Assembly: GCA_016278515.1 (NCBI GenBank)
Contig: JADQBR010000132.1
Location: forward strand, 1-53,303
DNA from: Bacillota bacterium
GTDB taxonomy: Bacteria > Bacillota > JADQBR01
Direction: 5' to 3'
Length of the DNA stretch: 53,303 nt
Shown: positions 1 to 53,303 of the stretch, piece by piece
How positions within the stretch are numbered: the first letter of the stretch is position 1
How the letters are laid out: each line of letters opens with the position of its first letter
Translations under genes and position numbers: made by a program
Notes under the pieces: model-generated
Told to the model about the DNA's origin: nothing
The model's input: only the letters and a program-made list of their open reading frames with translations
The model's database searches: none

Positions 1-337
1 ATATTGGGGGTTTTTACAGGATATGGTGGGCATTTAAACTTGCAATTTATATTATTATTTTTGGACTGTGCCAGAGCGGCAAATGATTTGCCGTTTGCTT
101 ATAGCTGAACAAAGCATCCTTGCGAAAAGGGCTGGAGATAGAGTTCCCAGTCTTTTTTTCTATTTTGAAAAAGTCGGAGTATAGCTGAGGCGCTATATAA
201 AGTATAGGCAGGTTTTAAAACTATTCTAATTGATTAAGTTTAAAGGGTTTTGCGTACAAAGTTTAAATATATCTGTAAGTTGAGATAACTGGAGAGCAGC
301 TTTTGGAGCTAGAAAAATTTCGGGAGGTGATCTTGTT
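1..337. other. Intergenic region upstream of the racemase gene
   Basis: No gene is seen here. It contains a short dyad GGCAAATGATTTGCC at 78-92 that could be an operator. It also has a weak terminator-like element: a CTGG/CCAG stem at 132-150 followed by seven T at 153-159, probably ending a gene left of the window. The ribosome binding site GGGAGGTGA at 322-330 serves the TTG start at 338. The dyad also has GG-N10-GC spacing like a sigma-54 promoter, but the palindrome explains it equally well. Confidence 0.4.
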
Positions 338-1177
338 TTGAATGAAGGTTTTATTGGGATATTTGATTCCGGAATCGGAGGATTTTCGGTTGCGAAAGAA
401 TTAATGCATCAGTTACCATATGAAAGACTGCTGTATTTCGGCGATACCGGCCGCAGACCTTATGGCCCTCAATCTTTGACCACCATCAAATCCTATGTAA
501 TGGATATTTCTAACTTTTTAATTGATAATAAGGCAAAAATAATTGTAATTGCCTGTAACACCGCCAGTACAGCCGGAGAATTAGAAGCAAGAGTGGCATT
601 TCCTAACGTTCCAGTGATTGGTATGGTTGAGGCCGGGGTTCGGAGCAGCTTGCAGTATAGCACAGGAAAAAAAATTGCTGTTTTGGGGACTAAAGGAACT
701 GTTGAGAGTGGTGTTTTCGAAAGGCGATTTAATGAAATAGACCCTTCTATCGAGGTCATATCTATTGCGACTGAAGACCTGCTTAGAATGGCCGAGCTGG
801 GTGGAGAGGTAGGAGGATTTGCCAAAGAACATATCTATTCTCTGGCTAAAACAGCTGTGGATCAGGCTGTGGACTTTGGTGCTGATGTGTTGTTGTTAGC
901 GTGCACTGACTTTACGTGTATTGATTATATAATGGAGGAAGCAGTGGCGGCGCGAGCAAGAATCGTCGATCCTGCTAAAGAAACGGCTTTGCAAGTTAAA
1001 CATCTCCTTGAAAAGACCGGCTTTACAAGCAATTCGGAGGCAATACCGGACCACAAATTTTTTATTTCCGGTCAGGATGTCAAAGAATTCAATTCATTTG
1101 GCAGTCAATTTCTTGGTTTTAAAATAGCTGCAACTAAGGTTACTTTAGATAAAAACAGGAGGTATCATTATATATGA
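338..1177 (+). CDS. murI: Glutamate racemase family protein (Asp/Glu racemase superfamily)
   Basis: A 279-residue protein of normal glutamate racemase length. The N-terminal FDSGIGG motif, GDTGRRPYGPQS (canonical GDTxxxPYG), and the first catalytic cysteine in ACNTAS are all present. The second catalytic motif, normally GCTHYP, reads ACTDFTCI here: the cysteine is kept but histidine is replaced by aspartate. The start is TTG at 338 with GGGAGGTGA 7 bases upstream. The stop overlaps the next gene by four bases (ATGA), so it is co-transcribed with an aminotransferase. Glutamate racemase supplies D-glutamate for peptidoglycan. Given the altered motif and the amino-acid-metabolism neighbours, a racemase for another amino acid such as aspartate is possible. 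Family assignment is firm, substrate is not. Confidence 0.75.
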   Translation: MNEGFIGIFDSGIGGFSVAKELMHQLPYERLLYFGDTGRRPYGPQSLTTIKSYVMDISNFLIDNKAKIIVIACNTASTAGELEARVAFPNVPVIGMVEAGVRSSLQYSTGKKIAVLGTKGTVESGVFERRFNEIDPSIEVISIATEDLLRMAELGGEVGGFAKEHIYSLAKTAVDQAVDFGADVLLLACTDFTCIDYIMEEAVAARARIVDPAKETALQVKHLLEKTGFTSNSEAIPDHKFFISGQDVKEFNSFGSQFLGFKIAATKVTLDKNRRYHYI

Positions 1178-2340
1178 ACAAAAATCATGTTGCTGATCGC
1201 ATGAAGTCTATCCCTTTTTCCGGGATTAGAAAAGTTTTTGAGGAAGTGAACCAGTTAACATCTCAAGGGAAGGACATAATTAACCTATGCATTGGCCGAC
1301 CAAACTTTGATACTCCGAAACATATAAAAGAAGCGGCCAAACAGGCTCTGGATCAACAACTGGTACATTACACATCTAACTATGGATTAGAAGAACTCAG
1401 GGAAGCAATCTGTCAAAAGTTGCAACGAGATAATTCGCTGTCAGTTAGCCCTTCGGAAGTGATAGTTACTGTTGGTGCCGGTGAGGCAATTTCTATTGCG
1501 ATGACGGCAGTGCTTGACCCTGGGGATGAAGTAATTATACCAAATCCAACTTGGCCCCACTATCGTGCAGTTGCCAATCTAATAGGGGCAATACCGGTTG
1601 ATGCACCGTTGAAAGAAGAAAATAATTTCGTTCTGCATCCTGACGATTTACAGAAAATAATTACTCCAAAAACTAAGATGTTGGTGCTAAACACTCCGAC
1701 TAACCCGGCGGGAAGTATTTATGATGAGGAAGCGTTAAAAGCAATAGCCGATATAGCGATTGAAAACGATATTATAGTTTTGAGTGATGAAATCTATGAA
1801 TACTTAATATATGAAGGGAAGCACATCAGTACTGCAACACTTCCGGGTATGAAAAATAGGACCATAACAGTTAATGGTTTTTCTAAAGCTTATTCTATGA
1901 CCGGTTGGCGGTTGGGATATGTTACTGCAGGGCCGGAAATAATGTCGGCAATGATTCGGGTGCATCAGTACACGGTCACGTGTGCTACTTCATTTGCACA
2001 GGCAGGTGGTATCGCCGCTCTCACAGGTTCCCAGGAGTGCGTAGTATCTATGCGACAGGCATTTGATTCGCGGCGCAAAATGGTGGTATCTAGACTGGAG
2101 TCTATTCCTGGGGTTAGCTGTGCTAACCCTCGCGGGGCATTCTATGCATTTCCCGGCATCAAAGAATTAGGACTTAGTTCTGAAGAGGCTGCAAGACGTT
2201 TGTTAGATAACGGCGTGGCAGTAGTACCTGGAACTGCTTTTGGGCCAAATGGGGCAGGCTATTTCCGTATCTCGTTTGCAAGTTCTTACGAAATTCTTGA
2301 GCAGGCCATGGATAAAATAGAGGAAACGTTTAAAGGGTGA
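1174..2340 (+). CDS. Class I/II aminotransferase (aspartate aminotransferase-like)
   Basis: A 388-residue PLP-dependent fold-type I aminotransferase. Visible hallmarks are the N-terminal INLCIGRPNFDTP segment, NTPTNPAGSIY with the conserved asparagine, LSDEIYEYL with the PLP-contacting Asp and Tyr, the PLP-lysine motif SKAYSMTGWRLGY, and a C-terminal FRISFASS containing the substrate-carboxylate arginine. The length is typical for the AspC/AraT family. ATG at 1174 overlaps the racemase stop and is preceded by ACAGGAGG. It moves an amino group between an amino acid and 2-oxoglutarate or similar. The donor cannot be read from sequence. The neighbouring homoserine dehydrogenase-like gene suggests aspartate-family or threonine-type metabolism. 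Confidence 0.85.
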   Translation: MNKNHVADRMKSIPFSGIRKVFEEVNQLTSQGKDIINLCIGRPNFDTPKHIKEAAKQALDQQLVHYTSNYGLEELREAICQKLQRDNSLSVSPSEVIVTVGAGEAISIAMTAVLDPGDEVIIPNPTWPHYRAVANLIGAIPVDAPLKEENNFVLHPDDLQKIITPKTKMLVLNTPTNPAGSIYDEEALKAIADIAIENDIIVLSDEIYEYLIYEGKHISTATLPGMKNRTITVNGFSKAYSMTGWRLGYVTAGPEIMSAMIRVHQYTVTCATSFAQAGGIAALTGSQECVVSMRQAFDSRRKMVVSRLESIPGVSCANPRGAFYAFPGIKELGLSSEEAARRLLDNGVAVVPGTAFGPNGAGYFRISFASSYEILEQAMDKIEETFKG

Positions 2341-3389
2341 TGGATATGAAAAATATTTCTATTTGCCTGGCAGGCCTGGGCAATGTTGGCAGTCAATTTA
2401 TCAAGCTTCTACAAGAACGGCAGGATTTAATCAAATCTAAATACGGTTTCGTCCTCGAAATTAACGCTGTGGCTTTGAGGTCCGGTGGAATTATTTCGTC
2501 TGCGCCCTTGGACCTTAATCTACTGCTTGAGCTTAGTCATAAGGGAAAATTAGAGCTTTACCCTGGCTGGGGAAGCAACATTAAGGGTTATCAAGTCGTT
2601 TCAGAGTCTGCTGTTGACATTTTATTGGACGGGACACCGACAAACTTAAAGACAGGCGAGCCAAGTTTAACATACTTAAAAACTGCTTTAGCAAAAGGGA
2701 TGCACGTTGTCACCTTAGCCAAAGGCGGGCTGGTTCTGGACTTTAATAATCTCAAGGATTTGGCCAGGAAAAATGGAGTTGAAATAAGGTATTCCGGGGC
2801 TACGGCTGCCGCTCTACCTACCATTGATATAGCGAATTACTGCCTAGCCGGTGTCTCTGTTACGGAAATAATGGGTATCTTAAATGGAACATCCAACTAT
2901 GTTTTGACAAAAATGACTGAAGAAGGAATGACCTTTGAGGCTGCTTTAAAGGAAGCTCAGGTTTTGGGAATTGCTGAACCGCAGCCTGAGCTTGACGTTG
3001 GCGGCTGGGACACGGCGGCTAAAATACTGATACTAAGTAATGAAATATTCGGCATCGACTTAACGTTAGAAGATATTTCCGTAACAGGAATAACACATGT
3101 TACACTTAGTATGATTGAAGAGGCAAAGAAACAGGGAGAGGTTATTAAGCTAGTTGGGGAGAGCCGATTAGTTCAGGGTGGTCGATCTAAAGACAAACCC
3201 AATGTAGAGGTTATGGTTGGTCCACAAACTCTTCCGAATGATCATACGCTTGCCGGTGTTAAGAACACAACAAAAGCGATCTATTTTAATACCGATACTA
3301 TGGGTGAATTAAGCGTAATTGGGGGTAAATCAGATCCCAGGGCAGCGGCGGCAGCGGCATTAAAAGATATTATAAATCTGGCAAGGTAG
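2340..3389 (+). CDS. hom: Homoserine dehydrogenase-like NAD(P)-dependent oxidoreductase
   Basis: About 349 residues, lacking the C-terminal ACT domain of full-length homoserine dehydrogenases. There is an N-terminal Rossmann motif (LAGLGNVGSQF). The catalytic half has GILNGTSNYVLTKM, then LGIAEPQPELDVGGWDTAAK, matching the canonical GILNGTTNYILT and DVxGxDxAxK pattern with the catalytic Asp and Lys retained. The usual TANK segment is changed to TLAKGG, and AEADP to AEPQP, so the substrate may differ from homoserine. The start is ATG 2340, overlapping the previous TGA; GTG 2337 and ATG 2346 are alternatives. The gene is translationally coupled to the aminotransferase. Known family reaction: aspartate semialdehyde to or from homoserine. 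Confidence 0.75.
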   Translation: MDMKNISICLAGLGNVGSQFIKLLQERQDLIKSKYGFVLEINAVALRSGGIISSAPLDLNLLLELSHKGKLELYPGWGSNIKGYQVVSESAVDILLDGTPTNLKTGEPSLTYLKTALAKGMHVVTLAKGGLVLDFNNLKDLARKNGVEIRYSGATAAALPTIDIANYCLAGVSVTEIMGILNGTSNYVLTKMTEEGMTFEAALKEAQVLGIAEPQPELDVGGWDTAAKILILSNEIFGIDLTLEDISVTGITHVTLSMIEEAKKQGEVIKLVGESRLVQGGRSKDKPNVEVMVGPQTLPNDHTLAGVKNTTKAIYFNTDTMGELSVIGGKSDPRAAAAAALKDIINLAR

Positions 3390-3405
3390 TGGAAAGGGGT
3401 GTAAT

Positions 3406-4419
3406 ATGCTGTTTGAATTATCACGGTCCAGCGGATTGCCGCTTTCCGTACAGCTTCATAATCAAATAAAAATGCTCATTTTAAGTGGTCGCTGGAAAAA
3501 TGGTAGAAAACTACCTACTGAAAGAGAACTGTCCCAGCGGTTAAAGATCAGCCGCGCTACAGTAACCAAGGTTTACAAAGTATTAGAGCAGGATGGCTAT
3601 ATAAGTTCCCAGCAAGGGCGGGGCACCTTCATATCTTTTGCTATTCCGGCAGACGCAGTTGCTCCTGCTTATTCTATGGTAGAAATGGCTAGTGATATTT
3701 GGGACCAGGTAGATTACTGCGGCTTTACCCATATGGAATTCTTGAAGGTTATGTGGGAAACACTCCAGGAAAAAAGAAAGAACCAACTGGAAGAATTGGT
3801 AATTACCTTTATTGAATGCAACAGTGAGCTTTTAAATTATAATGCTCAACATATTGAAGAAGCCACTGGTTATGATATTAGCCCAATTTTAATCCAAGAT
3901 ATAAGACGGGCAGACCCGGCCTCGGTACAGCGGGTAAGGCGTGCGGATTTAGTGCTTACTACGGACTTTCATATAAACGAAATAAAAAACCTGCTGGAAG
4001 AACAGCGGCCTTTAGTAGATATTTTTGTTGTCCCGGATGTGGAAACTATCGTGGAAATCAGCCGCTTTTTAAGGGGGGCCGAGGTAGCTTTGGTCTGTAA
4101 CTCCGCCACAGTGGAGGAATGGGTGCAGAAGTGCATTTTGCAGGCAGGCATTAAGGACCTCAAAATAACAGCCACTTTCTCTAGGGATATGGCTGCGGTC
4201 GGCGAGTTTCTGAAAGGTAAAAAGTACGTTATCGTTACACCATTGCGCTATAAGGAAGTTCATCCGCTTTGCGACCCTGATGCAGAGGTGGTGGAATTCA
4301 ATTACCGCCCAGATCAGGGTTCCATTAGGCTGATAGCGCGGTTAGTGGAAGAGATACAACAACAGAAGCAGGAGAAATTGCAAACCGAAACCCCTGATTT
4401 TGTGCTATTTGATCAGTAG
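3406..4419 (+). CDS. GntR-family transcriptional regulator
   Basis: A 337-residue protein with an N-terminal winged helix of about 75 residues. The LPTERELSQRLKISRATV helix-turn-helix and GYISSQQGRGTF wing are classical GntR features (YtrA/HutC-like start). The remaining roughly 250 residues contain repeated hydrophobic strand-helix units (for example VDIFVVPDVETI and KKYVIVTPLRY) suggesting a periplasmic-binding-like effector domain, but I cannot assign it to a named family. ATG at 3406 follows GAAAGGGGTG. It lies 16 bases after the homoserine dehydrogenase-like gene and probably regulates the four-gene unit 338-4419. A copy of its last codons is found decayed at 37021-37046. Confidence 0.8.
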   Translation: MLFELSRSSGLPLSVQLHNQIKMLILSGRWKNGRKLPTERELSQRLKISRATVTKVYKVLEQDGYISSQQGRGTFISFAIPADAVAPAYSMVEMASDIWDQVDYCGFTHMEFLKVMWETLQEKRKNQLEELVITFIECNSELLNYNAQHIEEATGYDISPILIQDIRRADPASVQRVRRADLVLTTDFHINEIKNLLEEQRPLVDIFVVPDVETIVEISRFLRGAEVALVCNSATVEEWVQKCILQAGIKDLKITATFSRDMAAVGEFLKGKKYVIVTPLRYKEVHPLCDPDAEVVEFNYRPDQGSIRLIARLVEEIQQQKQEKLQTETPDFVLFDQ

Positions 4420-4462
4420 ATTGCGTTAGTGAAACACTTACTAAGAAAGGGGATAACTGTTG

Positions 4463-4585
4463 ATGAAATTGGCTAACACACCGAACAATCCGTCTGGAGC
4501 CATGTACAGCCGCAGCGAATTGCAGGCTATTGCGGACGTGCTGGTCAATCATAATGTCGCGGTTCTCCTAAATAGTCCCGGGTAA
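4463..4585 (+). pseudogene. Aminotransferase fragment (40 codons)
   Basis: The short frame from ATG 4463 begins MKLANTPNNPSGAMYSRSEL and continues LQAIADVLVNHNVAVLL. This is the central TPxNPxG block of a class I aminotransferase, equivalent to about residues 170-205 of the intact enzyme at 1174. It then ends at a TAA inside a terminator hairpin. It has its own ribosome-binding-like AAGGGG, but is far too short to function. I infer a remnant of a second aminotransferase gene. Confidence 0.7.
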
Positions 4586-4607
4586 AGTAAAACCGGGACA
4601 TTTTTTT
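4575..4607 (+). terminator. Rho-independent terminator after the GntR gene and aminotransferase remnant
   Basis: Stem GTCCCGG (4575-4581) pairs with CCGGGAC (4593-4599) across an 11-base loop, followed by a run of seven T (4601-4607). This is a typical intrinsic terminator. Confidence 0.8.
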
Positions 4608-4754
4608 ACCCTAAAGGGGGCGCCCAAACTGGCATTTGGTTTGGCAAGCTCTTGTGCTATGAATCTATACATTGTTTGCGGTATTGATGAACATATTTTT
4701 CGGCGTTCAGACACAGAAATTGATCCAGAACGGCGGTAATCAATAAAAACTGTT
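4608..4754. other. Unassigned spacer before the direct repeat
   Basis: No convincing gene is seen. A minus-strand open frame crosses it, but it reads back into the terminator and shows no recognisable family. The direct repeat begins at 4755. Confidence 0.4.
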
Positions 4755-4775
4755 TGTTTAGGAATTAGACAACGT

Positions 4776-4868
4776 GTTAAAAAAAGGAACAAGCTTTGAG
4801 AAAGCTGTTGCAGTTAAGGTCCCGTTTTGGCCTTTAGTAGCTGTTCTTTTTTTGGCATAATTATTGCT
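4776..4868 (+). promoter_or_regulatory. Sigma-54 promoter with upstream half-sites (copy 1)
   Basis: TGGCATAATTATTGCT at 4853-4868 has the -24 GG (4854-4855) and -12 GC (4866-4867) separated by exactly 10 bases. Upstream, GTTAAAAAAAGGAACA (4776-4791) and GGTCCCGTTTTGG (4818-4830) sit 77 and 35 bases before the -24 element. They resemble inverted half-sites also found before the promoter at 45949. I infer a binding site for an AAA+ sigma-54 activator, possibly the one encoded at 43942. Confidence 0.7.
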
Positions 4869-4957
4869 TATCTAATAGTTTAAAATATTGTGATTTATAT
4901 GGAAATAATTTTGGCACATTACATCTAGATATAATTTTGGGAGGTGAAAACTCGTTA

Positions 4958-4975
4958 ATGAAAGCGTGTGAGTGA
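4958..4975 (+). other. Possible five-codon leader ORF (copy 1)
   Basis: GGGAGGTG at 4939-4946 is followed 11 bases later by ATG and the frame MKACE-stop. The same mini-frame is in copy 2 (9769-9786), and as MNACE in the decayed third copy (15053-15070). It may be a leader peptide or just the relic of an older gene start. Confidence 0.25.
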
Positions 4976-5009
4976 AACATGGTTTAAATTTTTGAAGGAG
5001 GTAATTTTA

Positions 5010-6113
5010 ATGGGAGAGAAGAAAGCGGAAATTGGAAAAGTTGCAAACATGGTTGAACCGATGAAACTAGAATTTAGAGAATTTAAAGTTCCGGAGCCTG
5101 GTGAAAATTGTTTAGTGGTGAAAGTAATAAGAACGAACGTATGTGGTTCCGAACTACATATATGGAGAGGAAAGCACCCCACGAAAAGGACCGGTGTATT
5201 AGGACATGAAATGGTGGGTGTAATTGAAAAGATTGGCCCCGGAGTGACAACAGATTTTGCGGATCAACCAATCAAAGTGGGTGACCGAGTAGCTTCAGCT
5301 TATTATAGAACTTGTCTAAAGTGTAAAGCTTGCTTAAGAGGCGACTTCAATAATTGTGAACGAAGTATTGAATTTTGGAACAAAAAGCCAGAAGAATTTC
5401 CTCATTTTCATGGCGCATTTGCGTCTCATTACTACATTCATCCAAATCAATACTTTTATAAAGTTCCTGATAATATACCAGATGTTGTCGCGGCAAGTGC
5501 AAACTGCGCCCTTTCACAAGTTTATTACGGACTTGATAAAGGGGAACTTGCAACAGGCGAAACCGTTGTTATCCAAGGTGCTGGAGGCTTAGGGTTGAAT
5601 GCTGTGGCAGTTGCAAAAGAAAGAGGAGCAATAGTGATCATCATCGACGCCCTTAAATCAAGACTTGAAATGGCAAAACAGTTTGGTGCTGATTATACTA
5701 TTGATTTAACCGAGCACGATACTGTCGAGAAAAGGGCTGAACTTGTACGTTCTTATACCGATGGTGAAGGCGCAGATTTAGGCCTCGAAGTTTCCGGAGT
5801 GCCAGAGGCGTTCGGGGAAGGTATTTATCTTATTCGAAACAATGGCAGATACGTCACAATGGGTAATATTTCACCAGGGAAAGTGATTGATTTTGATCCA
5901 GGTATCCTTACGAGAAAAGCGATTAGGATCATACCCATATTACGCTATAAGCCATGGTATTTAGCAAAAGCCCTGAAATTTCAATCCGCATGTATAGACA
6001 AATATCCTTTTGAAAGCATGATTGATTGTGATTTTTCATTTGAAAATATCGGTGAAGCCCTTGAAAAATCGGCGAGCCGAGAAGTAACGCGGGCCTCGAT
6101 TGTTATTGATTAG
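5010..6113 (+). CDS. Zinc-dependent alcohol dehydrogenase, MDR superfamily (copy 1)
   Basis: A 367-residue medium-chain dehydrogenase. Catalytic zinc ligands are visible as Cys45 (NVCGSELH) and His66-Glu67 (GHE). The structural-zinc lobe has four cysteines at about 102, 105, 108 and 116 (CLKCKACLRGDFNNC). The NAD(P) Rossmann motif is GAGGLGLNAVAVAKERGA. I chose ATG 5010 because AAGGAGGT lies 7 bases upstream; a GTG at 4968 in frame lacks a site. It oxidises or reduces an unknown alcohol/carbonyl. Since it is followed by a TctC binding protein, the substrate may be linked to the carboxylate imported. The second copy at 9821 encodes an identical protein. Confidence 0.85.
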   Translation: MGEKKAEIGKVANMVEPMKLEFREFKVPEPGENCLVVKVIRTNVCGSELHIWRGKHPTKRTGVLGHEMVGVIEKIGPGVTTDFADQPIKVGDRVASAYYRTCLKCKACLRGDFNNCERSIEFWNKKPEEFPHFHGAFASHYYIHPNQYFYKVPDNIPDVVAASANCALSQVYYGLDKGELATGETVVIQGAGGLGLNAVAVAKERGAIVIIIDALKSRLEMAKQFGADYTIDLTEHDTVEKRAELVRSYTDGEGADLGLEVSGVPEAFGEGIYLIRNNGRYVTMGNISPGKVIDFDPGILTRKAIRIIPILRYKPWYLAKALKFQSACIDKYPFESMIDCDFSFENIGEALEKSASREVTRASIVID

Positions 6114-6172
6114 CAGATGAGATACATTGTTAGGCAAACTAGAATATATTTAAAAATTTGGAGGTTAAACTT

Positions 6173-7201
6173 ATGAAGAAAAAAGTAATGGTTTTAACAA
6201 TGCTGGCATTTATGCTTGTGTTTGCGGCTGCTTGCGGTAATAATACCGAAAGTGCATCAGAGCAAAAACCAAAAGCAACGCCTAGTGAAGAAAAAGAAGT
6301 TGCTAAAGACGAACTAAAGTTTCCAGAAAAGCCTGTTACTTTAGTTGTACCTTATGCAGCAGGTGGGGGAACAGATGCAACTGCTAGAGCATTAGCAAAA
6401 GCAGCGGAAGAGTTTTTAGGTCAACCAATAGGCGTTGTGAATAAAACTGGTGGAAATGCAATCGTTGGTATGAGTGAAGTTGCAAATGCAAAACCGGATG
6501 GATATACACTTTTATTCAACACAAGTGAGATTGTAATTCTTCCACATCAAGGTATGTCACCGATTACTTATGAGGATTTCGCACAGATTGCGCAAATAAA
6601 TTTTGACCCATCTGCGTTAACGGTACCAGCAGATGCACCATATAACACATTAGAAGAATTTTTGGCTTATGCTAAAGAAAACCCAGGCAAAATTCGCGTT
6701 GGCGGTTCTGGTACAGGTGGTATTTGGCATTTAGGGTCGGCATCAATTGAAAAAGTTACTGGTGTTAAGTTGAATTATGTTCCATATGACGGTGGTGCGC
6801 CAGCCAAAACTGCATTACTTGGTGGTCATATTGAGGCTGTAACCATTAGTCCAGCAGAAGTTTTGACTCAAGTTAAAGCAGGTGAATTAAAAACATTGGC
6901 AGTGCTTGCTACAGACAGATCAGACTCAATGCCTGATGTACCTACGTTTAATGAAGCGGGTTATGATGTTGCCGTCGGTGTTTGGAGAGGAATCGATGCT
7001 CCTGCCGGTACGCCAGCTGAAGTCATTGAAAAGCTTCAAGAAGCATTTTTGAAAGCTGCCAAAGAACAAGAATTTATAACCTTTATGGAAAACAATGGTC
7101 TTGGGATCGTATTGAAAGGTTCAGAGGATTATCACAAGATGGTTAAAAAAGACAATGATTTTTACAAAGAGTTGCTAGGTGAGCTTGGTTTGTCAAATTA
7201 A
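6173..7201 (+). CDS. tctC: TctC/Bug-family solute-binding lipoprotein (copy 1)
   Basis: A 342-residue extracytoplasmic binding protein of the tripartite tricarboxylate transporter family. The N-terminus is MKKKVMVLTMLAFML with lipobox FAAAC, so it should be lipid-anchored outside the membrane. The mature part opens with FPEKPVTLVVPYAAGGGTDATARA, the signature ligand-binding region of this family, split here as FPEKPVTLVVPYAAGGGTD and the following helix. ATG 6173 has TTGGAGG upstream; the GTG at 6158 is in frame but precedes no site. In this copy tctB and tctA do not follow, so the protein would have to work with the permease encoded after copy 2. Ligand is a carboxylate, identity unknown. 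Confidence 0.85.
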   Translation: MKKKVMVLTMLAFMLVFAAACGNNTESASEQKPKATPSEEKEVAKDELKFPEKPVTLVVPYAAGGGTDATARALAKAAEEFLGQPIGVVNKTGGNAIVGMSEVANAKPDGYTLLFNTSEIVILPHQGMSPITYEDFAQIAQINFDPSALTVPADAPYNTLEEFLAYAKENPGKIRVGGSGTGGIWHLGSASIEKVTGVKLNYVPYDGGAPAKTALLGGHIEAVTISPAEVLTQVKAGELKTLAVLATDRSDSMPDVPTFNEAGYDVAVGVWRGIDAPAGTPAEVIEKLQEAFLKAAKEQEFITFMENNGLGIVLKGSEDYHKMVKKDNDFYKELLGELGLSN

Positions 7202-7227
7202 CATTACCATAAATTAAGCATAATTCC

Positions 7228-7259
7228 ATACAGAGAATTGCTGCTGCAATTCTCTGTAT
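7228..7259 (+). terminator. Perfect hairpin after tctC (copy 1)
   Basis: ATACAGAGAATTGC (7228-7241) pairs perfectly with GCAATTCTCTGTAT (7246-7259) over a TGCT loop, followed by TCCTTTT. In copy 2 the same hairpin sits between tctC and tctB, so it probably acts as an attenuator or mRNA stabiliser giving more binding protein than permease. In copy 1 it is the probable end of the transcript. Confidence 0.75.
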
Positions 7260-7267
7260 TCCTTTTA

Positions 7268-7533
7268 GAAAAGTTTGAAGTGCAATAGTAAACGAATATG
7301 GATGTTACCCCTACACTGATGGGGATTTAACTGAAACCGTCATAAGTATGTGCGTTTGGAGGCTTTGAATAGTGAGCTATTGCTGAATGTGGCAATACAC
7401 AAAAATGTATTAAGGCTTGCTCCAAACAGATGCCGTTGCGCCAGGTCATTGACAAAGCAAACAGTGCAATGCTAAAGTTTAAGGTAAAGATTGGCTTAAA
7501 GCCAAGCAACTATTTTTGGAGGTGACTAGGGAG
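7268..7533. other. Spacer between repeat copy 1 and the AOR gene
   Basis: About 265 bases with no recognisable gene or strong promoter. GGAGGTG at 7518-7524 is the ribosome binding site for the AOR start at 7534. Confidence 0.4.
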
Positions 7534-9225
7534 TTGGAGAAATTTCTAAGAGTTGATATGAATGAATTGCAGGTTTCTTACGAAGAAGTACCAGAGAAGT
7601 ATCAAAAAGTAGGCGGCAGAAGTTTAATAGCTAAACTGCTGTTGGACGAGGTTGTGCCCACTTGCGACGCACTCGGACCTCATAATAAACTAATCGTGGC
7701 AACGGGCTTGTTAGCCGGTACTAGCGTTTCAAGTGCGGGGCGGATATCGGTAGGTGCCAAGAGCCCTTTGACAGGCGGAATTAAGGAAAGTAACGCGGGT
7801 GGCATTACCGCCAACAGGCTGGCCCAAATGGGTGTAAAAGCTTTAGTAATTGAAGGGCTGCCGAAGGGTGATGATTGGTATATTGTAGTGATCAATGATC
7901 AAGGATGTAAACTGGTACCTGCTGAAGCCTACGTCGGTATGGGGACATACGAATTTTGCACCAAAATCCGGGAAGATTATTCTGATGCTGCGGTGACCTG
8001 TATAGGACCGGCCGGTGAAAAACTTTATAATGCTGCAGGGGTAGCCACCATAGACAGAGAAGGTTGGCCGAGTCGCTATAGTGGTCGCGGTGGCATGGGC
8101 GCGGTTATGGGTTCGAAAAAGATTAAGGCTATAGTAGTTGAAGGGAAAGGCCGTGTATCATTCGCGAATGAAGAGAAATTCAAGGATGCCCTCAAGGAAT
8201 ATACGGCAATTGTGAAAGATGCTCCAAGTACTGCCGCATATAAGGATTATGGAACGCCTTCCATGGTGCGTATAGTAGATGCATTGGGAGGATTGCCGGT
8301 TAATAACTTCAGTAATGGTTCTTTTGACCGGGTGGACGACATCAGTGCCGAAACCCTCAATGACGTAATCACCAGACGCGGTGGTAAGACCTCTCATGCT
8401 TGTATGGCGGGGTGTGTAATTGCCTGCTCTAACGTTTACGTAGATGAAGAAGGTGAAACCATTGTGTCGCCTCTCGAATATGAAACCATAGGCTTAATGG
8501 GTTCAAATCTTGGCATTTCTGATTTTGACGTCATCGCAAAACTAAACTACCTGTGTAATGATATTGGCTTAGACACTATTGAGACTGGAGCAGCTATTGC
8601 TGTGGCTATGGAAAGTGGAGTGGCCGCATTCGGTGATGGCGAGGCAGCGTTAAAAATGGTGGAAGAGATGCGCCAGGGAACAGTATTGGGCAGGGTGCTG
8701 GGTGCTGGAACTGCCGTAACTGGTAAAGTGTTTGGAGTGCGCAATGTACCGGTAGTGAAGGGCCAGGCTATGGCAGCATATGACCCTCGGGCTTTAAAAG
8801 GAATGGGTGTCACTTATGCCACTTCAGCCATGGGAGCGGATCACACTGCCGGACCGACAGGTAAGGCGAAAGTAGATCATTCAAGTCCCGACGGGGCAGC
8901 AGACCTTTCTTTAACCCTGCAGAAAAAGATACCTGTATATGATTGTACAGGCCTTTGTATGTTTACCATCGGTTCCATTGGTGCACATCCTCAGGTAATT
9001 ATAGACTTACTCAACAGCCGTTTCGGCTGGGATTTGAATGTGGATTGGCTTAATGAAATGAGCCTCGAGACCTTAAAAGACGAATACCGTTTTAATGAAC
9101 TAGCCGGGTTTACCAAGTTGAGTCATCGTTTACCTGAAGCGTTTACAGAAAGAGAGTTGCCAAATTTAGGTACAGTTTTCGATGTTCCTGATGAAGATAT
9201 TGACCAAATGATGAAATATAGCTAA
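7534..9225 (+). CDS. aor: Aldehyde:ferredoxin oxidoreductase (tungsten-pterin family), C-terminus short
   Basis: A 563-residue protein. The N-terminal AOR domain includes the GGRSLIAKLL and ATGLLAGTSV segments that bind the bis-pterin cofactor. The iron-sulfur ligands are three cysteines at about 290, 294 and 298 (CMAGCVIAC) and a later DCTGLC near 471-475. It should oxidise an aldehyde to the carboxylic acid with ferredoxin as acceptor, or reduce acids in reverse. TTG 7534 is preferred because GGAGGTG lies about 9 bases upstream. The sequence stops at DIDQMMKYS, where relatives normally go on with a YYxxRGWDxxGVPT tail of about 40 residues. A tail of exactly that type lies decayed at 41254-41367. 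The gene may be a C-terminally truncated form. Confidence 0.85.
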   Translation: MEKFLRVDMNELQVSYEEVPEKYQKVGGRSLIAKLLLDEVVPTCDALGPHNKLIVATGLLAGTSVSSAGRISVGAKSPLTGGIKESNAGGITANRLAQMGVKALVIEGLPKGDDWYIVVINDQGCKLVPAEAYVGMGTYEFCTKIREDYSDAAVTCIGPAGEKLYNAAGVATIDREGWPSRYSGRGGMGAVMGSKKIKAIVVEGKGRVSFANEEKFKDALKEYTAIVKDAPSTAAYKDYGTPSMVRIVDALGGLPVNNFSNGSFDRVDDISAETLNDVITRRGGKTSHACMAGCVIACSNVYVDEEGETIVSPLEYETIGLMGSNLGISDFDVIAKLNYLCNDIGLDTIETGAAIAVAMESGVAAFGDGEAALKMVEEMRQGTVLGRVLGAGTAVTGKVFGVRNVPVVKGQAMAAYDPRALKGMGVTYATSAMGADHTAGPTGKAKVDHSSPDGAADLSLTLQKKIPVYDCTGLCMFTIGSIGAHPQVIIDLLNSRFGWDLNVDWLNEMSLETLKDEYRFNELAGFTKLSHRLPEAFTERELPNLGTVFDVPDEDIDQMMKYS

Positions 9226-9323
9226 GAGACTATATTTTATTAGTTGTAACCAGAGCACCAAATTTTTTAATTGGGAAGGAAACAAAAGCCGTTTACTAGC
9301 GACCTTATAAAGGATGGCATAGA

Positions 9324-9373
9324 GCATTATAAAAGAGACAGTCTGGAAATCCAGACTGTCTCTTTTATAATGC
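9324..9373. terminator. Bidirectional rho-independent terminator after AOR
   Basis: A perfect 23-bp inverted repeat (9324-9346 with 9351-9373) has an AAAT loop. The stem runs from A-rich to GTCTGG/CCAGAC to T-rich, so it can terminate in either direction. It isolates the AOR gene from repeat copy 2. Confidence 0.9.
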
Positions 9374-9429
9374 ATTCGGCATGGGGATTAACTAGGTGTT
9401 AAAAGTCCACTGAGGGGGTTAGTAGTTAA

Positions 9430-9565
9430 TAACCATTACTAATTTACCCTACTTCAGTTTCTGTTTTCAATGGTTCTTGATCCTAATTGAAGTTCTCGAA
9501 CGTTAGCCGCATGCTCAGTTGGGTGCAATTACACCATGGCGCTATTGATGAAACTTTAATATATC
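9430..9565. other. Unique sequence upstream of repeat copy 2, matched by the decayed third copy
   Basis: The stretch 9480-9565 (CCTAATTGAAG, then CAGTTGGGTGCAATTACA, then CGCTATTGATGAA) recurs with about 10 percent changes at 14727-14811, just before the decayed third promoter copy. It is absent before copy 1. Copy 2 therefore keeps the older flank and copy 1 is probably the newer insertion. No gene is recognised. Confidence 0.6.
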
Positions 9566-9586
9566 TGTTTAGGAATTAGACAACGT

Positions 9587-9679
9587 GTTAAAAAAAGGAA
9601 CAAGCTTTGAGAAAGCTGTTGCAGTTAAGGTCCCGTTTTGGCCTTTAGTAGCTGTTCTTTTTTTGGCATAATTATTGCT
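9587..9679 (+). promoter_or_regulatory. Sigma-54 promoter with upstream half-sites (copy 2)
   Basis: The -24/-12 element TGGCATAATTATTGCT lies at 9664-9679 and the upstream half-sites start at 9587 and 9629. Sequence and spacing are the same as in copy 1. This promoter would drive adh-tctC-tctB-tctA. Confidence 0.7.
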
Positions 9680-9820
9680 TATCTAATAGTTTAAAATATT
9701 GTGATTTATATGGAAATAATTTTGGCACATTACATCTAGATATAATTTTGGGAGGTGAAAACTCGTTAATGAAAGCGTGTGAGTGAAACATGGTTTAAAT
9801 TTTTGAAGGAGGTAATTTTA

Positions 9821-10924
9821 ATGGGAGAGAAGAAAGCGGAAATTGGAAAAGTTGCAAACATGGTTGAACCGATGAAACTAGAATTTAGAGAATTTAAAGT
9901 TCCGGAGCCTGGTGAAAATTGTTTAGTGGTGAAAGTAATAAGAACGAACGTATGTGGTTCCGAACTACATATATGGAGAGGAAAGCACCCCACGAAAAGG
10001 ACCGGTGTATTAGGACATGAAATGGTGGGTGTAATTGAAAAGATTGGCCCCGGAGTGACAACAGATTTTGCGGATCAACCAATCAAAGTGGGTGACCGAG
10101 TAGCTTCAGCTTATTATAGAACTTGTCTAAAGTGTAAAGCTTGCTTAAGAGGCGACTTCAATAATTGTGAACGAAGTATTGAATTTTGGAACAAAAAGCC
10201 AGAAGAATTTCCTCATTTTCATGGCGCATTTGCGTCTCATTACTACATTCATCCAAATCAATACTTTTATAAAGTTCCTGATAATATACCAGATGTTGTC
10301 GCGGCAAGTGCAAACTGCGCCCTTTCACAAGTTTATTACGGACTTGATAAAGGGGAACTTGCAACAGGCGAAACCGTTGTTATCCAAGGTGCTGGAGGCT
10401 TAGGGTTGAATGCTGTGGCAGTTGCAAAAGAAAGAGGAGCAATAGTGATCATCATCGACGCCCTTAAATCAAGACTTGAAATGGCAAAACAGTTTGGTGC
10501 TGATTATACTATTGATTTAACCGAGCACGATACTGTCGAGAAAAGGGCTGAACTTGTACGTTCTTATACCGATGGTGAAGGCGCAGATTTAGGCCTCGAA
10601 GTTTCCGGAGTGCCAGAGGCGTTCGGGGAAGGTATTTATCTTATTCGAAACAATGGCAGATACGTCACAATGGGTAATATTTCACCAGGGAAAGTGATTG
10701 ATTTTGATCCAGGTATCCTTACGAGAAAAGCGATTAGGATCATACCCATATTACGCTATAAGCCATGGTATTTAGCAAAAGCCCTGAAATTTCAATCCGC
10801 ATGTATAGACAAATATCCTTTTGAAAGCATGATTGATTGTGATTTTTCATTTGAAAATATCGGTGAAGCCCTTGAAAAATCGGCGAGCCGAGAAGTAACG
10901 CGGGCCTCGATTGTTATTGATTAG
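9821..10924 (+). CDS. Zinc-dependent alcohol dehydrogenase, MDR superfamily (copy 2)
   Basis: Identical at protein level to the 367-residue enzyme at 5010, with catalytic Cys45 and His66-Glu67, four structural-zinc cysteines and the GAGGLG nucleotide-binding motif. Here it is the first gene of a complete adh-tctC-tctB-tctA operon behind a sigma-54 promoter. That suggests the dehydrogenase acts on, or downstream of, the carboxylate imported by the TTT transporter. The start ATG follows AAGGAGGT. Confidence 0.85.
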   Translation: MGEKKAEIGKVANMVEPMKLEFREFKVPEPGENCLVVKVIRTNVCGSELHIWRGKHPTKRTGVLGHEMVGVIEKIGPGVTTDFADQPIKVGDRVASAYYRTCLKCKACLRGDFNNCERSIEFWNKKPEEFPHFHGAFASHYYIHPNQYFYKVPDNIPDVVAASANCALSQVYYGLDKGELATGETVVIQGAGGLGLNAVAVAKERGAIVIIIDALKSRLEMAKQFGADYTIDLTEHDTVEKRAELVRSYTDGEGADLGLEVSGVPEAFGEGIYLIRNNGRYVTMGNISPGKVIDFDPGILTRKAIRIIPILRYKPWYLAKALKFQSACIDKYPFESMIDCDFSFENIGEALEKSASREVTRASIVID

Positions 10925-10983
10925 CAGATGAGATACATTGTTAGGCAAACTAGAATATATTTAAAAATTTGGAGGTTAAACTT

Positions 10984-12012
10984 ATGAAGAAAAAAGTAAT
11001 GGTTTTAACAATGCTGGCATTTATGCTTGTGTTTGCGGCTGCTTGCGGTAATAATACCGAAAGTGCATCAGAGCAAAAACCAAAAGCAACGCCTAGTGAA
11101 GAAAAAGAAGTTGCTAAAGACGAACTAAAGTTTCCAGAAAAGCCTGTTACTTTAGTTGTACCTTATGCAGCAGGTGGGGGAACAGATGCAACTGCTAGAG
11201 CATTAGCAAAAGCAGCGGAAGAGTTTTTAGGTCAACCAATAGGCGTTGTGAATAAAACTGGTGGAAATGCAATCGTTGGTATGAGTGAAGTTGCAAATGC
11301 AAAACCGGATGGATATACACTTTTATTCAACACAAGTGAGATTGTAATTCTTCCACATCAAGGTATGTCACCGATTACTTATGAGGATTTCGCACAGATT
11401 GCGCAAATAAATTTTGACCCATCTGCGTTAACGGTACCAGCAGATGCACCATATAACACATTAGAAGAATTTTTGGCTTATGCTAAAGAAAACCCAGGCA
11501 AAATTCGCGTTGGCGGTTCTGGTACAGGTGGTATTTGGCATTTAGGGTCGGCATCAATTGAAAAAGTTACTGGTGTTAAGTTGAATTATGTTCCATATGA
11601 CGGTGGTGCGCCAGCCAAAACTGCATTACTTGGTGGTCATATTGAGGCTGTAACCATTAGTCCAGCAGAAGTTTTGACTCAAGTTAAAGCAGGTGAATTA
11701 AAAACATTGGCAGTGCTTGCTACAGACAGATCAGACTCAATGCCTGATGTACCTACGTTTAATGAAGCGGGTTATGATGTTGCCGTCGGTGTTTGGAGAG
11801 GAATCGATGCTCCTGCCGGTACGCCAGCTGAAGTCATTGAAAAGCTTCAAGAAGCATTTTTGAAAGCTGCCAAAGAACAAGAATTTATAACCTTTATGGA
11901 AAACAATGGTCTTGGGATCGTATTGAAAGGTTCAGAGGATTATCACAAGATGGTTAAAAAAGACAATGATTTTTACAAAGAGTTGCTAGGTGAGCTTGGT
12001 TTGTCAAATTAA
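10984..12012 (+). CDS. tctC: TctC/Bug-family solute-binding lipoprotein (copy 2)
   Basis: Identical at protein level to the 342-residue lipoprotein at 6173, with signal peptide and lipobox FAAAC. It is the binding component of the tripartite tricarboxylate transporter whose membrane subunits follow immediately. A perfect hairpin between it and tctB likely sets a high ratio of binding protein to permease. Substrate class: di- or tricarboxylate or another organic acid. The exact ligand cannot be read. Confidence 0.9.
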   Translation: MKKKVMVLTMLAFMLVFAAACGNNTESASEQKPKATPSEEKEVAKDELKFPEKPVTLVVPYAAGGGTDATARALAKAAEEFLGQPIGVVNKTGGNAIVGMSEVANAKPDGYTLLFNTSEIVILPHQGMSPITYEDFAQIAQINFDPSALTVPADAPYNTLEEFLAYAKENPGKIRVGGSGTGGIWHLGSASIEKVTGVKLNYVPYDGGAPAKTALLGGHIEAVTISPAEVLTQVKAGELKTLAVLATDRSDSMPDVPTFNEAGYDVAVGVWRGIDAPAGTPAEVIEKLQEAFLKAAKEQEFITFMENNGLGIVLKGSEDYHKMVKKDNDFYKELLGELGLSN

Positions 12013-12038
12013 CATTACCATAAATTAAGCATAATTCC

Positions 12039-12070
12039 ATACAGAGAATTGCTGCTGCAATTCTCTGTAT
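12039..12070 (+). promoter_or_regulatory. Intercistronic attenuator hairpin between tctC and tctB
   Basis: The same 14-bp perfect stem with TGCT loop as at 7228-7259, followed by TCCTTTT. It lies within the operon, so partial termination or 3-prime-end protection of the tctC message is the likely role. Confidence 0.7.
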
Positions 12071-12101
12071 TCCTTTTAACTGAGAAAAGGGGGCTAAACT
12101 T

Positions 12102-12539
12102 TTGAAGAAAGCAAATCAAATCGCTAGTTTGATAGGTATCGCCATTGCAATGTTCTTCTTTGTTCTGACGTTTCAATTCAAGCAGATTGAATATCAAGAC
12201 ACTGGGCCTGCATTAATGCCACGTTTGTATTCGGGGGTTTTAATTGTTCTTGCCCTTATATTATTTTTCAATTCATATAGGACTAAAGAAAAAGTCGAAA
12301 AGGGTAATGTAAAAATGGCATTAATTACAATGGCATTGGTGCTCACGATAGTTGTTTTGATACCGATTATTGGGTTTTATATTATTACGCCAATTGTTAT
12401 CTTTGTATTTTTAAAAATATGCCAACAAACAAACAAAAAGATTTTATTCGGTTTACCAATAGGAGTAGTATTATTTATTTTTGTTTTCTTCCAAAAAATT
12501 CTCTCGGTTCCAATTCCGACTGGGATATTCTTTCAATAA
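12102..12539 (+). CDS. tctB: TctB-family small membrane subunit of the TTT transporter
   Basis: A 145-residue, very hydrophobic protein with about four transmembrane segments (starting IASLIGIAIAMFFFVLTFQF, then VLIVLALILFFNS, then ITMALVLTIVVLIPIIGF and a last IGVVLFIFVFF helix). The size and the DTGPALMPRLYSGVLIVLA segment fit TctB. TTG at 12102 follows AAAAGGGGG. It lies between tctC and tctA, 20 bases before tctA. It forms the small integral-membrane subunit that works with TctA. Confidence 0.85.
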   Translation: MKKANQIASLIGIAIAMFFFVLTFQFKQIEYQDTGPALMPRLYSGVLIVLALILFFNSYRTKEKVEKGNVKMALITMALVLTIVVLIPIIGFYIITPIVIFVFLKICQQTNKKILFGLPIGVVLFIFVFFQKILSVPIPTGIFFQ

Positions 12540-12559
12540 AAGAAAGGAGGACTTAATCG

Positions 12560-14080
12560 ATGGAACTATTATTGCAAGGGCTTATGAATGTTTTAGATAT
12601 TAAAGTGGTTTCTATTTTGTTTTTGTCAGGTGCTGTAGGGATTTTCATCGGTTCCTTGCCAGGTTTAACCGCAACAATGGGTGTTGCCCTTTTATTACCA
12701 GTTACATTTGGAATGGAGCCGGTGAAAGGGATATTATTATTAGTTGGTGTTTATTTTGGTGCGATTTACGGGGGCTCTATTTCAGCCATATTACTAAGAA
12801 CACCAGGAACCCCTTCCTCAGCCGCCACAGCACTTGATGGTTATGAGATGACAAAAAAAGGGTTAGCCTATAAAGCACTAACGGTCTCGACGCTTTCTTC
12901 AACAATCGGAGGGATTTTGAGTGTTATTCTTTTAATTTTTATCGCCCCTCAACTAGCGAAATTCGCGTTAAAATTTAGTGCACCCGAAACATTTGCGCTT
13001 GCTTTGTTCGGTTTAGCAATAATATCAAGTATTTCTGGGACATCTTTAGTTAAAGGTCTAATGGCGGGCTTTGCAGGACTTCTAATAGCTTCCATTGGAA
13101 TTGATCCGATTGGAGGTTTTCCCCGATTTACCTTTGGAACGGCTAATTTGATGGGTGGTATTAGCTATATCCCTGTTTTAATCGGTTTGTTCGCGGCTTC
13201 CGAGGCATTTCATACAGCGGAAAATGTTTTGATACAGACTAAAACAGTCAGCACTAGTATTAACAAAGTCAAGTTAAAATGGGCTGAGTTTAAAAAGTTG
13301 ATTATTGTTATTTTAAGGTCAACATTTATTGGGACATTTATTGGGATGATACCCGGTGCAGGGGGAGATATTGCTTCCTTTGTTTCCTATAATGAAGCCA
13401 AAAGATGGTCAAAGAACCCAGATGAATTTGGGAAGGGAAACATGGAAGGCGTTTCCGCCTCGGAAGCGGCCAATAACGGCTGTACAGGTGGAGCGATGAT
13501 ACCGCTATTAACTCTTGGTATACCAGGAGATGCAGTAACAGCTGTAATGTTAGGTGCGTTAATGGTTCAAGGGTTACAGCCAGGACCTTTATTGTTTACA
13601 AACCATGCTGATATTGTCTATACTTTATTTATTGGTATGTTATTTGCCAATATGCTGATCCTATTTTATGGTATGTTAGGCATTCGTTTATTTGTGAAAA
13701 TTCTACAAATACATAAGGCTATTTTAACCCCAATTATATTGGTTTTATGTATAGTCGGTTCGTATGCACTCGGAAATAATTTCTTTGACGTATGGGTTAT
13801 GCTAATTGCTGGAATTATAGGCTATGTGATGAATAAATATAATTTTCCACCTTCGCCTGTTATTCTTGCGCTAATACTGGGCCCGATGATGGAAGCAAGT
13901 CTTCGGCGTGCTCTCGTAATATCTAGTGGAGATGTTAGTATATTTTTTACAAGGCCGATATCCGCAACGCTACTGTTATTAGCGATTGGAACTTTATTAT
14001 ATCCAATAATATTAGATTGGAAAAAAACTAGAAAAACAACTACGGATGCGAAGCAATACGATGCAAGTAATATAGATTAA
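12560..14080 (+). CDS. tctA: TctA-family large membrane subunit of the TTT transporter
   Basis: A 506-residue permease with about 12 transmembrane segments. Signature regions of the family are present: GSLPGLTATMGVALLLP near the N-terminus and GGSISAILLRTPGTPSSAAT at about 70-90. The internally repeated counterparts GMIPGAGGDIASFVSY and LTLGIPGDAVTAV follow later. The length is typical. ATG 12560 follows AAAGGAGG. It completes the adh-tctCBA operon and carries out proton- or sodium-coupled uptake of the bound carboxylate. Confidence 0.92.
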   Translation: MELLLQGLMNVLDIKVVSILFLSGAVGIFIGSLPGLTATMGVALLLPVTFGMEPVKGILLLVGVYFGAIYGGSISAILLRTPGTPSSAATALDGYEMTKKGLAYKALTVSTLSSTIGGILSVILLIFIAPQLAKFALKFSAPETFALALFGLAIISSISGTSLVKGLMAGFAGLLIASIGIDPIGGFPRFTFGTANLMGGISYIPVLIGLFAASEAFHTAENVLIQTKTVSTSINKVKLKWAEFKKLIIVILRSTFIGTFIGMIPGAGGDIASFVSYNEAKRWSKNPDEFGKGNMEGVSASEAANNGCTGGAMIPLLTLGIPGDAVTAVMLGALMVQGLQPGPLLFTNHADIVYTLFIGMLFANMLILFYGMLGIRLFVKILQIHKAILTPIILVLCIVGSYALGNNFFDVWVMLIAGIIGYVMNKYNFPPSPVILALILGPMMEASLRRALVISSGDVSIFFTRPISATLLLLAIGTLLYPIILDWKKTRKTTTDAKQYDASNID

Positions 14081-14326
14081 CTTTATGGTGAGAACGTTAT
14101 ATTCAATTTTGGGGTTTAGCTTGGTTGACTGTTTAACTATAAATAGGAATATATAAGTGCGAGTTTTCTGTAGACCTCGCATATTTTCGTCTGCTCGGTT
14201 ATGTCTGCTGAGAAGATTAGACCAATATATTTATAGTAAAGAACAATTCAATAAAATATTAAATTATGGGTTAAAATATTGCAAGAGTCTGATTTCTTCT
14301 TTTGAAGTTATTTGTTTTACAAGTAG
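14081..14326. other. Region after tctA with weak terminator-like hairpin
   Basis: TGCGAG (14158-14163) can pair with CTCGCA (14176-14181), followed by TATTTTC. This is a modest terminator candidate for the tct operon. The rest is AT-rich and I see no gene. Confidence 0.4.
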
Positions 14327-14700
14327 CTAGGTCATAAATTTCTGTGCAAAGTTTGAGTACTGCCTCAAGCTTTGCATTTTTCTTACTGGCCTGGGTCTTA
14401 AAAAGCAGTGCCTTAAAGAAGGCTCCAGTACTTTTTTTAGTGACTTACTTAAATATTTTTTGGCCATTGCTGTCACAGTTTTTTCTAAGAAGTCATAAGC
14501 AAGTGATAATCTTCTGGCTTTTTTGATGTTAGGTGTAACATTGGTTGAGTCCATCCTTTGTTCATCTGTTTTAATATTGCTTTTTTAATGAAATGCGGGT
14601 TAAGTTTCAAACTGTTCAAACATAACTGATTCTTTATCGGGGTGATCTTTAATGTAGTTAAGAGTCGCTTTCTAAATTCATACAGGGTTCGTTCAGCAAT
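14327..14700 (-). pseudogene. Decayed transposase remnant
   Basis: On the minus strand one frame reads IAERTLYEFRKRLL and, after a frame change, KTDEQRMDSTNVTPNIKKA followed by RRLSLAYDFLEKTVTAM. These blocks look like the N-terminal half of a DDE transposase of the large IS1182-like type, where TLYxFRxR and DSTxVxxNI motifs occur in this order. The gene is broken by frameshifts and lacks the catalytic half, so it is inactive. Family assignment is from memory of motifs and is tentative. Confidence 0.55.
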
Positions 14701-14726
14701 TTATATTTCACCGATATTTTTGTTAC

Positions 14727-15163
14727 CTAATTGAAGTTTCTGAACGTCAGCCGAATGCTCAGTTGGGTGCAATTACATCATGACGCTATTGATGAACCTT
14801 GATATATTTGTTTAAAAACTAGACAAAACGTTAACAAAAGGAACAAGCTCTTAGAAATCTGTTGCAGTTAGGGTCCTGTTTTGGCCTTTAATAACTATTC
14901 TTTTCTTGGCATAATTATTGCACATCTTATAGTTTGCAATATTGTAATTTCATGGGGGATAGCTCTAGTAAATTACAAAGTTGTAGGTTTTTTCTTTGAG
15001 AAATGGTATATATATCATCTAGATATAATTTTGGAAGGTTAAAAATTTGTTAATGAATGCGTGTGAGTGAAACATAATTTAAATTTTCAAAGGCGGTAAT
15101 TTTAATATGGTTGAACCGATGAAACTTGAACTTAGAGAATTTAAAGTCCCGGAAGTAAACTAA
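14727..15163 (+). pseudogene. Decayed third copy of the adh promoter region and adh 5-prime end
   Basis: From 14727 the sequence follows the region upstream of copy 2 with scattered differences, through the sigma-54 promoter, the mini leader frame and a ribosome site. It reaches ATG 15107, which encodes MVEPMKLELREFKVPEVN and then a stop. This matches ADH residues 14-29 and then breaks off. The coding part is dead, but the promoter itself (14907-14922) is intact. Confidence 0.8.
14830..14922 (+). promoter_or_regulatory. Sigma-54 promoter with upstream half-sites (diverged third copy)
   Basis: TGGCATAATTATTGCA at 14907-14922 is an even better -24/-12 match than copies 1 and 2. GTTAACAAAAGGAACAAG begins 77 bases upstream (14830) and GGTCCTGTTTTGG begins 35 bases upstream (14872). 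Conservation of these blocks while neighbouring bases drift suggests they matter. It could now drive the iron alcohol dehydrogenase at 15487. Confidence 0.65.
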
Positions 15164-15486
15164 GGATTAACTTACCATTTATACTAAAAGAGTGTTCAGA
15201 AAAGTTGAAAAATGGTTTTTTTAAGAAGCCGATATATTAAGATTTGCCAGTCGTTTATAAAGTAAGCAAGATTGGTGGGGAGACCTTGATGAAAGTAAAT
15301 GAAGCCATAAGCAGCAATACATACATGATGCCGTTATTATTTTAGGTAAAACCATTGGAAGTTGTAGAGACTTAAGTGAATTTTTTGTTAAAGAAATGGT
15401 CGTTGGTGAAACATGATAATAGTTATGGGAGGTGATTTGCAACAAATTGATAAATATGTATTGAGAAAAATGGGAGGAGGAAAAAA
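15164..15486. pseudogene. Gene debris before the iron alcohol dehydrogenase
   Basis: Around 15290-15415 a short peptide MKVNEAI and, one frame over, HDAVIILGKTIGSCRDLSEF followed by FVKEMVVGET can be read with a single frameshift. This looks like a decayed coding sequence of unknown family. A ribosome-site plus TTG frame at 15436-15490 overlaps the next ATG and is too short to assign. Confidence 0.4.
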
Positions 15487-16653
15487 ATGAAAAAGATTCA
15501 GACCTTTTTAATGAAGACCAAGATTGTTAGTGGCGAAAATTTGACTAGTCATGTTGGAGAATATGTCAAAGAGTTAAACGGCAAAAACATAATGATTGTA
15601 ACTGATCCCGGAATAATTAATGCTGGATTATTAAAAAGACTTGAAAAGAACCTGAAGGATATGTCTATTGATTTTACTATTTACAGTGAAGTAGTGTCCA
15701 ATCCTATTATATCTTCTATTGAAAAAGGGGCGGAGATTGCTAAAGAAGCGAAAACTGATTTGTTTATTGCTTTGGGTGGAGGAAGTTCTATTGACACTGC
15801 AAAGGGTATTAATATTTTATTGAGTAATGGTGGCGGTATAAAGAATTATGCTGGTGCTAATAAGGTACAGAAGCCGACCTGCCCCTTAATTGCCATCCCT
15901 ACGACATGTGGCACAGGTAGTGAAGTAACATGGTCGACAGTCGTTTCAGATCCTGAGCAGGGGTACAAATTTCCCGTTTTAACTACCCATGTAATGCCTG
16001 ACATCGCTATAATAGACCCGACATTAATGTCATCACTGCCGTCAAAGTTAATTGCTTCTACTGGAATGGATGCCTTGACCCATGCGTTAGAGGCGTATGT
16101 TTCCACGAATGCACAGCCTATCAGTGATGCATTAGCCATTCATGCAATAGAATTGATTTCAAACAACCTACGACAAGCTGTGCATTATCAAGAGAATCAA
16201 AATTATATTAGTGAAATGGCGATAGCCAGTACAATCGCAGGTATTGCTCTTAATATGCCCATGCTTGGCTTAGTTCACGCTATGGCAACACCCTTGGGTG
16301 GAATTTTTAACATTCCCCATGGAATTGCTAACGCAGTTTTGCTCCCTTATGTAATGAAGTTTAATCTTGTAGCTTGTCCTGAAAGATTTGCCAAAATCGC
16401 TCAGGTGATGGGAGAAAAAGTAGAAAGGCTAACCACATTGGAAGCAGCGGAGAAGGCATTTAAGGCTGTGCAAAAATTATCATCAGATGTAGGTATTCCT
16501 AATAATTTAAAAGATATTGGTATGGACATTAGCAAACTTGAAAAGCTGGCAGAAGATAGTATGAAAAGTGGCAATTGTAACACCAATCCTAGAAAAAATA
16601 GTATTGATGAAGTGAAAGCCATCTTTTGCGATGCATACGAAGGCCAATTGTAA
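15487..16653 (+). CDS. Iron-containing alcohol dehydrogenase (group III)
   Basis: A 388-residue Fe-ADH. The NAD-binding GGGSSIDTAKG motif is near residue 98. Metal ligands lie in the DALTHALEAY helix and in HAMATPLGGIFNIPHG, containing the conserved histidines. The length is standard for this family, which interconverts alcohols and aldehydes with NAD(P)H. ATG 15487 has GGGAGGAGG directly upstream. It follows the decayed third sigma-54 promoter copy, which may now express it. Substrate is unknown; 1,2-propanediol, ethanol, butanol or hydroxyacid-type substrates all occur in the family. Confidence 0.88.
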   Translation: MKKIQTFLMKTKIVSGENLTSHVGEYVKELNGKNIMIVTDPGIINAGLLKRLEKNLKDMSIDFTIYSEVVSNPIISSIEKGAEIAKEAKTDLFIALGGGSSIDTAKGINILLSNGGGIKNYAGANKVQKPTCPLIAIPTTCGTGSEVTWSTVVSDPEQGYKFPVLTTHVMPDIAIIDPTLMSSLPSKLIASTGMDALTHALEAYVSTNAQPISDALAIHAIELISNNLRQAVHYQENQNYISEMAIASTIAGIALNMPMLGLVHAMATPLGGIFNIPHGIANAVLLPYVMKFNLVACPERFAKIAQVMGEKVERLTTLEAAEKAFKAVQKLSSDVGIPNNLKDIGMDISKLEKLAEDSMKSGNCNTNPRKNSIDEVKAIFCDAYEGQL

Positions 16654-16979
16654 TAACTTAGAAGGAGCAGCAGGGAATAACAAATCCATTCGGGCAACGA
16701 CCCTGTCGAAGAGCTTAATCTGGTCTCCACCCATGGTAGGTAGAACGAAGGAAATGTAAGGGCCAGTAAAGGACCCCGTGGGCATGGGAGAGTAAACTCA
16801 TCAAGGGTTATGTGGAGATTCATTATGCGATCATATTTTTCCACCAAAAGGTATCTCTTGGTTATTGGGACTCTATATTTCCATATTATAACTCCATTTA
16901 AGTTCTATCTAGTGGGCGGCTATCGATGAGTATAGGAATTCTAAGAAGAAAAAATTCAATTTATAGAGGGAGAGAAAAA
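16654..16979. other. Intergenic region before the DctP-TRAP operon
   Basis: About 325 bases. A segment at 16680-16830 is slightly more GC-rich than its surroundings and has stop-free stretches on both strands, but I recognise no family. GAGGGAGAG at 16966-16974 is the ribosome binding site for dctP. No clear promoter is seen. Confidence 0.3.
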
Positions 16980-18074
16980 ATGATTTTAAAGCATAAAAAA
17001 ATGTTAGTATTGGTCGGTATTCTTATTTTAATGGTTATTTCTGTAGCAGGGTGTGGTGGTAATACTGCTCCAGAGCAAGAAAGAGGGTCTAATGGCGGTG
17101 AGAAAGCCAACCAGTCACCTGAGTTAAAAAACTATGAGATTAAACTTGCGCATAGTTCGCCGGCGGTTAATGACAGGCTCGAAACTGCCTGCCTTGAATT
17201 TAAAAATTATGTCGAAGAGAAATCTGGAGGCAGAATTAAGGTTACCACATTTCCCGCCAGCCAATTAGGCGGAGAAAGGGAGCAAATGGAAGGAGTTCAA
17301 GTGAGAACGATTGATATGGCAGCGATAACTACGGGTCCCTTCCCCGGCATATTCAAGGATATTATGGTTTTCGATTTACCTTATTTATTCTCTTCACAAA
17401 AGGTAGCTTGGGAAGTACTGGACGGCCCGGTAGGACAAGAAATCCTCGAGAGATTGAGGGCGGAAACGGGTATTCGCACATTAATATGGGGGGAAAATGG
17501 TTTTAGGAATTTCACCAACGACGTAAGGCCAATCAGAAAACCTGAGGATGTGAAAGGTTTAAAAATTAGAACAATGGAAAATCCAGCGCATATGGCTTTT
17601 GTGAAGGCTCTGGGTGGAGATCCGACTCCTATGTCTTTTTCAGAAGTGTATACAGCACTAGCCCAAGGTACTATTGATGGACAAGAGAATCCACTTTCAA
17701 TAATTATGTCGATGAGATTCTGGGAAGTTCAAAAATATGTTACGCTTGATGGTCACCTTTATAGTCCATATTTATTTATAATTAATGATGATCTATATAA
17801 TTCCATGGATGAAGAAGCTCAAAAAATAATGGACGACGGAGCGAAAGTATGGCAACAAGTTGAAAGAGATTTAAATACTAAGCAAGGAGACGAAGCTGTA
17901 GCAGTACTCAAAAAAGAAGGAATGCAGGTGGAAGAATTATCTATAGAGGAAGTTCAAGCATTTCGTGAAGCAACTAAAACAGTTTATGATGACTTTGGTA
18001 AAGAAAATATTGATAATGAGCTCTTAGATAAAGTTCTCGCGGCAGTCAATGAGGCAGAAGAAAAACTAAAATAG
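16980..18074 (+). CDS. dctP: TRAP transporter solute-binding lipoprotein, DctP family
   Basis: A 364-residue binding protein. The N-terminus is a lipoprotein signal (MLVLVGILILMVISVAGC, lipobox VAGC), then a low-complexity linker. The mature domain begins YEIKLAHSSPAVNDRLETA and contains the family segments GGRIKVTTFPASQLGGEREQ, VKGLKIRTMENP with the substrate-carboxylate arginine, and ALAQGTIDGQENPLS. ATG 16980 has GAGGGAGAG upstream; the earlier in-frame ATG 16926 would add an implausible N-terminus. It binds an organic acid outside the membrane and passes it to DctQM (18199-19990). Confidence 0.9.
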   Translation: MILKHKKMLVLVGILILMVISVAGCGGNTAPEQERGSNGGEKANQSPELKNYEIKLAHSSPAVNDRLETACLEFKNYVEEKSGGRIKVTTFPASQLGGEREQMEGVQVRTIDMAAITTGPFPGIFKDIMVFDLPYLFSSQKVAWEVLDGPVGQEILERLRAETGIRTLIWGENGFRNFTNDVRPIRKPEDVKGLKIRTMENPAHMAFVKALGGDPTPMSFSEVYTALAQGTIDGQENPLSIIMSMRFWEVQKYVTLDGHLYSPYLFIINDDLYNSMDEEAQKIMDDGAKVWQQVERDLNTKQGDEAVAVLKKEGMQVEELSIEEVQAFREATKTVYDDFGKENIDNELLDKVLAAVNEAEEKLK

Positions 18075-18084
18075 GTTCTTAGTG

Positions 18085-18127
18085 GGAAGTTGGTTAGGAG
18101 TTGATATACATCCTCCAATCAACTTCC
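18085..18127 (+). promoter_or_regulatory. Intercistronic hairpin between dctP and dctQ
   Basis: GGAAGTTG (18085-18092) pairs with CAACTTCC (18120-18127), extended inward by GGAG/CTCC with small mismatches. Position just after the binding-protein gene suggests an attenuator or mRNA-stability element. Confidence 0.55.
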
Positions 18128-18198
18128 TATAAGTTTATAATTTTCATTTTAGTTCTTTTCGTACATTGTCTCAAGGATGATATGACTGGAGGGAGAAC

Positions 18199-18720
18199 AT
18201 GAAGTTTATAAAAAAGCTGGATAAAGTAATGACGTTTTTTGAGGAATACATTATTACTATACTGTTATTTTTAATGACTGTGGTTACATTTTGGGGTGTA
18301 ATTAATCGTTTTTTTCTTAAAGAATCCCTTCCTTGGTCTGAAGAGTTGGCCAGATACTTGAGTATTTGGGCGGCGCTTATTGGTGCTAGCCTAGGTGTTA
18401 AAAAAGGGGTACATATTGGTGTTGAGGCATTTGTGACAGTTTTGCCTGCTAGAATTCAAGAATATGTCTCCGTGGTTACGATTTTTTTAAGCTTAGTTTT
18501 TTGCACAGCGATGGCTTATATAGGTTATGACTTTAGTTTAAAGTTAATGGAGACAGAGCAATTATCCGCTGCTATGCGTATTCCAATTGTAATTGCTTAC
18601 GCGGCAATTCCGGCAGGTACTTTTCTCATGGCAGTTCGCTACGCAATGTTACTTGTGGAAACAGTTTTAAAGGTTAGGCAAAATGTGTCCGGAAGCGGGG
18701 GGGGGAATCTTAATGGGTAG
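18199..18720 (+). CDS. dctQ: TRAP transporter small permease, DctQ family
   Basis: A 173-residue, four-transmembrane protein with the family pattern FFEEYIITILLFLMTVVTF, SLPWSEELARYLSIWAALIG and KKGVHIGVE. ATG 18199 follows GGAGGG. The 3-prime end contains a run of nine G (18697-18705), encoding the glycine-rich tail, and overlaps dctM by eight bases. It is the small membrane subunit of the DctPQM carboxylate transporter. Confidence 0.9.
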   Translation: MKFIKKLDKVMTFFEEYIITILLFLMTVVTFWGVINRFFLKESLPWSEELARYLSIWAALIGASLGVKKGVHIGVEAFVTVLPARIQEYVSVVTIFLSLVFCTAMAYIGYDFSLKLMETEQLSAAMRIPIVIAYAAIPAGTFLMAVRYAMLLVETVLKVRQNVSGSGGGNLNG

Positions 18721-19990
18721 TGTATTGCTAATTTCATTAGGTACCCTAATAATTCTAAATGTACCATTAGGAATTGTTATAGGTTTAGCCTCGTTAATAG
18801 CTTTAACAGTAAGCCAAGAAATACCACTATTCCTGATCGCTCAACGGATGTTTACGGGTCTTGATTCCTTTCCGCTTATGGCTGTTCCTTTATTTATGAT
18901 AGCCGGGCGATTTATGGAAAGAGGGGGGATATCTAAAAGACTTATAGACTTAGCCTCTAATATTGTAGGATCGGTTAGCGGTGGTCTTGCACTTGTTTCT
19001 GTACTTGCGTGCATGTTTTTTGCCGCAATATCGGGTTCTGCTCCGGCTACGGTGGTAGCTATCGGAGCAATTATGGTCCCGGCCATGGTTGAAGCCGGTT
19101 ATGATAAGGATTTTTCTGTCGCATTAATGGCTGCGGCCGGAACCATTGGTGTAATAATTCCTCCAAGTATTCCGTTCGTAACCTATGGAGTTACTATGGG
19201 TGTGTCAATTGGTCAGCTTTTTATGGCTGGAATAATCCCTGGTGCATTAATGGGCGGGTCATTAATGCTGGTAAGTTATCTGATTGCAAAAAAGAGGGGT
19301 TATCGAGGGACTGAAAAACCGACAGTGAAAAGTTTCTTGTTAGCTCTTAAGGAAGCTGTGTGGGGGCTTCTAATGCCTATTATAATCTTAGGAGGGATAT
19401 ACGGAGGAATGTTTACACCAACAGAGTCGGCAGCTGTTGCAAGCGTTTATGCCTTTGTGATAGGAAGATTTGTTTATAAAGAACTATCTTTCAAGGACTT
19501 TATAAAAGGGTTTTCTGAAGCGGGCGTAACATCCGCTATGGTTTTGTTTATTATTGGTACGGCTACAGCAATGGGTTGGATAATGACTACTGAGCAAATC
19601 CCGGTTAAAATAGCTAATACCCTTTCATCCATAGCTAGCAATGATATGATCTTACTATTATTAATCAACGTTATTTTATTAATTACAGGAACCTTGATGG
19701 AACTAAATGCAGCCATAATTATCCTTGGGCCCATATTTTTGCCATTATTAATAGTTACTGATATAAACCTTGTGCATTTTGGCGTGATTATGGTAGTGAA
19801 TATGACTATTGGCCTCTTAACGCCTCCTTTGGGAATACATCTTTTTATTGCAGGGACGTTGGAAGAGGGCGTATCTTTCAAACAGATTGTTCGGGCCGTA
19901 ATACCTTTTCTAGCTATTTTACTGTTAGATCTATTTTTGTTGACTTATATTCCAAAGCTTTCTTTAGTTTTGATCGAGTTGTTTGGTTGA
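18713..19990 (+). CDS. dctM: TRAP transporter large permease, DctM family
   Basis: A 425-residue membrane protein with about 12 transmembrane segments. The signature regions are FPLMAVPLFMIAGRFMERGG, FAAISGSAPATVVAIGAIMV and IGVIIPPSIPFVTYGVTMGV. The last part includes LLTPPLGIHLFIA. ATG 18713 is preferred, with the G-run of dctQ acting as ribosome site; an in-frame ATG at 18683 is less likely. It is the translocating subunit, usually sodium-coupled. A CoA-transferase remnant begins within five bases of its stop. Confidence 0.92.
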   Translation: MGSVLLISLGTLIILNVPLGIVIGLASLIALTVSQEIPLFLIAQRMFTGLDSFPLMAVPLFMIAGRFMERGGISKRLIDLASNIVGSVSGGLALVSVLACMFFAAISGSAPATVVAIGAIMVPAMVEAGYDKDFSVALMAAAGTIGVIIPPSIPFVTYGVTMGVSIGQLFMAGIIPGALMGGSLMLVSYLIAKKRGYRGTEKPTVKSFLLALKEAVWGLLMPIIILGGIYGGMFTPTESAAVASVYAFVIGRFVYKELSFKDFIKGFSEAGVTSAMVLFIIGTATAMGWIMTTEQIPVKIANTLSSIASNDMILLLLINVILLITGTLMELNAAIIILGPIFLPLLIVTDINLVHFGVIMVVNMTIGLLTPPLGIHLFIAGTLEEGVSFKQIVRAVIPFLAILLLDLFLLTYIPKLSLVLIELFG

Positions 19991-19994
19991 GGTA

Positions 19995-20291
19995 ACGCCT
20001 GTTGCTTTGGCGGACAGTGTTACAAGTATCTTTGCAGCGTTGGCAATTATGATTACAGTTTATGAGAGAGACGTGGTTGACAGTGGCAGAGGGCAGTCCA
20101 TTGCCAGTCACTGATAGAAGTCGAAGACTTAAGTAAAATCCAGCTACCGGGCATGTTTGCCAAATTATCTCTTGCTCCGGGATCCGTTATATTTACCGGC
20201 CGGACAAAGGTGCGCATAACAAAGAAATATACAAGGGTTTAGGCTTTATCGAGGAAGAGATTGAACAGTTGCCGAAGCCGGAATCATCTAG
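19995..20291 (+). pseudogene. Decayed class III CoA-transferase fragment
   Basis: This stretch matches two separate parts of the intact CoA-transferase gene at 40032. 19995-20100 resembles 40526-40630 (CCTGTTGCTTTGGCGGAC and following). 20101-20305 resembles 41030-41235 (the final codons, the TAG and the CCTTCGGTT after it). About 400 bases are deleted between two GGCAGTC-type short repeats, and point changes and frameshifts have accumulated. It cannot encode a functional enzyme. Confidence 0.85.
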
Positions 20292-20340
20292 ACCTTCGGT
20301 TAATGCTCTTGTAAGAAACTATTTAGGAGGTTACTTGATT

Positions 20341-21588
20341 ATGGTTAGTAAAAATTTCCCTAGAACGGCGGTTATCAAACAAAAATTTCCCGAGCAGGAA
20401 ATAGACCCGGTTAGTGAATTAGAAAAAGCATACAAGGCTTCACCTTTTGTGCAGCGGGTAAACCCTGGTGATAAGGTTGCAATTACTGCTGGTAGCCGAG
20501 GGATAGCTAATAGAGTTCCCTTGTACCAAAAACTGGTTAAACTTGTAAAGGAACAAGGTGGAGAACCCATAATAATAGCTGGGATGGGTACCCATGGTGG
20601 TGGGACCCCCGAAGGACGACTTTCGGTATTGGAGAAGTTGGGTATTACTGAAGAAATTGTAGGTGCTCCTGTTATCAGTACACCGAACGTAAAAATTCTA
20701 GGGGAAACCCCTTCCGGGTTAAAAGTCCATACGGCGGAGGAAGCAGTGAATAGTGACTGGGTGATTATTGTGGGAAGGGCCAAACCGCATACTTCTTTTT
20801 CCGGAACTTTGGAGAGCGGGCTAAACAAAATGATAGCTGTAGGTCTTGGTAAAGTTCCCGGTGCCGGTACGATTCATAGTCAAGGCTCCGCTGGTATGGA
20901 GCAGGCTATAAGAGAAATCGGTCAGGTATTCCGGGAAAAAGTGAATGTGTTGTGTGGTGTGCTTTTGGTAGAAAATGCTTTTGGCAACACTGCTCAACTA
21001 CAGGTAGTGTCTTCGGAGAAGTTTGTTGAGGCCGATGAAGAAGCCCTGAAATTGGCCCGAAAGTTAATGGCTAAACTGCCAGCGGATAATTTGGATATAC
21101 TTGTTGTGGATGAAATGGGTAAAAATTACAGCGGTACGGGGCTTGACCCAAAAATTATTGGTCGCTTAAGAATTTACGGTGTTATGGAATTAGAAACGCC
21201 CTTTATTAAACGCATTGGTATATTAGACATCAACTCGGCATCAGATGGCAACGGTACAGGTGTAGGATTAGCTGATTTCGTCACTGAGAAGCTGGTTACC
21301 AAGCTAGACATGGAGAAAACTTATCTAAACTGCGTCACTAGCGGCAATGTGCAGCGGGCTTTTATCCCTGTAAGAGCCAAAAGTGAAGAAAAACTGCTGC
21401 AGGCGGCTATAAAAAGTGTTGGTAGTCCTGATCCAGAACAGCTACGATATGTTCGGATTAAAAACACAATGGATCTTACATATGTGGAAGTATCAGAAAA
21501 TTTACTTGCTGAAATTAAAGATGTGGAAGTAGTGGTAGAGCCCGGTGCCATAGAAGTAAAAGAAAATGGTGACTTAGCAAAAAAATAG
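20341..21588 (+). CDS. LarA-like protein (DUF2088, nickel-dependent lactate racemase superfamily)
   Basis: A 415-residue protein. The N-terminal DUF2088-type region includes NPGDKVAITAGSRGIANR and GTHGGGTPEGR. The middle has VGRAKPHTSFSGTLESGLN followed by KMIAVGLGKVPGA, a stretch I associate with LarA homologues annotated as lactate racemase domain proteins. ATG 20341 is chosen because TTAGGAGG is 10 bases upstream; the longer frame runs into the CoA-transferase remnant. LarA itself racemises lactate with a nickel-pincer nucleotide and would need LarBCE, which are not in this window. A racemase or epimerase of a 2-hydroxy acid is a reasonable but unproven role, given the dehydrogenase and aldolase genes that follow. 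Confidence 0.7.
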   Translation: MVSKNFPRTAVIKQKFPEQEIDPVSELEKAYKASPFVQRVNPGDKVAITAGSRGIANRVPLYQKLVKLVKEQGGEPIIIAGMGTHGGGTPEGRLSVLEKLGITEEIVGAPVISTPNVKILGETPSGLKVHTAEEAVNSDWVIIVGRAKPHTSFSGTLESGLNKMIAVGLGKVPGAGTIHSQGSAGMEQAIREIGQVFREKVNVLCGVLLVENAFGNTAQLQVVSSEKFVEADEEALKLARKLMAKLPADNLDILVVDEMGKNYSGTGLDPKIIGRLRIYGVMELETPFIKRIGILDINSASDGNGTGVGLADFVTEKLVTKLDMEKTYLNCVTSGNVQRAFIPVRAKSEEKLLQAAIKSVGSPDPEQLRYVRIKNTMDLTYVEVSENLLAEIKDVEVVVEPGAIEVKENGDLAKK

Positions 21589-21608
21589 TTATAGAAGGGG
21601 GTGAATGG

Positions 21609-22268
21609 ATGTTAAATGAGATTAAGAAGAAGGCCCAGCAGATAAAGGCTAAACCGGTTGTAGCTGCCCTTAATAAAAATGGTTTTCTAGCAGAGTATTT
21701 TGATTCGCCAGAGGATGCATTGCAGCGAATATTAGAGCTAGTTCCACATGAAGGCACGGTGGGGGTAGGCGGCTCAGTAACTATTCGGGACATAGGAGTA
21801 GTGGAGGAGTTAAAAAAGAGATCTGCTCTAACCGTTTATGATCATTGGCAGAAAGGTCTCAGCTCTGAAGATATATTGGAATATCGTTATAAACAAACCC
21901 AATCAGATGTGTTTTTAAGCAGCAGCAACGCGGTAACCCAAGACGGGAAAATAGTAAATTGGGATGGGGTCGGTCAGAGGGTAGCATCCATGATCTTTGG
22001 TCCCCGTAAAGTGATACTGGTTATGGGGACGAACAAGATCGCACCTGATTTGGACAGTGCTATAAAAAGAGGACAGAAAATAGTCGCACCCATGAACTCC
22101 AGGCGGCTTGCCAAAGATACTCCTTGTGTAAAGTTTGGTAAGTGTGGTGACTGCAACAGTCCAGATAGAAGCTGTATTGTAACTACAATTTTGCACAAGC
22201 ATCCGGCGGGAAAACAATCTATTATGAAGTTTCATGTACTTTTAATAGGTCGAGAATTAGGTTTTTAA
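21609..22268 (+). CDS. LUD-domain protein (LutC/YkgG-like)
   Basis: A 219-residue protein with the LUD (DUF162) pattern: an N-terminal helical part, GTVGVGGSVTIRDIGVVEEL, DVFLSSSNAVTQDGKIVNWD, and GQRVASMIFGPRKVILVMGT. The C-terminal region adds four cysteines (CVKFGKCGDCNSPDRSC), seen in a subgroup of these proteins and likely metal or FeS binding. ATG 21609 follows GAAGGGGGTG. LUD proteins are often parts of lactate-utilisation complexes or electron-transfer partners. Next to LarA-like, GlcD-like and GlcF-like genes this supports 2-hydroxy-acid metabolism. Confidence 0.82.
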   Translation: MLNEIKKKAQQIKAKPVVAALNKNGFLAEYFDSPEDALQRILELVPHEGTVGVGGSVTIRDIGVVEELKKRSALTVYDHWQKGLSSEDILEYRYKQTQSDVFLSSSNAVTQDGKIVNWDGVGQRVASMIFGPRKVILVMGTNKIAPDLDSAIKRGQKIVAPMNSRRLAKDTPCVKFGKCGDCNSPDRSCIVTTILHKHPAGKQSIMKFHVLLIGRELGF

Positions 22269-22456
22269 GAACCACTAAATTTTAACTTAGTAATATAATG
22301 AATGTGTTATTATAATTCATAAAATTATGTCACATAAAGGCTAATCTATATAAATTGAATATCTTTAATTTGAAAATTTCAAAAAAACATTCTATTTTGA
22401 GTTTGATAAACACTGAGTTATAAAATATTACCATAAAAATTATGGAGGTGGGTAGT
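22269..22456. other. AT-rich spacer between the LUD and RraA-like genes
   Basis: Strongly AT-rich, with several TATAAT-like words (for example TAATATAATG at 22293 and TATTATAATTC at 22308). A housekeeping-type promoter for 22457 onward could lie here, but no pair of -35/-10 boxes is clear. GGAGGTGGG at 22444-22452 is the ribosome binding site for the next gene. Confidence 0.35.
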
Positions 22457-23233
22457 TTGACTACTAAAGAGATAGATTGGAGTAAGTACGAAGAAAAACT
22501 GACAGGGATAGTACCCAAGGAAATCTTTACTAAGGTGGATTTTCCGCGTTTGCCTGCGGAGGTGATTCAAGAATTTAGGGAAATGGAGGATCCCACGCCA
22601 ACTCTCAGCGATATATTGGATGGTTTGGGGATAAACGGTACCGTATCGGCTAGCACTCTAATTCCGGTGAACCCTGGTAAAGTTGTAGCTGGACAGGTTG
22701 TTACTATCAGGTACGGTTTGGAGCAACCCGTGCCGCTGAACTCCCACGAACAAAAGCGAAAGGCAGGCTTGGGAGATAGGGATGGCTATGCAGTAGCCCA
22801 ATCAGGCGACATAGTGGTAATGGATAATAGTGGGCGTGCCGATGTTTCCACTATTGGCGGCATATCAACTACAGTGGCCAACCTATACGGTTTGTCCGGG
22901 TGTATTGTTGACGGCGGTGTTCGTGATATCGGCTTAATGCGTGAATTAGGTTTTCCTGTATGGGCCCGGGGCAGAACACCCATTAGTGGGAAGTTTCGAG
23001 TGAGAACCGTTGAAATTAATGGTGTCGTTCAATGCGTAGGAGTAAAGGTGAGTTGTGGTGATTTAGCCGTTGCTGATGACAGTGGTGTTGTTTTTGTGCC
23101 TTATGAAATGGTGGGGAAAGTACTTGACATGGCTCAGCGGGCCTTTGCACACGAAGAAAAATTATTAGAAGCCATCAAAGATGGAGTTCCCATGTCAAAA
23201 TTAAAAGACATTTTATCTCCGGATAAATGGTAA
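22457..23233 (+). CDS. RraA-family protein (HMG/CHA aldolase or oxaloacetate decarboxylase-like)
   Basis: A 258-residue RraA-fold protein. Visible core: TLSDILDGLGINGTVS, GDIVVMDNSGRADVSTIGGI, IVDGGVRDIGLMRELGFPVWARG and a closing VVFVPYEM. DGGVRD holds the Asp and Arg that bind Mg and pyruvate-enolate in the HMG/CHA aldolases. An extra 45 residues precede the core compared with RraA. TTG 22457 is chosen because GGAGGTGGG sits directly upstream. These enzymes cleave 4-hydroxy-2-oxo acids to pyruvate or decarboxylate oxaloacetate. Adjacent to PanB this suggests carbon-carbon cleavage of a branched 2-oxo acid. Confidence 0.82.
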   Translation: MTTKEIDWSKYEEKLTGIVPKEIFTKVDFPRLPAEVIQEFREMEDPTPTLSDILDGLGINGTVSASTLIPVNPGKVVAGQVVTIRYGLEQPVPLNSHEQKRKAGLGDRDGYAVAQSGDIVVMDNSGRADVSTIGGISTTVANLYGLSGCIVDGGVRDIGLMRELGFPVWARGRTPISGKFRVRTVEINGVVQCVGVKVSCGDLAVADDSGVVFVPYEMVGKVLDMAQRAFAHEEKLLEAIKDGVPMSKLKDILSPDKW

Positions 23234-23275
23234 CTGTAATAGTATGAGTATAGAAGTGAGCGGGAGGTAGAAGTA

Positions 23276-24139
23276 ATGGTAACAAAAAATAAAAAAGTAA
23301 CAATTAACTATTTACAAGCAAAGAAAGTTAAAGGCGAAAAAATGACCCGAGTGGTTTTATGGGACTATCCAAGTGCCTGCATTGCTGACGAAGCAGGGGT
23401 AGATATGATTTTGGTAGGAGATTCGCTAGGGATGAGTATTTTGGGTTATACAAATACAATCCCAGTTACTATGGAAGATATGATTCATCACTGCAAAGCG
23501 GTCACCCGAGGAACAACGCGGTGCTTAGTAGTGGGGGACCTTCCCTTTATGTCCTACGAAGTTACTAAGGCGGAAGCGGTACGAAACGCCGGCCGATTAT
23601 TGAAAGAAAGCGGTGTGGATGCAATCAAGCTTGAAGGTGGCAGTGAAGTTGCTGACAAGGTTAGTGCAATTGTTAAAGCCGGTATCCCAGTACATGGGCA
23701 TATCGGACTTACACCGCAGAGTGTGATGCAGCTAGGCGGATTTAAAACACAAGGAAAAAGCGTTGAAGCGGCAGTGAAAATTTATAGGGATGCGCTTTCC
23801 TTACAGGAAGCTGGCTGTTTTGCCATTACCTTGGAATGTGTTCCTCCAATCATAGGGAAAATGATTTCTGAAAGAATATCTTCTTTAATAACTATTGGGG
23901 TGGGAGCAGGACCTTGGTGTGACGGCCAGAGCGTCAACCTACATGATCTGATCGGGCTTACCAGAAAACTTTCACCGAAGTTTGCCAAACGTTATGCCAC
24001 CGTTGGGGATACCATTAAAGAAGCCGTAGTACAGTATCACAATGAGACTATGGAAGGGGTTTTTCCTACTGAAGAGCATTGCTATAACATAGAAGCTGAA
24101 CTTATGGATGATATCGAAGAAGCCATTAAAAAGGTATAA
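23276..24139 (+). CDS. panB: 3-methyl-2-oxobutanoate hydroxymethyltransferase (PanB)
   Basis: A 287-residue PanB. Metal ligands sit in VGDSLGMSILGY (Asp), GDLPFMSYE (Asp) and KLEGG (Glu), and HGHIGLTPQSVMQLGGFKTQ and ECVPPIIGKMI (catalytic Glu) are conserved. The usual GAGPHCDGQ is GAGPWCDGQ here, so one histidine is a tryptophan. ATG 23276 follows GGGAGG. PanB moves a hydroxymethyl group between 5,10-methylene-tetrahydrofolate and 2-oxoisovalerate to give ketopantoate. It is reversible. No panC or panD is nearby. It sits instead between an aldolase-like gene and a TRAP transporter, which suggests a catabolic direction (ketopantoate to 2-oxoisovalerate). Confidence 0.88.
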   Translation: MVTKNKKVTINYLQAKKVKGEKMTRVVLWDYPSACIADEAGVDMILVGDSLGMSILGYTNTIPVTMEDMIHHCKAVTRGTTRCLVVGDLPFMSYEVTKAEAVRNAGRLLKESGVDAIKLEGGSEVADKVSAIVKAGIPVHGHIGLTPQSVMQLGGFKTQGKSVEAAVKIYRDALSLQEAGCFAITLECVPPIIGKMISERISSLITIGVGAGPWCDGQSVNLHDLIGLTRKLSPKFAKRYATVGDTIKEAVVQYHNETMEGVFPTEEHCYNIEAELMDDIEEAIKKV

Positions 24140-24234
24140 AATTTAAAGAGTAATGTTTCCACTAATTGGAAGGGGGGATGGTAAAGTTTAGAAGGTTATT
24201 GACAGAGATTTTAACTATAAAAGGAGGAGATAAC

Positions 24235-25272
24235 GTGAAGAAACAAAGCACAAAGATGTTGGTTTTGGTGTTGGTGTTAATGTTTGTGTTTGTTGTTGCT
24301 GGTTGTAGTGGTTCTACTGATACAGGTGATGCTGGTCAAAGCGATCAGAAAGATACTGCAAAGGATAGTGGTGATAAGGGTTCTGACGAGGTTGTATTTC
24401 TTACCATTGGTACCGGTGATGTAGGTGGTACCTTTTATCCTGTAGGTTCAACCATTGCTAAAATAATTAACGATAACGTTGATGGGGTCAAAGCTACTGT
24501 AGAATCTACTGGTGGTTCTGTTGATAACGCTAGAATGGTAGGAGATGGCGAACTCCAACTTGGTCTGTCCATGGGTTCTGTTGCTTATTCAGCCGTCGAT
24601 GGCTCCGGCAAGTTTGATGGCCAACCCAGATCTAAGCTACGTGCGCTATTTGCAACATATCCAAGTGTTTCACAGTGGGTGACCTTGAAGAATTCGGATA
24701 TTGAAAGTATCTATGACATAAAAGGTAAAGTAGCTGTTCTTGGTATGGCAGGTAGTGGTAGTGAAGTAGATAGCAAGATGATCCTAAATGCGGCTGGTAT
24801 CACTTATGATGACATTACTCCCAAGTTTTTAGGTGTTGGTGAAGGTGCTGCTGCAGTGCGCGATGGCCAAGCTGACATTCAGCACGCTACCGGCGGTATT
24901 CCTTTTGGTGGCATGTTGGATTTAGCGGAAACTAAGGATGTAAAATTCATTCCTGTTGATAAGAAGATTGTTGATCAGATTGCCAAAGAGAAACCTTTCT
25001 ATTATGCAGCAAAGGTTCCAGCTAATTCATATAAGGGGCAAGAAGAAGAAGTAAGCTCGATTGGTGTTAAAGTTATATTTGAAGCTTCCACCGATCTATC
25101 CGATGAATTGGCTTACAAAATTGTTAAGGCTGTATGGGAAAACATGGATTTAATGCACTCCGGCCACAAGGCTACTTTGGCAATGACCGAAGACTTTGTA
25201 GCTAAGGATATGCCAATAGAATTGCATCCAGGTGCTAAGAAGTTCTGGGAAGAACAAGGGTTGACTGATTAA
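24235..25272 (+). CDS. TAXI-family TRAP transporter solute-binding lipoprotein
   Basis: A 345-residue binding protein. The N-terminal signal ends in lipobox VVAGC, then a Ser/Asp/Lys-rich linker. The mature part starts VVFLTIGTGDVGGTFYPVGS, the hallmark of TAXI receptors, followed by ESTGGSVDNARMVGDGELQL and GKVAVLGMAGSGSEV. GTG 24235 is chosen because AAGGAGG is 8 bases upstream; an earlier in-frame GTG at 24166 is unlikely. It works with the fused permease 25341-27302. A stem-loop lies between them. TAXI systems carry dicarboxylates such as 2-oxoglutarate, glutamate or other acids. The ligand here is unknown. Confidence 0.92.
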   Translation: MKKQSTKMLVLVLVLMFVFVVAGCSGSTDTGDAGQSDQKDTAKDSGDKGSDEVVFLTIGTGDVGGTFYPVGSTIAKIINDNVDGVKATVESTGGSVDNARMVGDGELQLGLSMGSVAYSAVDGSGKFDGQPRSKLRALFATYPSVSQWVTLKNSDIESIYDIKGKVAVLGMAGSGSEVDSKMILNAAGITYDDITPKFLGVGEGAAAVRDGQADIQHATGGIPFGGMLDLAETKDVKFIPVDKKIVDQIAKEKPFYYAAKVPANSYKGQEEEVSSIGVKVIFEASTDLSDELAYKIVKAVWENMDLMHSGHKATLAMTEDFVAKDMPIELHPGAKKFWEEQGLTD

Positions 25273-25285
25273 TATGAATTGATTA

Positions 25286-25317
25286 GCAAAGGGAAATTCC
25301 TTTGGGTTTCCCTTTGC
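25286..25317 (+). promoter_or_regulatory. Intercistronic hairpin between TAXI receptor and permease
   Basis: GCAAAGGGAAA (25286-25296) pairs perfectly with TTTCCCTTTGC (25307-25317), with a 10-base loop and no following T-run. It probably protects the receptor mRNA end or reduces readthrough to the permease. Confidence 0.7.
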
Positions 25318-25340
25318 AACCCTTTAAAGGAGGAAAGCAG

Positions 25341-27302
25341 ATGAGTATAGGGCAGAATGAAGGGGTAGTAGGTCTATTGAAGGAGAAAGACGCTAACTGG
25401 ATTACAAGGTTGATAGTAGTAATAGCTATTGCATTTTCTGCATTTCATATTTACACGGCAATATTTGGACTTTTTGGTTTTGTAGCACAGAGGGGTGTTC
25501 ACTTAGCCTTTGGTGTAACTTTAGTTATATTGCAATTACCTCTGGCAAGGACAATTTTTAAAAGAAAGTTTACGGAACAACCAGTTATGTCTAAAGTATT
25601 GTTGGGCCTTGATGTTCTGTTAATATTGCTCTTTTGGGCCAGCGTATATGTTGCGCGATGGGAATATCTGAAGAGGCTGGATAATGCTGGAAGCTCTACT
25701 TTTATGGCTATTGTAGCAGGTGGAGTTATGCTTTTCGTTGTATTGGAAGCAGCCCGAAGAAAGGTCGGCTTAATTTTACCTTTTCTAGCGGTAATCGCTG
25801 TAATATACGCCTGGGCTGGCCCCCATATGCCGAACGTTATTATGCACAAGGGTTACAGTTTGGAAAGAATTTTTACTTTTCTGGCAGTAAATGTAGATGG
25901 AATGTTTGGTATAACTATGAAGGTTTCCTCCACTATTATCTTTATGTTTGTTTTGTTTGGTGCCTTTTTGGAAACCGCCGGTGCAAATGAATTTGTTAAC
26001 AAATTTGCATTAGCCATTACCGGTAAACGCCGCAGCGGCCCGGCTATGGCGGCAGTTATTGCCAGTGCATTAATGGGTACCATTAACGGTAGTGCAGTGG
26101 CCAATGTGGTAGGGACTGGATCCTTTACTATTCCACTAATGAAGAGTAGAGGTTATAAGGGCGAATTTGCTGCCGGCGTAGAATCCGTTGCCTCTACCGG
26201 AGGTCAGATATTACCACCTGTTATGGGTGCTGGGGCCTTTATCATGGTCGCTTTCACCAAGATTTCTTATACCAAAATCATTTTAGCTGCCACAATTCCT
26301 GCAATGCTGTATTTCTTTTCAGTAGGAATGGGCTTAGTGTTCCGTTCAATGCGGCGAGGGCTGCAGGGTCTTCCAGAAGAAGAGCTTCCCAATTTAAAAG
26401 AAAGCATCAAGTCAGGTCTTGAGTATATACCGGTAATAGTAATATTGATTTATGCTTTATTGATTGCTGCTACATCACCGATGATGGCTGCTTTTTATGC
26501 AACCATTGCCATTCCGGTTTTTGCATTTTTTAGAAAAGAAAAAAGATTTAACTTGAAACGTATTTTCGAAGGTATGCGTCTAGCTGGACAAAACGCTTTA
26601 ACTATTGTTATAGGTTGCGCATGTGCGGGTATTATTGTAGCCATGGTAGCCCTGACAGGACTTGGTGTCGCTTTTAGTGACATGATGCTACAGTTGTCTG
26701 GTGGAAACCTATTTCTAACGCTATTTTTTACGGCCATTGCCTGTATTATTTTGGGCATGGGGTTACCGACTACGGCGGCATACGTTATTACCGCAGCTAT
26801 TATTGCACCGGCATTAGAAAGATTGGGAGTGCCTATTTTGGCAGCTCACCTTTTTGTTTTCTATTATGCATGTCTTTCTGCTATTACCCCACCGGTCGCT
26901 TTGGCAGCTTATGCCGGGGCCGGTATTGCAAAGAGTAACCCAATGGCTACTGCTATTGAAGCATGTAAGTTGGGTATTGTGGGTTTTATAGTTCCTTTTA
27001 TGTTTGTCTATAATGGTGTTCTGTTAGCCAATGGTACTGTAGGACAAATAATATTTGTAGTTATTACAGCTATGATAGGTGTTACTGCATTAGTAAGCGG
27101 AGTACAGAACTATTTACTTAGAGGTCTAAATATAATCGAAAGACTGCTGCTTATTGCCGGCGGCTTAACATTGATAAAACCCGGAACTTTAACAGATACT
27201 GTAGGTCTTCTTTTGATTGCTGCTGTGGTTGTTTACCAGATTTTTACAAGGTCAAAACCAGAAACAGTACTTAATTCCAACAAGTCGGTGGAGGCCAACT
27301 AG
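25341..27302 (+). CDS. TRAP transporter fused permease (DctQM-type, 4TM/12TM)
   Basis: A 653-residue integral membrane protein. The first 180 residues hold about four to five transmembrane helices equivalent to DctQ. From about residue 200 the DctM-like part shows FVLFGAFLETAGANEFVNKF, SALMGTINGSAVANVVGTGS, TGGQILPPVMGAGAFIMVAF, and GLPTTAAYVITAAIIAPALE. The permease ends in several further helices. ATG 25341 follows AAAGGAGG. Fusion of the two membrane subunits is standard for TAXI systems. It imports an organic acid for the downstream dehydrogenases. Confidence 0.93.
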   Translation: MSIGQNEGVVGLLKEKDANWITRLIVVIAIAFSAFHIYTAIFGLFGFVAQRGVHLAFGVTLVILQLPLARTIFKRKFTEQPVMSKVLLGLDVLLILLFWASVYVARWEYLKRLDNAGSSTFMAIVAGGVMLFVVLEAARRKVGLILPFLAVIAVIYAWAGPHMPNVIMHKGYSLERIFTFLAVNVDGMFGITMKVSSTIIFMFVLFGAFLETAGANEFVNKFALAITGKRRSGPAMAAVIASALMGTINGSAVANVVGTGSFTIPLMKSRGYKGEFAAGVESVASTGGQILPPVMGAGAFIMVAFTKISYTKIILAATIPAMLYFFSVGMGLVFRSMRRGLQGLPEEELPNLKESIKSGLEYIPVIVILIYALLIAATSPMMAAFYATIAIPVFAFFRKEKRFNLKRIFEGMRLAGQNALTIVIGCACAGIIVAMVALTGLGVAFSDMMLQLSGGNLFLTLFFTAIACIILGMGLPTTAAYVITAAIIAPALERLGVPILAAHLFVFYYACLSAITPPVALAAYAGAGIAKSNPMATAIEACKLGIVGFIVPFMFVYNGVLLANGTVGQIIFVVITAMIGVTALVSGVQNYLLRGLNIIERLLLIAGGLTLIKPGTLTDTVGLLLIAAVVVYQIFTRSKPETVLNSNKSVEAN

Positions 27303-27319
27303 TATAGGGGGCAATAAAA

Positions 27320-28726
27320 TTGATTTCTAAAGCAGCTGTAAGAGAAATAAAAAATATTGTGGGTCAAACTAACGTATTAGAAAAAGAAGCAGAACTCTTG
27401 ACCTATGCCTATGACAACAGTTTTCATCAACATAAACCTGACCTGGTAGTACTGCCTTCAAAGGAAGAAGAAGTATCGGCTATTGTAAAGTTAGCCAATG
27501 AGGCAGAAGTACCTCTAGTTCCTCGAGGAGCAGGGACGGGTCAAACTGCCGGATCGGTACCTCTTAAAGGTGGCATAGTACTTTCAACTACACGCATGGA
27601 TGGTTATATTGAGGTTGATAAGGAAAACTTGATAGCCAAGGTCCCAGTTGGTGTTGTTAACTGGGACTTACAAAAAGAGGTGGAAAAGGCAGGGTTGTTT
27701 TTTCCACCTGATCCTTCCAGTCTAAAAACTGCAACTATCGGCGGTAATCTAGCGGAAAATGCGGGAGGACCTAGAGGGTTTAAATACGGGGTTACCCGTG
27801 ATTACGCATTAGGTATGAACGTGGTAACTCCAGCTGGGAAAGTACTTAAATTAGGTGGACAAACCATAAAGAATGTTACTGCCTATGATCTCTGCCGTTT
27901 AGTCATTGGATCCGAGGGCACCCTTGGTGTTATTACCCAAGCGAATCTCCGTTTAATACCTCAGCCAGAGGAGCGGCGGACGTTAATGGCCATTTATAAG
28001 GATATTGAGCGGGCGGGGGATGCGGTTTCAGGCATTATTGCCAAAGGCATAGTTCCTGCTGCTATTGAGTTGATAGACGATGTGGCTATTCGCTGTATCG
28101 AGGAAACCCTAAAACTGGGACTGCCAACTGATGCCGACGCCATTTTGCTGATAGAGATTGATGGTTTCAAGGTAGCGGTGGATTACCAAATGGAACAGGT
28201 GGAACAGGTCTGTAAAAGCTATGGTGCAGATCGTATCAGCGTAGCACGGAATGAAAAAGAAAGCGAGCAGCTTTGGGTAGCCCGCAGGGCTTTTGCCCCG
28301 GCAGTTCTAAAATTAAATCCTACCAAAGTAGGAGAGGATGCAACGGTACCCCGCAGTCGTTTAACTGAATTTATCAAAGGGGTAAAGAAAATTGCCGGGA
28401 AGTATCAATTAGAATTGGCATTATGCGGCCATGCCGGAGATGGCAACATGCACCCCAATTTCATGGTTAATGCCAGAGATAAGGATGAAATGAAAAGACT
28501 GCAGAAAGCGGTGGATGAGCTGTTTGCTCTTACCCTTGACTTAGGTGGAACATTGTCCGGAGAACATGGCATAGGATCAACCAAAGCCCAATATTTGAAT
28601 AAAGAACTTAACCAAGATACCATCGACGCTATGCAGGCGATTAAAGATGCTTGGGATCCCAAGGGGTTCATGAATCCGATGAAAATCTTCCCCAGAGATA
28701 CTAAAACCCTGTCATTTTTAGGCTGA
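27320..28726 (+). CDS. glcD: FAD-linked 2-hydroxyacid dehydrogenase, GlcD family
   Basis: A 468-residue flavoprotein. The FAD-binding PCMH domain has VPLVPRGAGTGQTAGSVPLK and ATIGGNLAENAGGPRGFKYG. The FAD-oxidase C domain ends with ALCGHAGDGNMHPN (metal and substrate histidines) and GTLSGEHGIGSTKAQY. The length is normal for GlcD/D-lactate dehydrogenases. TTG 27320 follows a GGGGGC site. It oxidises a 2-hydroxy acid to a 2-oxo acid and passes electrons to the FeS subunit that follows. Substrates in the family include glycolate, D-lactate and D-2-hydroxyglutarate. Here pantoate or a similar branched acid is a hypothesis from context. Confidence 0.9.
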   Translation: MISKAAVREIKNIVGQTNVLEKEAELLTYAYDNSFHQHKPDLVVLPSKEEEVSAIVKLANEAEVPLVPRGAGTGQTAGSVPLKGGIVLSTTRMDGYIEVDKENLIAKVPVGVVNWDLQKEVEKAGLFFPPDPSSLKTATIGGNLAENAGGPRGFKYGVTRDYALGMNVVTPAGKVLKLGGQTIKNVTAYDLCRLVIGSEGTLGVITQANLRLIPQPEERRTLMAIYKDIERAGDAVSGIIAKGIVPAAIELIDDVAIRCIEETLKLGLPTDADAILLIEIDGFKVAVDYQMEQVEQVCKSYGADRISVARNEKESEQLWVARRAFAPAVLKLNPTKVGEDATVPRSRLTEFIKGVKKIAGKYQLELALCGHAGDGNMHPNFMVNARDKDEMKRLQKAVDELFALTLDLGGTLSGEHGIGSTKAQYLNKELNQDTIDAMQAIKDAWDPKGFMNPMKIFPRDTKTLSFLG

Positions 28727-28754
28727 TTTTTTTATGGAAAAAGGGGGTTTTAAT

Positions 28755-29993
28755 ATGTTAACCATCAGCCAATGGCAGGAAAAATTGGATCTCTGCGGCA
28801 GGTGTGGAAACTGTCAACAGGTTTGCCCTTTGTATAAACAATTTAAAACTGAATCAGTTTTGGCCCGAGGTAAGCTTTACCTGATAAACTGCTTATTGGA
28901 AGGAAAGATTGAAGCAACTAATGAGGTGCAGGAAATATTGGATTACTGTCTACTTTGCGGTAGGTGTGCCGATCTGTGCCAGAACGGAGTTCCCAGCGAT
29001 ACACTTATTGTTTTGGGAAGAGCAGCTGTTCTGGAAAAGAAAGGAAGAAGCATTAAAGGGACCCTGATAAAATTGTTGTTGGAAAAGAATTTACTACCTC
29101 CGTTGATGTTTGCCCTGGCTTCAGCTAAAAGATTAGGGTTAAAAGGTGGATTTAATTTACTAGGGAAAATAAATTCTAAAGCAGAGAAGTACCACCGGTT
29201 ATTGCCAGAAGTTAAAGCAAAACAGCTGATAAAACAAATTCCCCGTAATATTTCCGGTGATAAGGAAAAGCCCACTGTGGGTTACTTTTTAGGATGTATG
29301 AATAATTATATCAGTCAGCGGACTGGACAGGCCACTGTGAATATTTTACAGCACCTAGGACACAGTGTGGTAGTACCGGAGCAAGGTTGTTGTGGTATGC
29401 CCGCTTGGACCAACGGGAATCTGGGCATTGCAGAAAACCTCATTAGAGCCAATATGGAGGCGTTCAAAAAAAGCTCAGTAGACGTGATAGTTACTGATTG
29501 TGCGTCTTGTGGACATGCATTAAAAAAACTTCCACCGCTGTTTTTTGGCGCTGAGGGCGAAGAGTTTGCTCAAAAGATCTTTGATATCAGTGAATATCTG
29601 GTAGAATATTTACCAACGGACTTATTAATACCTTTATCTAAACATGTTACTTATCACGATCCCTGTCATATGCTATGCGGCCAGGGATTAGAGCAGCAAC
29701 CCAGAGAAGTTATCGGCAGGTTGCCCAATATTCAGTTAACCGAAATGGCTGAGCCTGGATGTTGTGGTTTTGCTGGGACTTTTGTTATTAAACATTTTGA
29801 GACGTCTAACATGCTGGGGCAGAAAAGAGCACAATTGGTTAAAGAAACCGGAGCGGAGGTGCTGGTAACCAGCTGCCCGGCTTGCCAATTGCAGATGCAG
29901 AGGATGTTAAACGAGCAGCAAATACCTGTAGAAGTATTGAATTTGGTTGAACTGGTGGATAAGGTTTTGGCAGGGGCTAAGGAGGGAAATTAG
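28755..29993 (+). CDS. glcF: FeS oxidoreductase subunit, GlcF family (CCG domains)
   Basis: A 412-residue protein. Two N-terminal 4Fe-4S motifs are present (LCGRCGNCQQVCP and CLLCGRCADLCQNGVP). Two cysteine-rich CCG domains follow, with EQGCCGMPAWTNG, the paired TDCASCGHAL, and a second set with HDPCHMLCG, PGCCGFAGTF and CPACQLQM. I prefer ATG 28755, which has AAAAAGGGGG before it; an in-frame ATG at 28734 is weaker. It is the electron-transfer partner of the GlcD-type dehydrogenase. CCG domains bind noncubane clusters in heterodisulfide reductase and lactate dehydrogenase complexes. Confidence 0.9.
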   Translation: MLTISQWQEKLDLCGRCGNCQQVCPLYKQFKTESVLARGKLYLINCLLEGKIEATNEVQEILDYCLLCGRCADLCQNGVPSDTLIVLGRAAVLEKKGRSIKGTLIKLLLEKNLLPPLMFALASAKRLGLKGGFNLLGKINSKAEKYHRLLPEVKAKQLIKQIPRNISGDKEKPTVGYFLGCMNNYISQRTGQATVNILQHLGHSVVVPEQGCCGMPAWTNGNLGIAENLIRANMEAFKKSSVDVIVTDCASCGHALKKLPPLFFGAEGEEFAQKIFDISEYLVEYLPTDLLIPLSKHVTYHDPCHMLCGQGLEQQPREVIGRLPNIQLTEMAEPGCCGFAGTFVIKHFETSNMLGQKRAQLVKETGAEVLVTSCPACQLQMQRMLNEQQIPVEVLNLVELVDKVLAGAKEGN

Positions 29994-29995
29994 TA

Positions 29996-31516
29996 GTGAA
30001 AAAAATTCAAACTCAGGTTCTGGTCGTTGGTGGTGGTTTGAGTGGATTGAGAACAGCTATTGCAGCCCGCCAAAGCGGCAGTGAGGTAATCATTGCCGCT
30101 AAATCCCACGTGGGGAGAGCTAACAATACCACCATTAGCAATGGGGGATTTAGCAGTTCCGGCAGCAAGTTTAGCAAAGATCAGTATTTTGAATCAACGA
30201 TCCAATCGGGATTGGGGCTTTCCCAGGAGGAAATGGTTAGAGTTCTGGTTAATGAAGCGGAGTGCAGCATTTTAGAGCTACGGAAAATGGGTGTGGATGT
30301 TAAGCCCCGGGAAGCCGGATACCACGTGCCTGGCATTAGTTATCAAAAGGGCCGAGGCATTAATCTACCGATGCTGGATTACTGTGAGGAAATTGGCGTT
30401 AACGTAAAACATCAAATCTTTGTTATCGATTTGATAATTGAGGATAAAACAGTGGTTGGCGTTTGGGGTATTGATCTAAAAGATGCGGAACTAGTTATCA
30501 TTAGTGCACCGGCGGTGATTTTGGCAACCGGTGGTGCCGGCAATATTTACAGCAGAACAGATAATGTACCGCAAGCTACCGGTGATGGATATGGTATGGC
30601 TCTTCAAGCCGGTTTAACATTAAATCACATGGAGTTTGTGCAGTTTTATCCCATATCTGTCGGGGCAATTAACCGCGTTCGATCGTTTTTGCCGCCGGTA
30701 GTGGTTGAAGCAGGAAAACTGGTAAACGACGCGGGGGAGTTAATTACAGAAAAATATAATATTGAAAAACGGCCTTATGCCATTCGTTCCCGCGATCAGC
30801 TCTCCAGGGCTATTGCATTAGAAGAGCGGCAGGGAAATAAGGTATTATTAGACTTAACTGAGGCAACTGCCAAGGATTGGCAACACTGGGTGGATACCTT
30901 TGGTAAAGGCATTTTTGAAACCAAAGTGGATTTGGAAAAACGATTTAACATCTCCCAGCGGCCAATGGAAATACTGCCTACAACTCACTTTTTCATGGGC
31001 GGAATTCCCTGTAACATAAATGGCGAAACCGCCATTAAGGGTTTGTTTGCTGCCGGCGAAACGGCCAGTGGAATTCACGGAGCAAATAGAATGGGTGGTA
31101 ACGCCTTGAGTGAAGCGGTGGTTTTTGGTCGGAGAGCAGGAAAAGCCGCGTCGGTTTACAGCGGAAGGCAGGAAATGAATCATCTGGATCTGGTTATTGA
31201 AGAAAAAATAAATAAGTACATATCCTTGCAAAAAGGGTCTACTAACTCCCCGGAAGTATTGCAGGAAGTTCGTGAAAAATTTCAGAGGGTAATGTGGAAT
31301 GATGTGGGGGTAGTAAGGACCAAAGAGAGACTTATCGCTGCCTTCAGTGAGCTTAAACAGCTGTCTAAGGTTAATGGAAGCTATCTGTCCTTTGAGGATT
31401 TTTCTACGACTGTTAAGGCCATAGAAAACAGGAATGCCATCCATACTGCCATGGCAGTAACGGGAGCTGCCTTAGCGAGAAAGAAAAACAAAGGGGCCCA
31501 CTACAGATTAGACTAA
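29996..31516 (+). CDS. FAD-dependent fumarate reductase/succinate dehydrogenase-like flavoprotein
   Basis: A 506-residue flavoprotein. There is an N-terminal dinucleotide-binding VLVVGGGLSGLRTAIAARQ, then VILATGGAGNIY, HMEFVQFYPI, a capping region with THFFMGGIPCNINGETAI, and the FAD-ribityl motif GIHGANRMGGNALSEAVVFG. The SdhA helical C-terminal part is present (NDVGVVRTKERL). The histidine used for covalent FAD in SdhA is absent near residue 40 (RANNTTIS), so FAD is probably noncovalent. GTG 29996 starts three bases after glcF. It could accept electrons from GlcDF and reduce an enoate or act as a dehydrogenase. Confidence 0.82.
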   Translation: MKKIQTQVLVVGGGLSGLRTAIAARQSGSEVIIAAKSHVGRANNTTISNGGFSSSGSKFSKDQYFESTIQSGLGLSQEEMVRVLVNEAECSILELRKMGVDVKPREAGYHVPGISYQKGRGINLPMLDYCEEIGVNVKHQIFVIDLIIEDKTVVGVWGIDLKDAELVIISAPAVILATGGAGNIYSRTDNVPQATGDGYGMALQAGLTLNHMEFVQFYPISVGAINRVRSFLPPVVVEAGKLVNDAGELITEKYNIEKRPYAIRSRDQLSRAIALEERQGNKVLLDLTEATAKDWQHWVDTFGKGIFETKVDLEKRFNISQRPMEILPTTHFFMGGIPCNINGETAIKGLFAAGETASGIHGANRMGGNALSEAVVFGRRAGKAASVYSGRQEMNHLDLVIEEKINKYISLQKGSTNSPEVLQEVREKFQRVMWNDVGVVRTKERLIAAFSELKQLSKVNGSYLSFEDFSTTVKAIENRNAIHTAMAVTGAALARKKNKGAHYRLD

Positions 31517-31579
31517 AATTTGAAACGTATAAGTAGAAAGTGCATAAATGATTGGTGGCGGAGAAGGAAGGCGACATAA

Positions 31580-32929
31580 GTGAGTGTACTGCTGTTTACA
31601 TTGAGTTTGGCCGGTTTAATTTACCAATTTTGGGAGTATCCTTGGGGAAATTACTTACTGGCAATCTCCATATTGTTAATTACCATATTTATATTGAAGA
31701 ACATTAAGATGACTAACAGGATAATAATTATTGCCATGCTGGTATTATCCCACCTGATTATATTAGTGGAAAGAAATATCAGTTTTGATCAGTGGAGTTA
31801 CGGGTTTGTTAAAAGCTTACCCATAGTAGCTCTGCTACTGTTTGTACCGCTTTTACAGATACCTCTTAGATTGGGGGGGTACACCAAATATACTCAGCGA
31901 TTTGCAATCAATAAGCTGACCAGCCCCGGAAGATATTACTGGGTGACAGCGATGATTTTTTTCCTGCTGGCTCCAATACTGAATATATCCGTGTATCATC
32001 TATACTATGACATCATTAAGAATATCCCTTTGAACCGTAAAATAGTTATTCTGGGAATGCAGCGTTCATTTTCTTCTGTTACTACATGGGCCCCCTATTT
32101 TATAGCAGCGGGCATCGTGTCCACCTACGTGCCCTTCAAGTTGCTGAACTTTTTGCTTCCTGCGTTTTTTGTGGGAGTGTTTCAGCTCTTATTCAATTAC
32201 CTTTTGTTCTGTATAGATGTACGGGGCATCAGCGACCGGGAGCAATTCAATGCTCCTGTTTTGAAAAGTGACAGCAAGGCAACTAAAAAAGTGCTGGCAA
32301 TGGCACTGTGGATAATCGTATTGATGGTTTCCATTATTGCGTTGGACATGGTACTACAAAAGGGAATACTGGTTGTGGTTTCAATCGCGGCCATTTTTCA
32401 GGCCTTGGGCTGGTCGGTGGCAATGGGGAAAACAAAACTATTTCTCAAGGCATTGGTACCGTACTTTAAGGAGAGGGGCCCGCGAATAATCAATGAAAGT
32501 ATCTTCTTTCTTTCCGTAGGCTTTTTTGCAGAGATTCTCAATCAATCGCAGATTGGGTCTTGGATTGCTCAAAGTATCACTTTGCTGGCTGCCAATACGT
32601 CTCTTTATTTCACCATGCTGATGATCATGCTTTTTATTACAGTTTTAAGTTTGTTAGGAGTACATCATATGATACCTATCACTGCCATTGCTTCTACAAT
32701 TCCGGCCCAGGCATTAGGATTGTCGGTAAACATCTACGCTATTATGTTCACCTTCACCTGGAGTGTGGCGGCGGTATTGTCTCCTTTCAGCCCAATGACC
32801 GTGCTGCTCAGCAGTACGGTTAACGCTAATCCCTTTGAAGTTGGTCCGGTATGGAACGGCAAGGCAGTGTTCATCTTGATTTTTGTGGTTAGCATATTGC
32901 TCTATGGAATGAATATGTTGATATATTAA
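31580..32929 (+). CDS. Multi-pass membrane protein, permease-like, family not recognised
   Basis: A 449-residue protein with about 11-12 hydrophobic segments and a central charged loop near residues 215-235. The first half carries SVTTWAPYFIAAGIVSTYVP. The second half carries HHMIPITAIASTIPAQALG followed by SVAAVLSPFSPMTVLLSSTV. The halves have the two-repeat feel of ion-transporter-superfamily permeases, with broken helices containing Pro, Ser and Thr. I cannot place it in a named family. GTG 31580 follows GAGAAGGAAGG. It ends the run that began at 20341 and could be an exporter of a product or a second uptake system. Confidence 0.7.
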   Translation: MSVLLFTLSLAGLIYQFWEYPWGNYLLAISILLITIFILKNIKMTNRIIIIAMLVLSHLIILVERNISFDQWSYGFVKSLPIVALLLFVPLLQIPLRLGGYTKYTQRFAINKLTSPGRYYWVTAMIFFLLAPILNISVYHLYYDIIKNIPLNRKIVILGMQRSFSSVTTWAPYFIAAGIVSTYVPFKLLNFLLPAFFVGVFQLLFNYLLFCIDVRGISDREQFNAPVLKSDSKATKKVLAMALWIIVLMVSIIALDMVLQKGILVVVSIAAIFQALGWSVAMGKTKLFLKALVPYFKERGPRIINESIFFLSVGFFAEILNQSQIGSWIAQSITLLAANTSLYFTMLMIMLFITVLSLLGVHHMIPITAIASTIPAQALGLSVNIYAIMFTFTWSVAAVLSPFSPMTVLLSSTVNANPFEVGPVWNGKAVFILIFVVSILLYGMNMLIY

Positions 32930-33252
32930 CAGCAATTATTGAAGTGAGTCCTAAACATTTTACTAAAGACCAAACGGGAAAAATAATAAAAAGGGGTGCA
33001 ATACCTAGGAACGCGCGTGTTTAGTTTGTGAATATAGCTGTTTACAATCAAAACAAACTTAAAAATAATAAGGTTTGTGGTAAATTTGTTTTGATTGTAT
33101 CTATGGGAAATTCGGGCAATGGCATTAGTCTTGCTATAAAAAGTAGATATACGGCCCAGGTCGTTTAGTAGAAAGTCCACCAAACCAAGTACTGATAGAG
33201 AACATGCTGTCGGTGCAGAAAGATTAAATGAAAAAATTGGGAGGGATTAATT
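32930..33252 (+). promoter_or_regulatory. Regulatory region with long inverted repeat and sigma-54 promoter
   Basis: TGGCATTAGTCTTGCT at 33120-33135 has GG (33121-33122) and GC (33133-33134) with exact N10 spacing, a good -24/-12 promoter. Twenty bases before it lies a perfect 15-bp inverted repeat, TACAATCAAAACAAA (33043-33057) and TTTGTTTTGATTGTA (33085-33099), a probable activator or repressor site. Leader of about 105 bases leads to the GGGAGGG ribosome site and TTG 33253. It would drive the 2-oxoacid oxidoreductase operon. Confidence 0.75.
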
Positions 33253-34314
33253 TTGGAAAAAACCATGATGAAAGGAAATGAGGCAATAGGTGAAGCTGCC
33301 CTGCGTGCCGGTTGTCGTTATTATTTTGGCTATCCCATTACTCCACAGAACGAATTGCTGGAACATATGGCAAATAATCTGCCAAAACATGACGGAGTGT
33401 TTTTACAGAGTGAAAGTGAATTGGCAGGTGCCAGTATGCTTTACGGCGTAGCCGCTACTGGGAAAAGGGTAATGACCTCGTCATCCAGTCCAGGCATCAG
33501 TTTGATGCAGGAGACAATTTCTTATCTGGCTTCTGCTGAGCTACCAGCGTTGATAGTGAATATTACTCGGGGCGGCCCAGGCTTAGGTAGAATCACTCCG
33601 GCCCAGTCTGACTATTTTCAGGCGGTAAAAGGTGGCGGTCATGGAGATTATAACTTGATAGTATTTGCCCCAGCTTCTGTACAGGAAATGATGGATTTAA
33701 CCATGTTGGCATTTGAATTGGGTGACAAGTATCGCACCCCCACAATGATTTTGGGAGATGGTATCATTGGTCAAATGATGGAAAGTGTTACCCTGGCGGA
33801 GCCGGTGGAAATTAAGCAGAAAAAACCATGGACAGTAGGTAGGAGAAAGGATAGAGATTACCGCAATTTAGTTATTTCTGCACCGTTTACTAATGAAGAA
33901 ATGGTGGAATTAAACGTACGGCTACAGGAGAAATACAGAGAGATAGAGGCGAACGAACAGCGTGTGGAATGCTATCGCATGGATGATGCAGAATTTGCAA
34001 TTGTAGCTTTTGGTATTGTATCACGATTATCTTTGGCCGCCGTGGACAGTATGCGCAACAAGGGTTATAGAGTAGGATTGATCCGGCCAATTACCTTATG
34101 GCCTTTCCCTGAAAAGGCCTTTGCATCTTATCCTCAGGTTAAAGGTTACCTAACAGTGGAAATGAATGAAGGACAAATGGTTGAAGATGTAAGACTAGCT
34201 GTTAACGGAGCTGTGCCGGTGCATTTTTATGGCCGTGGCGGAGGATTTACTCCTGCTCCAAAACAGATTGAGGAAAAAGTCGCAGGAATCATGGAAGGAG
34301 GAGACTTGGCATGA
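33253..34314 (+). CDS. korA: 2-oxoacid:ferredoxin oxidoreductase alpha subunit (Kor/Vor type)
   Basis: A 353-residue alpha subunit. The N-terminus has MMKGNEAIGEAALRAGCRYY and FGYPITPQNELLEHMA, the conserved YPITP substrate loop. It goes on with the pyrimidine-binding-type domain (SESELAGASMLYGVAATGKR) and a C-terminal transketolase-like domain (GYRVGLIRPITLWPFPEKAF). TTG 33253 follows GGGAGGG. Together with beta, gamma and ferredoxin subunits it decarboxylates a 2-oxo acid to an acyl-CoA, reducing ferredoxin. The four-subunit alpha-beta-gamma-delta form is used for 2-oxoglutarate and branched-chain 2-oxo acids. The substrate cannot be read. A decayed copy of its start lies at 36930-37025. 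Confidence 0.9.
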   Translation: MEKTMMKGNEAIGEAALRAGCRYYFGYPITPQNELLEHMANNLPKHDGVFLQSESELAGASMLYGVAATGKRVMTSSSSPGISLMQETISYLASAELPALIVNITRGGPGLGRITPAQSDYFQAVKGGGHGDYNLIVFAPASVQEMMDLTMLAFELGDKYRTPTMILGDGIIGQMMESVTLAEPVEIKQKKPWTVGRRKDRDYRNLVISAPFTNEEMVELNVRLQEKYREIEANEQRVECYRMDDAEFAIVAFGIVSRLSLAAVDSMRNKGYRVGLIRPITLWPFPEKAFASYPQVKGYLTVEMNEGQMVEDVRLAVNGAVPVHFYGRGGGFTPAPKQIEEKVAGIMEGGDLA

Positions 34315-35057
34315 AACAAGTTTTTGGTAAGCCCAAAAGTCTAACGGAAAACCCCTTTACGTATTGCCCAGGCTGTAGTCACGGAATTGGTCATCGACTG
34401 GTTGCGGAAACGTTGGATGAACTGGGTATAGTAGAAAATTGTGTTGCTGTATCTACAATTGGCTGTTCTGTACGCTGCTGGCGTAACTTTGATGTTGATG
34501 TGGTACAAGGAGCTCACGGTCGGGGCATGGCGGTAGCCACGGGACTAAAAAGAGCTCTTCCTGATGAAGTGATCTTTACCTACCAAGGAGACGGTGATTT
34601 AGCCGCTATCGGGATGGCTGAAACTATGCATGCGGCGGCTAGAGGTGAGGCTATCACAGTAGTATTTATAAATAACTCATTATTTGGTGCTACCGGTGGT
34701 CAATTGGCTCCCACAACCTTAGCCGGTCAATGGACCAGCACCTATCCTAATGGTAGGGACGTGGACTGGACGGGAGAACCGATACGGATGGCTGAGATAC
34801 TAGCATCATTGCCGAGTACGTCCTACATTGCACGGGAAGCGCTAACGAGCCCCAAGCGGATACTGCAGGCTAAGAAAGCGGTACGGAAAGCATTTGACGT
34901 TCAGATTAATCATAATGGATTTGGTTTAGTGGAACTGTTGGCTGCGTGTCCCATTAATTTGAAGCTGAAACCAGTGGATGCGGTGAAATGGGTGGAAGAT
35001 AAAATGATTCCCTATTATCCATTAGGTGAGATTAAGAATACAAAGGGGGTAGGCTAA
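34311..35057 (+). CDS. korB: 2-oxoacid:ferredoxin oxidoreductase beta subunit
   Basis: A 248-residue TPP-binding subunit. N-terminal YCPGCSHGIGHRLVAE, then the thiamine-pyrophosphate/Mg motif YQGDGDLAAIGMAETMHAAA and NNSLFGATGGQLAPTT. The four-base overlap with korA shows translational coupling. It carries the active-site TPP. Relative to the second system at 38523 it is shorter and has CPGC rather than CSGC. Confidence 0.92.
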   Translation: MKQVFGKPKSLTENPFTYCPGCSHGIGHRLVAETLDELGIVENCVAVSTIGCSVRCWRNFDVDVVQGAHGRGMAVATGLKRALPDEVIFTYQGDGDLAAIGMAETMHAAARGEAITVVFINNSLFGATGGQLAPTTLAGQWTSTYPNGRDVDWTGEPIRMAEILASLPSTSYIAREALTSPKRILQAKKAVRKAFDVQINHNGFGLVELLAACPINLKLKPVDAVKWVEDKMIPYYPLGEIKNTKGVG

Positions 35058-35630
35058 ATGCTACGAGAATATAATATTGCCGGTTTTGGTGGTCAAGGAA
35101 TACTATATTTAGGTCAGGTGTTGGCCTATGCCGGATTGCTATCAGGAAAGCAAACAACTTGGATACCCTCTTACGGCCCGGAAATGCGTGGTGGTACGGC
35201 GAATTGCATGGTGGTTATTTCCGATGATAAAGTACGTTCCCCATTGGTTTATAATCCCAATGTAGCACTGATCTTCAACAAACCCTCTCTGGAAAAATTC
35301 GGCGCGGATATTATGCCAAATGGTAAGGCACTGCTATTGTCCGACCTAATAGACGGTGAACTGGACAGAGATGATATAGAAATTTTTAAAATTCCTGCTA
35401 AGACTATAGCAGAAGAAATGGGCAGCGCTATGTCGGCAAATATGGTAATGCTAGGGGCACTTTTAACAATTGATCCTGTTTTTGACTACTCTCAGATTGA
35501 GGCTGCTGTGAAAAAGGTGACCCCTTCTCATCGACAGCACTTGATAGAAATCAACCTGAATGCGGTTAAAAAGGGAATCGAATATGCGGAACAAATGATC
35601 AATGGTGGATACAAGGAACAGGAGGGTTAA
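35058..35630 (+). CDS. korC: 2-oxoacid:ferredoxin oxidoreductase gamma subunit
   Basis: A 190-residue CoA-binding gamma subunit: YNIAGFGGQGILYLGQVLAY at the start, then SYGPEMRGGTANCMVVISDD, both conserved in pyruvate/ketoisovalerate oxidoreductase gamma chains. ATG follows the korB stop immediately. It is expected to close over the CoA substrate. The ferredoxin-like subunit follows two bases later. Confidence 0.9.
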   Translation: MLREYNIAGFGGQGILYLGQVLAYAGLLSGKQTTWIPSYGPEMRGGTANCMVVISDDKVRSPLVYNPNVALIFNKPSLEKFGADIMPNGKALLLSDLIDGELDRDDIEIFKIPAKTIAEEMGSAMSANMVMLGALLTIDPVFDYSQIEAAVKKVTPSHRQHLIEINLNAVKKGIEYAEQMINGGYKEQEG

Positions 35631-35632
35631 AA

Positions 35633-35836
35633 GTGGCTTTAATAAAAATCGAAGAAGATCTATGCAAAGGTTGTGGACTTTGTGTAACTGTCTGTGCAAG
35701 AGAGGCCATCGCAATGGGTGAAAAAATTAACAATAAAGGCTTTAATATTGTGGAATTAGTTGATCCAGAAGAATGTAATGGCTGTACTCTTTGTGCTGTG
35801 ATGTGTCCGGATATTGTGATAAGTGTTTACAAATAG
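35633..35836 (+). CDS. korD: 4Fe-4S ferredoxin (delta) subunit of the 2-oxoacid oxidoreductase
   Basis: A 67-residue 2x[4Fe-4S] ferredoxin with CKGCGLCVTVC and CNGCTLCAVMCP motifs. GTG 35633 has CAGGAGGG upstream. It carries electrons from the TPP/FeS core to free ferredoxin. In this operon it comes last, while in the second system (37114) it comes first. Confidence 0.9.
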   Translation: MALIKIEEDLCKGCGLCVTVCAREAIAMGEKINNKGFNIVELVDPEECNGCTLCAVMCPDIVISVYK

Positions 35837-35882
35837 GAATACGGTAGAACCGCTACTTCATTAGAGGAAGGAGGTTAGTTCA

Positions 35883-36218
35883 ATGTTTATTTCACATGTT
35901 ATAGATATTGAGGGCAAAGCAATTGGTGAAAACGGATTTAAACAAGCGTTAATCGGTCCAAAGCAGGGTTGGGAAGGTTATGTGATGCGGCTTATCACAA
36001 GGAGGAATAAAACATCTTCCCCCCTTCATACTCACCCTTGGCCACACATTAATTACTTTATCAGTGGAGAAGGAATTTTAGTAATGGATAAGAAAGAATA
36101 TCCTGTTGAGTCTGGCCCAGTTGCTTATGTGCCGGAAAACATGGAACACCAGTTCAGGAGTTTGACAGAAGAAGATTTCACCTTTATCTGTATTGTTTCA
36201 GAGCAAGGCGATAAATAG
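35883..36218 (+). CDS. Small cupin-domain protein
   Basis: A 111-residue single-domain cupin. The first cupin motif is HTHPWPHINYFISGEG with metal-binding histidines and glutamate-type spacing; the second motif is GPVAYVPENMEHQFRS with the final histidine. ATG 35883 follows GGAAGGAGG. It may bind a metal and a small acid, as an enzyme or sensor. It ends the korABCD operon; no specific function can be given. Confidence 0.78.
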   Translation: MFISHVIDIEGKAIGENGFKQALIGPKQGWEGYVMRLITRRNKTSSPLHTHPWPHINYFISGEGILVMDKKEYPVESGPVAYVPENMEHQFRSLTEEDFTFICIVSEQGDK

Positions 36219-36637
36219 AAGAATAACCTATCTAAATCGAAATTAAAAGAAAGTAGTGCTGCGAAGAACCATACTCAAAACATCTCCGGAAACTATGGAT
36301 GAGGTACAATCGCTTTGACATACATAAGCGTCTACAAGAAAAGGATTGAGGACCTAAGAAGAAATTGTACTTTAAAAAGCAAAAATATGCAGGAGTTATC
36401 TATGTATATTCATGGAGACTCAAGCATTTTTGCTCGGGGAGCTTGAGTGTTAAGAAAGTAAATATTTGTGTTAGCGAAATGAACACAGCGTCCGTAGCTT
36501 GCTGCTCCAGGAGCTGTGTTTTCGTACGCCATCCGGAAGTGCAAATTTCTGACGAGCATAAAGTGTAACTAGGTTTCCCGTGCTGTTGAAGATTTGGTGT
36601 AAGCTAATTTATAAAATCTTTACAGTAATTTTATTAT
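36219..36637 (+). promoter_or_regulatory. Intergenic region with two hairpin dyads upstream of a sigma-54 promoter
   Basis: No gene is convincing. Two dyads are seen: ACTCAAGC (36418-36425) with GCTTGAGT (36441-36448), and AACACAGC (36482-36489) with GCTGTGTT (36513-36520). The second begins with GTTAGCGAAATGAACA (36470-36485), which matches the half-site GTTAACAAAGTGAACA upstream of the promoter at 45949 at 13 of 16 positions. I infer an upstream activator site. Confidence 0.5.
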
Positions 36638-36653
36638 TGGCACGAGGTTTGCG
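36638..36653 (+). promoter_or_regulatory. Sigma-54 promoter for the second 2-oxoacid oxidoreductase operon
   Basis: TGGCACGAGGTTTGCG fits the TGGCAC-N5-TTGC consensus fully. GG is at 36639-36640 and GC at 36651-36652. Transcription should start near 36664, giving a leader of about 450 bases that contains the gene debris described at 36718-37060. Confidence 0.85.
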
Positions 36654-36717
36654 AAGTTGTTTTACTAAGTTTAGGCCAATTAAACAAAATCAACTAAATT
36701 ACTGAAAAAAGGAGGGA

Positions 36718-37060
36718 ATTTCATAATAAAAAAGAAGAACCATACCAATGATTTAAAAATTCCTCAAACAAAAATTGGATTAAACTATGAGGCCAAAGTT
36801 TTACTCCTCGTCATATAAATGGTATGGATGAATATATCTAAGAAATAAGTTTCAGAAAATTATAAAAGTGGCATGTTCCAGTAGGCCAATAATGGCATAC
36901 TGCTAGCCGCATCTAAAGGAGGCAAAATCACTGAAAAAAACTATTGATGAAGGGAAATGAAGCCTTAGGGGAACAGCAATACGGTCAGGATGCCGTTATT
37001 ACTTTGGTTATCTTATTACATTGCAAACCGAAACCCTATTTTGTGCTCTAAGCAAAAACT
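36718..37060 (+). pseudogene. Gene debris: korA start remnant and GntR tail remnant
   Basis: From 36930 to about 37018 the DNA follows the first 90 bases of korA at 33253 with indels (AAAAAACTATTGATGAAGG, GGAAATGAAGCC, CCGTTATTACTTTGG). Then TTGCAAACCGAAACCC and TTTTGTGCT at 37021-37042 match the last codons of the GntR gene (4378-4407). An earlier part (36718-36900) has broken frames I cannot identify. The stretch lies in the transcribed leader of the following operon. Confidence 0.7.
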
Positions 37061-37113
37061 CACACTAAAAGTACGGAGAATGCTGCTCCGTTAGCATGGA
37101 GGAGGAATAAATA

Positions 37114-37338
37114 TTGGTAATGCAAGCAAGGAAAGAAGAGGTTGAAGATACTCAGTGGGAAATTGTTCAGGTTGATAATAAGCTCTGTAAGGGATGCGGT
37201 ATTTGCGTACATTACTGTCCTAAAGAAGTTCTTGCCCTCAAAGAGGGAAAGGCTCAAGTTGTTGCTCCGGAAAAATGCAATGCTTGCGGACTTTGTGTAT
37301 TGCGCTGTCCGGACTTTGCCGTAAAACTACAAGATTAA
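37114..37338 (+). CDS. korD: 4Fe-4S ferredoxin (delta) subunit of the second 2-oxoacid oxidoreductase
   Basis: A 74-residue 2x[4Fe-4S] ferredoxin with CKGCGICVHYCPKEVL and CNACGLCVLRCPDFAV. TTG 37114 has GGAGGAGG about 8 bases upstream; ATG 37120 is an alternative. It is the first gene of the operon ferredoxin-alpha-beta-gamma. It is longer at the N-terminus than the equivalent at 35633. Confidence 0.9.
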   Translation: MVMQARKEEVEDTQWEIVQVDNKLCKGCGICVHYCPKEVLALKEGKAQVVAPEKCNACGLCVLRCPDFAVKLQD

Positions 37339-37377
37339 TAGAATTGCGACGGATTGTTGAAGGGAGTTGACACATAG

Positions 37378-38526
37378 ATGAAAAGAAACGATTCAATAAG
37401 AGTTTGGACAGGAAATGACGCCTGCGCAGAGGGAGCCATCGCGGCAGGAGTTAACTTTTTTGCAGGTTATCCCATTACACCTGCCAGTGAAATATCTGAA
37501 GTACTTGCCCGGCGTTTGCCGGAAGAAGGCCGTACCTTTGTACAAATGGAAGACGAAATTGCCAGTCTAAGTAGTGTCGTCGGTGCTTCTTTTACCGGGA
37601 TGAAAGCTATGACCGCCACCAGCGGCCCAGGCTTTTCCCTGATGCAGGAAAACCTTGGATTTGCCATTGAAGCAGAGATACCCTGTGTAATAGTCGATGT
37701 GCAGCGGGTGGGACCCGCATCGGGAGTGGCTACTCATCCCTCCCAAGGAGACATTATGCAGGCTCGTTGGGGAACTCATGGGGACCATCCCATTATTGCA
37801 TTAGCCCCTTACTCAGTACGAGAAACTTACGACCTTACCATAAGAGCGGTAAATCTTGCAGAAAAATATCGTTCGCCGGTACTATTGTTATCTGATGCAG
37901 TAATTGGCCACATGAGTGAAAACATGGTAGTGCCCGCTTCAGATGAGATAGAAATAATTAATAGAACCAAACCCAAAGTATCGCCTGAGGAGTATAAGCC
38001 TTACCTTGCAGTAGGAGGAGAAGTCCCCCCTATGGCAAGCTATGGTGACGGATATATCTGGCATACTACCGGAATTATTCATGACGAAACAGGTTTTCCC
38101 TGTACGAGTAACCCTAACATGATAGATTTCCAGGTGCGTCGTTTGCACGATAAAATTGCATTCAATAGGGATGATATTGTAACTGTAGATATGCGGCAGA
38201 TGGATGACGCGGAAATAGCCGTTGTCGCCATGGGTTCAGTAGCACGATCCGCTGTCAAAGCCGTCAAAATGGCCCGCGATAGAGGCATTAAAGCCGGTCT
38301 AATTAGGTTGGTTACCATTTGGCCGTTTCCTGATGAAGAAATCATTCAGTATACGTCTCAGCTGAAAGCATTTGTTGTACCGGAATTAAATTTGGGACAA
38401 ATTCAAGGTCAGCTGCGCCAAACAGTCGAAGGGCGAACTAAAATAGTCGGGGTAAACAGAATCGATTCAAAATTAATCACCCCTGAGCAAATCCTAGAGT
38501 CCATTCAAAACGAGGTGAAGGCATGA
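37378..38526 (+). CDS. korA: 2-oxoacid:ferredoxin oxidoreductase alpha subunit (second system)
   Basis: A 382-residue alpha subunit with AEGAIAAGVNFFAGYPITPA and SEISEVLARRLPEEG, MEDEIASLSSVVGASFTGMK, GVATHPSQGDIMQARWGTHG, and the C-terminal RGIKAGLIRLVTIWPFPDEE. This is close to the 2-oxoglutarate:acceptor oxidoreductase KorA pattern (FVQMEDE). It is about 30 residues longer than the alpha chain at 33253 because of an inserted loop near residues 200-240. ATG 37378 follows GAAGGGAG. It overlaps the beta gene by four bases. Confidence 0.9.
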   Translation: MKRNDSIRVWTGNDACAEGAIAAGVNFFAGYPITPASEISEVLARRLPEEGRTFVQMEDEIASLSSVVGASFTGMKAMTATSGPGFSLMQENLGFAIEAEIPCVIVDVQRVGPASGVATHPSQGDIMQARWGTHGDHPIIALAPYSVRETYDLTIRAVNLAEKYRSPVLLLSDAVIGHMSENMVVPASDEIEIINRTKPKVSPEEYKPYLAVGGEVPPMASYGDGYIWHTTGIIHDETGFPCTSNPNMIDFQVRRLHDKIAFNRDDIVTVDMRQMDDAEIAVVAMGSVARSAVKAVKMARDRGIKAGLIRLVTIWPFPDEEIIQYTSQLKAFVVPELNLGQIQGQLRQTVEGRTKIVGVNRIDSKLITPEQILESIQNEVKA

Positions 38527-39356
38527 GTGCAGCTAAAATTCCGGACATCAGCAAATATTTAACCCGCCTTCCACATATTTGGTGCAGTGGCTGCGGCAAC
38601 GGTATTGTGGTGGGAGCGATGTTGAGAAGCTTAGAAAAACTAAACCTTGAACAATCCCAAGTAGCCGTAGTATCAGGTATTGGCTGTTCCGGCAGAGCGG
38701 GAACATACCTTAATTTATGCGGTTTTCAGCCTACTCACGGGAGAGCACTAGCCTTTGCCACAGGAGTAAAACTCGGGAACCCAAAGCTTCATGTAATTGT
38801 GCTTGCAGGTGACGGAGATACCCTGTCAATTGGCGGTAATCACTTTATCCATGCATGCCGTCGAAATATAGACGTTACCCTAGTATTGTTCAACAACTCG
38901 TCCTACGGTATGACAGGCGGTCAGCATGCACCTACTACACCTGAGGGCTATAAAACCACAACTACCCCATATGGGAACATCGATGGTAATTTTGATGCAG
39001 TTGATCTGGCGAAATCCAGTGGTGCAACTTATATTGCCAGAAGTACCATTTACCACGCTAGTCAGTTGTCCGACCTAATTGCCAAAGGCATTAGTCACAA
39101 AGGATTTTCGGTCATTGAAGCAATGACTATCTGCCCAACTCAGTATGGACGTATGAACAAGTTGGGGGGAGCCGTTGAAATGATGGAAACCCTGCGAAAA
39201 GATGCCGTGTCGGCAAAAAAAGCTGCTGGTATGGATACTGATGCGCTCAAAGAAAAATTACTTACGGGTGAGCTTTATGTAAAAGAAGGCGCGACGGAAT
39301 ACACTGAAGCAGTTCAGAATGTTATCGCTAAAGCTCAAAAGAGGAGGGCACAGTGA
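38523..39356 (+). CDS. korB: 2-oxoacid:ferredoxin oxidoreductase beta subunit (second system)
   Basis: A 277-residue TPP-binding subunit with IWCSGCGNGIVVGAMLRSLE, GIGCSGRAGTYL, the TPP motif LAGDGDTLSIGGNHFIHACR and NNSSYGMTGGQHAPTTPEG. It resembles 2-oxoglutarate oxidoreductase beta chains. It is translationally coupled to alpha (ATGA overlap) and to gamma. Confidence 0.92.
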   Translation: MSAAKIPDISKYLTRLPHIWCSGCGNGIVVGAMLRSLEKLNLEQSQVAVVSGIGCSGRAGTYLNLCGFQPTHGRALAFATGVKLGNPKLHVIVLAGDGDTLSIGGNHFIHACRRNIDVTLVLFNNSSYGMTGGQHAPTTPEGYKTTTTPYGNIDGNFDAVDLAKSSGATYIARSTIYHASQLSDLIAKGISHKGFSVIEAMTICPTQYGRMNKLGGAVEMMETLRKDAVSAKKAAGMDTDALKEKLLTGELYVKEGATEYTEAVQNVIAKAQKRRAQ

Positions 39357-39916
39357 TGAGAGAATATTACGAGTTTCGTTTCAGTGGTTCCGGTGGTCAA
39401 GGGATTATGCTGATGGGTCAGATTCTCTCAGAAGCAGCCGGTGCCTATGAGATGAAAAATGTGGTTCAAACACGCTCCTACGGCCCGGAAGCCAGAGGTG
39501 GCGCATGCAGGTCGGAAGTAATAATATCTCAGGATCCCATCGATTACCTGGAAGTTAGTAAACCCAACTTTCTATTGGCCTTAAACCAGGAGGCCTTCGA
39601 TAAATACCTTTGGGATCTTCAGGAAAATGGAACGGTAGTCATTGATCCGGATTTGGTAACAGTTGACCCGGAGCGGGTAAAAGGTTTTAACGTGTTTCCT
39701 GTACCTGTTACTGCTATTGCTAAAAATCAAGTAGGTATGCCCGTTACTGCCAACGTAGTGGCACTGGGAGTAATGTGTTCCGTAACGGGAGTGGTAAGTC
39801 GCAAGGCATTAGAATCAGCCGTGTTAGCTGCTGCACCTAATGGTACCGAAAAAACAAATCTGAAAGCATTGGCCGAAGGGTATAAAGCCGCTTCAGGTTT
39901 TAATTTAGATCAGTAG
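39356..39916 (+). CDS. korC: 2-oxoacid:ferredoxin oxidoreductase gamma subunit (second system)
   Basis: A 186-residue gamma subunit: FRFSGSGGQGIMLMGQILSE and TRSYGPEARGGACRSEVIIS. ATG 39356 is preferred over GTG 39353 because GAGGAGGG lies 7 bases before it. The stop TAG at 39914-39916 sits in a 17-base stretch (39908-39924) identical to the end of the GntR gene (4411-4427). Confidence 0.9.
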   Translation: MREYYEFRFSGSGGQGIMLMGQILSEAAGAYEMKNVVQTRSYGPEARGGACRSEVIISQDPIDYLEVSKPNFLLALNQEAFDKYLWDLQENGTVVIDPDLVTVDPERVKGFNVFPVPVTAIAKNQVGMPVTANVVALGVMCSVTGVVSRKALESAVLAAAPNGTEKTNLKALAEGYKAASGFNLDQ

Positions 39917-40031
39917 ATTGCGTTTAGAGTGCATATTCGAAAGGCGCTTATGCAAGAAGCAAGAAGTCCAGACAGGATTCAAGCAGTGTTAAATGGTTAG
40001 AAACTAGAAAGTAAAAACAGGGAGGGTAACA

Positions 40032-41228
40032 ATGGCTAATCAACAGCTGCCTTTGGCAGGTTTGAAGGTCATCGATATTGCGACAATGATGGCTGCCCCG
40101 TGGGCAGCAACCTACTTAGGTGATTATGGTGCCGACTTAATTAAGATCGAACATCCGATTAAGGGGGACGCAGTCAGGAATTTCGGTGAAGAAAAGAACG
40201 GCAAGGGAGTATTTTGGAAAAGTCTTTCACGGAATAAAAAGTGTATTACCCTTAATCTCAAGGAAGAGAAGGGAAAAGAAATATTTTTTAAACTGATTAA
40301 AGATGCAGACGTATTAATAGAGAACTTTCGCCCCGGTACTATGGAAAAATGGGGCGTTGGCTGGGAGGAACTGGAGAAGATCAATCCCAAGCTGATTATG
40401 CTTCGCTGTTCTGGTTTCGGCCAGGACGGGCCATATGCAAAACGTGGTGGTTTCGGTACGGTGGCAGAAGGCATAAGCGGCTTTGCTTCCATTAACGGCT
40501 ATCCCGACAGCCCGCCGACCTTACCGCCTGTTGCTTTGGCGGACGGCGTTACAGGTGTCTTTGCAGCATTGGCAATTATGATTGCAGTTCATGAAAGAGC
40601 CGGCAGCGGCAAAGGGCAGTCTATTGACATCTGTCTCTATGAACCGCTGATGCGTATGTTGGAATGCAACATCATGGAATACAGTACCCTAAAGAAAATA
40701 CCTAGCCGGATTGGAAACCGGATAAACTCTGCTGCGCCGAGAAATGTCTATCAAGCCGGTGATGGCAGGTGGGTAGCACTTTCCGGTAGCGCTCAACCTA
40801 TAGCGGAGAACGTCTTTAAGGCTATTGGCAAGCCCGAATTAATTGATGATCCAAGATTTAAAGACAATCCCAGCCGGGTTAAGAATGTGGATGAACTGGA
40901 TGATATTATCGGAGAGTGGATAGCTCAGCGTACCTTCAAGGAAGCAGTAGATATACTACTGGCGGCAGGAGCAGTAGCAGGACCGGTTTATGAGGTTGAT
41001 CAGATGTTTACTGACCCTCATCTAAATCACCGGCAGTCATTGATAGAAGTCGAAGATGAAGACTTGGGTAAAATCCAGATGCCGGGCATGTTTGCCAAAT
41101 TATCTCGTACCCCAGGATCCGTTAGATTTACCGGCCCGGACAAAGGTGCGCATAACAAAGAAATATACAAGGGTTTAGGCTTTACAGAAGAAGAGATTGA
41201 ACAGTTGGCCGAAGCCGGAGTCATCTAG
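40032..41228 (+). CDS. Class III CoA-transferase (CaiB/BaiF family)
   Basis: A 398-residue family III CoA-transferase. N-terminal PLAGLKVIDIATMMAAPWAA, then YGADLIKIEHPIKGD, the LNLKEEKGKEIFFKLIKDAD block, ENFRPGTMEKWG and LIMLRCSGFGQDGPYAKRGG. The active-site aspartate region follows about 30 residues later, near PPVALADGVTGVFAA. ATG 40032 follows GGGAGGG. It moves CoA between two carboxylic acids, for example to or from the acid imported or produced here. A decayed partial copy lies at 19995. Confidence 0.9.
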   Translation: MANQQLPLAGLKVIDIATMMAAPWAATYLGDYGADLIKIEHPIKGDAVRNFGEEKNGKGVFWKSLSRNKKCITLNLKEEKGKEIFFKLIKDADVLIENFRPGTMEKWGVGWEELEKINPKLIMLRCSGFGQDGPYAKRGGFGTVAEGISGFASINGYPDSPPTLPPVALADGVTGVFAALAIMIAVHERAGSGKGQSIDICLYEPLMRMLECNIMEYSTLKKIPSRIGNRINSAAPRNVYQAGDGRWVALSGSAQPIAENVFKAIGKPELIDDPRFKDNPSRVKNVDELDDIIGEWIAQRTFKEAVDILLAAGAVAGPVYEVDQMFTDPHLNHRQSLIEVEDEDLGKIQMPGMFAKLSRTPGSVRFTGPDKGAHNKEIYKGLGFTEEEIEQLAEAGVI

Positions 41229-41253
41229 GCCTTCGGTTCATGGGAGGAATTGG

Positions 41254-41367
41254 GGTTGGGATAAAAATGGCGTTCCCACCGCAAATAAACTTAATCAGTT
41301 GGGGCTGGGTTATTTAGTGGATAGGCTGTCCGAGAGTGAAGTTGCCGTCAGTAAAGATAACGCATAA
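41254..41367 (+). pseudogene. C-terminal remnant of an aldehyde:ferredoxin oxidoreductase
   Basis: The frame ending at TAA 41365-41367 reads GWDKNGVPTANKLNQLGLG and then YLVDRLSESEVAV. This is the characteristic AOR tail (RGWDxxGVPTxEKLxxLGL). No AOR domain precedes it, since the CoA-transferase stop is only 26 bases upstream. It is followed 28 bases later by a MoaD-like gene, an arrangement common for AOR operons. It is a remnant of a deleted AOR gene. Confidence 0.75.
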
Positions 41368-41395
41368 AGAACATCAGTTAGATCGGAGGTTAATG

Positions 41396-41632
41396 ATGAA
41401 AATTAATCTCGTAATTTGGGGAAGTTTGAAGGAATTATTGCCTCATCTGCAGAAAGAATACACAGATTACCAAGTTTTAGAAGGAACTTCCATTGAAAAC
41501 ATAACGAAACAGCTGGAAATTCCCGACGGCCTAGTACTAAACGCATCTGTTGATGGAGTACTGCAGGATTTAGATTATATTCCTTTTGACGGGCAGCGGG
41601 TGGTATTGCTTTCGCCCATCGCCGGAGGATAA
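41396..41632 (+). CDS. MoaD/ThiS-family sulfur-carrier protein
   Basis: A 78-residue beta-grasp protein ending in PIAGG, the di-glycine tail needed for adenylation and thiocarboxylation. GGAGGT at 41385-41390 supports ATG 41396 (ATG 41393 is next door). MoaD-type proteins donate sulfur to molybdopterin/tungstopterin. The AOR remnant just upstream suggests it once served tungsten cofactor synthesis for that AOR, and could serve the intact AOR at 7534 today. ThiS is the alternative but no thiamine genes are nearby. Confidence 0.8.
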   Translation: MKINLVIWGSLKELLPHLQKEYTDYQVLEGTSIENITKQLEIPDGLVLNASVDGVLQDLDYIPFDGQRVVLLSPIAGG

Positions 41633-41817
41633 TTCTTTAGAAAACAGGGTTTAACGCGATAGCCTAAAAGTTTGAAGAGGCAATCGCGGCCCCTAAATTT
41701 TTTTCCTGTATATTGTATACATCATACAGTATACTCAAACGGTCCAATTTTAAGACTAAAGTTTAGCAGGATTGGCCTGCTAATTAATAACATAATTTTC
41801 AGGAGGCGTATTTAAAA
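41633..41817 (+). promoter_or_regulatory. Promoter region of glutamate dehydrogenase
   Basis: Two GTATAC hexamers (41715-41720 and 41729-41734) lie close together, with TATACT at 41730-41735 as a candidate -10 box. The -35 is unconvincing. The repeated hexamers could be an operator. AGGAGG at 41801-41806 is the ribosome binding site for gdhA. Confidence 0.35.
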
Positions 41818-43113
41818 ATGGGTAAACAATTAAACAGCTACCAAATAGCCCAACAGCAAGTTGAAGAGGCAGTGAACAAATTAGGATTATCGAAAAGTGT
41901 GTTTGACATTCTCAAGCAGCCTGTGCGGGAACTGACAGTTGCCGTGCCCGTGGAAATGGATGACGGTACAGTAAAGGTTTTTACCGGTCATAGGGTCCAG
42001 CATAACTATGCTTTAGGACCGCTTAAGGGCGGCATCCGTTTTCACCCCGACGTAACACTTGATGAGGTGAGGGCATTATCAATCTGGATGACTTTTAAAT
42101 GTGCTGTTGTTGGCATCCCCTATGGCGGGGCCAAAGGTGGCGTTGTTTGTAACCCCAAAGAATTGTCAAGGAGAGAATTACAACGATTGAGCCGTGAATA
42201 TATCAGAGCAATATCCCCAATCTTAGGGGCGGAAAAAGACGTGCCTGCACCGGATGTTTATACCAACGCCCAGGTTATGGCCTGGATGATGGATGAATAT
42301 TCTCGTTTTAAAGGCTATAACGAATTTGGCGTCATTACCGGCAAGCCCATTATCGTGGGCGGGTCATTGGGTCGAAACGAAGCAACTGCTCGCGGCTGCA
42401 CCTTCGTTGTCAGAGAAGCTGCAAATGCAATCGGTTTGGATATTAAGGGAGCTACTGTCGCTATTCAAGGCTACGGCAATGCAGGCAGTATAGTTGCCAC
42501 CCTACTTCACCGGATGGGCTGTAAAATTGTAGCAGTTGTGGATTCTACAGGTGGAGCATATAATCCTCAAGGGCTTATCCCAGAAAAGTTGGAGGCCTAT
42601 AAAAAAGAGACTGGCACAGTAAAAGGGTATCCCGGCAGCAAAGGGATAGAAAACGAAGAACTATTGACCATGACCTGTGACATCTTAATACCTGCCGCTT
42701 TAGAAAACCAGATTACGGAAGAAATTGCACCGAGAGTAAAGGCGAAAATTATCGGTGAAGCCGCCAACGGGCCCACTACGCCAAAGGCTGACCGTATCTT
42801 AACGGAAAAAGGAGTGCTGGTTATGCCGGATATCTTGGCTAACGCCGGCGGCGTAACCGTATCTTACTTTGAGTGGGTACAAAACAATATGGGTTATTAC
42901 TGGTCGGAAGAAGAAGTTAATACCAAATTGGAAATTAAAATGGTTAATGCCTTCAACGAAGTCTATAACATGTTTAAACGCCATAAAAATATCGACATGC
43001 GGACAGCAGCATACATGGTCTCTATCAGTCATGTCAGTGAAGCCATGCATGTTCGCGGCTGGTTAGGCGACGCGCCGTTGGAAGAGAAACAGCGCAGAAT
43101 AAAAATGGCTTAA
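41818..43113 (+). CDS. gdhA: Glutamate dehydrogenase (Glu/Leu/Phe/Val dehydrogenase family)
   Basis: A 431-residue hexameric-type GDH. N-terminal substrate domain: VQHNYALGPLKGGIRFHPDV with the catalytic-region lysines, GGAKGGVVCNPKELS, and PAPDVYTNAQVMAWMMDEYS with the catalytic aspartate. The Rossmann domain has VAIQGYGNAGS. Overall length fits NAD-type bacterial GDH. It interconverts glutamate with 2-oxoglutarate and ammonia. 2-oxoglutarate is a possible substrate of the second KOR (37114-39916), which fits glutamate fermentation or assimilation. Confidence 0.93.
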   Translation: MGKQLNSYQIAQQQVEEAVNKLGLSKSVFDILKQPVRELTVAVPVEMDDGTVKVFTGHRVQHNYALGPLKGGIRFHPDVTLDEVRALSIWMTFKCAVVGIPYGGAKGGVVCNPKELSRRELQRLSREYIRAISPILGAEKDVPAPDVYTNAQVMAWMMDEYSRFKGYNEFGVITGKPIIVGGSLGRNEATARGCTFVVREAANAIGLDIKGATVAIQGYGNAGSIVATLLHRMGCKIVAVVDSTGGAYNPQGLIPEKLEAYKKETGTVKGYPGSKGIENEELLTMTCDILIPAALENQITEEIAPRVKAKIIGEAANGPTTPKADRILTEKGVLVMPDILANAGGVTVSYFEWVQNNMGYYWSEEEVNTKLEIKMVNAFNEVYNMFKRHKNIDMRTAAYMVSISHVSEAMHVRGWLGDAPLEEKQRRIKMA

Positions 43114-43456
43114 TTGCCATTGGTTAATTCACTTTTAACAGCCTGCCATTCTCCTAAATAGTCTCGGTTAAAACCGCAAGACACAAAAAAGCAGCAGTTA
43201 ATTCTCGCTTGATATGCTCCCCTTAAGGTAGACAGGTAAAAAAATAAGCTGTTGCTGAAAGGGGAGTATTTTCATGTCTAGAAGAAGCAGCGATTTCGTT
43301 CATCTTTTGTACATGGCAAACAAAACGTCCCCGTGGTCCTCCCGTCCCCGTGGTCCTCCCGTCCCCGTGGTCCTCCCCGTGGTCCTGGGGTTTTTTGTAA
43401 GAATCTTTCAATTGCAATTAAAATCATGTTATAATAAAACAAAGGGGTGCTGTAGA
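43114..43456. other. Inserted-looking island: IS3-like end, tandem repeats
   Basis: AAAACCGCAAGA plus a poly-A/AGCAGCAG block at 43172-43209 is repeated at 43725-43768. Between the two lie CTCCCCTTAAGGTAGACAGG (43217-43236), with an AAGGGGAG partner at 43259, and ATGTCTAGAAGAAGC at 43274. These look like the left end and orfA start of an IS3-family element. Then come three 17-bp tandem repeats (see 43327) and the AbrB-like gene. No transposase body survives. Confidence 0.55.
43327..43391. repeat. Short tandem repeat, 17-bp unit
   Basis: GTCCCCGTGGTCCTCCC is repeated three times in tandem (43327-43343, 43344-43360, 43361-43377), followed by a partial unit ending CGTGGTCCTGGGG. GC-rich repeats of this GGGGAC type are scattered in several Bacillota genomes. 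It has no coding look in any frame. Confidence 0.9.
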
Positions 43457-43717
43457 ATGAGTAGCCTAAAAGAAAAAGTAGATTTAGATGGTCGTATTTC
43501 TATAAAAAAAGTATTAGATGGAACTAATATTAAAACCGGGGATATGGTTGAAATCATACCTGGTACAAACAGAGTAATATTAAAAGTAATTAAAAAAAAT
43601 AAACCTAAATGTGTTATAGAGAGAGTTGCAGGTAAATGGAAAGATCGCCCTGACTTAGTCGAAGACCTTCTAAGTATCAGAGACGAAGATGACAGGGATG
43701 TTCCTGGTCATGACTAG
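43457..43717 (+). CDS. AbrB/SpoVT-like DNA-binding protein (possible antitoxin)
   Basis: An 86-residue protein. KEKVDLDGRISIKKVLDG and KTGDMVEIIPGTNRVILKVI match the swapped-hairpin AbrB fold. The C-terminal half (ERVAGKWKDRPDLVEDLLSI) resembles the tail of VapB-type antitoxins. ATG 43457 follows AAAGGGG. No PIN or other toxin gene follows, so it is an orphan antitoxin or a small regulator. It lies on the inserted-looking island between two copies of a terminator-like sequence. Confidence 0.75.
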   Translation: MSSLKEKVDLDGRISIKKVLDGTNIKTGDMVEIIPGTNRVILKVIKKNKPKCVIERVAGKWKDRPDLVEDLLSIRDEDDRDVPGHD

Positions 43718-43749
43718 CTATTCTAAAACCGCAAGAAAATTCACAGAAA

Positions 43750-43790
43750 AGTAGCAGTAAGTTCTCGCTGGAGGACTGCTGCTTTTTATT
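43750..43790 (+). terminator. Rho-independent terminator after the AbrB-like gene
   Basis: AGTAGCAG (43750-43757) pairs with CTGCTGCT (43776-43783, one G-U) followed by a T-rich run (43783-43790). A degenerate copy of its left half lies at 43172-43209 after gdhA, suggesting the original gdhA terminator was split by the AbrB insertion. Confidence 0.75.
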
Positions 43791-43941
43791 TATGTAGAGC
43801 GCTTTGTCTCTTTACTTAAAAATTTCAAAACATTTTCACAACTATAACAGGAATTACTGTCTCTATATTGAACATATAATTTAGATAATGAACATATTTG
43901 TCTTTTCAGGACTGAAATAGCTTATAAAGGAGTGTTCAAGC

Positions 43942-45846
43942 TTGGTTGCTCGCATCTTAATGACTTCATCTTACCCCGAGTTCACCACTATGGCGGAAGA
44001 CATTGCCAAAGAACTGGATATGGAAATTATTGTGGTAGAAGCTGTTTTAGAGGATGCTGCCAAACAGACAGCAGAAATTTGCAATAAGGGAGACATCGCC
44101 GTCATAGTTAGTAGAGGCGGTACGGCCGAGGCGATTGAACAGGTTGTTGATATTCCGCTGATAGCGGCGGAAGCCAATGATTTCGATATACTCAAAGCAT
44201 TATGGGAAGCAAGGAAATATTCAGATCGGGTTGGTTTTCTTGGCTTTGATTACCCTGAGATGCCTTATGATTTCCAAATGCTTCTTGACATTATCGGCAT
44301 CCAAGTCAAGCAGTTTCTCTATATAAACACCTCGGACATCATTAAACAAGTTGATGACGCCGTTAATCAACAATATGAAGTTGTGGTAGGCGGCGGGATT
44401 TTTGGTGTCAACTTGGCGCGGCAGCGCGGCATTAACGGCATACTGGTCCGTTCCAGTCGGCGGACGGTCATCCAGGCCCTGCAGCGGGCCAAGTGGGCTT
44501 TGGAGGTTAGGGATCGGGATAAAAAAAGTGCTAAGCAGCTTCAGACCATCCTAAATCTTTCCCATGAAGGAATAGCGACCCTGGACCAAAATGAGGTAAT
44601 AAGGTTTTTTAACCCCGGAGCGGAAAATATTTTAGGCTTGGATAAAAGTGAGGTAATAAACCAATCCGTCCATCGGTGGAAGAAAAACCAAGACCTGGTC
44701 AAGGTGTTTCATTCAGGGAAAGAGACCAGAAGAGATGTGGTTACCGTCGGCGACACCAGTCTAATAGTTAATAGAGCACCCATTACTGTCGATCAACAAA
44801 ACTTCGGTACAGTTATCACCTTTCAAGAGGTTTCTAAATTACAGCAGTTGGAATACAGTGTCCGGCGGCAGATGCACAACCGGGGCTTAGTGGCTAAATT
44901 TGGCCTAGCAGACATTAAGACTGAATCCCAGTCGGTTATAAAATGTATCCAGAGGGCAAAACAGTTCGGTGTAACTGATAGCACAATCTTAATTACTGGA
45001 GAAAGCGGCACCGGCAAGGAGATGTTTGCCCAAGGTATTCACAATATTTCAGGTAGGAAAGAAGGACCATTTGTAGCAGTAAACTGCGCCGCCTTACCGG
45101 AAAATCTTTTGGAAAGTGAACTGTTTGGTTATGAAGAAGGTGCTTTTACCGGTGCTAAAAAGGGCGGCAAACCAGGCTATTTTGAATTAGCTCACGGAGG
45201 AACCATCTTTTTAGATGAAATAGGAATACTGCCGAAAAATGTGCAGGCGCGTTTGCTGCGGGTACTGCAGGAAAAGGAAGTATTTCGCCTAGGCGGAGAT
45301 AAGGTAATCCCTGTTGACGTTCGGATTATCGCTGCAACCAATGAAGATCTTCGCAGTGCAGTGGCTGAAAGAAAATTTCGTACCGATTTATATTACCGAT
45401 TAAACGTTTTATACATAAAACTACCGCCGCTGAGAGAAAGAAACGACATTCCCCTCTTAGCAAATCATTTTTTAGAAATGTATAATCAACGGTTTGGCAA
45501 GCAGGTCGCAAGTATAGAACCTGAGCTTTTAACTTGGCTGTGCGAATATTCTTGGCCCGGGAATATTCGAGAACTTAATAACTACTTTGAAAGACTGATA
45601 ATATTGGCCGATGGCGATAGTCTCACTATGGATCTCCTTGATTTGGAACAAGTAACCGAAGCTGAGGAAAGAGCAAGTGAAAAGAACTCTTTTAAGGTAG
45701 CACCAGGTACCTTAGAAGAAATTGAGGATCAGGTTATCAACATTTTGGTAGACCGTTTTGACGGTAATAAAGGTAAAATAGCCGATGCGTTAGGAATCAG
45801 CCGCACCACGTTGTGGAAAAAATTAAAGCGTATGGGCCATGATTAG
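43942..45846 (+). CDS. Sigma-54-dependent transcriptional activator (PrpR_N-PAS-AAA+-Fis)
   Basis: A 634-residue activator. Residues 1-190 resemble the PrpR N-terminal sensor domain (IVSRGGTAEAIEQVVDIPLI and GGGIFGVNLARQRGINGILV). A PAS domain occupies about 195-300 (QTILNLSHEGIATLDQNEVI). The AAA+ domain has Walker A GESGTGKEMF near 353, GAFTGA near 401 (sigma-54 contact), Walker B GGTIFLDEIG, and WPGNIREL. The C-terminal Fis helix-turn-helix is NKGKIADALGISRTTLWKKL. TTG 43942 follows AAAGGAG. The only such gene in the window, it is the likely activator of the -24/-12 promoters listed. PrpR-type sensors respond to small organic acids (2-methylcitrate in PrpR). Confidence 0.95.
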   Translation: MVARILMTSSYPEFTTMAEDIAKELDMEIIVVEAVLEDAAKQTAEICNKGDIAVIVSRGGTAEAIEQVVDIPLIAAEANDFDILKALWEARKYSDRVGFLGFDYPEMPYDFQMLLDIIGIQVKQFLYINTSDIIKQVDDAVNQQYEVVVGGGIFGVNLARQRGINGILVRSSRRTVIQALQRAKWALEVRDRDKKSAKQLQTILNLSHEGIATLDQNEVIRFFNPGAENILGLDKSEVINQSVHRWKKNQDLVKVFHSGKETRRDVVTVGDTSLIVNRAPITVDQQNFGTVITFQEVSKLQQLEYSVRRQMHNRGLVAKFGLADIKTESQSVIKCIQRAKQFGVTDSTILITGESGTGKEMFAQGIHNISGRKEGPFVAVNCAALPENLLESELFGYEEGAFTGAKKGGKPGYFELAHGGTIFLDEIGILPKNVQARLLRVLQEKEVFRLGGDKVIPVDVRIIAATNEDLRSAVAERKFRTDLYYRLNVLYIKLPPLRERNDIPLLANHFLEMYNQRFGKQVASIEPELLTWLCEYSWPGNIRELNNYFERLIILADGDSLTMDLLDLEQVTEAEERASEKNSFKVAPGTLEEIEDQVINILVDRFDGNKGKIADALGISRTTLWKKLKRMGHD

Positions 45847-45870
45847 TTGTGTTAAAAAAGATAATATAAT

Positions 45871-45964
45871 GTTAACAAAGTGAACAGAACTTGCATTAAA
45901 CCAACAATGTCGGTACCTGTTTTCTTTTGTTTAAAAGGTTATAACCGATGGCACAAGGTTTGCG
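45871..45964 (+). promoter_or_regulatory. Sigma-54 promoter and upstream half-sites before the PrpD-family gene
   Basis: TGGCACAAGGTTTGCG at 45949-45964 matches the consensus, with GG 45950-45951 and GC 45962-45963. Upstream, GTTAACAAAGTGAACAG starts at 45871 (78 bases before) and GGTACCTGTTTT at 45912 (37 bases before). The second reads back as an inverted form of the first (CTGTTTTCTTTTGTTTAA). The spacing is the same as at 14830-14922 and 4776-4868. The site lies just downstream of the activator gene. Confidence 0.8.
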
Positions 45965-46003
45965 AGGTAGATATAGTAGATAAAGATTTTTGGGGGGGAG
46001 TAT

Positions 46004-47371
46004 ATGTACACTGCATCATTGGCAGAGTTTGTATCAGACTTGAAATTTGAAGATTTACCGGAGAGGGTTATTGAAGAAACTACTTGGGCCTATTTGGATT
46101 GGATGGGATCGGCTTTAGCTGGGTCAACATCCGAACCTGGGAGAATTATTCATGAACTGGCTGTCCATTTTGGTGGAAATCCGCAGGCTACATTGCTTAG
46201 TGACGGCAGTAAAAACTCGGTTTTAAACGCTGCACTGGTTAATGGGGCCATATCCCATGTAGTAGAGTTGGACGATGTACATAAGGGAGGCATAATCCAT
46301 GCAGCGACAGGAGTGATTCCGGCGGCCCTTGCGGCGGCTGAGGCTGAAGGGGCAAGCGGCAGCCAGTTAGTAACGGCCATAGTGGCGGGGTATGAAGTTG
46401 CGATTCGGATTGCCGAGGCAATTACCCCATCCCATTATAAAATATGGCATACCACCGGCACCTGCTGCACTTTTGGCGCCGCCGTAGCTGTAGGGAAAAT
46501 TTTAGATTTAAATAAGGAAGAGATGATTAACGCACTAGGCTCAGCCGGCACTCAGGCCAGCGGTCTTTGGGAGTTTATCACCGACAGTGCCATGAGTAAG
46601 CATCTGCATCCGGGCAAGGCCGCTCTCAATGGTGCCTTAGCCGCATATTCGGCGCAAAAAGGCTTTACGGCTGCTCAAAAGATATTGGAAGGCGACAGAG
46701 GATTTTTTGCTGCCACCGCACCGGAAGTCGATTATTCAAAGCTGACCGATGGATTAGGGGATAAAACTTCTTATAAAATTTCGGAAAACTCATATAAGTT
46801 CCACTCTTCTTGCAGACACACCCATGCCACTCTTGATGCCGTCATTAAATTGAAGGAAGAGGTTCAATTCGAGCCCCAAGATATTGCCGGAATTGAGGTC
46901 AATACCTACCAGGTTTCTTTGGATATTACAGAAAGTTATCACCCTACTACCATCTATGGGGCAAAGTTCAGCCTGCCCTTCTGCGCAAGCTTAGGCGTAA
47001 TAAAAGGCAGTGCGGGATTGGATGATTTTTCTGAAGACAATTTAAATGACAGCACTATCCGCCAGATGATGACCAAAGTTAAGTTAGTGGTTGATCCGGA
47101 AATTAATAAATTGTACCCGGGCAAGTGGCCGGTCAGAGTTGAGATAAGCTTAAACAATGGAAAAAAACATTCCGAAACCGCTTTAAACCCCAAAGGAGAT
47201 CCGGAAAACCCATTTACCCCGGCAGAGTTCCGAGAGAAATTCCGTCAACTGGCATCCTTAAGACTTCAGTCCGACGAAATTCAGCGACTACTCGATACTG
47301 TTGAAAAGATGAAACAGGCAACTGACGTGACAGCGATTATACCGAATTTGGAATCTAATTCAGTTGATTAA
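46004..47371 (+). CDS. MmgE/PrpD family protein (2-methylcitrate dehydratase / cis-aconitate decarboxylase family)
   Basis: A 455-residue protein. The conserved N-terminal part includes WAYLDWMGSALAGSTSEPGR, ALVNGAISHVVELDDVHKGG (the D-D-x-H active-site block) and HAATGVIPAALAAAEAEG. It goes on with GTQASGLWEFITDSAMSKHLH and HPGKAALNGALAAYSAQKGF, with YKFHSSCRHTHATLDAVI near 265. ATG 46004 follows GGGGGGGAG. Family enzymes dehydrate 2-methylcitrate, decarboxylate cis-aconitate to itaconate, or act on related acids. It sits behind a sigma-54 promoter next to a PrpR_N regulator, but no prpC or prpB is present, so the methylcitrate cycle is not demonstrated. Confidence 0.88.
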   Translation: MYTASLAEFVSDLKFEDLPERVIEETTWAYLDWMGSALAGSTSEPGRIIHELAVHFGGNPQATLLSDGSKNSVLNAALVNGAISHVVELDDVHKGGIIHAATGVIPAALAAAEAEGASGSQLVTAIVAGYEVAIRIAEAITPSHYKIWHTTGTCCTFGAAVAVGKILDLNKEEMINALGSAGTQASGLWEFITDSAMSKHLHPGKAALNGALAAYSAQKGFTAAQKILEGDRGFFAATAPEVDYSKLTDGLGDKTSYKISENSYKFHSSCRHTHATLDAVIKLKEEVQFEPQDIAGIEVNTYQVSLDITESYHPTTIYGAKFSLPFCASLGVIKGSAGLDDFSEDNLNDSTIRQMMTKVKLVVDPEINKLYPGKWPVRVEISLNNGKKHSETALNPKGDPENPFTPAEFREKFRQLASLRLQSDEIQRLLDTVEKMKQATDVTAIIPNLESNSVD

Positions 47372-47609
47372 ATGGTTAGGGGTTAGCGGGTTTGGTTTTA
47401 AACCTGTCCAACTGACCAACTGACCAACTTTCTACTATTTAAGGAAAGGGGACACACCTGCTAAAGTTCACGCCATTCTTTGGGGACAGGAATGTCCCCG
47501 ATGAAGTTGGTTTTGATTTTACCTGTCCAACCGACCAACCGTCCAACTGTCCAACTGTCCAACCGACCAACCGACCAACTGTCCAACTAAAGAAAGGAAG
47601 TGCTAAACC
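47372..47609. repeat. Octamer tandem repeat region
   Basis: Two arrays of the octamer CYGWCCAA: three units at 47404-47427 and eight at 47523-47586, each preceded by TTGGTTTT. Between them GGGGACA (47482-47488) and TGTCCCC (47493-47499) form a hairpin, a common dispersed Bacillota repeat. No gene is seen. AAAGGAAG at 47593-47600 serves the next gene. Confidence 0.85.
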
Positions 47610-48191
47610 ATGAAATGCGCATCTTGTGAGCAAAGGGATTGCTACCAAAAAGGTAAGGATTGCACCAACGGCAGATACGAAGTTGATAAGTGTTACGAAC
47701 GGTCCGAGGACGATTTGGCCCATCGCACATCAACTTGGCTCGAAGGCTCCTTTTATATGGAACTCACTAGATTAGAAGAAATAATTCGTTACGCAAAGGA
47801 AATGGGCTATCAGAAATTAGGAATTGCATTTTGCGTCGGTTTTAGCAATGAGGCTAAACTTTTAGACGAACTTCTGGCTAGGGAATTTCAGGTTAGTTCA
47901 GTCTGTTGTAAAGTGACCGGCCACAATAAAGAAGACCGCGGCTTGAAAAAGATTATCGAGGACCGTTACGAAGCCATGTGTAATCCTGTTATCCAAGCAG
48001 AAGTGCTGAACCGAGACAAAACAGAACTTAATATTATTCTCGGGCTATGTGTCGGTCACGATATTTTATTTACCAAATATTCCGAAGCCCCGGTCACAAC
48101 GTTTGCAGTCAAGGACAGAGTGCTGGCCCATAATCCACTGGGTGCGCTTTACTCCAATTATTATTTGTCCAAAAAATTTAAACTTAAATAG
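47610..48191 (+). CDS. DUF1847 protein
   Basis: A 193-residue protein with an N-terminal cysteine cluster (MKCASCEQRDCYQKGKDC), a central FCVGFSNEAKLLDELLAREF, GHNKEDRGLKKI, and a C-terminal LNIILGLCVGHDILFTKYSE and TTFAVKDRVLAHNPLGALYS. This pattern matches DUF1847, a family common in anaerobes with probable metal binding, function unknown. ATG 47610 follows GAAAGGAAG. It has its own spacing and repeats upstream, so it may be transcribed from the PrpD-family promoter or independently. Confidence 0.82.
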   Translation: MKCASCEQRDCYQKGKDCTNGRYEVDKCYERSEDDLAHRTSTWLEGSFYMELTRLEEIIRYAKEMGYQKLGIAFCVGFSNEAKLLDELLAREFQVSSVCCKVTGHNKEDRGLKKIIEDRYEAMCNPVIQAEVLNRDKTELNIILGLCVGHDILFTKYSEAPVTTFAVKDRVLAHNPLGALYSNYYLSKKFKLK

Positions 48192-48238
48192 GTTGTTCTG
48201 AAAGTTAAAACTTTGAATTAGAACTGGAGGTGATATTA

Positions 48239-49114
48239 GTGTTTAGAACTATGTTATTTTCACCCGGCAATAATCCTAAACGAATGAAAAAGGCTTTGGA
48301 TTTGCCGGCAGATGCGATTATTTTTGATTTGGAGGATGCGGTAGCGGTAACAGAAAAGGAGAGTGCCCGGAACATCATTGCCGAAGTGCTTTCCCAACAT
48401 CAACAACCCCGGAAAGAAATAATTGTCCGAATCAATGCTCTGGATACGCCCTTTGCAGTTGGTGATCTGGAGGCGATTGTCCCGAAAAAACCTGATGGGA
48501 TTATGCTGCCTAAGTCCGAAACTGCAGAGGCGATAAAAGAGGTTGCCGACCGTATTTCCCAGTTGGAAAAACAGTCCGGCATGGAAGAAGGAACTATTGC
48601 TATTTTCCCTTTAGTAGAAACAGCGCTAGGGGTGCTTAACGCCAGAGAAATAGCTGCAGCCTCTGACAGAATCGTCTGTTTAAGCTTTGGTGCTATTGAT
48701 TTTACAACCGACATAGGTGTTAAGTTAACAGCTGGCGGCGAAGAACTATTTTATGCCCGCTCCCATTTGGTGTTGGCTTCTAGAGCGGCCCGCATTGGTG
48801 CGCCCGTCGATACGGTCTATCCTAACATAAAAGATGACCAAGGCTTAAGGCAAGAGACAGAACTGGCTGCCCAACTCGGTATGTTTGGTAAGCTCGTTAT
48901 CCATCCTAACCAAATCCCCGTGGTCAATCAAGTGTTTACTCCTAACGAGAAGGAAGTAGCCTGGGCGCAGAGAGTTAATGACGCTTATGAAGAAGCAGAA
49001 AAACAAGGTATTGGTGCCATCCAGGTTGATGGCAAGTTTATCGATGTGCCCGTAGCAAATCGCGCAAAAAAAGTACTTGCATTGGCTGCGGAAATAGAAA
49101 AAATGACTGGCTAG
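48239..49114 (+). CDS. HpcH/HpaI aldolase / citrate lyase beta (CitE)-family protein
   Basis: A 291-residue CitE-like lyase. TMLFSPGNNPKRMKKALDL and ADAIIFDLEDAVAVTEKESA at the start, LPKSETAEAI, then FPLVETALGVLNAREIAAAS with the metal-binding Glu, CLSFGAIDFTTDIGV with the Asp, and GKLVIHPNQIPVVNQVF near the end. GTG 48239 is chosen because GGAGGTGAT lies just upstream. It is monomeric-type CitE rather than part of citDEF, as no citF or citD is near. Such enzymes cleave citramalyl-CoA, malyl-CoA or similar to acetyl-CoA and an oxo acid. With a CoA-transferase and PrpD-family protein nearby, citramalyl-CoA lyase is one plausible role. Confidence 0.85.
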   Translation: MFRTMLFSPGNNPKRMKKALDLPADAIIFDLEDAVAVTEKESARNIIAEVLSQHQQPRKEIIVRINALDTPFAVGDLEAIVPKKPDGIMLPKSETAEAIKEVADRISQLEKQSGMEEGTIAIFPLVETALGVLNAREIAAASDRIVCLSFGAIDFTTDIGVKLTAGGEELFYARSHLVLASRAARIGAPVDTVYPNIKDDQGLRQETELAAQLGMFGKLVIHPNQIPVVNQVFTPNEKEVAWAQRVNDAYEEAEKQGIGAIQVDGKFIDVPVANRAKKVLALAAEIEKMTG

Positions 49115-49206
49115 GAGGCGAGACAGCTGCCGGAGCAGATTTAGCAGACCAGTATGATGATTTAATTACGCTGTTATAAAAAGCATTAAGATAGGTGGGA
49201 GATAGT
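49115..49206. other. Spacer before the succinate dehydrogenase operon
   Basis: A short gap with no recognised element except GGTGGGAG at 49194-49201, used for sdhC. Confidence 0.4.
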
Positions 49207-49800
49207 ATGTCTCAGGATAAAAGCTACTTGTTAAAAAAACTACATTCCCTGACAGGAATTATCCCTTTAGGTATTTTTATTATCTGGCACTTCATCATGA
49301 ATTCCTTCTTGCTTCAGGGAGCGGAAAAGTTTGACGGTGCAGTGGAATTACTGCATTCAGTACCATATTTATGGCTGTTGGAGCTAGTGATAGCCATTGG
49401 ATTCCTCTTCCATGCGGCCTACGGTCTTTACATGGTATTTACAGCCAGGTATAACCTGCGCCGTTATAGTTACAAACGCAATTGGGCATTTGTGATGCAG
49501 AGAGTTACCGCGGTATTAATCCTTATATTTCTACTGATACACGTTTATTTGTTGAAATTCAGCGGCTTAGAAATTACTTTCGCCAGTTTAACCCAAGTAT
49601 TCGATATCGGCAGTCTCACCATTTTGGCCATTGGAACTTTGGCAGCAATGTTTCACTTTGCCAACGGCATTTCTACCTTTTTGATATCTTGGGGATGGAC
49701 AGTTGGCGGCAAATCGCAAAAATATTTTGGCTACGTTTCTTTAGTGATTTTCTTTGTATTGGTGTTGGTTGGAGTAAATATCTTGAGAATGTTCGGCTAG
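49207..49800 (+). CDS. sdhC: Succinate dehydrogenase/fumarate reductase cytochrome b subunit (single-subunit, b558 type)
   Basis: A 197-residue, five-transmembrane protein. KKLHSLTGIIPLGIFIIWHF holds the first heme histidines and HAAYGLYMVFTARYNL and LLIHVYLLKF the next. FHFANGISTFLISWG provides the fourth. ATG 49207 is preferred, with GGTGGGAG about 6 bases before; GTG 49195 is in frame but lacks a site. It anchors SdhA-SdhB to the membrane and exchanges electrons with quinone. The arrangement C-A-B matches Bacillus-type and delta-proteobacterial type B complexes. Confidence 0.9.
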   Translation: MSQDKSYLLKKLHSLTGIIPLGIFIIWHFIMNSFLLQGAEKFDGAVELLHSVPYLWLLELVIAIGFLFHAAYGLYMVFTARYNLRRYSYKRNWAFVMQRVTAVLILIFLLIHVYLLKFSGLEITFASLTQVFDIGSLTILAIGTLAAMFHFANGISTFLISWGWTVGGKSQKYFGYVSLVIFFVLVLVGVNILRMFG

Positions 49801-49812
49801 GAGTGAAAATAT

Positions 49813-51567
49813 ATGGCTAACGGAAAAGTTATTGTTATTGGTGGCGGCCTAGCTGGGCTGATGACCACAGTTAAAGCTTTAGAAGCAGGGCTGGAAGTTG
49901 AATTGTTCGCCTATGGGCCGTCTAAACGTTCCCATTCCGCATGCGCTCAAGGCGGCTTAAATGCAGCAGTCAATACCATGGGGGAAGGAGATACCACTTG
50001 GGAGCACTTTGATGATAGCATTTATGGTGGAGACTTTCTTGCAAATCAGACGCCGGTGAAAGGCATGTGTGACACGGCACCCGATATAGTCTATCTATTT
50101 GACCGCATGGGGACCATGTTTAACCGCAGCGGTGAAGGCAGGATACAGGTAAGGCGGCTGGGCGGAGTCCAGTACCACCGTACTGTTTTCTCGGGCGCTA
50201 CCACCGGTCAACAGCTTCTATATACCTTGGACGAGCAGGTGCGCCGCTTTGAAGATGAGGGGATGGTCACCCGCTATGAAGGCTGGGAGTTTTTATCAGC
50301 AGTCCAGGATGACAACGGAGTCTGCATGGGTATTACCGCCCAGGAATTAACCTCCATGGAAATCCGTGCCTTCAAGGCGGATGCAGTCGTGATGGCAACA
50401 GGCGGTCCGGGCATGATGTTCGGTGAGACCACTAATTCCACTTTAAACACCGGTTATGCCGCTGCTCAAGCTTATATGCAAGGAGTCAAGTATGCTAATG
50501 GAGAATTTATTCAGATTCACCCGACTGCCATACCGGGAGCTGATAAAAACCGTCTCATGTCAGAATCAGCCAGGGGTGAAGGTGGACGCGTTTGGACCTA
50601 TAAAGACGGCAAGCCATGGTATTTTTTAGAGGAATGGTATCCGGCCTACGGCAACTTAGTACCGAGAGACGTAGCATCCAGAGCCATCTTTAAAGTTTGT
50701 GTAGACTTGGGTCTCGGTGTGGATGGTAAGAACATGGTCTATTTGGATCTATCTCATAAAGATCCTAAAGAACTGGACGACAAGCTTGGCGGAATCCTAG
50801 AGATATATGAAAAGTTCGGCGGCCAGGACCCGAGAAAAGTACCCATGAAGATATTCCCGGCCATGCACTACTCCATGGGCGGTCTCTGGGTAGATTTTGA
50901 CCAAATGACAAATATCCCCGGCTTATTCGCCGCCGGTGAATGCGACTATCAATTTCACGGCGCTAACCGCTTGGGCGGCAACGGCATGCTTTCGGCCATC
51001 TACGGCGGCCTTTCCGCCGGCAAAGGGGTAGTCGGATACGTAAAAAACCAGCGACCCAGTGACAAATCGGCGGCTTTAGAACAGGAAGTCCTGAAACAAA
51101 AGGAAGACTTTAAGGCAATTCTGCAGATGGATGGTAGTGAAAACCCCTATGCTATTCAAAATGAACTAGGCGATTGGATGACCAAAAACGTCACGGTAGT
51201 CCGATATAATGACCGGCTGAAGAAAACTGACGAAAAGCTTCAAGAACTAACAGAACGCTTTGAAAAAATAAAGATAAATAACCATAATCTTTGGTGCAAT
51301 CAAAATGCCGTATTTATCAGGCAGTTGTGGGGGCGCCTCCAACTTGCCCGGGTTGTAACTTTGGGAGCCTTGGCTAGGGATGAAAGCCGCGGGGCCCATT
51401 ACAAGCCTGAATTCATCGAGCGTGACGATGAGAATTGGTTGAAGACCACTATTGCCGATTATTCGCCAAATGGTCCGAAACTAAGTTATGAAGAAGTAGA
51501 TATCCAATACATTAAGCCCCGGGTAAGAAAATACGACGTAGATAAGGAGGAGACCATGCATGCCTAA
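49813..51567 (+). CDS. sdhA: Succinate dehydrogenase/fumarate reductase flavoprotein subunit
   Basis: A 584-residue flavoprotein: VIVIGGGLAGLMTTVKALEA, the covalent-FAD histidine in KRSHSACAQGGLNAAVNTMG, EFIQIHPTAIPGADKNRLMS, SESARGEGGRVW (catalytic Arg), PAMHYSMGGLWVD, and GECDYQFHGANRLGGNGMLS. Length and the ASRAIFKVC/DLSHKDP segments fit the type-B enzymes. ATG 49813 is 12 bases after sdhC. It overlaps sdhB by eight bases. Confidence 0.95.
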   Translation: MANGKVIVIGGGLAGLMTTVKALEAGLEVELFAYGPSKRSHSACAQGGLNAAVNTMGEGDTTWEHFDDSIYGGDFLANQTPVKGMCDTAPDIVYLFDRMGTMFNRSGEGRIQVRRLGGVQYHRTVFSGATTGQQLLYTLDEQVRRFEDEGMVTRYEGWEFLSAVQDDNGVCMGITAQELTSMEIRAFKADAVVMATGGPGMMFGETTNSTLNTGYAAAQAYMQGVKYANGEFIQIHPTAIPGADKNRLMSESARGEGGRVWTYKDGKPWYFLEEWYPAYGNLVPRDVASRAIFKVCVDLGLGVDGKNMVYLDLSHKDPKELDDKLGGILEIYEKFGGQDPRKVPMKIFPAMHYSMGGLWVDFDQMTNIPGLFAAGECDYQFHGANRLGGNGMLSAIYGGLSAGKGVVGYVKNQRPSDKSAALEQEVLKQKEDFKAILQMDGSENPYAIQNELGDWMTKNVTVVRYNDRLKKTDEKLQELTERFEKIKINNHNLWCNQNAVFIRQLWGRLQLARVVTLGALARDESRGAHYKPEFIERDDENWLKTTIADYSPNGPKLSYEEVDIQYIKPRVRKYDVDKEETMHA

Positions 51568-52309
51568 AACGGTGCAGTTGAAGATCAAACGGCAGGAGGT
51601 CCCCGAGTCCCAACCATATTGGGAAGAATTTGAAGTGCCTTACCAAAAGAACATGAATGTCATTTCCGCCCTTATGGAAATTCAGCTAAAGCCCGTCAAT
51701 GTCAAGGGCCAGGCTACCACCCCCGTGGTATGGGACTGCAGCTGTTTAGAAGAAGTTTGCGGTGCCTGTAGTATGATAATTAATAATAAGGCCCGCCAGG
51801 CATGTTCCGCATTAGTAGATGACTTAGAGCAGCCCATTACCTTAGAGCCCTTAACTAAGTTTCCAGTTGCCTGCGATCTAATGGTCGACCGGCAGATAAT
51901 TTTTGACTACCTAAAAAGAGCTAAGGCCTGGATCGATGTGGATGGATATTTCTTCTCCGGTCCCGGTCCAAAAGTATCAGAAACTACAAGACGCTTTGCC
52001 TATGACTTATCTCGCTGTATGTCCTGCGGCTGCTGCATGGAGGCTTGCCCAAACTTCAACGAAAAATCTGCTTTTATGGGACCGGCAATAATCGGACAGG
52101 TGCGTTTATTTACCCTGCATCCCACAGGCCAGACCAGTAAAGACCAGCGTCTCGAGGCTCTCGGCGGTAAAGGAGGCATAGGCGATTGCGGCAATTCCCA
52201 AAACTGCATCGAAATCTGCCCCAAAGGCCTGCCCCTAAGAAGAGCCATCGGCGAGATGAACAGAGAGGTTTTTGGTTACAAAGTTAAGAAGTGGTTAAAA
52301 GCTGATTAA
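51560..52309 (+). CDS. sdhB: Succinate dehydrogenase/fumarate reductase iron-sulfur subunit
   Basis: A 249-residue FeS protein. 2Fe-2S ligands in CSCLEEVCGACSM and ARQAC, then 4Fe-4S/3Fe-4S ligands in CMSCGCCMEACPNF and the CIEICPKGLPLRRAI end. ATG 51560 overlaps the sdhA stop. It passes electrons between the flavin and the quinone site in SdhC. Together sdhCAB may act as fumarate reductase in an anaerobe. Confidence 0.95.
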   Translation: MPKTVQLKIKRQEVPESQPYWEEFEVPYQKNMNVISALMEIQLKPVNVKGQATTPVVWDCSCLEEVCGACSMIINNKARQACSALVDDLEQPITLEPLTKFPVACDLMVDRQIIFDYLKRAKAWIDVDGYFFSGPGPKVSETTRRFAYDLSRCMSCGCCMEACPNFNEKSAFMGPAIIGQVRLFTLHPTGQTSKDQRLEALGGKGGIGDCGNSQNCIEICPKGLPLRRAIGEMNREVFGYKVKKWLKAD

Positions 52310-52410
52310 GGTCAGTGTTTGAACAACCATTTAATAGCTATAATTTAGGTGCTTACAATCCCCCCTAAGTTTGTTACAATAGATAGGTAATAAACTTGGG
52401 GGGTATTTTT
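52310..52410 (+). promoter_or_regulatory. Long dyad that may hide the ribosome site of the next gene or end the sdh transcript
   Basis: CCCCCC-T-AAGTTT (52360-52372) pairs with AAACTTGGGGGG (52392-52403), one bulge. The G-run is also the only ribosome-binding candidate for ATG 52411, so the fold would block its translation. The fold could instead be an sdh terminator, as TATTTTT follows. TTACAAT at 52374-52380 is a possible -10 box. Confidence 0.5.
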
Positions 52411-53303
52411 ATGAAAAAAATCACCGTACTACTTATCATAGCATTAATAAGTATCGGCATAGCCGGCTGCGGCTCCGATCTAGAAGAATCGGAAGTAATC
52501 TACTATAAAGATAAAGCAGCTGTCTTGATGTACCATCATGTCGGTGAAGAGAGCAGTGCTTCCACCATTAGGCCGGAGCAGTTTAGTAATCACTTGAGCA
52601 TGCTTGAGGAAAAAGGCTTTAACGTAATCTCTATCAATGAATTCGCTCAATACCTGGATGGAAAGAGGAAAGTGCCGCCAAACGCCGTAGTGATAACCTT
52701 CGATGACGGTTATCAGAGCTTTTACCAGGAGGCCTATCCCCGTCTTAAGGAAAAGGACATGGCGGCCACCGCATTCGTCATAGTCAGCCGGGTGGGTGTT
52801 ACTGAAGGGGAGATTCCTAAACTTACCTGGGAAGAGATGCAGGAGATGGAACAAGACGGCATGACCATCTACAGCCATACCTACGACAGCCATGACTACG
52901 TACAGGTAAACCCTGACGGCGGCAAAAAGCCTGCCTTGGTAAAAGCACGCTATTTGGTAGACCAAGGTCGCTCTGAAACCGTGGAAGAGTTTAGAAACCG
53001 TATCACGGCTGATCTATCCCGCTCCTCTCAGGAGATCGAAAGCAATTTAGGCCATTCTGTACCGTTTTTAGCTCTACCCTACGGCTGGGCCTCTGACACG
53101 GCATTGGAAATTGCCAATAACCTAGGTTTCAAATATATTTTTACCGTAAAACCCGGCATCAACGACCGAAAAACTGATCATAACAAACTAAACCGCATCA
53201 ACGCCGGCAACCCCGAAATTACCGCCGACCAACTATTCCAAACCCTATTTGAATTTGGGGTACCCGCAGGGGGCATATCCAAAACTCTAAAGCAACAAGT
53301 TGC
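52411..53303 (+). CDS. Polysaccharide deacetylase lipoprotein (partial, runs off the window)
   Basis: An open frame of 297 codons to the window end, no stop. N-terminal lipoprotein signal MKKITVLLIIALISIGIAGC. The NodB-type catalytic domain includes VLMYHHVG, VVITFDDGYQSFYQEAYPRL (metal Asp), TIYSHTYDSHDY (metal histidines) and LALPYGWASDTALEIANNLG. It resembles PgaB/IcaB-like deacetylases acting on cell-surface polysaccharide outside the membrane. The frame stays open to the last base. Confidence 0.88.
   Translation, partial: MKKITVLLIIALISIGIAGCGSDLEESEVIYYKDKAAVLMYHHVGEESSASTIRPEQFSNHLSMLEEKGFNVISINEFAQYLDGKRKVPPNAVVITFDDGYQSFYQEAYPRLKEKDMAATAFVIVSRVGVTEGEIPKLTWEEMQEMEQDGMTIYSHTYDSHDYVQVNPDGGKKPALVKARYLVDQGRSETVEEFRNRITADLSRSSQEIESNLGHSVPFLALPYGWASDTALEIANNLGFKYIFTVKPGINDRKTDHNKLNRINAGNPEITADQLFQTLFEFGVPAGGISKTLKQQV

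Follow-up and report, generated by a model that had tools for sequence, protein, structure and literature searches.

Gene content of the repeated locus

The window analysed here is an entire contig (C74) of 53,303 bases, gap-free across all four junctions of the repeat that it carries. This repeat, R, occurs twice in direct orientation with a period of 4,811 bp, on either side of a spacer, S (Table 1). Direct base comparison of the two copies gave 2,513 equal bases out of 2,513, and the identity extends by 0 bases past either end; both ends are sharp, without tapering. The perfect and abruptly ending direct repeat of the original prediction is confirmed, and the base-by-base comparison that it proposed as a check brought no hidden mismatches to light. 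The pair is the sole exact repeat of at least 55 nt in the 53-kb window, and a perfect repeat of 2.5 kb is far beyond chance. A search of the source genome's own assembly found no third full-length copy; the other significant matches were a diverged piece of 341 bp (14809-15153), the palindromic terminator matching itself, and short stretches of other contigs that resemble tctC. With two long segments of the same orientation and sharp ends, the R pair, as assembled, has the form of a segmental direct-repeat duplication.

R is one whole transcription unit, running from a promoter through adh and tctC to a terminator. At its very start lies an imperfect palindrome, TGTTTAggaatTAGACA, a candidate activator site whose counterpart in a diverged third fragment reads TGTTTAaaaacTAGACA. 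A predicted sigma-54-type promoter, TTGGCATAATTATTGCT, follows about 80 bp downstream. Its core occupies the same place in each of the three copies and matches the consensus (-24 GG / -12 GC) at 11 of 13 positions in all of them, about one chance match of this quality being expected per window. A better sigma-54-like site, TTGGCACACTTTTTGCA, precedes the adh gene of a relative (L025), which also has a divergent sigma-54 activator gene. The leader holds a mini-ORF behind a ribosome site, encoding MKACE in the intact copies and MNACE in the third fragment; it was not seen in a second relative, L024. An Rfam search of 3-20 kb gave no match to a structured RNA in the leader.

The 3' end of R falls 8 bp past the stem of the terminator-like hairpin. 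In copy 2 this hairpin precedes tctB and thus lies between the receptor and permease genes, an arrangement that is a common route to receptor excess over permease.

The spacer, single-copy in the assembly where its start was searched, carries an AOR-family gene that is complete and free of internal stops. Its best start is a TTG codon after GGAGGTGA, and its AFOR_N and AFOR_C domains predict a member of the aldehyde ferredoxin oxidoreductase family. A hairpin with perfect arms follows the gene and is likely its terminator, in agreement with the complete, terminated AOR gene expected there. Ten further AOR-family matches occur in the assembly, the closest 53% identical to the AOR of the window.

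The permease genes tctB and tctA stand directly after copy 2 only. By Pfam, copy 2 therefore belongs to a full TTT system (TctC, TctA and TctB), and the tctC of copy 1 is an orphan, away from tctAB and followed by its terminator and AOR; as had been pointed out, this binding protein has no permease of its own.

Table 1. Coordinates of the features of the repeated locus within the window.
Feature	Position	Strand	Remarks
R copy 1	4755-7267	+	UAS-like palindrome, sigma-54-like promoter, adh, tctC, terminator; judged derived
Imperfect palindrome, copy 1	4755-4771	+	candidate activator site
Sigma-54-like -24/-12 promoter, copy 1	4852-4868	+	predicted
adh, copy 1	5010-6113	+	zinc alcohol dehydrogenase family, 367 aa; 79% identity to L024 adh
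tctC, copy 1	6173-7201	+	TTT solute-binding lipoprotein; Pfam TctC 1.3e-61
Terminator-like hairpin, copy 1	7228-7267	+	T-rich tail
Spacer S with AOR	7268-9565	+	S+R is the 4,811-bp recombination unit
AOR gene	7534-9225	+	AOR-family tungsten/molybdenum oxidoreductase; Pfam AFOR_N 1.1e-62, AFOR_C 4.3e-68
Hairpin 3' of AOR	9324-9373	+	24-bp perfect arms; likely terminator
R copy 2	9566-12078	+	runs into tctB/tctA; judged native
Imperfect palindrome, copy 2	9566-9582	+	candidate activator site
Sigma-54-like promoter, copy 2	9663-9679	+	predicted
adh, copy 2	9821-10924	+	
tctC, copy 2	10984-12012	+	100% identity to copy 1
Terminator-like hairpin, copy 2	12039-12078	+	between tctC and tctB
tctB	12102-12539	+	Pfam TctB 4.5e-17
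tctA	12560-14080	+	Pfam TctA 8.5e-164
Diverged third fragment	14726-15153	+	upstream flank, sigma-54-like promoter, leader, first adh codons, then truncated
Sigma-54-like promoter, third fragment	14906-14922		last base A

Polarity of the duplication and neighbouring remnants

Copy 2 is preceded by 83 bases that recur with 88% identity at 14726-14807, beside the third fragment. No counterpart of this flank precedes copy 1, whose left flank is unrelated. In L024 the gene order is adh-ALDH-tctC-tctB-tctA, and in the genome G004 an AOR gene immediately precedes a gene of the same adh family. Taken together, these orders point to AOR-adh-tctC-tctB-tctA as the likely ancestral arrangement, as it stands at copy 2. 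Because tctBA follow copy 2, the L024 order agrees with it and its upstream flank recurs beside the third fragment, comparison of sequences and gene orders gives good support to copy 2 as the putative native copy and copy 1 as the derived one. The original prediction had reached the same polarity from the continuation into tctBA and the flank shared with the third copy; both observations hold, and the gene orders of L024 and G004 agree with them.

The third fragment is about 72% identical to R over 466 columns. An Fe-alcohol dehydrogenase gene lies about 330 bp downstream of this fragment, which has kept the promoter core and the short ORF led by a ribosome site and possibly now serves that gene.

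Other remnants are scattered over the window. Remnants of a vorB-like 5' end occur at 15286-15343 and 36932-37019, and the stretches 36637-37019 and 15286-15343 resemble the start of the 2-oxoacid oxidoreductase gene that lies at 33253. The 36637-37019 stretch has a strong sigma-54-like site, TTGGCACGAGGTTTGCG, ahead of it. At 19992-20271, between a TRAP permease and a LarA-like gene, lies a copy of the CoA-transferase gene (40032-41228) broken by a frameshift and an internal deletion. An aminotransferase fragment occupies 4463-4567. The simplest explanation shared by all these scars is that local stretches were duplicated and lost repeatedly, although the remnants differ in age. A PrpR-type sigma-54 activator gene (43942-45846) is a candidate regulator of the sigma-54-like promoters of the window.

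Assembly graph and competing structures

The contig-end overlaps that we sampled measure 51-55 nt, save one of 36, and none exceeds 55. End overlaps fixed at k are the signature of de Bruijn assemblers; it is therefore well supported that the genome is a de Bruijn draft with k=55, hence built from short reads. The first 51-55 bases of the contig (window 1-55) recur at the ends of eight other contigs (C71, C65, C164, C19, C11, C47, C24 and C32); they probably belong to the end of an insertion sequence whose multiple copies fragment the assembly. The assembly is thus broken in at least nine places at the end of another repeat, and it follows that the assembler did not cross the 2.5-kb R with reads: no read spans 2,513 bp. 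It passed R because the graph there is a simple loop between the flanks L1 and R2, made of the junctions L1-R, R-S, S-R and R-R2; it has a single branch-in vertex and a single branch-out vertex. Each flank piece that was searched for occurs once. The four junctions of R are accordingly supported by the graph; how they are linked, how many copies there are and that these are exactly identical is the assembler's reconstruction.

A perfect direct repeat around unique sequence can thus be written by a short-read assembler without any spanning read, and the identity and copy number of such repeats are not to be taken at face value. Short-read graph assembly makes merged near-identical repeats identical by construction. 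Zero mismatches are therefore weaker evidence of recency than they appear, and the age of R is only loosely bounded. Of the earlier proposal that copy 1 is probably new, the derived status stands, and the recency drawn from perfect identity does not. The possibility of an assembly artefact, which the original prediction had named as its own refutation, stays live, since a multi-copy array, or L1-R-R2 together with a circle, would yield the same k-mers.

We consider it probable that the locus arose by an ordinary local segmental duplication, without a mobile element, with both copies in one chromosome as drawn. The sharp perfect repeat, the gap-free junctions, the native gene orders, the shared flank and the nearby scars all support a duplication. 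The junctions may also be real while the structure is other than drawn, either an array L1-R-(AOR-R)n-R2 with n of at least 2, or L1-R-R2 cells mixed with excised or amplified AOR-R, the loop having been written once. Computed 56-mer sets are identical for the drawn sequence, for arrays of two or three S-R units and for L1-R-R2 with a 4,811-bp S-R circle, the last being indistinguishable from the drawn contig up to k=2513. The simple loop of the graph is moreover the topology by which a published tool recognizes tandem repeats in de Bruijn graphs (PMC6052550). There is, however, no positive sign of extra copies, and an S-R circle, with no replication gene among its ORFs, could not persist alone; we regard these structures as unlikely. 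To a mis-join of strains, with AOR-R-R2 in one population, L1-R-AOR in another and no cell holding two copies, we give little credence. The assembly does look metagenome-like, with 167 contigs and no SSU rRNA found in it, which masking may explain as some contig heads read N. Its contamination is only 1.29%, however, and no contig in it shows an alternative L1 or AOR junction, though graph simplification may have removed edges of that kind.

Two further origins would change the history of R itself. Gene conversion is common between close direct repeats, and graph simplification can merge copies that differ slightly, so an old duplication could look perfect in either way. Against this, the identity stops abruptly without tapering, and the divergence of the third fragment implies that conversion does not maintain all paralogous stretches; we hold an old origin to be very improbable. 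The sharp ends and the complete gene unit would suit a cassette, R or R-AOR, put in by a transposase or integrase, yet R and S contain no transposase or recombinase ORF, R ends without terminal inverted repeats, no target-site duplication is visible at 4754/7268 and no R copies exist elsewhere in the assembly. An insertion sequence or composite transposon, which calls for a transposase, terminal inverted repeats and a target duplication, was rejected on these grounds, and a mobile origin of any kind is scarcely credible. A plasmid origin was also rejected, the matches being weak and mostly to TTT transporter genes. Short junction identities (CTGTT on the left, GAAAAG on the right) are offset and uninformative.

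Probable origin and possible consequences of the duplication

In the local duplication that we favour, the native locus would have comprised AOR, then the sigma-54-driven adh-tctC unit, then tctB-tctA. The complete 2,513-bp unit would have been copied upstream of AOR, giving the direct arrangement R-AOR-R. R may have been copied in between the left flank and AOR; alternatively, AOR-adh-tctC may have been duplicated in tandem and the first AOR then lost. At the DNA level the locus is absent from the other genomes of the same family, and the pre-duplication junction of left flank and AOR was not seen directly. We infer that both copies lie on one chromosome as drawn and that the event was recent. 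The locus is a compact case of a full regulated unit, promoter to terminator, copied beside itself in a scar-rich region.

The original prediction of an extra dose of receptor and dehydrogenase from copy 1 is plausible, the duplicated segment being the entire unit from promoter to terminator. Copy 1 would be expressed under the same sigma-54 control as copy 2 and would provide extra dehydrogenase, and extra receptor for the one TctAB permease. Imported compounds, or alcohols derived from them, would likely be converted to aldehydes and then to acids. Beside this adh family, the aldehyde-oxidising partner is an ALDH in L024 and L025 and an AOR in the window and in G004; the solute transporter is of the TTT type in the window and L024 and of the SSS type in L025 and G004. 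A search of the literature library for clusters of AOR, ADH and TTT genes found none.

RecA recombination between the R copies could delete AOR or amplify a 4,811-bp unit of AOR, adh and tctC. The deletion had been foreseen; the amplification had been assigned to adh-tctC and has to be corrected, as the unit between the repeats includes AOR. Loss of this gene need not abolish AOR-type function, which may survive through the ten other AOR-family matches in the assembly. It is conceivable, with a slim chance of being right, that AOR-adh-tctC is a live and reversible copy-number switch, with AOR-less, single and amplified cells formed through the 2.5-kb repeats and the contig a snapshot of them; ferredoxin-linked aldehyde oxidation would then be tuned to substrate supply.

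The duplication is an ordinary kind of event, of a known type. Unequal crossing over between direct repeats is an established route to tandem arrays, and as in RecA-dependent tandem amplification, long identical direct repeats here enclose a gene, and unequal recombination between them could remove or multiply the unit in between (PMC12892994). In contrast to those cases, the borders in the window are free of insertion sequences, rRNA and transposases, the repeated segment is a transcription unit of metabolic genes, and its amplification is a predicted one. Permease-less TctC receptors are well known, and one permease serving several receptors has been proposed (PMC5994714). The extra tctC without its own tctAB, born of duplication, resembles the orphan TctC/Bug expansions of Bordetella and Rhodoplanes (PMC5994714), whereas the window holds a single, still-identical pair, co-duplicated with a dehydrogenase and 5 kb from the native permease.

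Among related loci, the operon of L024 (in a record titled Pseudomonas sp. ISL-84) shares the order of adh, tctC, tctB and tctA. It differs in that an NAD-type aldehyde dehydrogenase separates adh from tctC, the window having an upstream AOR instead, and in that it shows no duplication. A cluster on contig C100 of G004 likewise places AOR just before the same adh family, with an Fe-ADH nearby and a sigma-54 activator, but an SSS symporter and a TRAP system replace TTT and adh is present in one copy. Finally, a second cluster in genome G000 (L104, C12:42000-58000) comprises AOR, a zinc ADH, an Fe-ADH, an aldolase, an FAH-family protein, pdxA and a complete TTT system: the same kinds of genes as in the window, in another order.

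Follow-up and report, generated by a model that had tools for sequence, protein, structure and literature searches.

A tail-less tungsten aldehyde ferredoxin oxidoreductase and a probable 3' remnant of a separate, tailed homologue on one Bacillota contig

In PMC13328260, the WOR family is described as a 92-clade family in which the Class I enzymes, of the PfAOR/BmWOR type, consist of WorL alone, and section 7 of the same source gives the name WorX to a ThiS-like protein found near some Class I WORs. The PfAOR of P. furiosus ends with a tail of about 21 residues that carries the motif RGWDxxGxP. In this work, we analysed a stretch of 53,303 nucleotides from a Bacillota bacterium (contig JADQBR010000132.1, hereafter the window), in which an aldehyde ferredoxin oxidoreductase (AOR) gene at 7534..9225 on the + strand lacks this tail, while an AOR tail without its gene body stands at 41 kb. 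The initial annotation had considered that the gene ends early and encodes a shortened enzyme, and that either two AOR genes had existed or one had been split by rearrangement. We propose that the window very probably contains a complete tail-less AOR together with an independent remnant of a deleted, tailed AOR. Both components, a member of a known enzyme family and a gene remnant, are ordinary.

The frame of the window AOR extends from 7516 to 9225, and translation probably begins with the TTG at 7534, which matches the starts of relatives and gives a WorL-like protein of 563 aa. The C-terminus reads ...PDEDIDQMMKYS, and the last residues are DIDQMMKYS followed by the stop, exactly as initially reported. 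Both Pfam domains, AFOR_N (PF02730, E = 1e-62) and AFOR_C (PF01314, E = 4.2e-68), were found above the cut-off. The predicted model reached a mean pLDDT of 94.6, with low confidence for the last three modelled residues (pLDDT 59), and its residues 1-563 were aligned to residues 5-584 of the 605 of 1AOR (Z 49.4, rmsd 1.7, 546 residues). Structure prediction had been suggested as a check on the allegedly truncated end, and it returned a complete fold in which only the last ~21 residues of PfAOR are left without a counterpart.

The PfAOR residues were mapped on the window AOR by alignment, and their conservation was read from a further alignment of 33 rows, namely the window AOR and 32 others, obtained from 35 rows by removing a duplicate window row and the partial sequence L009. 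C290, C294, C298 and C475 are invariant in all 33 rows, and from their role in PfAOR and the cysteine numbering we take them to be the [4Fe-4S] ligands. T241, E317 and H437, corresponding to Thr243, Glu313 and His448 of PfAOR, are likewise invariant (33/33), and Y416 (Tyr427 of PfAOR) is a Tyr in the window AOR and in 30 of the 33 rows overall. These four PfAOR residues are listed in section 5 of PMC13328260. By homology, the window AOR would bind a tungsto-bispyranopterin and one [4Fe-4S] cluster, and would convert an aldehyde to the acid, or the reverse, with ferredoxin as the putative carrier. In its fold, its W-pterin residues and its four cysteines for one cluster, it appears similar to a Class I WOR. 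It also resembles this class in having no adjacent WorS, WorN or WorABC, none of the neighbours tested being of the WorS type, and it differs in lacking the C-terminal tail of PfAOR. The window AOR is a full-length and probably active member of its branch, an active enzyme being the default reading.

The missing tail proved to be the mark of a whole branch of the family. Relatives were searched in 149 genomes, including the own genome, and 74 of them had a match at E ≤ 1e-60. In a further set, loci from named genomes that were the best 80 of 555 relatives and thus a sample biased towards near kin, all 80 loci end between -2 and +17 residues from the end of the window AOR, 74 of them between -2 and +4, and none contains the tail pattern. 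Among the matches listed for the 149 genomes, there is a strong group that reaches E = 1.7e-112, a pair of partial matches near 1e-99 and, from 7.7e-81 on, a weaker group. Most members of the strong group listed align up to query residue 555-562, and a few are partial. In the weaker group (E 1e-80 to 1e-66), the tail was present in 20 of the 20 loci inspected, of which 17 were called by pattern, two by eye (RNW for RGW) and one after frame choice.

The own genome provides a similar picture, with 11 AOR-family genes, six of which have a GW-type tail and five of which, including the window AOR, are tail-less and stop at the same point. The window AOR is 26-53 % identical to these paralogues. We also constructed an unrooted tree of 62 rows, consisting of the window AOR, 45 of the 80 loci mentioned above, seven further AORs in those loci, and nine own-genome AORs (six tailed and three tail-less), and the 49 tail-less rows were split from the others with a support of 100/100. 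Within the 33-row alignment, the loose tail pattern occurred in one row, on an inner AGYSEG stretch that is not a tail. Total length was tried as a mark of the branch and rejected, since L155, an AOR frame that does carry the tail, is also 563 aa long; the mark is the missing tail. The branch is thus naturally without the last ~21 residues of PfAOR-like forms. The initial annotation had named such an AOR subfamily, ending naturally at this point with conserved length, as evidence against its own view, and we found that the window AOR ends together with its branch, including four other AORs of its own genome. Nine PDB sequences matched the window AOR, all of 604-653 residues, and none aligned beyond window residue 544; therefore, it seems that no member of the tail-less branch has been solved. 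Nothing relevant emerged when the literature was searched for AORs that are shorter or have no tail. As a separate observation, L009 (C39 of the own genome) is a tail-less AOR whose match to the window AOR begins only at residue 200 in the available stretch, and it is followed by a GG-ending ThiS-like frame.

Since the better known, tailed AORs run beyond the end of the window AOR, the gene might be taken for a pseudogene or a sequencing-error truncation that lost its tail by a late stop or frameshift. However, the end is conserved in the best 80 of 555 relatives, and the sequence past the stop holds no trace of a lost tail: when the tails of the six tailed own-genome AORs and the 41-kb fragment were searched against 9223-9780, the best match had only E = 0.25, and none of the downstream frames showed a tail. 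A perfect, terminator-like hairpin also lies 3' of the gene at 9326..9371 (+ strand; 21 pairs, loop of 4, folded at -32 kcal/mol), beginning 100 bases past the stop. Taken against these results, a truncated or dead gene is extremely improbable. The hairpin is absent from the consensus scan list, the Rfam scan of the window gave nothing at gathering thresholds, and the tRNA scan of the window found none. When the loose AOR-tail pattern was applied to all six frames of the window, the sole fit was at 41251-41367.

This fit belongs to the 3' remnant of a tailed AOR gene at 41243..41367 (+ strand), which retains the last ~37 codons and ends with the stop TAA at 41365-41367. Its open part, 41251-41367, starts with WGWDKNGVPTANKLNQLGL... 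and reads in full WGWDKNGVPTANKLNQLGLGYLVDRLSESEVAVSKDNA before the stop. The initial annotation had correctly placed an AOR tail beside a MoaD-like gene, here a ThiS/MoaD-like gene from 41393, and had called the tail decayed; it contains no internal stop or frameshift, so it is truncated rather than decayed. The last positions of Pfam AFOR_C (369-385) match the fragment with E = 0.045, which falls below the curated cut-off and is weak alone. We then compared the 36-aa tail with 398 genomes from the phylum, the own genome among them, and matches at E ≤ 0.001 were obtained in 12 genomes, 11 of them foreign. Each of the 11 foreign matches lies in an AOR-like frame, as judged by similarity to the tailed AORs of the own genome, and begins with 21-33 aa left to the end of that frame; one of these frames (L046) is only 133 aa long. 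Downstream of seven of the 11, a small GG-ending gene ends within 531 bases, with Pfam ThiS above the cut-off in six and below it in the seventh; no such gene was found downstream in the other four. An AOR end upstream of a small ThiS-like gene, which had been recommended as a search, does occur in other genomes of the phylum. Because the 11 foreign matches end AOR-like frames, seven with a GG-ending gene downstream, the fragment is best read as the C-terminus of a separate, tailed AOR (WorL) gene.

With body and tail on one contig, and in a region that holds duplicated and decayed pieces, a single ancestral AOR might instead have been split by rearrangement, leaving its body at 7534 and its tail at 41 kb. 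However, the fragment matches the ends of tailed AORs, which are another part of the family, the window AOR's branch ends at the same point in all of the best 80 of 555 relatives, and the modelled fold is complete without the tail. Such a split is extremely unlikely. Of the two alternatives initially offered, it is the existence of two AOR genes that the data bear out, and no gene was split. Another explanation is that the fragment's frame and its upstream codons form a new small gene of 56-62 codons, which would agree with an open frame free of stops standing before an intact gene. The first part of this frame, however, is the 3' end of the neighbouring CaiB-type gene in another frame, and we regard a new gene as very unlikely; the search of other genomes covered the AOR-like part of the frame.

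The downstream ThiS/MoaD-like gene at 41393..41632 (+ strand) has an intact frame and encodes a 79-aa protein with a GG end, a candidate WorX-type partner of the lost enzyme. Pfam ThiS matched it at E = 0.0012 (19.8 bits, cut-off 22.5), and its upstream WorL is the scrap only. The protein is clearly similar to those of L045, L048, L049 and L050 (E 2.5e-12 to 1.8e-9) and weakly to that of L053 (2e-4), with no significant likeness to L047 and L051. No match besides its own was found in 149 genomes at E ≤ 1e-8, and viral contigs gave no relative. With an AOR end directly upstream of a ThiS-like gene, the locus resembles the WorL-WorX pair of section 7 of PMC13328260, and it differs in that only the last ~37 WorL codons are left beside the intact WorX frame. 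Further downstream, a small frame for which Pfam gave no match is preceded by a G+C-rich tandem repeat at 43326-43386, in which a 17-base unit present in 3.1 exact copies overlaps with a 12-base repeat.

Directly upstream of the remnant lies a CaiB-type (family III) CoA transferase gene at 40032..41228 (+ strand; 398 aa, CoA_transf_3 6.4e-123). At 19993-20305, immediately behind a DctM-like gene, there is a second, decayed copy of this gene that consists of two pieces, one with 82 % and the other with 89 % identity, and extends into the frame of a LarA-like gene. The sequence shared with this copy ends at 41242, and the junction is therefore placed at about 41242-41251. We suggest that the tailed AOR gene probably stood between the CaiB-type gene and the ThiS-like (WorX) partner, and that the body of this WorL would have been deleted, leaving its last ~37 codons, while WorX survived. 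The ancestral order CaiB-AOR-WorX is one that we infer rather than observe, because no intact locus of this kind was found when the surroundings of CaiB matches were searched in 199 genomes, the own genome among them; at 13 CaiB loci other than that of the window, with flanks of up to 1500 bases, none had an AOR or ThiS-like match.

For the function of the window AOR, we considered its neighbours. The genes at 4968-14080 are, in order, an alcohol dehydrogenase, TctC, the AOR, exact copies of the alcohol dehydrogenase and TctC, TctB and TctA, and no ferredoxin-type subunit is among them. The zinc-type alcohol dehydrogenase and TctC genes, identical on either side of the AOR, lie in an exact direct repeat of 2513 bases (4755-7267 and 9566-12078, offset 4811), which represents either a very recent duplication or an assembly effect. 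If it is a recent duplication, the repeat could excise or amplify the AOR. At 14726-15153, the start of the repeat unit and the stretch upstream of it recur in a third, decayed copy (72 % identical to 9482-9906). Among the loci of the best 80 of 555 relatives, in stretches of up to 5 kb on each side, many of them ended by contig ends, relatives of the zinc-type alcohol dehydrogenase were found in one and those of TctC in none (both at E ≤ 1e-12), those of TctA in one, those of the iron-type alcohol dehydrogenase (15487-16653) in seven and those of the sigma-54-type activator of the window in six. The neighbourhood is not conserved, and synteny gives the function no backing. With alcohol dehydrogenase genes on both sides, the window AOR most likely acts on an aldehyde formed from an alcohol, which suggests a role in alcohol-aldehyde-acid conversion.

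It is possible, if rather doubtful, that the tail-less AOR branch is functionally distinct and that the tail was lost in connection with a different partner, quaternary structure or substrate; if so, its members might act, for example, on alcohol-derived aldehydes passed on by a dehydrogenase. The present analysis removes a false anomaly, in that AORs of this branch should not be labelled truncated, and it draws attention to a broad AOR branch, which has five copies in the own genome and no solved structure among the PDB matches. The locus at 41 kb, in turn, would represent a case of large-gene loss from a WorL-WorX pair.
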